The position numbers and the translations under genes are program-made. Shown here one piece after another: positions 1-22,644 of a stretch of 22,644 nucleotides of DNA. The DNA comes from a virus: IMG/VR virus record IMGVR_UViG_3300025960_000021, positions 1-22,644 of that record, one strand, 5' to 3'. The stretch's first letter is position 1. Each line of letters begins with the position of its first letter. The notes under the pieces are model-generated. The model made no database searches. It saw only the letters and a program-made list of their open reading frames with translations, and was not told the origin of the DNA.

Positions 1-1532
1 TGGACAGTGCCACCGACCCAGACATTTCTGTCCCAGACGGCGACGCCCCAGAGGGACTGATCCGTTGCCAGCGTTGGCATACTGGGGTATTGAACAATGA
101 TCTCCTGAAAGTCCACGCTCATAGCAATGTTGACGCCAGGTTCACGCTCCGCTGTGAACAGGGGCCGCGCCAGCTTGAACGACTTAAATGTCTCCGGACT
201 GTCCATGGGGGTGTAGGCCCACTGCACAATGCCGCGGATGTAGATACCGCCCGTATTGCTCAGCCCCACATTGTCCTTGTCCCCCACGAGGGAGAGATAT
301 ATGCTGCCCACGGCATCGGCAGTGAAGAGATAGCTTGATGCGACCCAGGCCGTCTTGGCAGGCAGCCCTTCAAAGGTCCCCCACGCATTCGTGCCGATGC
401 TCATGGCGTACTGCTTGACCTTGGTACTGCCATGGTCTGGAACGGTCATCAGGAGGATGTCCTCCCGGTCCACAACGTGGAGCTCCCAACCGAACTCATT
501 GAAGGACTGAGCCCCGTCGTTGGAGATCATCGTATGTATCTTATCTGTGTAATTATCCTTCTCTGTGGCGAGGGAACCGCTACCGCCGCGAGTAATGTAG
601 CTGACGGGAAATAACCCAAGGGAGCTGAGGATCAGTAAGTCCCCACCGAGCTGGCAGAAGGCTCGCCTCCCTTTGGGAATCTGCCCTACCGACCATTGCC
701 CCTGAAGCCCAAATGTTGCCGCTGAGTCAGGGTTGGAGCCTTTGTAGATTATCACATCGCCATTGGTGCCCACAATGACCAATAGATCATCAATGCCTTC
801 GCCAGCGTCAATCGTCCAGTTGGCGATGTACTCTATCTTCCCGCCTTTCTTGAATAGGGGGCCGACATCTAGCTTAGTCGCATTTCCAGAAATAGCATCC
901 GTCTGGAGGTACCACAAAGCACAGGAGTCCTTCTGCACGAACCATAGACGCTTCTTCCAGGAGAGTACGAATACGAAGGTTTGTGGATTCGCTGCTGCTG
1001 GACTCATATCGCCTGGCAGGTACTTGTACCACGACGTACCGTCGTAGCGATGCACCCCATCAAGCTCGCTGCACGCAATCAGGAATGTACCTGCGGAGTT
1101 CGAGAAAATGGTGTGGCTCATGTAGCCAGCATTAGTCACTCCGCTTAATGCGATCTTGAATACTGGAGCTACGCCCTTGTCGGAGACGTCACGTATTTCA
1201 GTATCCGTAGCAGCGAAGAACCTCCCTGGCACTGTAGTAATATCTGTGCTAAAAGCCTGCCCTGACGGAATGTTGTCCGTCGGGCGGAAATAGTGCATGA
1301 GTGTCCTGACCTGCTTGCCAGAGGCGAGCGTGGCCCATTTCCTATAGCCCTTGCGGCACGTCGCCCCGCCGGGCGTTGGAATCCAATTCTTGAGATTAAT
1401 AGCGTCGTGCTCCGGCATCCTGGAAAGCGGATCGCGGGAGTTTATGCCGCCCATTGGAGGAGGTAAAGTCTTCACCTTTACCTTCTCGGGAATTGGCTCT
1501 TTGACCTTGCCCTCTTTTCTAGTCCTAAGCAT
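1..1532 (-). CDS. Tail/DNA-stabilisation-type virion protein, 3' end cut by window edge
   Basis: A minus-strand frame stays open from an ATG at 1532 to base 1, so at least 510 residues are visible and the C-terminus lies outside. The N-terminus is Lys/Pro-rich (residues 1-27). It is followed by a segment around residues 44-66 with AINLKNWIPTPGG and RKGYRKW, a pattern I associate with phage tail or packaged-DNA-stabilisation proteins. The rest is beta-rich, with many Gly, Trp and Tyr residues and no membrane segment. The ATG lies 2 bp after the stop of the adaptor gene; there is no strong ribosome site, so translation may be coupled. Its place after the adaptor supports a role in closing the head or building the short tail. 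The structural role is inferred from context and motif; the exact family (P22 gp10-like or tail-tube-like) is uncertain. Confidence 0.72.
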   Translation of the reverse strand, partial: MLRTRKEGKVKEPIPEKVKVKTLPPPMGGINSRDPLSRMPEHDAINLKNWIPTPGGATCRKGYRKWATLASGKQVRTLMHYFRPTDNIPSGQAFSTDITTVPGRFFAATDTEIRDVSDKGVAPVFKIALSGVTNAGYMSHTIFSNSAGTFLIACSELDGVHRYDGTSWYKYLPGDMSPAAANPQTFVFVLSWKKRLWFVQKDSCALWYLQTDAISGNATKLDVGPLFKKGGKIEYIANWTIDAGEGIDDLLVIVGTNGDVIIYKGSNPDSAATFGLQGQWSVGQIPKGRRAFCQLGGDLLILSSLGLFPVSYITRGGSGSLATEKDNYTDKIHTMISNDGAQSFNEFGWELHVVDREDILLMTVPDHGSTKVKQYAMSIGTNAWGTFEGLPAKTAWVASSYLFTADAVGSIYLSLVGDKDNVGLSNTGGIYIRGIVQWAYTPMDSPETFKSFKLARPLFTAEREPGVNIAMSVDFQEIIVQYPSMPTLATDQSLWGVAVWDRNVWVGGTV

Positions 1533-1534
1533 GA

Positions 1535-2263
1535 TTAAAGTCCAATCCCAGAGCTAGGAACATTTGCCGTGCTGATCAGTGGGGGGCCATAACTGGCGCC
1601 CAGGAAGTATACCTGCCCAGGGGACTGCCGTCCAGTAACGGACTCTACGATAGAGTTGAACGTATTGTTCGCTCCGGAGGTATCCAGCCCACGGTCCAGC
1701 TTCCAGCGCAGTACGAGAGCAGCCTCCATCATCCGGCCATAGAGGAGGATAATATCCCCGTCATTCTCTACGTGGTCACGCACCACGGTGGGGCTGGCAG
1801 CATCCTGCACCCAGGAGGACGTCTGGTAGATGAAGGTTATGCTCTGCGCTGTCGGCGGAAGGGACTGAAATGTAATCTTGTCGTTATCGTACTTATACAC
1901 GAATGTGAGCGTGCTTCCAGAAACAGTACCCTGCACCTTCTGCCAGGATTGCGCAATGGAGGGACCAATCAGTGGCTGCCGATTCGTCTTGTTCCAGCCT
2001 GTCAAATCTACGAAGCCATCAAAGTCATCTGGTGTCGGGTACGCCAGCGTCACTCCGTCTGTAGTCAGCGTCCACTCCTTACGGAGGACCTGCCAGTCAA
2101 ATGCCTGGGCTATATCTCGCCCCACTTCGGAGACTAATCGCCAGAAACGCTTGACCTTAGGGTCTGTGCTGGCGGCTGCCGTGGAGGGTTCGCGCATGTC
2201 ACAGGCGCTCATGGCTCCCTTCACAACGTCCAGAGCTGTTTTCTGATATGTAAAGTCGGCCAT
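1535..2263 (-). CDS. Head-tail adaptor/connector-like protein
   Basis: This 242-aa protein starts at an ATG behind AAGGAGTAACT, a good ribosome site. The N-terminal half is helical and contains the signature AQAFDWQVLRKEW (about residues 52-64), followed by a beta-rich centre with LAYPTPDDFDGF. A helical C-terminal part includes ILLYGRMMEAALVLRWK. This helix-beta-helix layout with a conserved DWQ/DW motif is typical of phage adaptor proteins that sit below the portal (P22 gp4 or T7 gp11 type). It lies between a conserved structural-block protein and the large tail protein, where an adaptor is expected. No catalytic motif is seen. The role is inferred from fold-like pattern and position rather than from a diagnostic residue set. 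Confidence 0.65.
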   Translation of the reverse strand: MADFTYQKTALDVVKGAMSACDMREPSTAAASTDPKVKRFWRLVSEVGRDIAQAFDWQVLRKEWTLTTDGVTLAYPTPDDFDGFVDLTGWNKTNRQPLIGPSIAQSWQKVQGTVSGSTLTFVYKYDNDKITFQSLPPTAQSITFIYQTSSWVQDAASPTVVRDHVENDGDIILLYGRMMEAALVLRWKLDRGLDTSGANNTFNSIVESVTGRQSPGQVYFLGASYGPPLISTANVPSSGIGL

Positions 2264-2272
2264 AGTTACTCC

Positions 2273-2857
2273 TTACTTTTGCTTGAAAGGAACCTTCTTC
2301 TCTTCTTGAGCTGCCGCAAGAAGTTTCAGTTGCTCCGCCATTTCTGCAATCTGCCTAGCTTGCATGTCAATGAGCTCTTTCTGCTCTGCCAGCTTAATCA
2401 TAGGGGCGGACTCCTTGCCCGCCTTGATGTATTCCTGCGCCCGTTGTTTCAGCGTGAATAGGCCCATGACGTTTGTGCAGGACGCGTCGTTCGCATTGGC
2501 AACTTGTTCCACAGTCTTGAACCCGTAGAAAGCGAGCTCACTAGCTTGGCTCTTGGAACATCCGGGCCAGCCCACGAGGGGGGTGCCCTCTATCAGTTCC
2601 TTCTCGCCCTGCTTGAATGCAGCATACTGTTTGGCGAATCTAGCCCTATCGCTTCGCTCTACCGGCCGAATAATAATGTTGTTACGATCCCCAGGGGACA
2701 TGATGCGTACCATTTCGGCATCATAGAAGATGGGGCGCCCTTCTTCCTTGCTTTTCTCCATATCCTGCAAAGCATCAATGAAGAATACCACGTACAGTCG
2801 TTCGTCATCCGCGCCTGGGCGTTGAAAGACTGTATAGTCATACTCAAGTTCTTGCAC
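2273..2857 (-). CDS. Conserved structural-block protein of unknown function
   Basis: The start is a GTG at 2857 with AAAGGAG seven bases upstream, overlapping the methyltransferase stop by 14 bp; no ATG with a ribosome site is as good. The 194-aa product has an N-terminal segment with VRIMSPGDRNNIIIRPV (about residues 50-66) and then RARFAKQYAAFKQGE and EGTPLVGWPG, a set of motifs recurring in phage head-gene clusters. The middle resembles a short helix-hairpin-helix-like segment (FYGFKTVEQVAN). The last 45 residues (KLAEQKELIDMQARQIAEM and onward) form a predicted coiled coil ending in a Lys-rich tail. It is probably virion-associated or an assembly factor; no enzymatic motif is seen. Confidence 0.7.
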   Translation of the reverse strand: MQELEYDYTVFQRPGADDERLYVVFFIDALQDMEKSKEEGRPIFYDAEMVRIMSPGDRNNIIIRPVERSDRARFAKQYAAFKQGEKELIEGTPLVGWPGCSKSQASELAFYGFKTVEQVANANDASCTNVMGLFTLKQRAQEYIKAGKESAPMIKLAEQKELIDMQARQIAEMAEQLKLLAAAQEEKKVPFKQK

Positions 2858-3512
2858 TTACTTCTCCTTTTTCCAGCACGAACAGGGCTGGCACTGTCTG
2901 CTTTAACAGACCTATCGGGATCACTCTCGTGGCAAAGTCGCCCGGCACTGTCTGGTAGATAAGTTGACGGTACGACATTCCATGCTCTTTCATGAATACC
3001 CCAACATCCTGAAAGTTGGGGCTCTGGTATGCCAAGGCCTTATCAAAGGCTGGAGTGGAGTTGAATACGTCGTAGATAAGGAGGATACCGCCATCCCCTA
3101 AATTGTCATATGCTGACTGCAATGTTGGCTTGACATCTACATGCCCAAGTACATATGCGAGCAGCACACAGTCAAACGGACGGTTTGGACTTATGTACCC
3201 TTCAGCGTCGGAGACGACAGTCTTACCGGGGCACAGATTCAGCTCTATTTGCTCCTGAGACGCGTTGACTAACTCAAACTCTAGGTCAGGACGAAGTTTC
3301 TTCCAAATGGCTTCCATCCCGCCCACGCCGCTACCCAAGCTGAGTACGCGCGCCTGTGTGGGTAAGTCAGTCAACTCAAGCATTTCCTTACTATGCTTTT
3401 CCTCATCCGGGTGCAGCTGGAATATTTGAAAAATGGTCTTCCCATTTCTCAGCAATTCCCGAGTCACTGCCCGGACAAGGTCAGGATCAGAATAGAGCGG
3501 ATGATCTCTCAT
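2844..3512 (-). CDS. Class I SAM-dependent methyltransferase
   Basis: The 222-aa product carries Rossmann-type methyltransferase motifs. Motif I is RVLSLGSGVGGMEAIW (about 55-70), binding SAM. It is followed by FELVNASQEQIELN at the usual motif II position, FDCVLLAYVLGHV (about 113-125) and GGILLIYDVF. The V-N-A-S-Q-E-Q pattern recalls the small-molecule/cyclopropane-synthase-like branch rather than DNA methylases, and no DPPY/NPPF catalytic motif of DNA adenine or cytosine-N4 methylases is present. The start overlaps the upstream 66-aa gene by an ATGA junction, and the gene lies within the head-tail operon. The substrate is unknown; modification of a virion protein or a small molecule is possible. 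The fold call is firm, the role is not. Confidence 0.85.
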   Translation of the reverse strand: MRDHPLYSDPDLVRAVTRELLRNGKTIFQIFQLHPDEEKHSKEMLELTDLPTQARVLSLGSGVGGMEAIWKKLRPDLEFELVNASQEQIELNLCPGKTVVSDAEGYISPNRPFDCVLLAYVLGHVDVKPTLQSAYDNLGDGGILLIYDVFNSTPAFDKALAYQSPNFQDVGVFMKEHGMSYRQLIYQTVPGDFATRVIPIGLLKQTVPALFVLEKGEVSART

Positions 3513-3709
3513 GGAGTCGCTGCGTTACCGTCGGTATCTACTTTAAGTACGACAGCGACTCCACCAATGGCAGTCGCGCCCGCCAATGCTGTTCCATCAG
3601 CTCCGATAAAGCCGATTCCCGTGCTCCAGCCGCCGGTAGGCAGCTTTGCATCTGCAGCATAGATAACAGGGGCGACCACGCTACACGCACCTGAGAATGT
3701 GACAGCCAT
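3509..3709 (-). CDS. Small Gly/Ala/Val-rich protein, unknown function
   Basis: This 66-aa protein begins at an ATG preceded by TAAGGAGTTATC and ends in an ATGA overlap with the methyltransferase. It is rich in Gly, Ala, Val and Thr and poor in charge (for example GFIGADGTALAGATAIGGVAVVLKV), which suggests a small beta-structured protein such as a head decoration or accessory protein. No signal peptide or clear membrane helix is evident, although the C-terminal third is hydrophobic. It sits one gene downstream of the capsid gene, a usual place for decoration proteins. Function is not recognised; the decoration idea rests only on composition and position. Confidence 0.7.
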   Translation of the reverse strand: MAVTFSGACSVVAPVIYAADAKLPTGGWSTGIGFIGADGTALAGATAIGGVAVVLKVDTDGNAATP

Positions 3710-3718
3710 GATAACTCC

Positions 3719-3988
3719 TTAGCGAGCTTCAGGGGGCGGAATTTCCTCCGTTGGCGGAGGAGTTGCGTTCTTCTCGTCCCGTGCTTCCTTAATCTTAGCC
3801 TCCTGCTCGTCAATGGTCAGCCCCTGCTCAGACTGGCTGCCCTCGCCCAGCTTGTACTTGGCATCGCTCTCCGGTGGGGGCGTTGCCGATGTGTACTCCG
3901 TCGCCAGGCCAGTGGGCTCATCAGGGATCCCTTCCTGCTGCTGGGCTTCTTCCGGAGTGGAATGTTCTTGCGGTTTCTTAGTAGCCAT
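3719..3988 (-). CDS. Small hydrophilic Pro/Glu-rich protein, unknown function
   Basis: This 89-aa protein starts at an ATG with GTAAGGAGCAATC upstream and follows the capsid gene by 9 bp. It is almost entirely polar and predicted disordered: a basic start (MATKKPQ), many Glu, Gln, Pro and Thr residues, and a short possible helix around DEQEAKIKEARDEKN. The end is PPPTEEIPPPEAR. It lacks hydrophobic core residues, so it is more likely a linker, scaffold-like or accessory peptide than a folded enzyme. Position and ribosome site make it a credible gene; no family is recognised. Confidence 0.7.
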   Translation of the reverse strand: MATKKPQEHSTPEEAQQQEGIPDEPTGLATEYTSATPPPESDAKYKLGEGSQSEQGLTIDEQEAKIKEARDEKNATPPPTEEIPPPEAR

Positions 3989-3997
3989 GATTGCTCC

Positions 3998-4966
3998 TTA
4001 CGGCGAGGTGAGACGGCCTTGGAACTGTGTACCGCTGGAAGTCATGTTGCCAGCAAAGGCCAGAATGGCAACCTCAGCGTCCTGATTGATAGCATAGCGG
4101 CGGCTGGGGTTCAGCGGCACCATGTTACGCGCACTGTGCGGGCGGAACTTCAGGAACTTGGTGTTCAAGAAGAACATAGTCTTCGCATCGCAGAAGCCAC
4201 CGATGGCCCCATCCAAGACGAAGTCGGCGCTCATGTACTTGATGGCATTAAAACCCATGTCCGCAGTCTTCGGGTCGGTGAAGCGTTGCTGTGGCTGGAG
4301 GCTGCCCATGAAGATGCCCCACATGATGTCATCAGCAAGGATCAGATTGGGCTTATCTGAACCACGGTTCAGACTCGCCCACATCGTGTTCATCGCTGGA
4401 GCGATGGTGCTGATGGTCGCTGCCGCTCCCATCGTAGTGGACTTGGAGCGCCAGAAGGCCCAAGTCGCGCGATCAATTCCGCCGTATGTACCCGTTGCCG
4501 GGTTGACAGGTACGGCGGCCTTGAGGCCAATTAGCTGTTTTCCTCCAGCCAACGAGCCGTCAGAGTAGATAGCGGCTGCGATGAGGTTGGCCATGGTTGC
4601 CTCAGCGACGTTCAGGCGTGCGTCCATGAGGTCAATCATCTGCTCCTTCCCAGCGTTCTTCAACTCCTCCAGACCTGACATGATTACAGGAACTGCTGCT
4701 TGCTTCAGGTCATAGCGCGCAGCGCCGATCACGTCCTGCGGCGCAACCGGCAACAGGTCGTACCCCGAGTACCAACCTGCATTCGCATTCTCCGCAAAGG
4801 AGACTTCTTCAATGATTTCTGATCCACCCGACACGGTGACCACATTACCGCTCCGCTCCATGTACGCGAGCGCGGCATTGTTCTTTGTCACATTGTCTTG
4901 AATCTTCCTAGTGCGACTTTCAATGGTCGTTGCCATGATGTCGCTATATGCGGTCGGAAAGGCCAT
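3998..4966 (-). CDS. Major capsid protein (HK97-fold type)
   Basis: The 322-aa product starts behind GGAGGTTGAA, one of the strongest ribosome sites in the operon, as expected for an abundant protein. The N-terminus (SRTRKIQDNVTKNNAALAYM) is helical. It is followed by WYSGYDLLPVAPQDVIGAARYDLKQAAVPV, here split as WYSGYDLLPVAP and ARYDLKQAAVPV, and then LKNAGKEQMIDLMDARLNVAE. These patterns fit the strand and long-helix region of phage major capsid proteins. The C-terminal part includes LNTKFLKFRPHSARNMVPL and a DAEVAILAFAGNMT strand. It lies directly downstream of the scaffold-like gene and portal, in canonical gene order. Length is normal. There is no separate protease gene, so maturation may not require cleavage; this last point is inference. 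Confidence 0.85.
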   Translation of the reverse strand: MAFPTAYSDIMATTIESRTRKIQDNVTKNNAALAYMERSGNVVTVSGGSEIIEEVSFAENANAGWYSGYDLLPVAPQDVIGAARYDLKQAAVPVIMSGLEELKNAGKEQMIDLMDARLNVAEATMANLIAAAIYSDGSLAGGKQLIGLKAAVPVNPATGTYGGIDRATWAFWRSKSTTMGAAATISTIAPAMNTMWASLNRGSDKPNLILADDIMWGIFMGSLQPQQRFTDPKTADMGFNAIKYMSADFVLDGAIGGFCDAKTMFFLNTKFLKFRPHSARNMVPLNPSRRYAINQDAEVAILAFAGNMTSSGTQFQGRLTSP

Positions 4967-4984
4967 TTCAACCTCCAGTCAAAG

Positions 4985-6088
4985 TTACGTTCTACTCATA
5001 TGACGATCCCAGGCCGCTTCAATTTCAGCGCGTCTGGACATGCCAAATGGGTTCCCATCACTTTGCGAGGGTGCTTGCCCGCCTGAGGGTAAACTGGCCG
5101 ACGCATTAGTCGCCTTCTGTGCGGCTGCACTAAGCTGAGCCGCCTTGTCATTCACGTTCCGCTGGGCGACCACCTGTGACACCTGCGGATGTAGTAGTAT
5201 AGCCTTTTTGTAGGCATCTTGCAAACTGAGGACTTGGTTACGATTCGCTGCCATCTCTAACAGGTCGGCCATGTCCGCCTTAACATCTTCGAAGAACTCA
5301 TTGGCTGGGTCCTGTGCGAACTGCTCAATAGTTTGATTCGTAGACTGGTTAATCATCTGCTCACCCTGAGTCTTCGCCATGTTCATATCATTCATGAACT
5401 GACGGAGGGGTGCGAGCTGCTGCTCAATGTAGCGTAAATTCGGGTCGTTCTGGGGCGCGGCCTGTTGACCCTGCACCTTCCCGCTCAGGAGGGAGTCTAG
5501 CATGGGGATGTCCACCCCATACCGCGTGATAGCATCAACGATCAGCGCTGCCTTCTGCTGGGGCGACCCCACCCGCAGGATGGCGCCAGACTGCATGAGA
5601 GACTGGAATGCGCTGAGGGGGGTGCCTCCCTCGGCGGCAATGAAGCCCATGTATGGCTGGACGACGTTGCTGAACTCCTGGTGGAATCGCCTGGCCTCCG
5701 CGCTGGTGCGCAGCCCCTCGTCAATCTCACGCTCGCGGCGAATCACTGCCGCCTGCTGGGCAGGGTCCATCTTCCCCCACAGCTCCCTCTCCTCTGGCTT
5801 CCAGCTAACTGGAGCCTTTAGGGCAGAAGTCTGTGTGGGTGCAGCCGCACCGGGCGCAGTAGAAGTATCTGATTTCGTTGAAGGGGAAGCTGGCTTGCCT
5901 GAGACAAACTTCCCCGACGAAGGGTCCTTTACGACTTCTTTCTTAACCCCAGCCTCAGGAACCGCCCCTTCGGCTGGAACACTGGGGGATGGTTCTGTTT
6001 TGACTTCGTCGGGGGTGTCTCCGGCGGGTTCGGGCGTCTCGTGTACTTGAAACGCTTTTTCGATATCTTCACGCATGTCTCCGGACAT
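4985..6088 (-). CDS. Scaffolding-type protein
   Basis: This 367-aa protein starts with a TAATG overlap behind the upstream gene and an AGGAGATCATA ribosome site. Residues 1-95 are acidic and Pro/Ser/Thr-rich, predicted disordered. From about residue 93 the segment APVSWKPEERELWGKMDPAQ and the following RREREIDEG are typical of a conserved phage protein encoded between portal and capsid. The middle and C-terminal regions are helical and Gln-rich, with LRQFMNDMNMAKTQGEQM, and end near FGMSRRAEIEAAWDRHMS, a basic helix like the capsid-binding tails of scaffolds. No protease triad is evident. Position between portal and capsid strongly supports scaffold function, but sequence alone does not prove it. 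Confidence 0.7.
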   Translation of the reverse strand: MSGDMREDIEKAFQVHETPEPAGDTPDEVKTEPSPSVPAEGAVPEAGVKKEVVKDPSSGKFVSGKPASPSTKSDTSTAPGAAAPTQTSALKAPVSWKPEERELWGKMDPAQQAAVIRREREIDEGLRTSAEARRFHQEFSNVVQPYMGFIAAEGGTPLSAFQSLMQSGAILRVGSPQQKAALIVDAITRYGVDIPMLDSLLSGKVQGQQAAPQNDPNLRYIEQQLAPLRQFMNDMNMAKTQGEQMINQSTNQTIEQFAQDPANEFFEDVKADMADLLEMAANRNQVLSLQDAYKKAILLHPQVSQVVAQRNVNDKAAQLSAAAQKATNASASLPSGGQAPSQSDGNPFGMSRRAEIEAAWDRHMSRT

Positions 6089-6450
6089 TATGATCTCCTA
6101 TATACTTCCTTAGCTATGATCTCCCGGCGCTCAGCGTCAGGGAGTGCCCCTTTGCGAAATGCTTCACGTTCCGCCTGTATCTTCTTCCTCGTCTCCGTGT
6201 AGTCACGATAGTCCGTAACTTCGTTCCGCTTGTTATGCTCGCGTAAGGAGGCCCTGCCGAGGATATGCGTCCCATCCACTGGACTTATGAAGTCCCCAAT
6301 GTCCTTGAGAATTGTATAAGACGGAGAGGACACGTCCTGGGCTGGGCGCCACCGCCCGTTGGAGCACACCCACTCCGCCCCGTCTACGACGGCCACCCCA
6401 TCCACTACCTCATGCAGCCGGAGGTTGATTTGCACCCATTTCCTTCTCAT
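6088..6450 (-). CDS. Conserved 120-aa head-block protein, unknown function
   Basis: The frame is open to 6504, but the ATG at 6450 is preferred: it gives an N-terminus MRRKWVQINLRLHEV typical of a small phage family, and AGGAG lies 12 bases upstream. The gene then overlaps the portal 3' end by 41 bp and ends one base into the scaffold start (TAATG). The middle is hydrophobic/beta-like, and the conserved motif GTHILGRASLREHNKRNEV (about residues 72-90) corresponds to the DG-x-I-x-S/GR-x-x-HREH-type block I recall in this family. The C-terminus is basic and helical. The function of the family is not established. Its invariable place beside the portal suggests a head-assembly role. Confidence 0.72.
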   Translation of the reverse strand: MRRKWVQINLRLHEVVDGVAVVDGAEWVCSNGRWRPAQDVSSPSYTILKDIGDFISPVDGTHILGRASLREHNKRNEVTDYRDYTETRKKIQAEREAFRKGALPDAERREIIAKEVYRRS

Positions 6451-8464
6451 GGTCTCGTTGCTCCTGTCCTTGTTGCATCTGCATAACCATCTTCTCACGC
6501 TCAAGCTGCTGGACCTGGCCCTGCTTCACAGTCTCGCCCTGCTGACGCATCTCCTCAATGATTTGCTGGAACAGGCCATCCATCTTTAGGGAGTTCTCGC
6601 TGAAGACTTCCTTCAAGACCTCAAGCTCCTTCTTGGTTTGCCCCTCCATCTGGGCCACCTTCAGCTTAGTATCGTTGTCCATCTGGGCGACCTGCTTCTT
6701 CGCGTCCTCCATAATCTGAGCAATTTGCAGGCTCGGGTCGGGCGGGGGCTCTTGCGGTTTCTGGCTGGCCTCTTGCATCATCTTGATCATCTGGTCAAGC
6801 ATACCTTCCATCTCGGTGGCACCCTTGAACCCTGCGGCCGCCCAGCGAACCATTTGTCCCAGCATGGGCGCACATTGCGGAGCCATCTGCACAAGGGGAG
6901 CGCTTTGGGAGAAGAACTGCCCCACTGCGGTGAGGAATTCAACACGCGAATCCCTTTCCTGGTTATAGTCAGGCATCGCCAGGCTAGCCTCGCTGATTTC
7001 CACTCTATACGGGTTCTCTCGCGGGTTCCGTATGAGAGCGAGCGCCTCAGCCACAAGTTTTGGATCTTCACCCAACTCAATCTGCGATTGTTTCTTGATA
7101 GTCTCGTCTTGGAATTGCTGGGATATAATCTCCGCCTTAATGTTGAGTATCTCCTTAACGAAGTTTGAAACATCCTCTTGCCGGTCCTGTATCCGCATAG
7201 AACCATATTGCGCTTTGAGCTCCTGACTTCCCAAGGTTTCCCTTGGGTTGGAAGCCCCACGCATGATGTCTGCAATGCCGGTGAGCTCATAGATCTCGTT
7301 AACCTTCTGCTGCTTTTGGGCGACAAGCTTCTCCAGCACGTTGGCGATCATCTCAATGGGGAACCAATCCACCGTACTGTGCAGGCCCCCCTTTTCTGCG
7401 AGGTACTGGAACTTCTCGGCCGGAATCATAACGTTCTCAGTGTTCTGAGAACTCAGAATCTGCTTAACCTCAGAGTTAGTCTTGTCGTATATGCCAGCCA
7501 CGCGCAGCGCGTTCTCTAAGAGATGAACCCTTCGGTCAAGGTTGTCTAGTTGCCTGTATTTGTCTTGCTGGAGGCGGTAATCCGCCATCGGCATGAGGTC
7601 TTCATTCGTTAAGTTGGACAGGAGAGGCTTCGGCGCAGGCCAGAAATGCTTGAGTCGGAGGGTGTAGTCTTTCTCGTCCAGCATGGAGTCCACATCGTCG
7701 CAGACCCAATAGGTCTTCTTAGTCTTCTTGCAGAGGACCTCGTAGATGCGGACCTTATCAGAGGTGAAGTCCTTTGGGAGGCCGTCTTGGTCTCGCCTGG
7801 TGGCCAGCTCTGACACATATGCGTCAAACTTCTTCGGGAAGCGGGTGCGGGCCTCGCCCAGTGGCATCCATATACCCTTGGCGATCCACCATACTTCCTC
7901 CCATCTCCTTGCAGGCGACCAGTAGAAGTCCTTCCAATTCACATAGTCCACGACTATGCGCTCGTCCGTGATTTGCTGGTACTTCTGCGCGGGCACGAGT
8001 TCCATCCCGTCCGGCGTGTTCACTGGCTCCGTCTCGGCGTCAACGATGGTGGGTTCGTACCTGCACCATACGAATCCGCCCCCAGGCACGAGGTAGTCTA
8101 TGACGCTCGCCATCACATTGTGGTGGAGCTGATCCCTGTCAGTGGTTAGGTCATACTCGAGACATCGCTGGTAGATCAGCGCGGCTACGCGCCCAGGCGC
8201 ATCGTCGGGGTGGTTCCATTGCCTCTTCACCAATGGCTTCGGCTTCTTGGCGTAGAGGGCCGCCTTGACTATGCCCGTGTTCACCCAAAAGAGGTTATAT
8301 CGCGAGTCAGAGTCCGTCTTCTCGCGCTTATCCAGGAACTTCTTATGTATATCCTCTCCTGGACTCCAAAACTTCTCCTTCAGTGTATTGGACCTTGATC
8401 GGATTTTCCCGAGCCACCATCCGTAGGAGTACTTAGATTCGTCGGAAGCTTGATCTCGTGCCAT
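6410..8464 (-). CDS. Portal protein
   Basis: The 684-aa product starts at an ATG behind GGAGGACCTAT and overlaps the terminase large-subunit 3' end by 32 bp. The N-terminal third has the pattern RYNLFWVNTGIVKAALYAKKPKP (around residues 56-78), followed by DQLHHNVMASVIDYLVPGGG and the Trp/Tyr-rich IVVDYVNWKDFYWSPARRW, typical of podovirus-type portal proteins. A middle region (ELTGIADIMRGASNPRETLG) matches the portal core. Beyond residue about 560 it is a long, Gln/Glu/Met-rich coiled coil (QIMEDAKKQVAQMDNDTKL and onward), fitting a barrel-like C-terminus. It would form the dodecameric DNA gate and dock the terminase. The call is firm. Confidence 0.9.
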   Translation of the reverse strand: MARDQASDESKYSYGWWLGKIRSRSNTLKEKFWSPGEDIHKKFLDKREKTDSDSRYNLFWVNTGIVKAALYAKKPKPLVKRQWNHPDDAPGRVAALIYQRCLEYDLTTDRDQLHHNVMASVIDYLVPGGGFVWCRYEPTIVDAETEPVNTPDGMELVPAQKYQQITDERIVVDYVNWKDFYWSPARRWEEVWWIAKGIWMPLGEARTRFPKKFDAYVSELATRRDQDGLPKDFTSDKVRIYEVLCKKTKKTYWVCDDVDSMLDEKDYTLRLKHFWPAPKPLLSNLTNEDLMPMADYRLQQDKYRQLDNLDRRVHLLENALRVAGIYDKTNSEVKQILSSQNTENVMIPAEKFQYLAEKGGLHSTVDWFPIEMIANVLEKLVAQKQQKVNEIYELTGIADIMRGASNPRETLGSQELKAQYGSMRIQDRQEDVSNFVKEILNIKAEIISQQFQDETIKKQSQIELGEDPKLVAEALALIRNPRENPYRVEISEASLAMPDYNQERDSRVEFLTAVGQFFSQSAPLVQMAPQCAPMLGQMVRWAAAGFKGATEMEGMLDQMIKMMQEASQKPQEPPPDPSLQIAQIMEDAKKQVAQMDNDTKLKVAQMEGQTKKELEVLKEVFSENSLKMDGLFQQIIEEMRQQGETVKQGQVQQLEREKMVMQMQQGQEQRDHEKEMGANQPPAA

Positions 8465-9773
8465 ATAGGTCCTCCAGCGTGAATGCGTAACTCGCGCCGT
8501 GCGCGCGAGGGTCGGCGATGCCCCGGACTTCGTCCGGTGCTGAGAGCACAGGATTGTCCGCAGCGTCGGCCAATATCATATACCTAAATCCATCGGCGTA
8601 ATTGGAGCTCCAGTCGTGGACGGGGGTGTCCTTGAACACCTTACGATCCTCATCCCACTCCTTATGGTATGTCTTCAGGGCCATGCGTCCTTCGGACGTC
8701 CCTTGCTTATCAAAGAAGAGGAGGGGGAACCTCTCCCTGGCGGCCTGAATTCCATCTAGTAGGTCTAGATTCGGGACAATTCGGGGGTGTATTCCCTTGG
8801 CGAGGAATTGTTCAACGGTGGAGAGGCCTGTTTGGAGAGACTTCGCCCGTGCATCCTGCGGGAGCCAGACCTTCCCCTGCGGGGCGCGGAGCTCGGAGAC
8901 TGTGGCAGCAATCCATTCTATGTAGTAGGAGACGGGGCGCGTATTCGCGCTGAATGTTCGCAGGATTCGTAGTCCATCTGGGGCGCGCTGCCATACCCAG
9001 GCAGCGGTGCTGTCGCGCCAGCCCAAGTCAAATGCGAAGTGGAGGGGGGTCTGATCGGGGGTCAGTGCTAGGACTCTGCCTTGCGTCTCCGCCCTCTCCA
9101 TTTGCCTCGCATAATAGGCCCCGCGCGTGGACGCTTCGAAGCTGCACAGCATTTCCTGTGCGAACTCCTCCTCATCCATCATCCGTCTTAGCTCGTCCAG
9201 GTCCTCCTCGGAGATGACCTCTGTGTCGTAGGCAGTGAGGCGCTCAGTGTACCAGGCTGGGTCGTCTTGTCGGCCGTACCACATGTCCCGGAAGTGGTTG
9301 GGTCCGTTGGGCGTGCCCATAAATACGGCCCAACCGCGCCGGTCCAGGAGGGCAGGGAGCAGGACTTCCTTCCATATGCTCGGCTTCATTCCCCCAAACT
9401 CGTCCAGGGCTGCACCGTCTAGATAGAGGCCACGGAATGAGTCAGGGTTGTCGGCGCCATAGAGCGTTAATCGGCCTTGGTTATGTGGAAGTTCTATATA
9501 GAGCGAGCTCTCTGATATCTTTGGGCTGTACGGGGCGGCATAATCCTTCGCGTATGTCCATGCAATCTCCTTCGCTTGGCGATACAAGGGGGCGATGTAG
9601 GCATAGCGCGGATGGGGGCGTGTATTGTATGCGCATCGCTCTAGCAGGTCGTTGACGACGGCGACGGTCTTCCCTGCTCGTCTGTGCATGACGAGGATGG
9701 CAAAGCGTTCATTCCTCTGGTGGAAGCTTTGGAAGTGGGGCCTGGGAACGTAGGTGCTAGTGATCGTTGTCAT
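8433..9773 (-). CDS. terL: Terminase large subunit (packaging ATPase-nuclease)
   Basis: The frame is open to 9809, but the ATG at 9773 follows GGAGAGG by six bases and is the better start (446 aa); it overlaps the small-subunit gene by 17 bp. The ATPase domain has a Walker A variant HRRAGKT (about 30-36), Walker B with GLYLDGAALDEFGG (D124-E125) and the coupling motif FMGTPNG (about 151-157). The nuclease domain shows FAFDLGWRDST (D249), WLPQDA (D307) and SNYADGFRY (D394), three acidic positions expected of an RNase H-like nuclease. It cuts concatemeric DNA and pumps it through the portal. All key residues appear intact. Confidence 0.93.
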   Translation of the reverse strand: MTTITSTYVPRPHFQSFHQRNERFAILVMHRRAGKTVAVVNDLLERCAYNTRPHPRYAYIAPLYRQAKEIAWTYAKDYAAPYSPKISESSLYIELPHNQGRLTLYGADNPDSFRGLYLDGAALDEFGGMKPSIWKEVLLPALLDRRGWAVFMGTPNGPNHFRDMWYGRQDDPAWYTERLTAYDTEVISEEDLDELRRMMDEEEFAQEMLCSFEASTRGAYYARQMERAETQGRVLALTPDQTPLHFAFDLGWRDSTAAWVWQRAPDGLRILRTFSANTRPVSYYIEWIAATVSELRAPQGKVWLPQDARAKSLQTGLSTVEQFLAKGIHPRIVPNLDLLDGIQAARERFPLLFFDKQGTSEGRMALKTYHKEWDEDRKVFKDTPVHDWSSNYADGFRYMILADAADNPVLSAPDEVRGIADPRAHGASYAFTLEDLYGTRSSFRRI

Positions 9774-10149
9774 TGACGACCTCTCCATCCACTTGGATAG
9801 GCTCGTCAATGCGAGGGGACGGATGCGCGTCCAGCATAGTCGGTGGGACTGCGTGCTGGATTATTAACGCGGTCTGTGCGTCTAAGCTCAGTGTTGCAGC
9901 TGGGAACAACTTGCTGAACAGCTTGTAAAATTCGGTCTGATTGTCTGCTGCCCATATCGTCAATGCGTCCACTCCTCCTATCATTTGGAAGGAGTTCCTG
10001 AATGCGTTGACGAGCTCCTGTCGGCTAAAGCCGTCACTGGAGCGACGGAATTGGGGCAGCTTCGTCGGGGACGAAGCGAGCTCGGTCAGGCTCACTTCAC
10101 GGTCCTCTTTTGGGGGCCGTCCCCGACGGAATGGGCGGTTGCTGGGCAT
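9757..10149 (-). CDS. terS: Terminase small subunit-like protein
   Basis: This 130-aa protein lies immediately upstream of the large terminase with a 17-bp overlap. The basic N-terminus (RPFRRGRPPKEDREV) resembles an AT-hook-like or DNA-contact tail. The centre carries FRNSFQMIGGVDALTIWAADN and EFYKLFSKLFP, a helical pattern I recognise from small-terminase-type proteins beside this kind of large terminase. The C-terminus is acidic. The ATG at 10149 has no obvious ribosome site, unlike most genes in the operon, so the first gene may be translated weakly or start elsewhere. Role by position and motif: recognising the packaging site and presenting DNA to the large subunit. Confidence 0.72.
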   Translation of the reverse strand: MPSNRPFRRGRPPKEDREVSLTELASSPTKLPQFRRSSDGFSRQELVNAFRNSFQMIGGVDALTIWAADNQTEFYKLFSKLFPAATLSLDAQTALIIQHAVPPTMLDAHPSPRIDEPIQVDGEVVNDNDH

Positions 10150-10230
10150 GGTGCATAGTAGCGGGTTTTGGCGCCATGTAATATACCACTTTCGAGATAG
10201 GGTCTCGGTCTTATATAAGTCTGGACACCA

Positions 10231-10269
10231 TTGTAGGCGGTCGCCTTGTAAAGGGGGAGGATCATTGTA
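10231..10269. repeat. Three TTGTA direct repeats upstream of terS
   Basis: TTGTA occurs at 10231, 10246 and 10265. The first two flank a palindrome, GGCG-GT-CGCC. The spacing of 15 and 19 bp is not strictly regular. Close to the small terminase gene this could be a protein-binding site, but the repeat unit is short and chance is a real alternative. Confidence 0.3.
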
Positions 10270-10276
10270 AGTGGCG

Positions 10277-10326
10277 AAATACCTATATAAATACCTATTC
10301 TTATTATATTATTATATTATTATATT
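10277..10326. repeat. AT-rich repeat tract (possible unwinding element)
   Basis: Two copies of AAATACCTAT lie 12 bp apart (10277-10286 and 10289-10298). Three perfect tandem copies of TTATTATA follow (10301-10324). The tract is almost pure A+T in an otherwise GC-richer genome, as in DNA-unwinding elements next to initiator-binding repeats. Read on the minus strand the same tract contains three TATAAT hexamers, so it could also hold -10 elements of late promoters reading toward the terminase; no convincing -35 was found. Confidence 0.6.
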
Positions 10327-10453
10327 GAAATATATATTAAGTGTACTATAGGGTATATCATATCGAAGATAAGGGTATAAGAGGTATGAGGACTCACCTA
10401 ATATGCATATAGGCGCAAACAACACAAGGCAATGCAATGGTAATTGGATATCT

Positions 10454-10530
10454 ATTCCCCCCACGATTCCCCCCACGATTCCCCCCACGATTCCCCCCAC
10501 GATTCGTACAAGATTCGTACAAGATTCGGG
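10454..10530. repeat. Iteron-like tandem repeats, left cluster
   Basis: Four perfect copies of the 12-mer ATTCCCCCCACG (10454-10501) run directly into two copies of the 11-mer ATTCGTACAAG (10502-10523) and a further ATTCGGGG. The ATTC core therefore recurs at 12, 12, 12, 12, 11 and 11 bp, close to one helical turn each and all in the same orientation. There is no spacer diversity as in CRISPR, and the only frame through it encodes a low-complexity Gly-Ile-Val repeat. Most likely a protein-binding array. Confidence 0.75.
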
Positions 10531-10534
10531 GCAA

Positions 10535-10612
10535 CTCCCTCCAGGAAGGGAGGCTTCAGGGCGATCCGACATCAGAGCTCGGTGAATGGTGTTCCGAGGA
10601 CTTCAGACCTCG
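10535..10612. repeat. Two small inverted repeats between the ATTC clusters
   Basis: CTCCCT...AGGGAG spans about 10535-10552, and CGAGG-ACTTCAGA-CCTCG spans 10595-10612. They lie between the two iteron-like clusters. Nothing else is evident between them. Confidence 0.4.
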
Positions 10613-10624
10613 AACCGCCAGGTG

Positions 10625-10701
10625 ATTCCCCCCGAATTCGTCAGAATTCGTCTCGACGCTGGCAGATTCGTCTCGACCCCACCAGATTCGTAAAGAATTC
10701 G
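10625..10701. repeat. Iteron-like ATTC repeats, right cluster
   Basis: ATTC cores lie at 10625, 10636, 10646, 10666, 10686 and 10697, all direct, spaced 11, 10, 20, 20 and 11 bp. Two of them belong to the 12-mer ATTCGTCTCGAC repeated exactly 20 bp apart (10646 and 10666). Spacing near multiples of the helical repeat puts the motifs on one face of the DNA, as expected for a cooperative binding protein. Confidence 0.65.
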
Positions 10702-10750
10702 CCCCATCAGCTCTGAACTCAGATATCGACGCGGGTGGGAGGATCTCGAA

Positions 10751-10767
10751 CGCGACGAGGCGTCGCG
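10751..10767. repeat. Perfect palindrome with short centre
   Basis: CGCGACG and CGTCGCG flank AGG. It lies just beyond the T-tract of the minus-strand terminator and could be a binding site or part of a compound hairpin. Confidence 0.5.
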
Positions 10768-10768
10768 C

Positions 10769-10803
10769 AAAAACCTCGACGAGACCCCGAGTCTCGTCAG
10801 AGG
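10769..10803 (-). terminator. Rho-independent terminator of the minus-strand accessory operon
   Basis: Reading the minus strand, GACGAGAC-TCGGG-GTCTCGTC is an 8-bp stem extended by CCTC/GAGG with one bulged base, followed by five T residues (A residues 10769-10773 on the plus strand). It lies 22 bp after the stop of the 20-aa peptide gene, so it would end the accessory operon before the ATTC array. Confidence 0.75.
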
Positions 10804-10817
10804 GGACGGACCCCTCT
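10799..10817. repeat. Inverted repeat next to the terminator
   Basis: AGAGGGG-ACGGA-CCCCTCT is a perfect 7-bp stem with a 5-base loop. It partly overlaps the base of the terminator stem and may form a competing structure on the same transcript. Confidence 0.45.
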
Positions 10818-10825
10818 GACGCGTC

Positions 10826-10888
10826 CTACTCGTCCTTCATGAGGAGCCAGTAGAACAGTACCAGAATGAACACCAGCCCCCAGGACAT
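10826..10888 (-). CDS. Putative 20-aa single-span membrane peptide
   Basis: A minus-strand ATG at 10888 begins one base after the zinc-finger gene's TGA stop and reads 20 residues to TAG. Residues 2-17 are hydrophobic and aromatic (SWGLVFILVLFYWLLM), and the end is MKDE; this is enough for one short membrane span with a charged C-terminus. A G-rich GGGGGGTGA stretch lies immediately upstream and may serve as ribosome site or allow coupled re-initiation. The terminator follows 22 bp later, so the peptide would be the last gene of the accessory operon. Tiny hydrophobic phage peptides may act in lysis timing, membrane perturbation or superinfection effects, but nothing identifies the role here. 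The clean hydrophobic pattern and tight spacing argue for a real gene; the size leaves doubt. Confidence 0.5.
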   Translation of the reverse strand: MSWGLVFILVLFYWLLMKDE

Positions 10889-10889
10889 G

Positions 10890-11126
10890 TCACCCCCCGT
10901 GAGTCTTCGCGTGCTGCGCATATCGTCCAGCCGCCATCTGCTTTCCGCAGGTGGGACACTCGCAGCGCATCCGCAGCTGGAATGCGCTGCCTGGGACGAG
11001 CGGGACAGCCCAGACCTTCACCCCATTCACCTCGCGCGGTGCCAGGCCTTCGGCCGGCGTGTGGGCAATTCCGAGAATTTCACGCAGTTCGTGCGTGTGG
11101 ATTTGGCGGTTGCGTCCATTAATCAT
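10890..11126 (-). CDS. C2H2-type zinc-finger protein, 78 aa
   Basis: The frame is open to 11183, but the ATG at 11126 has GGGAG five bases upstream and makes a 4-bp ATGA overlap with the preceding gene, so it is preferred. The N-terminal part (IHTHELREILGIAHTPAEG) looks like a short helical DNA- or protein-binding unit. The C-terminus holds CPTCGKQMAAGRYAQHAKTH, a C-x2-C-x11-H-x3-H arrangement like a classical zinc finger, with an additional Cys two residues earlier. Small zinc-finger proteins in phage accessory blocks are often regulators or host-takeover factors; which one is not shown. The metal-binding motif is visible directly, the function is inference. Confidence 0.75.
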   Translation of the reverse strand: MINGRNRQIHTHELREILGIAHTPAEGLAPREVNGVKVWAVPLVPGSAFQLRMRCECPTCGKQMAAGRYAQHAKTHGG

Positions 11127-11332
11127 TTCGGCTCCCGCGTTTCCATCCAACGGATCGGCTCGTGGCGACCCACGTGCTCCCAAAAGTCACGGATCGCCTC
11201 CTTACGTTGATCTTCGTAAGACGCATCGCCGTTAACGATGGTTTGAAAATACCCAGCGGGCTCGGCGGCCCACGGATTCGTGAGAGATCCGCCCTCTCCA
11301 ATCCCGTAGGCGATGACCATAATAATCTTCAT
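11123..11332 (-). CDS. Small conserved-looking protein, 69 aa, unknown function
   Basis: Starts at an ATG with GAGGGG nine bases upstream and ends in an ATGA overlap with the zinc-finger gene. The N-terminus (MKIIMVIAYGIGEGG) is mildly hydrophobic but too short and too glycine-rich for a signal peptide. The C-terminal half is charged and helical (YEDQRKEAIRDFWEHVGRH). No family was recognised. It sits downstream of the GC-hairpin run, which lies in its 5' untranslated region and could affect its expression. Confidence 0.65.
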   Translation of the reverse strand: MKIIMVIAYGIGEGGSLTNPWAAEPAGYFQTIVNGDASYEDQRKEAIRDFWEHVGRHEPIRWMETREPK

Positions 11333-11359
11333 TTCAATTCCCCTCAGATTCGTGTATCG

Positions 11360-11478
11360 CCCTCGGCGGAGGCCGAGGGACCAGGACGCTCCGCTTGCGG
11401 AGCGTCGGGTGCGGCTGGCCTGGCGCTACGCGCCCCAGCCCGCAAGCTGGGCGCAACTGGCGCCCCTCGCGGGGCGCC
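11360..11478 (-). repeat. Run of GC-rich hairpins between two accessory genes
   Basis: Four or five stems are packed into 119 bp. CCCTCGGC-GGAG-GCCGAGGG lies at 11360-11379, GACGCTCCGC-TT-GCGGAGCGTC at 11385-11406 and GGCTGG...CCAGCC enclosing GGCGC-TAC-GCGCC at 11413-11440. CCCAGC-CCGCAA-GCTGGG at 11434-11451 competes with the previous stem, and GGCGCCCC-TCGC-GGGGCGCC lies at 11459-11478. Stem sequences differ, so this is not a repeat family but repeated structure. On the transcript it falls between the 112-aa and 69-aa genes. No T-tracts follow, so simple terminators are unlikely. Confidence 0.75.
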
Positions 11479-11482
11479 CCGC

Positions 11483-11821
11483 TTACGCTGCCTTGACCAG
11501 GTAGCCGCGACGCAGGCAGTAGCCGAAAAAGTGGCTGGGCACACCCGCCGGATTTTCCTTGGTTACCAGCATGGGCGCGACCGCAGCCGTGGCCGGGTGG
11601 GCACCCTGGGGGCCGCCTGTGTTGGCGCCGATTTGCGCCACAATGGCCGAAAACCACGCTTGGTTGTGCGGCGCTTTGGTGCGATACACTTGCGCGGGGT
11701 TAACCGCGACAGCGGCCACGGCGATGCCGTTGGCAACTGCGACGCTTTGCAGCACGATTTGCGCGGGGGCTTGCGCCTTGGGGGCGCGCTTGGCGGGGAC
11801 AGACTTTGCTTTGGTGGCCAT
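11483..11821 (-). CDS. Ala/Lys-rich basic protein, 112 aa, unknown function
   Basis: Starts at an ATG with AAAAGGT eight bases upstream and is the first gene of the minus-strand accessory operon. Residues 1-22 (MATKAKSVPAKRAPKAQ and onward) form a Lys/Ala/Pro tail like those of nucleic-acid-binding proteins. The rest has an alternating hydrophobic segment (VLQSVAVANGIAVAAVAV) and a conserved-looking C-terminus with AWFSAIVAQIG and FFGYCLRRGYLVKAA. It has no known catalytic motif. The basic tail and compact C-terminal half fit a small DNA- or RNA-binding protein. GC-rich frames on the opposite strand are shadows of this gene. Function not recognised. Confidence 0.65.
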   Translation of the reverse strand: MATKAKSVPAKRAPKAQAPAQIVLQSVAVANGIAVAAVAVNPAQVYRTKAPHNQAWFSAIVAQIGANTGGPQGAHPATAAVAPMLVTKENPAGVPSHFFGYCLRRGYLVKAA

Positions 11822-11833
11822 GATTTACCTTTT

Positions 11834-11888
11834 GGTTGGCGACCGCCCGGGAGGCGCCGGGCCGCTGGGCCAGCTCACCTTGCCAACC
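11834..11888 (-). promoter_or_regulatory. Branched structured mRNA leader (three-way junction-like)
   Basis: Outer arms GGTTGGC (11834-11840) and GCCAACC (11882-11888) enclose two smaller hairpins: GCCCGG-GAGGCG-CCGGGC (11845-11862) and GCTG-GGC-CAGC (11864-11874). On the minus-strand transcript this forms a closed two-armed junction that starts almost at the predicted transcript 5' end and stops just before the ribosome site of the 112-aa gene. It may control translation or protect the RNA end. Confidence 0.55.
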
Positions 11889-11897
11889 CATGCATGT

Positions 11898-11906
11898 AGT
11901 ATAACA
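11898..11906 (-). promoter_or_regulatory. Extended -10 promoter for the accessory operon
   Basis: The minus strand reads TGTTATACT, an extended -10 (TG-N-TATACT). Transcription would start near 11891. No good -35 is present at 16-18 bp, which is tolerated by extended -10 promoters. Confidence 0.55.
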
Positions 11907-11925
11907 GGGATACCCCCCACTGTGC

Positions 11926-11967
11926 GTGCATACTGCACACTTCGGGGGCTGTTACACATCGGATGTG
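11926..11967. promoter_or_regulatory. Two operator-like palindromes in the divergent control region
   Basis: GTGCA-TAC-TGCAC (11926-11938) and CACATC-G-GATGTG (11955-11967) are perfect inverted repeats upstream of the leftward promoter. TGTTAC motifs at 11950, 12021 and 12030 and the inverted GTAACA at 12063 extend the region to the right. No repressor gene is recognised in the window. Confidence 0.45.
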
Positions 11968-12158
11968 GGGCTAGCACATGGAGCTCGATAAGTAAAGCGT
12001 GGGGTTATTGTCGGGGGGTGTGTTACGTCTGTTACAGGTGTTGTTCCGAGGCCACGGGGGGAGTAACACCCCTTGCGTTTTTCGAAGATCGCTCGCCCCC
12101 TCCATCCAAAATGTCTGGAATTCTGATCCTACGCACTATGCCTCAGAACCCTAGACAC

Positions 12159-12167
12159 TGGTATAAT
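12159..12167 (+). promoter_or_regulatory. Extended -10 promoter for the rightward small-gene operon
   Basis: TGGTATAAT is a consensus extended -10 element. The start site would be about 12174, so the transcript would begin with the hairpin TGGCCCC-CA-GGGGCCA (12173-12188), then the boxA-like sequence, then the ribosome site. The rest of 11822-12158 holds only the regulatory motifs listed separately; I see no convincing gene in it. Confidence 0.65.
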
Positions 12168-12192
12168 ACCCGTGGCCCCCAGGGGCCAAGAA

Positions 12193-12203
12193 GTTCTTTA
12201 ACA
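12193..12203 (+). promoter_or_regulatory. boxA-like antitermination site
   Basis: GTTCTTTAACA matches the bacterial rrn boxA core (TGCTCTTTAACA) except at one pyrimidine. It lies between the 5' hairpin at 12173-12188 and the AAAGGAG ribosome site. boxA RNA binds NusB with S10 in antitermination complexes; whether it does so here is inference. Confidence 0.5.
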
Positions 12204-12216
12204 AAAGGAGTAAGAT

Positions 12217-12381
12217 GTGACCCATCTGGAAGAGGTTGTCGCCCGCTTTTGCGAGGAAATCGGTAAAACCCTAAAGGACGTTAGCGACGTAATCGTGAAG
12301 GCGGATGTTATCTACATCTTGTTTCAAGATGAGACTTACATAAGAGTGGAATTTCACATGGCAGAAGGACCCAACCAATGA
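12217..12381 (+). CDS. Small protein, 54 aa, GTG start, unknown function
   Basis: A GTG at 12217 sits six bases after AAAGGAG and opens a 54-codon frame that ends in an ATGA overlap with the next gene. The product begins THLEEVVARFCEEIGKTL and contains a beta-like stretch DVIYILFQDETYIRVEF. It is acidic, without membrane segment or known motif. It is the first gene after the extended -10 promoter, a position typical of early phage genes. Evidence rests on the strong ribosome site and coupled junction; no family was recognised. Confidence 0.65.
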   Translation: MTHLEEVVARFCEEIGKTLKDVSDVIVKADVIYILFQDETYIRVEFHMAEGPNQ

Positions 12382-12578
12382 TCTATCCCACCCCCCAGGA
12401 GCTCGTATACGACTTACAGCGTGTTCAGAGCAAGTTGGAATATCTCATAAGCACCACGCCCCCCAGCCCGGAGCGTGAGCGCCTCACCAGCGCGAACATC
12501 CACATAATGGGCGCCCTCAACAACTTGATCGGCCCCATGCCGAAGATACCCGGCAAGGCCACCGGACCTAAGGGCTAG
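12378..12578 (+). CDS. Small protein, 66 aa, unknown function
   Basis: It starts at an ATG overlapping the previous stop by 4 bp, so translation is probably coupled. Residues 6-25 (PQELVYDLQRVQSKLEYLIS) are helical with heptad-like hydrophobics, then a PPSPERERL turn and a second helix (ANIHIMGALNNLI). A Pro/Lys/Gly-rich tail follows. This looks like a helical hairpin, possibly dimeric. It is the last gene before a terminator. No family is recognised. Confidence 0.65.
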   Translation: MIYPTPQELVYDLQRVQSKLEYLISTTPPSPERERLTSANIHIMGALNNLIGPMPKIPGKATGPKG

Positions 12579-12617
12579 CCCCCTACCCTAGGAGCACTCC
12601 CGGGTGTAGGCTAGGGG

Positions 12618-12652
12618 GTGGCCCCGCACCAGGGCGGGGCCACTTGTTCTTT
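12618..12652 (+). terminator. Rho-independent terminator after the first small-gene pair
   Basis: GTGGCCCCGC-ACCAGG-GCGGGGCCAC is a perfect 10-bp stem followed by TTGTTCTTT. Just upstream, CCCCCTA and TAGGGGG form a wider inverted repeat at about 12580-12618. The T-rich tail overlaps a boxA-like sequence, so read-through could be regulated. Confidence 0.75.
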
Positions 12653-12656
12653 AACA
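12646..12656 (+). promoter_or_regulatory. boxA-like site inside a terminator tail
   Basis: GTTCTTTAACA is identical to the site at 12193 and is preceded by TT. It is followed closely by GGAGGTGAT and the next start codon. The same 11-mer again follows a GC hairpin and precedes a ribosome site. Confidence 0.5.
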
Positions 12657-12669
12657 TGGAGGTGATAAA

Positions 12670-12849
12670 ATGGGTACAGACCAAACACTGTACGAAGAGG
12701 CCCTGAAGAGGTACAATCAGAGTCATATCCCGGAGATCACACTTGGCTCCACCAAGAGTCAAATGTGCCAGTACTTCTTCAACTGCGGCCTAGCCGCCGC
12801 GACAGAAGTTCTAAAGGAGCGACTAAATGAACTTAGAGAGCATCTTTGA
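12670..12849 (+). CDS. Small protein, 59 aa, unknown function
   Basis: The ATG at 12670 follows GGAGGTGAT, an almost complete match to the 16S anti-Shine-Dalgarno sequence, so translation should be strong. The product (MGTDQTLYEEALKRY and onward) is helical at both ends. It has two Cys residues in the centre (KSQMCQYFFNCGLAA) and an amphipathic C-terminal helix (TEVLKERLNELREHL). The Cys pair spaced seven apart may be structural. It overlaps the next gene by 23 bp. It is too short for confident family assignment. Confidence 0.65.
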   Translation: MGTDQTLYEEALKRYNQSHIPEITLGSTKSQMCQYFFNCGLAAATEVLKERLNELREHL

Positions 12850-12997
12850 GGCAACACGCGCAGCGTGGGAGGACCCCCCGCCGTGGGAGTCTCTCCCTCC
12901 CCCGCTTAGCGAAGCCGACCTGGCCCTTGCCAGGTGGTTTCTACAGGCGGGCCTACGCGCAGGAGGGCTAGATGAGCCTGAACAGAAAAGCCTTTGA
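12827..12997 (+). CDS. Small protein, 56 aa, unknown function
   Basis: The ATG at 12827 has AAAGGAG eight bases upstream, inside the end of the preceding gene. The product has an acidic start (MNLESIFEATRAAWEDPPPW), a Pro-rich middle and a helical segment LSEADLALARWFLQAGLRAGG. It overlaps the following gene by 26 bp. Chained overlaps with good ribosome sites support a real gene. Trp residues in AAWEDPPPW echo the Trp-rich next protein, but no homology is claimed. Confidence 0.58.
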   Translation: MNLESIFEATRAAWEDPPPWESLPPPLSEADLALARWFLQAGLRAGGLDEPEQKSL

Positions 12998-13178
12998 GGA
13001 GTGGGCCTCCGGCAAAGGGCACATCGTGCGCCGGTCTGGCGCACGATACGACGCCCACATGACTCAGGCCCTCTGGGATGCCTGGCAAGCCAGTGCGACC
13101 CACTGGGCGGCGTGGGCCGCAATGCGGAACCCACGCAACATAGAACCTCTCCAAGCAGTGCTCGGAGACGAGCCCTAG
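12972..13178 (+). CDS. Small Trp-rich phage protein, 68 aa
   Basis: It starts at an ATG with GGAGG six bases upstream. The product has the pattern AFEEWASGKGHIVRRSGARYD followed by MTQALWDAWQASATHWAAW, written here in two pieces. The F-x-x-W...Y...T-x-x-x-W-x-A-W-Q-A layout is a widespread motif in small phage proteins whose function is unknown to me. The stop overlaps the convergent helicase gene's stop by 4 bp. A terminator follows directly. Confidence 0.7.
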   Translation: MSLNRKAFEEWASGKGHIVRRSGARYDAHMTQALWDAWQASATHWAAWAAMRNPRNIEPLQAVLGDEP

Positions 13179-15256
13179 AACTTGCACCCCGCCCCGGCGG
13201 GGTGTTTTTTGTCCCAGCCCTTCAAGTGATTCTGAACCTCCGTGTAGTCCCACTCGTTAGTGACCTCGCGTATCACCCAATACCGGGCCAGCTTTCGCTG
13301 GCCCGCCTTGATAGGGAGCCCTCCGTGGGCCTGCTTGTATCCCATTCGCTTGAGCGCATGACCCAACGACTTGCACTGTGACTCAGAAATTTCAAGCTCC
13401 AGGCGCTTGTAGAAGACGATGCCCAGTTCCATCGCTGTGAAGACAGACCGGTCGTCATACACAGGTGGGAGGTTCCCCGGCAGTTCGTGGCAGAACTGCT
13501 CCAGGGCTGTCCGCCCCTCCTCGCGAACTTCCTCCTTATACGCCGTCTCTGGAGGATATGCCGCCGGGTCAAACTCACCCACATCATAAGACTCCAAGTA
13601 CCATCTGAGGGCCGACGGCCCGCCCCCCTTCAGCCACTCATCAAACGCCCGCCAGTAGATGCGATCGTCTGTATGGTCCTTGATGTTCTCCATCTTGATG
13701 ACGCACATACGCCGGTCCTTCTCGTCAATGGGCATAGCGTCCGTGTCATTAGATATGGCAACGAAGTTGATATGGTTATAGATATCAACAGGATCCTTGC
13801 CCTTGGCATGAAATGGAAGCTTGGGCTCGGTGATCAGCACCTTAAGTATCCGATTAATCTTAGACGACTCCCGCGTTCGCATAAGCTCGTTGGCGACGAC
13901 GAATTGCTTGGCTGCGTACGATGCGTTGAACTTGCTCTCCAGCTCATCGTTGGAGATGAAAATACAGTTCCGTCCATAAATGGCACGAAATGGATCTAGT
14001 AGCCGATTCTTCCCCACTCCAGGGTCGCCATAGATGAATATACACGACAAGATCTTGACCCCAGGGTTTTGTATCCCGTATGCGAACCAGCTGATTATCC
14101 AGTGCCTGAGCTCTGGGTCCGGTATGTTATTCTCTATGAGGTCTAGCCAAGGATGTACATTCCCTTCGGCTGCGCCAACACCATCATCCCTCCACATATT
14201 GAACTTCTCTACCCCATCCTCTTTGAAGTAGATGTCATCCCCTGGACTGTACCCGACCTCCGCCACGGTCCGTCTCACATTGGACTCCTTCCACTCTTTC
14301 GCGATATAAATTCGCTTAGGATGTTCCCCCATGGTCCACACCACTCTGTTCGCGTAGTTCCCCTTCTCAAACTGATTAACGCTGAGAATATTCCCATTGT
14401 CCACTTCTGCAATGAAGGAACCCTTTCTGACGAAGCAGACCTCGTCGTTGAGACGAGCCACGGCCAGTTGGACTGGGTCTACTTCAATTTCATACGTTGG
14501 TCCGTCCAGGAAATCGTGGAACCACTCCGGCCCCAGTTCCTGGAACGCATCGTCTATACCCCACTGCTCCTCGCCATTGGGCGGCGCATCCAGGCGCAAC
14601 ATGCGCGGGCGCGTGTTCTTGCAGTACCGCAACATTCGCGAGGCAAACTCTGAGATTGCTGCCTGAACGTCATGATTTGTGTCCACGTTAGAGTCGTAGA
14701 GCACGACTGCCTTCAGGTGCTTCTTCTCCCACGGCAGCGCCTGAATTCCTGCTAGGATAGGCTGATCACTCTTCTTGCTAGAATACCCCCACACGCCGTT
14801 GAGTCCAATGGCATACTTCTGCCCGTAGTGCCCGACGACCAGCGCTTTGATCACTGACTCGCAAAAGTAGATCGTGCTTCCGTCAGGAATGTTCCGCCAA
14901 TTCGCTGAGGGAGTGAAGTACGGCTGAGGCGTCTCGCCCGCAGGGGCGTATAGCTTCCCCCGCTTGCGTTGACGTAGGGCAGCGAAACCCGATGCAGGAA
15001 TTAAATTTGGGTCTACAAGACGAGCTGTCCAGTAGCCAGTCTGCTCCCCTCGCGTATTATGGTAGGGGAAGACTATCGCCAGGCGATTATCATCCCAGCC
15101 GATGATTGACTGGGACGAGTAAAAGAAGATGCTGTATTTGTCTGAGATTGCATCGGTGATGCCCCTCTCGGAGAGGTACTTTCTGCAAGCCTTGACCCCT
15201 ATACCGCCGACTTCTTTTTTGACCGTATCTTCTATTTGTTGAAACTTCAACATCAT
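13175..15256 (-). CDS. Toprim-like/SF3 primase-helicase
   Basis: The 693-aa product starts at an ATG behind AGGAGCTAACT (a second ATG follows at once). The N-terminal part resembles the DUF3854-type Toprim-like domain: IYFCESVIKALVV (E133) and AVVLYDSNVDTN (D188, D192), then GIDDAF. The C-terminal part is a superfamily 3 helicase. It has a Walker A GDPGVGKN (410-417), Walker B-like QFVVANEL (E457), motif C HINFVAISN (496-503) and arginine finger DEKDRR. This layout is that of phage DUF5906-like replicative helicases. It would open and unwind the origin and may prime synthesis, although priming catalysis is not proven. It is the only minus-strand gene among the replication genes and has its own regulated leader. 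Confidence 0.85.
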   Translation of the reverse strand: MMLKFQQIEDTVKKEVGGIGVKACRKYLSERGITDAISDKYSIFFYSSQSIIGWDDNRLAIVFPYHNTRGEQTGYWTARLVDPNLIPASGFAALRQRKRGKLYAPAGETPQPYFTPSANWRNIPDGSTIYFCESVIKALVVGHYGQKYAIGLNGVWGYSSKKSDQPILAGIQALPWEKKHLKAVVLYDSNVDTNHDVQAAISEFASRMLRYCKNTRPRMLRLDAPPNGEEQWGIDDAFQELGPEWFHDFLDGPTYEIEVDPVQLAVARLNDEVCFVRKGSFIAEVDNGNILSVNQFEKGNYANRVVWTMGEHPKRIYIAKEWKESNVRRTVAEVGYSPGDDIYFKEDGVEKFNMWRDDGVGAAEGNVHPWLDLIENNIPDPELRHWIISWFAYGIQNPGVKILSCIFIYGDPGVGKNRLLDPFRAIYGRNCIFISNDELESKFNASYAAKQFVVANELMRTRESSKINRILKVLITEPKLPFHAKGKDPVDIYNHINFVAISNDTDAMPIDEKDRRMCVIKMENIKDHTDDRIYWRAFDEWLKGGGPSALRWYLESYDVGEFDPAAYPPETAYKEEVREEGRTALEQFCHELPGNLPPVYDDRSVFTAMELGIVFYKRLELEISESQCKSLGHALKRMGYKQAHGGLPIKAGQRKLARYWVIREVTNEWDYTEVQNHLKGWDKKHPAGAGCKF
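13185..13210 (+). terminator. Rho-independent terminator lying inside the convergent helicase gene
   Basis: CACCCCGCC-CC-GGCGGGGTG is followed by six T residues. It lies 7 bp after the last small gene and within the last codons of the minus-strand primase-helicase, so the same bases encode protein on one strand and stop transcription on the other. Confidence 0.85.
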
Positions 15257-15269
15257 AGTTAGCTCCTAC

Positions 15270-15298
15270 TTGCAATTTACCGCAAGATGAGCTATAGT
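15270..15298 (+). promoter_or_regulatory. Sigma-70-like promoter for the predicted small RNA
   Basis: TTGCAA and TATAGT are separated by exactly 17 bp. The -10 overlaps the left arm of the inverted repeat at 15294. Start site near 15305; no gene begins downstream before the terminator at 15409. Confidence 0.6.
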
Positions 15299-15326
15299 AG
15301 GGGTACTCGTTGTTGACCCCTACTAT
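15294..15326. promoter_or_regulatory. Inverted repeat, likely operator or leader hairpin
   Basis: ATAGTAGGGGT (15294-15304) and ACCCCTACTAT (15316-15326) are perfect 11-bp arms around an 11-base centre. As DNA it would cover the -10 and start of the rightward promoter; as RNA it forms a hairpin near the 5' end of the helicase mRNA. Confidence 0.65.
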
Positions 15327-15340
15327 GGCCCGCCACTGCC

Positions 15341-15369
15341 ATTATAGGCCCCAGCCAACATCGAGGCAA
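15341..15369 (-). promoter_or_regulatory. Sigma-70-like promoter for the primase-helicase gene
   Basis: The minus strand reads TTGCCT, 17 bases, then TATAAT. The start would be near 15334, giving a leader of about 78 nt that contains the 11-bp inverted repeat. The promoter lies inside the transcribed region of the opposing small RNA. Confidence 0.65.
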
Positions 15370-15408
15370 GCTGCCCACCCTCACTGCTCCTCGGGCAGAC
15401 CGGAACGG

Positions 15409-15446
15409 AGCCCCCTAGGATTATCCCTAGGGGGCTTTATTCTTTT
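15409..15446 (+). terminator. Rho-independent terminator of the predicted small RNA
   Basis: AGCCCCCTAGG (15409-15419) and CCTAGGGGGCT (15426-15436) pair perfectly, with the tail TTATTCTTTT. No T-tract is present in the other direction. Confidence 0.85.
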
Positions 15447-15454
15447 GTGGTCTG

Positions 15455-15463
15455 TGCTATACT
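15455..15463 (+). promoter_or_regulatory. Extended -10 promoter upstream of two small genes
   Basis: TGCTATACT is an extended -10 element. The start would fall near 15470. A hairpin CGTGCCC-ACCCAAC-GGGCGCG (15467-15487) lies right at the start, but its first bases may precede the transcript. Confidence 0.55.
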
Positions 15464-15486
15464 GGGCGTGCCCACCCAACGGGCGC

Positions 15487-15500
15487 GTTCTTTGAAAATT
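15487..15500 (+). promoter_or_regulatory. boxA-like site (variant)
   Basis: GTTCTTTGAAAATT resembles boxA variants of the GTTCTTTAAAAATT type. It follows a GC hairpin and precedes CAGGAG, as at the other boxA-like sites. Confidence 0.4.
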
Positions 15501-15512
15501 CAGGAGTTAACA

Positions 15513-15782
15513 ATGAGACTAATGCGGTTGAAACACAAACCCAAGCGACTGATCCCAGAGGTCTGTTATGACAAGGATGGAAAGGCTTACAGCCTTGACA
15601 CTGCGGAATACGTGGGGGAGCTCTTCCACTACGGCATGTACGAAGCCCATGGCGAAATGTATGACCGGTTGGAAGTGAAGCTGCCCAATGGCACACTCGT
15701 GCCCGCGTACCGCCGGAGTTGTGTCTTGAAAGATCGGGCTATTCGCCAAGATTTCAGCCACCATGCTATTGGAGTCAAGTAA
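15513..15782 (+). CDS. Small protein, 89 aa, unknown function
   Basis: The frame is open from 15447, but the ATG at 15513 has AGGAG seven bases upstream and follows the promoter, so it is preferred. The N-terminus is basic (MRLMRLKHKPKR). The body has beta-like segments with a YDRLEVKLPNGTLVPAYRR core, like a small SH3-type or OB-type barrel, though this is speculation. It contains two Cys residues and no membrane segment. It ends in a TAATG junction with the next gene, so the two are coupled. Confidence 0.7.
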   Translation: MRLMRLKHKPKRLIPEVCYDKDGKAYSLDTAEYVGELFHYGMYEAHGEMYDRLEVKLPNGTLVPAYRRSCVLKDRAIRQDFSHHAIGVK

Positions 15783-16003
15783 TGTCAAAAGCAAGTGAAT
15801 ATCTGGGTATTCGTCTTTGGGGAAAGCAGCTTAGTTCGCACGAGTACTACATTAAAGCGCAGCAAGAAAAGGCGCAGGAAATGAGTGCTCCCATTGATGC
15901 TTTGTATGAGCGTGATGGAAGCTGGGTTTGTGTTAGTGACTTAAAACCCGAACATGATTTTCGGGCAAAGTACGATAAATACGTAAAGGAAAACAGTAAA
16001 TAG
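15782..16003 (+). CDS. Small protein, 73 aa, unknown function
   Basis: The ATG shares a base with the previous stop (TAATG) and has TTGGAG seven bases upstream; the longer upstream frame is not needed. The product is polar and helical (YYIKAQQEKAQEM) with a Lys-rich end (YDKYVKENSK). Base and codon use are more AT-rich than in neighbouring genes, which may reflect later acquisition. No domain is recognised. It is followed by the promoter and palindrome at 16007-16056. Confidence 0.68.
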   Translation: MSKASEYLGIRLWGKQLSSHEYYIKAQQEKAQEMSAPIDALYERDGSWVCVSDLKPEHDFRAKYDKYVKENSK

Positions 16004-16006
16004 CAC

Positions 16007-16056
16007 TTGTCAAAAACCCCCCGGTAGCCTACACTTGCAGTAGGCCCACTGGGGGG
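16007..16056 (+). promoter_or_regulatory. Promoter overlapped by a GC-rich inverted repeat
   Basis: TTGTCA and TACACT are 17 bp apart (16007-16035). CCCCCC (16017-16022) and GGGGGG (16051-16056) with inner GCCTAC-ACTTGCA-GTAGGC form a long imperfect palindrome around the -10 and start. It could be an operator, or a terminator for the upstream genes with only a weak T-tail. It probably drives the replication genes from 16081 onward. Confidence 0.5.
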
Positions 16057-16080
16057 CCGTTCTAGTGAAGGAGCAGTTAA

Positions 16081-16290
16081 GTGGAAATGAAACTCGTCGT
16101 TATTGGCGGCGCTCAAGTCGTGGCTATTGAGTACGAGCCCGACTTTGTCGCCATACTCCCCACAGATTTTGTCAGCGCCATGTTACTCTTGGAGCAATCC
16201 TGGATTAACGTGGGGCCTGACCACGCCCCTGTTTTCAAAACCGTGCGGGACATCGTCCTGGAGTCTATGGTTGGAGGGACCATGCAATGA
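16081..16290 (+). CDS. Small protein, 69 aa, GTG start, unknown function
   Basis: A GTG at 16081 follows AAGGAGCAGTTAA at ideal spacing; the ATG two codons later is too far from the ribosome site. The product is hydrophobic/beta-like at the start (KLVVIGGAQVVAIEY), then DFVAILPTDFVSAMLLLEQSW and a charged helix near the end (VRDIVLESM). It overlaps the next gene by ATGA. The hydrophobic segments are interrupted by charges, so a membrane span is unlikely. Function not recognised. Confidence 0.68.
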   Translation: MEMKLVVIGGAQVVAIEYEPDFVAILPTDFVSAMLLLEQSWINVGPDHAPVFKTVRDIVLESMVGGTMQ

Positions 16291-16670
16291 AGCGCCAAGT
16301 TGATGAGCTAGTGGCACTGATCAACGAGTACGATAACGCCAAGGCGGAGCGTCTCAAGATGAAGCGCGTTTATGACGCCCTGGATTCTAAGGAAAAGGAG
16401 CTCAAGACCAAACTGATTGAAATGCTGGAAACACGCGGCCTGACCGCCGCCGGTGGTAGCGTGCTGAAGGTTACCCTGAGACAGGAGTACGAACCGACGG
16501 CAACGACCTGGTCCAAGGTGTTCGTCTTCATAAAGAAGAACGACGCCTTTGACCTTCTTCAGAGAAGGCTTAACGCGGCTGCCGTTAAGGAGCGGTGGAA
16601 CGACAATATCGCCATCCCTGGGATTGAGAAATATCCCGTACTTAAACTGAGTGAAAGTAGGAGTAGCTAA
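16287..16670 (+). CDS. Coiled-coil phage protein, 127 aa, unknown function
   Basis: Starts in an ATGA overlap. Residues 1-48 (VDELVALINEYDNAKAERLK and onward to KLIEMLE) form a heptad-rich coiled coil. They are followed by a small beta segment with GGSVLKVTLRQEYEPT, then FVFIKKNDAFDLLQRRLNAAAVKERW and a short C-terminal strand. Long coiled coil plus compact C-terminal unit is seen in phage proteins encoded beside ssDNA-binding and polymerase genes. It ends 2 bp before the next gene. The role is inferred only as replication-associated. Confidence 0.7.
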   Translation: MKRQVDELVALINEYDNAKAERLKMKRVYDALDSKEKELKTKLIEMLETRGLTAAGGSVLKVTLRQEYEPTATTWSKVFVFIKKNDAFDLLQRRLNAAAVKERWNDNIAIPGIEKYPVLKLSESRSS

Positions 16671-16672
16671 TC

Positions 16673-17470
16673 ATGGGTTTCAAAAGTCAACAACCTGTTG
16701 CGAAGCCTGCGCCCCGGCAAGACCTGGCTGTGCGGCACGCATCCCAACTGAACCTGTCTAAGGACGTCATCGCCGAACTGGCAGAGGAGGCGAAGAATGA
16801 GCAGGCTAAGGAGCGACCTCAGCTTACCCGCCTCTCCACCAGAGGGGGAATACTTTCTTACATGGACCAGGCATTACCTGGGAATAAGATTAACGTGGCG
16901 ATTCTATTCAGTGCTTATATCAACACCTACTACGTGGATGCGTTTGACCCGGATGTGCCTGCGAATCCGTATTGCTTCGCCCTTGGAACGAATGACGATA
17001 TGGTGCCCCACGAAGCGGTGGCGGATAAGCAGGCGGAAACTTGCGGTGAGTGTGAACATCATGCCTGGGGGAGCGATCCTAACGGTGGCCGAGGGAAAGC
17101 CTGCAAAGAAAAGCGTCGTCTTATTGTAGTCCATGAGGACGAATTGAAAGATGTGGCCAAGGCTGAGTTGGCTGTGCTGGAGCTCCCCGTGACTAGCGTG
17201 AAGAACTGGAGCTCGTATGTCAACGGACTGGCGGCGAGTACAGGTCTACCCCCGTATGCGATTATTACGGAGGTTGGCATTGTGCCAGATCGCAAGAGCC
17301 AATTCAAGATTGAGTTCACACCCCTCCATGCTATTGAGGATGGAGAGATTATTCTGGCATTGCGCAAACGGCGAGTAGAGGCGGAGCGCATGGCGCTTGT
17401 TCCTTTTGACACCTACCAGCAGCCTGAGCAGAAGGCCCCGCCACCTGCGAAGAAGAAGGCGAAGTTCTAG
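16673..17470 (+). CDS. Cys-motif replication-block protein, candidate ssDNA-binding
   Basis: This 265-aa protein lies directly upstream of the polymerase. The N-terminal third is polar. A conserved block TRGGILSYMDQALPGNKINV is followed by beta-like segments. Residues about 123-144 hold CGECEHHAWGSD and GGRGKACKEKRRL, a C-x2-C-H-H...C set that may bind zinc. The C-terminus is Lys/Pro-rich (PPPAKKKAKF). I recognise the C-x-x-C...GS...G-K-A-C-K...R-R-L pattern from phage replication clusters but know no proven activity. Place, size and basic tail suggest a single-strand-binding or recombination cofactor. A GTG-initiated polymerase follows after 9 bp. Confidence 0.65.
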   Translation: MGFKSQQPVAKPAPRQDLAVRHASQLNLSKDVIAELAEEAKNEQAKERPQLTRLSTRGGILSYMDQALPGNKINVAILFSAYINTYYVDAFDPDVPANPYCFALGTNDDMVPHEAVADKQAETCGECEHHAWGSDPNGGRGKACKEKRRLIVVHEDELKDVAKAELAVLELPVTSVKNWSSYVNGLAASTGLPPYAIITEVGIVPDRKSQFKIEFTPLHAIEDGEIILALRKRRVEAERMALVPFDTYQQPEQKAPPPAKKKAKF

Positions 17471-17479
17471 GAGGTAATT

Positions 17480-19321
17480 GTGATCACGATTGACTTTGAA
17501 AGCGAAGGCATAAACGGCAACGTGATCACGCACCCCCCGCTGAGTGTTGGGGTGTCCATCAAGTATGACGACCAGCCAAGTCGGTACTATGCTTATGGGC
17601 ACCCTACAGAAAACAACTGCACGCGGGAAGCTGCGTATCGCAAACTCAAGGAAGTCTTTAATAGAGGAGATGAGTTTCTATTCCACAACGTCGGCTTTGA
17701 CATGTCCATTACGCGAAAGGAGTTGGGCATAGACCCGCGCCAGTTTGAACCCACCCGTATTCACGATACGCGGTATATGATCTTCCTGAAGGAGCCCTAT
17801 GCCACTTCGTTCAGTCTCAAACCCAGTGCGGAGAGGATTCTACATTTACCGCCTGAGGAACAAGACGAGCTCAAAGACTGGATACTTCGTAACGTGGCCG
17901 AGGCCAGGAAGAAGCCCAAAGATTGGGCAGCCTGGATTTGCCGCGCGCCAGGCAATCTTGTGGGAAAATACGCAAAGGGTGATACCGATAGAACCTGGGC
18001 GCTGTACGACTACCTGTATCCGGACATTCTCAGAGACCAGATGCTGGCGGCGTACCGACGTGAGCAGTTGCTGTTTCCCATATTGTATGAAGCAACTCTC
18101 AGAGGAACCCGGCTCAATGTTGAAGCTCTGGAGAAAGCGACACGTGGGTATGACAAGACGCTTCTCCGCATTGACGACCATATACGGAAGATCCTTAACG
18201 CGCCTAACCTCAATATTGACGGGGATGCGCTGGCGGATGCCCTGGACCGCGCTGGAAAGGTAAACGGGTGGATCCAGACTCCGGGTGGTAAGCGGAGTAC
18301 GAGCAGGCCCAACCTGCTCAAGGTGATTACAGACCATGAATTGTATGCCCTCCTGTCCTACCGGGCGGCGCTGCATACGTGCCTGACCACCTTTGCCCAC
18401 CCCTGGCTGGCGCTGGCGCAGGAGGATGGGCGTTTACACCCGAATTGGAATCAGATTAGGGGCAATTCTAGCTCTAAGGACATGTCTGGGGCGCGAACTG
18501 GGCGCATGTCGTGCCAGGAACCCAACTTCACCAACATAAGCACCGAGTTTGAGATGATTACGGTGCCTCCTGGATACCCAGAGTTGCCCCGTATGCGACG
18601 ATTCATACTCCCAGAGGAGGGGCATGTGTGGATTAAGCGTGATTTCAGCGCCCAGGAGATGCGAATCATGGCGCATTTCGCTGAGGGAACGCTGGCGGCA
18701 CGCTGGAATGAGGACCCAGACCTTGATCCACATCAAATGGTCAGCGAAGAACTCAATTCTGTGCTTGGAATCAGCCTGCCACGGAAGCCTGTGAAGGTAA
18801 TCGGGTTCGGCATCATGTATGGTAGGGGAAATCCGGCATTATCGGCTGCTCTAGGGGTCACATACGACGAAGCCAAGGACTTTCGCAACGCATATTTCCA
18901 GATTTTGCCCGAAATTAAGGGCTTAGATAAGGATATAAAGCACCGTGGCCGCACGGGCGGCTTTATCCGCACATGGGGTGGGCGCATGTACTACGTGGAG
19001 CCCCCGAAGGAGAAGATAAAGGATGGTCAGTTCGTTGGCTGGCAGACTTTTGAGTATAAGTTATTGAATTATCTGATCCAAGGAAGTGCAGCGGATCAAA
19101 CGAAGCAGAGTATTATCACGTGGAATAAGAAGCGTGCCCCGGATGACACATTCCACGCGGCAGTGCATGACGAGATCAATATAAGTGCGCCCGAAGAGGA
19201 CGCCGCCAATGCAATGGAGCGGTTGCGCAAGGCGATGGACAGAAAACGCTTTGACGTGCCGTTTAGGAGCGAGGGATACTGGGGTTGGAACTGGAACGAC
19301 TTGGAGAAATATGATGAGTGA
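17480..19321 (+). CDS. Family A DNA polymerase with 3'-5' exonuclease
   Basis: The 613-aa product starts at GTG behind AGGAGGTAATT. The exonuclease domain is intact: TIDFESEG (D5, E7), FLFHNVGFDMS (N70, D74), IHDTRYM (D96) and YAKGD (Y164, D168). The polymerase domain has the ARTGRMSCQEPNFTNI region (338-353), motif A RDFSAQEMR (D388, E393), motif B R435-x3-K439-x3-FG-x2-YG, and motif C HDEINIS (H563, D564, E565). All catalytic residues of both activities are visible, so it should be a proofreading replicase. No 5'-3' exonuclease domain is present, which is usual for phage enzymes. It acts with the SF3 helicase encoded on the other strand. Confidence 0.95.
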   Translation: MITIDFESEGINGNVITHPPLSVGVSIKYDDQPSRYYAYGHPTENNCTREAAYRKLKEVFNRGDEFLFHNVGFDMSITRKELGIDPRQFEPTRIHDTRYMIFLKEPYATSFSLKPSAERILHLPPEEQDELKDWILRNVAEARKKPKDWAAWICRAPGNLVGKYAKGDTDRTWALYDYLYPDILRDQMLAAYRREQLLFPILYEATLRGTRLNVEALEKATRGYDKTLLRIDDHIRKILNAPNLNIDGDALADALDRAGKVNGWIQTPGGKRSTSRPNLLKVITDHELYALLSYRAALHTCLTTFAHPWLALAQEDGRLHPNWNQIRGNSSSKDMSGARTGRMSCQEPNFTNISTEFEMITVPPGYPELPRMRRFILPEEGHVWIKRDFSAQEMRIMAHFAEGTLAARWNEDPDLDPHQMVSEELNSVLGISLPRKPVKVIGFGIMYGRGNPALSAALGVTYDEAKDFRNAYFQILPEIKGLDKDIKHRGRTGGFIRTWGGRMYYVEPPKEKIKDGQFVGWQTFEYKLLNYLIQGSAADQTKQSIITWNKKRAPDDTFHAAVHDEINISAPEEDAANAMERLRKAMDRKRFDVPFRSEGYWGWNWNDLEKYDE

Positions 19322-19595
19322 TGCAATGCAACGAGATATGGACGAAATGGATGCGCAGACTGGCATGGCTGCGAGTATGCGGGCGGAGGATGTCTTTGAT
19401 AAAGGGCCTCCGAAGGGCAATGGTGAAGATAAGCAGCAGCCTCAGCTTTGCATGATAACGCAGGAGGGCTCTGTCTTGCTCTTAGCAGATAACGGCCAGA
19501 TGACGCCGGTGACCCAGGCGCTCAAGGGCATTTGCCGCCAGGGTGCGCTGCACCAGTTTATGGACGCCGTGATCGCGGCGGCTACGAGGGTTTGA
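19314..19595 (+). CDS. Small protein, 93 aa, unknown function
   Basis: Two ATGs (19311 and 19314) lie inside the polymerase 3' end; GGAG at 19303 is seven bases from the second, which is preferred, but either is possible. The N-terminus is Met/Asp-rich and polar (MSDAMQRDMDEMDAQTG), with a disordered stretch (FDKGPPKGNGEDKQQPQ). A compact segment follows with ITQEGSVLLLADNGQ and a helical end (ALHQFMDAVIAAATR). No motif is recognised. It bridges the polymerase and nuclease genes with a 1-bp gap to the latter, which suggests a replication accessory role. Confidence 0.65.
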   Translation: MSDAMQRDMDEMDAQTGMAASMRAEDVFDKGPPKGNGEDKQQPQLCMITQEGSVLLLADNGQMTPVTQALKGICRQGALHQFMDAVIAAATRV

Positions 19596-19596
19596 T

Positions 19597-20268
19597 ATGA
19601 TTAAGCACTCCTTCTCAAAGTGGGAGTGCCACCACCAATGTCCGTTCCAGTACAAGTGCAGATATGTTGATAATCTGCCAAGTATACAGAATGCGAAGGC
19701 GGCGCGTGGCGTAGATATTCACGCTAGTGCGGAGGTATACATCAAAACGCCGGATGGGTTCAAGACGGACCTGACATGGCTGAAGGATAAGTCAATTATA
19801 CCAGTATTAGACGCTTATAGGTTCCACCCAAATGGAATGCGACACTGCGAGTACAAATTCGCGCTTGATGAAGAGTGGTACTGCTGTTCATGGAAGAGTC
19901 AGCACGCTCGTGTTAGGCTCGTGTTTGATGCGGCCCGGTTTAAGGACGACACTGCGTACATCGCAGAGTGGAAGTCCGGTAAGCCCAAAGATACTCACGA
20001 GCAACAGCGGGAGATGTACGCCCTCGGTGCGCTGAAGCTGTGGGACCCTCGGAAAAAGGCGGTGGTGACGACCTACTACTTTGATGGAACGGAGGAACCA
20101 CAGCGCCTGACTGTGAAGCCAGGGGATTTACAGATGTTGATTGACAAGTGGGAAAGGAGGTTTGAGACGATAGAGAAAGATCGCATGTGGGCGCCCCGTC
20201 CGGGCTTCTACTGCAAGTGGTGTTCTTACTCTAAGACAGCAGGTGGTCCATGCAAGTTTGGAGGTTAG
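19597..20268 (+). CDS. Cas4/RecB-like Fe-S PD-(D/E)XK nuclease
   Basis: This 223-aa protein has the hallmarks of the Cas4/AddB-type family. It has N-terminal Cys residues in FSKWECHHQCPFQYKC (C11, C15), a helix with H42 (RGVDIHASAEVY), and VFDAARF (D111). It also has the nuclease core AEWKSGKPK (E124, K126), a QxxxY motif (Q137, Y141) and a C-terminal YCKWCSYSK...GGPCKFG set (C206, C209, C218). The Cys residues can hold a 4Fe-4S cluster. Such enzymes resect DNA ends in recombination. It is not near CRISPR genes. Length fits the family, and all core positions are present. Confidence 0.85.
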   Translation: MIKHSFSKWECHHQCPFQYKCRYVDNLPSIQNAKAARGVDIHASAEVYIKTPDGFKTDLTWLKDKSIIPVLDAYRFHPNGMRHCEYKFALDEEWYCCSWKSQHARVRLVFDAARFKDDTAYIAEWKSGKPKDTHEQQREMYALGALKLWDPRKKAVVTTYYFDGTEEPQRLTVKPGDLQMLIDKWERRFETIEKDRMWAPRPGFYCKWCSYSKTAGGPCKFGG

Positions 20269-20558
20269 AGAAGAAGCTAGAAAAGGAGATATGCGAGTAT
20301 GCGGACGCTATGGGCTTGTTGCATATCAAGATGAATCTGTGGGGGAATAACGGTTGGCCCGACCGTTGTTTCTTCCCGAAAGGACACAATGCGTTCTTCA
20401 TAGAGTTCAAGCGTAGTGAGAATGACGAGCCAAGAAAACTCCAAGTTTATCGGCATCAGGAACTAGTTAAGCGAGGATATCATGTCTACACTTGTTATTC
20501 CGCGGGTCAGGCAATCAAGGTTATTCACTCCGAGGCCATATCAGAAACGCAGTATTAG
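20250..20558 (+). CDS. VRR-NUC domain nuclease
   Basis: The 102-aa product starts at an ATG overlapping the preceding gene by 19 bp. It shows the small PD-(D/E)XK fold of VRR-NUC proteins. An N-terminal acidic helix (LEKKLEKEICEYADAMG) is followed by GNNGWPDRCFF (D38), FFIEFKR (E52, K54), HQELVKRGYHVYTCYS with Q70, and a final AIKVI helix. Phage members are often Holliday-junction or flap nucleases, or are fused or adjacent to helicases. It overlaps the SNF2-type helicase gene by 77 bp, which suggests a functional pair. Catalytic residues appear intact. Confidence 0.85.
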   Translation: MQVWRLEKKLEKEICEYADAMGLLHIKMNLWGNNGWPDRCFFPKGHNAFFIEFKRSENDEPRKLQVYRHQELVKRGYHVYTCYSAGQAIKVIHSEAISETQY

Positions 20559-21900
20559 GAAGGGAATCTCGCAGGCGTGCGCCGGGTTTTTGCTGCGCCC
20601 CGGTGCGGGTAAGACGGCGATAATTTTGAGCATCTATGCCATTCTGCGAAACAAGGAGTTTTTAGATCGCATGTTGGTCATCGCACCCAAGACGGCAGCC
20701 TTGGATACGTGGCCAGAGGAACCCTTGGTCTGGGAGCAGTTTTGCGATCTAAAGGTTCACATCATGCAGGGCGAGGGTAGGAACAATGTGCCCAATGATG
20801 CTGACATCTATGTGGTCAATTATGATAATCTAGAGTGGCTAGTTAAGTCAGGTTTCCTGGACTGGTTCAAAGGCCAGATGCTCTGTATAGATGAGAGCAC
20901 CAGGATTAAGAACTCCAACACTAAGCGGTTCAAGATTATCAAGCAGATGCTGCATATCTTCTCCCGCCGGTACATCCTTACAGGGACTGTCCGTCCCAAT
21001 GGCCTCCTAGATCTCTTTGGTCAAATCTACGCCCTGGACGAGGGGGCGTCGCTGGGCCGGTACATCACCCACTATCGCACCATGTACTTCTATCCTAGTG
21101 GATATGGGGGCTACACTTGGATGCCTCAGCCGGACGCGGAGCTGCGCATAGGGGAGAAGATCGCCCCACTGGTAGAGGTCATAGAAGACTCTGATATTGA
21201 GGACATGCCAGCCCTGATTACGAAGACGACTTATGTGACTCTGCCACCCAAGGTGATGGACGTGTACAAGGAGATGGAAGATGAGCTCATTACACAAATC
21301 CAAGATGAGGCTGTCGTTGCGGCGAACGCAGCAGTTGCGTCAGGTAAATGCCGTCAGATTTGTGCGGGTGCGCTTTACCTCAAAGCGGCGAATCTTTCAG
21401 CCAGCTGGAAGAGGACTAAAGACTATGCAATCTTACACACGGAGAAGATTGATGCTTTGAATGAACTCTTAGAAGATCTCAATGGTGACCCACTGTTCAT
21501 TCTTTATGAGTTTGAATTTGAGCGGGAGCTGATGATGCAAAACCTGAAGGGTGCAGGCGGCTGCATCAGCGGCGTAAGCGATAAGAAGGCGCAGGCGTAC
21601 ATCCGCCAGTTTAAGGATGGGAACTTGCCATGGCTGATCGGCCAGTTTCAGTCGGCATCGCTGAGCCTCAACCTCCAGTTTAATTGTTCCAACGTAGCGA
21701 TGCCCAGTGTGACGTGGAACCAGGAGTATTTTGATCAGGGAATACAGCGGGTACGAAGACCCGGTAATCAAAAGAGCAGCGTGACCGTGCATTACATAGT
21801 CGCCAGAAATACCATAGATGAGCGAGTGGTGCGAGTGGTTAATGGAAAAGACTTTAGCCAGCGTTCGTTCATGAATATGTTAAAAGGGCTTGCATATTGA
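20482..21900 (+). CDS. SNF2-type superfamily 2 helicase
   Basis: This 472-aa protein begins at an ATG with GCGAGG just upstream; no later start lies before the conserved RPYQ (18-21), so the 77-bp overlap with the nuclease gene is real. Motifs: Walker A RPGAGKT (39-45, Gly-Ala-Gly instead of the usual Gly-Leu-Gly), Ia VIAPKTAALDTWPEE, DEAH-box variant CIDESTRIKN (D137, E138) and III ILTGT (165-169). The C-terminal lobe has WLIGQFQSASLSLNLQ and motif VI QGIQRVRRPGNQ (419-430). The DEST variant is common in phage helicases of this type. With the VRR-NUC and Cas4-like nucleases it probably remodels or processes replication or recombination intermediates. Confidence 0.88.
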   Translation: MSTLVIPRVRQSRLFTPRPYQKRSIRKGISQACAGFLLRPGAGKTAIILSIYAILRNKEFLDRMLVIAPKTAALDTWPEEPLVWEQFCDLKVHIMQGEGRNNVPNDADIYVVNYDNLEWLVKSGFLDWFKGQMLCIDESTRIKNSNTKRFKIIKQMLHIFSRRYILTGTVRPNGLLDLFGQIYALDEGASLGRYITHYRTMYFYPSGYGGYTWMPQPDAELRIGEKIAPLVEVIEDSDIEDMPALITKTTYVTLPPKVMDVYKEMEDELITQIQDEAVVAANAAVASGKCRQICAGALYLKAANLSASWKRTKDYAILHTEKIDALNELLEDLNGDPLFILYEFEFERELMMQNLKGAGGCISGVSDKKAQAYIRQFKDGNLPWLIGQFQSASLSLNLQFNCSNVAMPSVTWNQEYFDQGIQRVRRPGNQKSSVTVHYIVARNTIDERVVRVVNGKDFSQRSFMNMLKGLAY

Positions 21901-21917
21901 AAATTTCGCGCTATACT
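21890..21917 (+). promoter_or_regulatory. Sigma-70-like promoter
   Basis: TTGCAT, 16 bases, TATACT. It overlaps the end of the helicase gene and would start near 21924, driving the 190-aa gene. The sequence CTATACTTGTAGGTAGG resembles CTACACTTGCAGTAGG at the 16030 promoter. Confidence 0.55.
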
Positions 21918-21925
21918 TGTAGGTA

Positions 21926-22000
21926 GGAGCAGTTACCCCCCTTGCACGGAAGGTCAGCCCCTTAATCGTTTGATTGGGCCGTGCCCCACCGACGAATTTT
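21926..22000 (+). promoter_or_regulatory. Structured leader before the 190-aa gene
   Basis: GCACGG (21944-21949) pairs with CCGTGC (21979-21984), enclosing GCCC/GGGC and AATC-GTTT-GATT. An AGGAGCAGTTA sequence at about 21926, like the ribosome site at 16069, has no credible gene behind it. The leader may be regulatory. Confidence 0.4.
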
Positions 22001-22004
22001 TGGA

Positions 22005-22015
22005 GATCTTTAACA
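22005..22015 (+). promoter_or_regulatory. boxA-like site overlapping a start codon
   Basis: GATCTTTAACA differs from GTTCTTTAACA by one base. It follows the structured leader and overlaps the A of the ATG at 22015. Confidence 0.35.
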
Positions 22016-22587
22016 TGGCAACGAAGCAGAAAGCAGCGCCAGCCAAGGCGCTCCCGAAGAAGACTCAGGTAGTGGAGGAAGTTGATGACGATATTGAGGA
22101 GGTAGTAGAAATTGTGAAGCCTCCCAAAAGACCCGCAGCGCCCGCTGCGCTTCCTCCCACTGGGAAGGCCAATCAAAAGGCTAAGGCGAAAGTAGTGGAA
22201 GAGCCCGAGGAGGACGAGCCTGAGGTTCCCAAGGCCACGCGGCAACGCGGCCCGGCTGGGGTGGAGCCTACAGCCAAGATTGAGGTGATGGTGGATGAAA
22301 ATCCTAAGCGCCAGGGCAGCAAGTCGCACGCGCGCTTTGAGCTGTACCGCGAAGCGGAGACAGTGCAGGACTTCATCAATATGGGTGGGCTAACCGCCGA
22401 CCTGATATACGATGTGCAGCATGAATTCATTACCATTGAAGGATATGAGGCACCCCCGTTGAAGCCTAAGACGAAGAAGGCTAAGGTAGAGGAACCTGCG
22501 CCGGTGGCGAAGAAGGGCGCCAAGAAGAAGGTGGCGAAGGTCGCCGATCCCGAGGAGGAAGATGAGGATGATGAAGAAGAAGCGTAA
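22015..22587 (+). CDS. Charged-tail phage protein with compact central domain
   Basis: The frame is open from 21970, but the ATG at 22015, nine bases after GGAG, gives a natural N-terminus MATKQKAAPAKALPKK. The 190-aa product has Lys/Ala/Pro and Glu/Asp-rich flanks (histone- or HU-tail-like) around a conserved-looking centre of about residues 95-135. The centre contains NPKRQGSKSHARFELYREAET and DLIYDVQHEFITIEG, written as two pieces. I recognise the NPKR-x-GS-x-x-x-x-RF...D-x-x-H-x-F-I pattern from phage proteins of unknown function. Tails of alternating charge suggest nucleic-acid or protein contacts. It has its own promoter and terminator. Confidence 0.75.
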   Translation: MATKQKAAPAKALPKKTQVVEEVDDDIEEVVEIVKPPKRPAAPAALPPTGKANQKAKAKVVEEPEEDEPEVPKATRQRGPAGVEPTAKIEVMVDENPKRQGSKSHARFELYREAETVQDFINMGGLTADLIYDVQHEFITIEGYEAPPLKPKTKKAKVEEPAPVAKKGAKKKVAKVADPEEEDEDDEEEA

Positions 22588-22597
22588 CACTTAAGAT

Positions 22598-22628
22598 AGG
22601 GGGGCCAGTGGCCCCCTTATATCGTTTA
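22598..22628 (+). terminator. Probable rho-independent terminator
   Basis: GGGGGCC-AGT-GGCCCCC (22600-22616) with flanking A-T pairing is followed by TTATATCGTTT, an imperfect T-rich tail. It lies 12 bp after the 190-aa gene. Confidence 0.6.
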
Positions 22629-22640
22629 GGAGCAGTGAAC

Positions 22641-22644
22641 ATGG
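22641..22644 (+). CDS. Start of a further gene, cut by the window edge
   Basis: An ATG follows TTTAGGAGCAGTGAAC, the same type of ribosome site as at 16069. Only four bases are visible, so nothing can be said of the product. Confidence 0.5.

Follow-up and report, generated by a model that had tools for sequence, protein, structure and literature searches.

In PICI/SaPI origins, two sets of iterons flank an AT-rich region, and this layout has been called unique to satellites (PMC6092414). The origins of phage SPP1 are formed by direct repeats together with an AT-rich element (PMC6316719). Moreover, in SCCmec a homologue of SaPI5-Rep recognises direct repeats of 5 nt, and the C-terminal domain of this protein is able to bind the putative origin on its own (PMC7581432). 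In case of the uncultured phage group studied here, no published description of origins was found in the literature searched. The window, that is the whole analysed stretch of 22,644 nucleotides, is a 22.6-kb viral record to which one 19.8-kb contig is 99.9% identical across the shared part. In our study, an array of short ATTC repeats in this window is read as the one-sided direct-repeat flank of a candidate replication-origin region, in a tailed phage with its own SF3 primase-helicase; the probability of this reading is put at a little under one half (about 0.48).

A motif scan of the window has identified 13 ATTC[CG] motifs, all on the plus strand, within about 250 bp and in two clusters. 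The initial annotation had listed thirteen ATTCC/ATTCG motifs of one orientation in two clusters, and their positions as well as their spacings were confirmed exactly. The motifs of cluster 1 start at 10454, 10466, 10478, 10490, 10502, 10513 and 10524 (spacings 12,12,12,12,11,11 bp), and the tandem consists mostly of GATTCCCCCCAC (12 bp) and then of GATTCGTACAA (11 bp). Those of cluster 2 start at 10625, 10636, 10646, 10666, 10686 and 10697 (spacings 11,10,20,20,11 bp) and have only the ATTC core in common with cluster 1. The count of 13 is far above chance, as 2000 local dinucleotide shuffles had 1.9 motifs on average and never more than 7, and 200 whole-window shuffles had at most five per 255-bp tile. 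The elements of the array are given below, L002 being a relative with 93.7% identity to the window.

10453-10530, plus strand: ATTC array cluster 1, seven same-strand units, with four C-rich 12-mers against three in L002
10531-10623, no strand: spacer between the clusters, most of 10487-10600 being replaced in L002
10624-10701, plus strand: ATTC array cluster 2, six same-strand (G)ATTC units, with a 1-bp insertion in L002
11337-11353, plus strand: outlying array-like pair, ATTC at 11337 and 11348, 11 bp apart, just upstream of the start of a 69-aa ORF

The array had also been described as helically phased, which was borne out for cluster 2 (R = 0.98 at about 10.2 bp, a value reached by 0.2% of random spacings) and not for the remainder. 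Cluster 1 gave no more than R = 0.50 (at 10.2-10.8 bp), a value that 47% of random spacings also attain; its units of 12 and 11 bp recur with a period of about 11.7 bp and drift around the helix. For all 13 units together R was 0.55, reached by 15% of random spacings. Hence, with a period of about 10.5 bp as the measure, the units of the whole array do not share one face of the helix, and those of cluster 2 alone do so.

Among all loci fetched, the array is carried only by the same virus and by L002. The array of L002 has 11 units with spacings of 12,12,12,21,91,11,10,20,21,11 bp; most of 10487-10600 is replaced there, one ATTC unit is regained at 21 bp and one spacing of cluster 2 has grown from 20 to 21 bp. 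Recurrence of motif and spacing in close relatives, on which the initial annotation had staked its proposal, was thus seen in this one relative for the motif and for the steps of 10-12 or 20-21 bp, whereas the copy number and the middle part differ. Retention in L002 says little about selection, because nearly all of 10100-12100 outside the replaced patch is almost identical between the two phages. Cultured relatives gave no match by megablast, the array word was found among viral contigs in the same lineage only (besides a coincidental single match in the overlapping L069 and L071), and scans based on the capsid, run on viral and genome contigs, yielded no other array of the ATTC word with 12-bp tandem units. 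Searches with the zinc-finger protein and the 69-aa ORF also returned homologs from the same lineage only. From these comparisons, the array appears to be lineage-specific.

A neutral minisatellite, produced by replication slippage beside the AT-rich region and read by no protein, would account for the identical 12-mers of cluster 1 and for their copy number of four versus three in two close phages. Slippage does not, however, predict a second cluster with helical spacing (R 0.98) and nothing beyond the ATTC core in common with the first, and in L002 the replaced patch has regained an ATTC unit 21 bp away; this explanation is considered very improbable.

The array had been called noncoding, and this holds, as the minus-strand frame contains a stop codon in L002 and the sequence upstream of it is replaced there. 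A coding repeat had been considered since the 12-bp units lie in frame in one minus-strand ORF (IVGGIVGG...), and it was rejected as the frame is broken in L002. An Rfam search of the array region gave no match and RNA folding reached z = -1.2 for 10530-10760 (-2.3 with the terminator hairpins and cluster 1 added), so that a structured RNA was dropped as well. A guanine quadruplex of four G6 tracts on the minus strand is probably not kept in L002, whose cluster has only three, and GANTC methylation was discarded because the GAATTC units are not GANTC sites.

The array is situated between a terminator-like hairpin and an AT-rich region before terS, with the packaging genes on one side and the DNA replication genes on the other. 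The neighbouring features are as follows.

9757-10149, minus strand: terS, putative small terminase, homologous to the gene preceding terL in relatives
10277-10337, no strand: candidate origin core or DNA unwinding element, the AT-richest 60 bp of the window
10279-10387, no strand: inverted GGTAT words around the core (ATACCT at 10279 and 10291; RGGTAT at 10351, 10373 and 10382)
10311-10340, minus strand: sigma70-like promoter match reading toward terS (TTAATA-18-TATAAT, 10 of 12), a consensus match only
10777-10799, minus strand: terminator-like hairpin with T run, ending the operon of orf112, the 69-aa ORF and the zinc-finger gene before the array
10890-11183, minus strand: 97-aa zinc-finger protein, lineage-specific, candidate reader of the array
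11483-11821, minus strand: orf112, small protein, conserved beside the origin region in relatives
11950-12068, no strand: second candidate site, TGTTAC four times (11950+, 12021+, 12030+, 12063-), kept in L002
13175-15256, minus strand: SF3 primase-helicase, candidate initiator, from profile matches and predicted structure

The stretch 10277-10337 is 90% AT in comparison to 68% for the next-best 60 bp of the window, and it adjoins the ATTC array, a neighbour which the initial annotation had not named. Five GGTAT words flank it, and the array starts about 70 bp past the last of them. The best-5-mer inverted-flank score at this core, in a test where the cores of relatives were placed by eye, was reached by none of 500 local shuffles, and 7 of 1113 window positions equal it, two of the seven being the core site itself. 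In the stricter 8-mer test of inverted flanks, the core of the window was at chance level. The TGTTAC site (119 bp, between orf112 and the plus-strand ORFs) has the GTTAC core of the relatives' iterons and no AT-rich core. By sequence reading, the order of origin core, repeat stretch, terminator, tiny membrane ORF and orf112 resembles that in L132 and L085. The tiny membrane ORF MSWGLVFILVLFYWLLMKDE (10826-10888, minus strand) is identical in L002, and tiny hydrophobic ORFs were read at similar places in L132 and L085.

The candidate initiator has profile matches to NrS-1 and to SaPI5 PriRep. The AlphaFold model of its C-terminal half (pLDDT 90.6) was superposed on NrS-1 with Z 24.9 (295 residues, rmsd 5.2) and on the SaPI5 primase-helicase with Z 18.2 (266 residues, rmsd 4.5); the full-length model, built from five sequences, had a pLDDT of 57 and was left out of the analysis. 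On profiles and model, the window is predicted to encode a Rep/Pri-Rep (SF3, D5-like) primase-helicase as in PICI/SaPI-type systems.

Homology search has revealed SF3-helicase homologs in 21 viral contigs, most of them fragments, and many of these relatives share DNA polymerase, SNF2-type helicase, terminase, portal and capsid genes with the window. Near the SF3 gene, mostly in the interval between SF3 and terS, most relatives have a dense array of a short word of their own. In 11 of 17 relatives, inverted copies of one 8-mer stand on both sides of the 60 bp with the highest AT content in the interval, above every shuffle; examples are GGTTACA in L100 and L088, GGTGGCA in L101, GTAGTAAG in L099, and GGTAACA in L085 and L093. 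GTAGTAA and AATACCC are further iteron words of relatives. The AT maximum of the interval is that of the whole locus in 10 of 13. The origin-like region lies immediately 3' of the helicase gene in relatives such as L100, L101, L085 and L093. L089 and L101, both with GGTGGCA, have in common a distinct shorter segment near the SF3 C terminus, a hint that iteron word and SF3 C terminus may vary together. About twelve relatives share a 30-bp box at the candidate origin, inside or beside the origin-like iteron region, and several iteron-bearing relatives are without it.

L085:12188, L087:7094, L093:1867, L100:12156, L101:4204, L102:12134, L132:2176: 30-bp box CTAAGTGCTTGTTTTGTAAGGGGTTTTTGG
L088:8715, L099:5802, L094:9505, minus strand: 30-bp box CTAAGTGCTTGTTTTGTAAGGGGTTTTTGG

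The box model was built from ten relatives; L094 is outside this training set, and its match adjoins the AT maximum of its locus. In the window lineage the model scan found no box, the best score in the window being 5.4 bits vs 25-43 in relatives which have it. Second elements adjacent to the origin were significant by word scan in part of the relatives only, and in this loose comparison they were weak or absent in others. Fifteen head-to-tail noncoding 5-bp repeats of CCCTG(CC) type were also observed at L085:12777-12853, beside the origin-like region. Pairs of direct repeats of about 25-40 bp occur shortly upstream of terS at L088:7060-7160, L099:4605-4690 and L101:5135-5215, with no tandem array there. 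L087:9255-11448 has the same replication module and a leader array, followed by 204-aa and 531-aa genes; these look by position like an unrelated small/large terminase pair and were missed in the search with the terminase proteins of the window.

Compared with PICI/SaPI origins, the phages studied here have in common an SF3-type primase-helicase, iterons and an AT-rich core, and the core of the relatives has a set of iterons on either side, often directly after the 3' end of the helicase gene. The window departs from this layout in that about 2.8 kb separate its core from the helicase gene (SF3 end 13175; core and array 10277-10701) and terS is the neighbour instead. Around this core the inverted GGTAT words are weak and the ATTC direct repeats stand on one side alone; moreover, the DNA belongs to a tailed phage, with genes for capsid and packaging, and not to a satellite. 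As in SPP1 oriL/oriR, the direct repeats of the window stand beside an AT-rich element, and the carrier is in both cases a tailed phage, whereas SPP1 uses a separate origin-binding protein, gp38, and a DnaB-type helicase with its loader instead of an SF3 primase-helicase. The putative SCCmec Cch2 origin (PMC7581432) is similar in having a SaPI5-Rep-like helicase and 5-nt direct-repeat iterons bound by the C-terminal domain, and it differs in having three iterons only, at a site directly downstream of the helicase gene.

The initial annotation had offered initiator iterons or a packaging-protein array. The first of these suits the place of the array, as the iteron arrays of relatives lie in the helicase-to-terS interval and an AT-rich neighbour is present, and it does not suit the form: the iterons of relatives are inverted copies of other words on both sides of the core, and the ATTC units stand on one side only and all point the same way. 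The array is more likely an accessory direct-repeat flank than canonical SF3 iterons. The origin-flank reading is put forward because the repeats adjoin the AT-richest stretch with its inverted GGTAT words and relatives have iterons in the same interval, because the SF3 protein of the window is related to SaPI5 PriRep and NrS-1, and because L002 keeps the motif in its replaced middle together with steps of 10-12 or 20-21 bp. Against it stand the one-sidedness and single orientation of the array and its motif, which is unlike the relatives' iteron words, and also the absent 30-bp box, the failed 8-mer flank test, the GGTAT score matched elsewhere and the second GTTAC site. Every functional step for these phages is one that we infer. 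The SF3 helicase would assemble on the words around the AT-rich core and then melt the core. The ATTC units may bind several copies of a phage protein, which could be the SF3 helicase itself, the zinc-finger protein or orf112, and the protein bound there would stabilise or regulate the initiation complex.

The AT-rich region may instead hold promoters. A phage regulator on the repeats, acting as an operator or activator array of the late (packaging and capsid) operon, would then control transcription from this region into terS. Two sigma70-like minus-strand matches (10340-10311 and 10291-10264) read toward terS, and an array-like ATTC pair also stands just upstream of the 69-aa ORF. Such matches are cheap in AT-rich DNA, however (3 found vs 1.4 expected), and the candidate -35 lies at least about 110 bp downstream of the array. 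Further, in several relatives the late-operon leaders have direct repeat arrays just downstream of exact sigma54-type promoters. Exact matches to TGGCAYR-N4-TTGCW, one per locus, were found at L057:2947, L058:694, L061:927, L085:13640, L087:8558, L090:3720, L093:3322, L099:5371, L091:6537(-) and L132:3155, and most of them precede the late operon, whose leader contains direct repeat arrays. A search for a phage-encoded sigma54 activator in these contigs gave none over the cut-off. In the window, on the other hand, no sigma54-type sequence came within 1.5 points of consensus, and near the array none came within 4.5. Control of the late operon by the array is regarded as clearly less probable than the origin-flank reading.

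The packaging-protein alternative takes the array as a recognition site (pac or cosB-like) which TerS binds and at which packaging starts. A family search with terS gave no family match. The array is 300-550 bp upstream of terS, and the pac region of SPP1/SF6 is similar in that sets of direct repeats lie close to the gene of the small terminase, around its start (PMC4737164). In SPP1, however, three direct-repeat sets extend across the terS promoters and start, whereas the window has 13 short units at a distance and beside an AT-rich core; moreover, the DNA-binding domain of SPP1/SF6 TerS is not specific for those repeats, which have little effect on binding (PMC4737164). In the loci seen, contig ends of relatives do not cluster at this interval, and in L088, L099 and L101 orf112 and long spacers separate the SF3-side array from terS. 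A packaging role is judged unlikely.

If the origin-flank reading is true, our study assigns to an uncultured group of phages a replication origin with its array of repeats, and the origin layout called unique to satellites (PMC6092414) would extend to a tailed-phage family. In a further and rather improbable proposal, this family would use satellite-type (PICI/SaPI) self-loading SF3 origins, and the window lineage would have given up the canonical origin, with inverted iterons and 30-bp box. In its place, a one-sided array of direct repeats near the terminase genes would be read by the zinc-finger protein, which would couple replication to late transcription or packaging. The turnover of repeat words at a nearly fixed genomic place would allow one to test, across natural phages, whether initiator and origin have evolved together.
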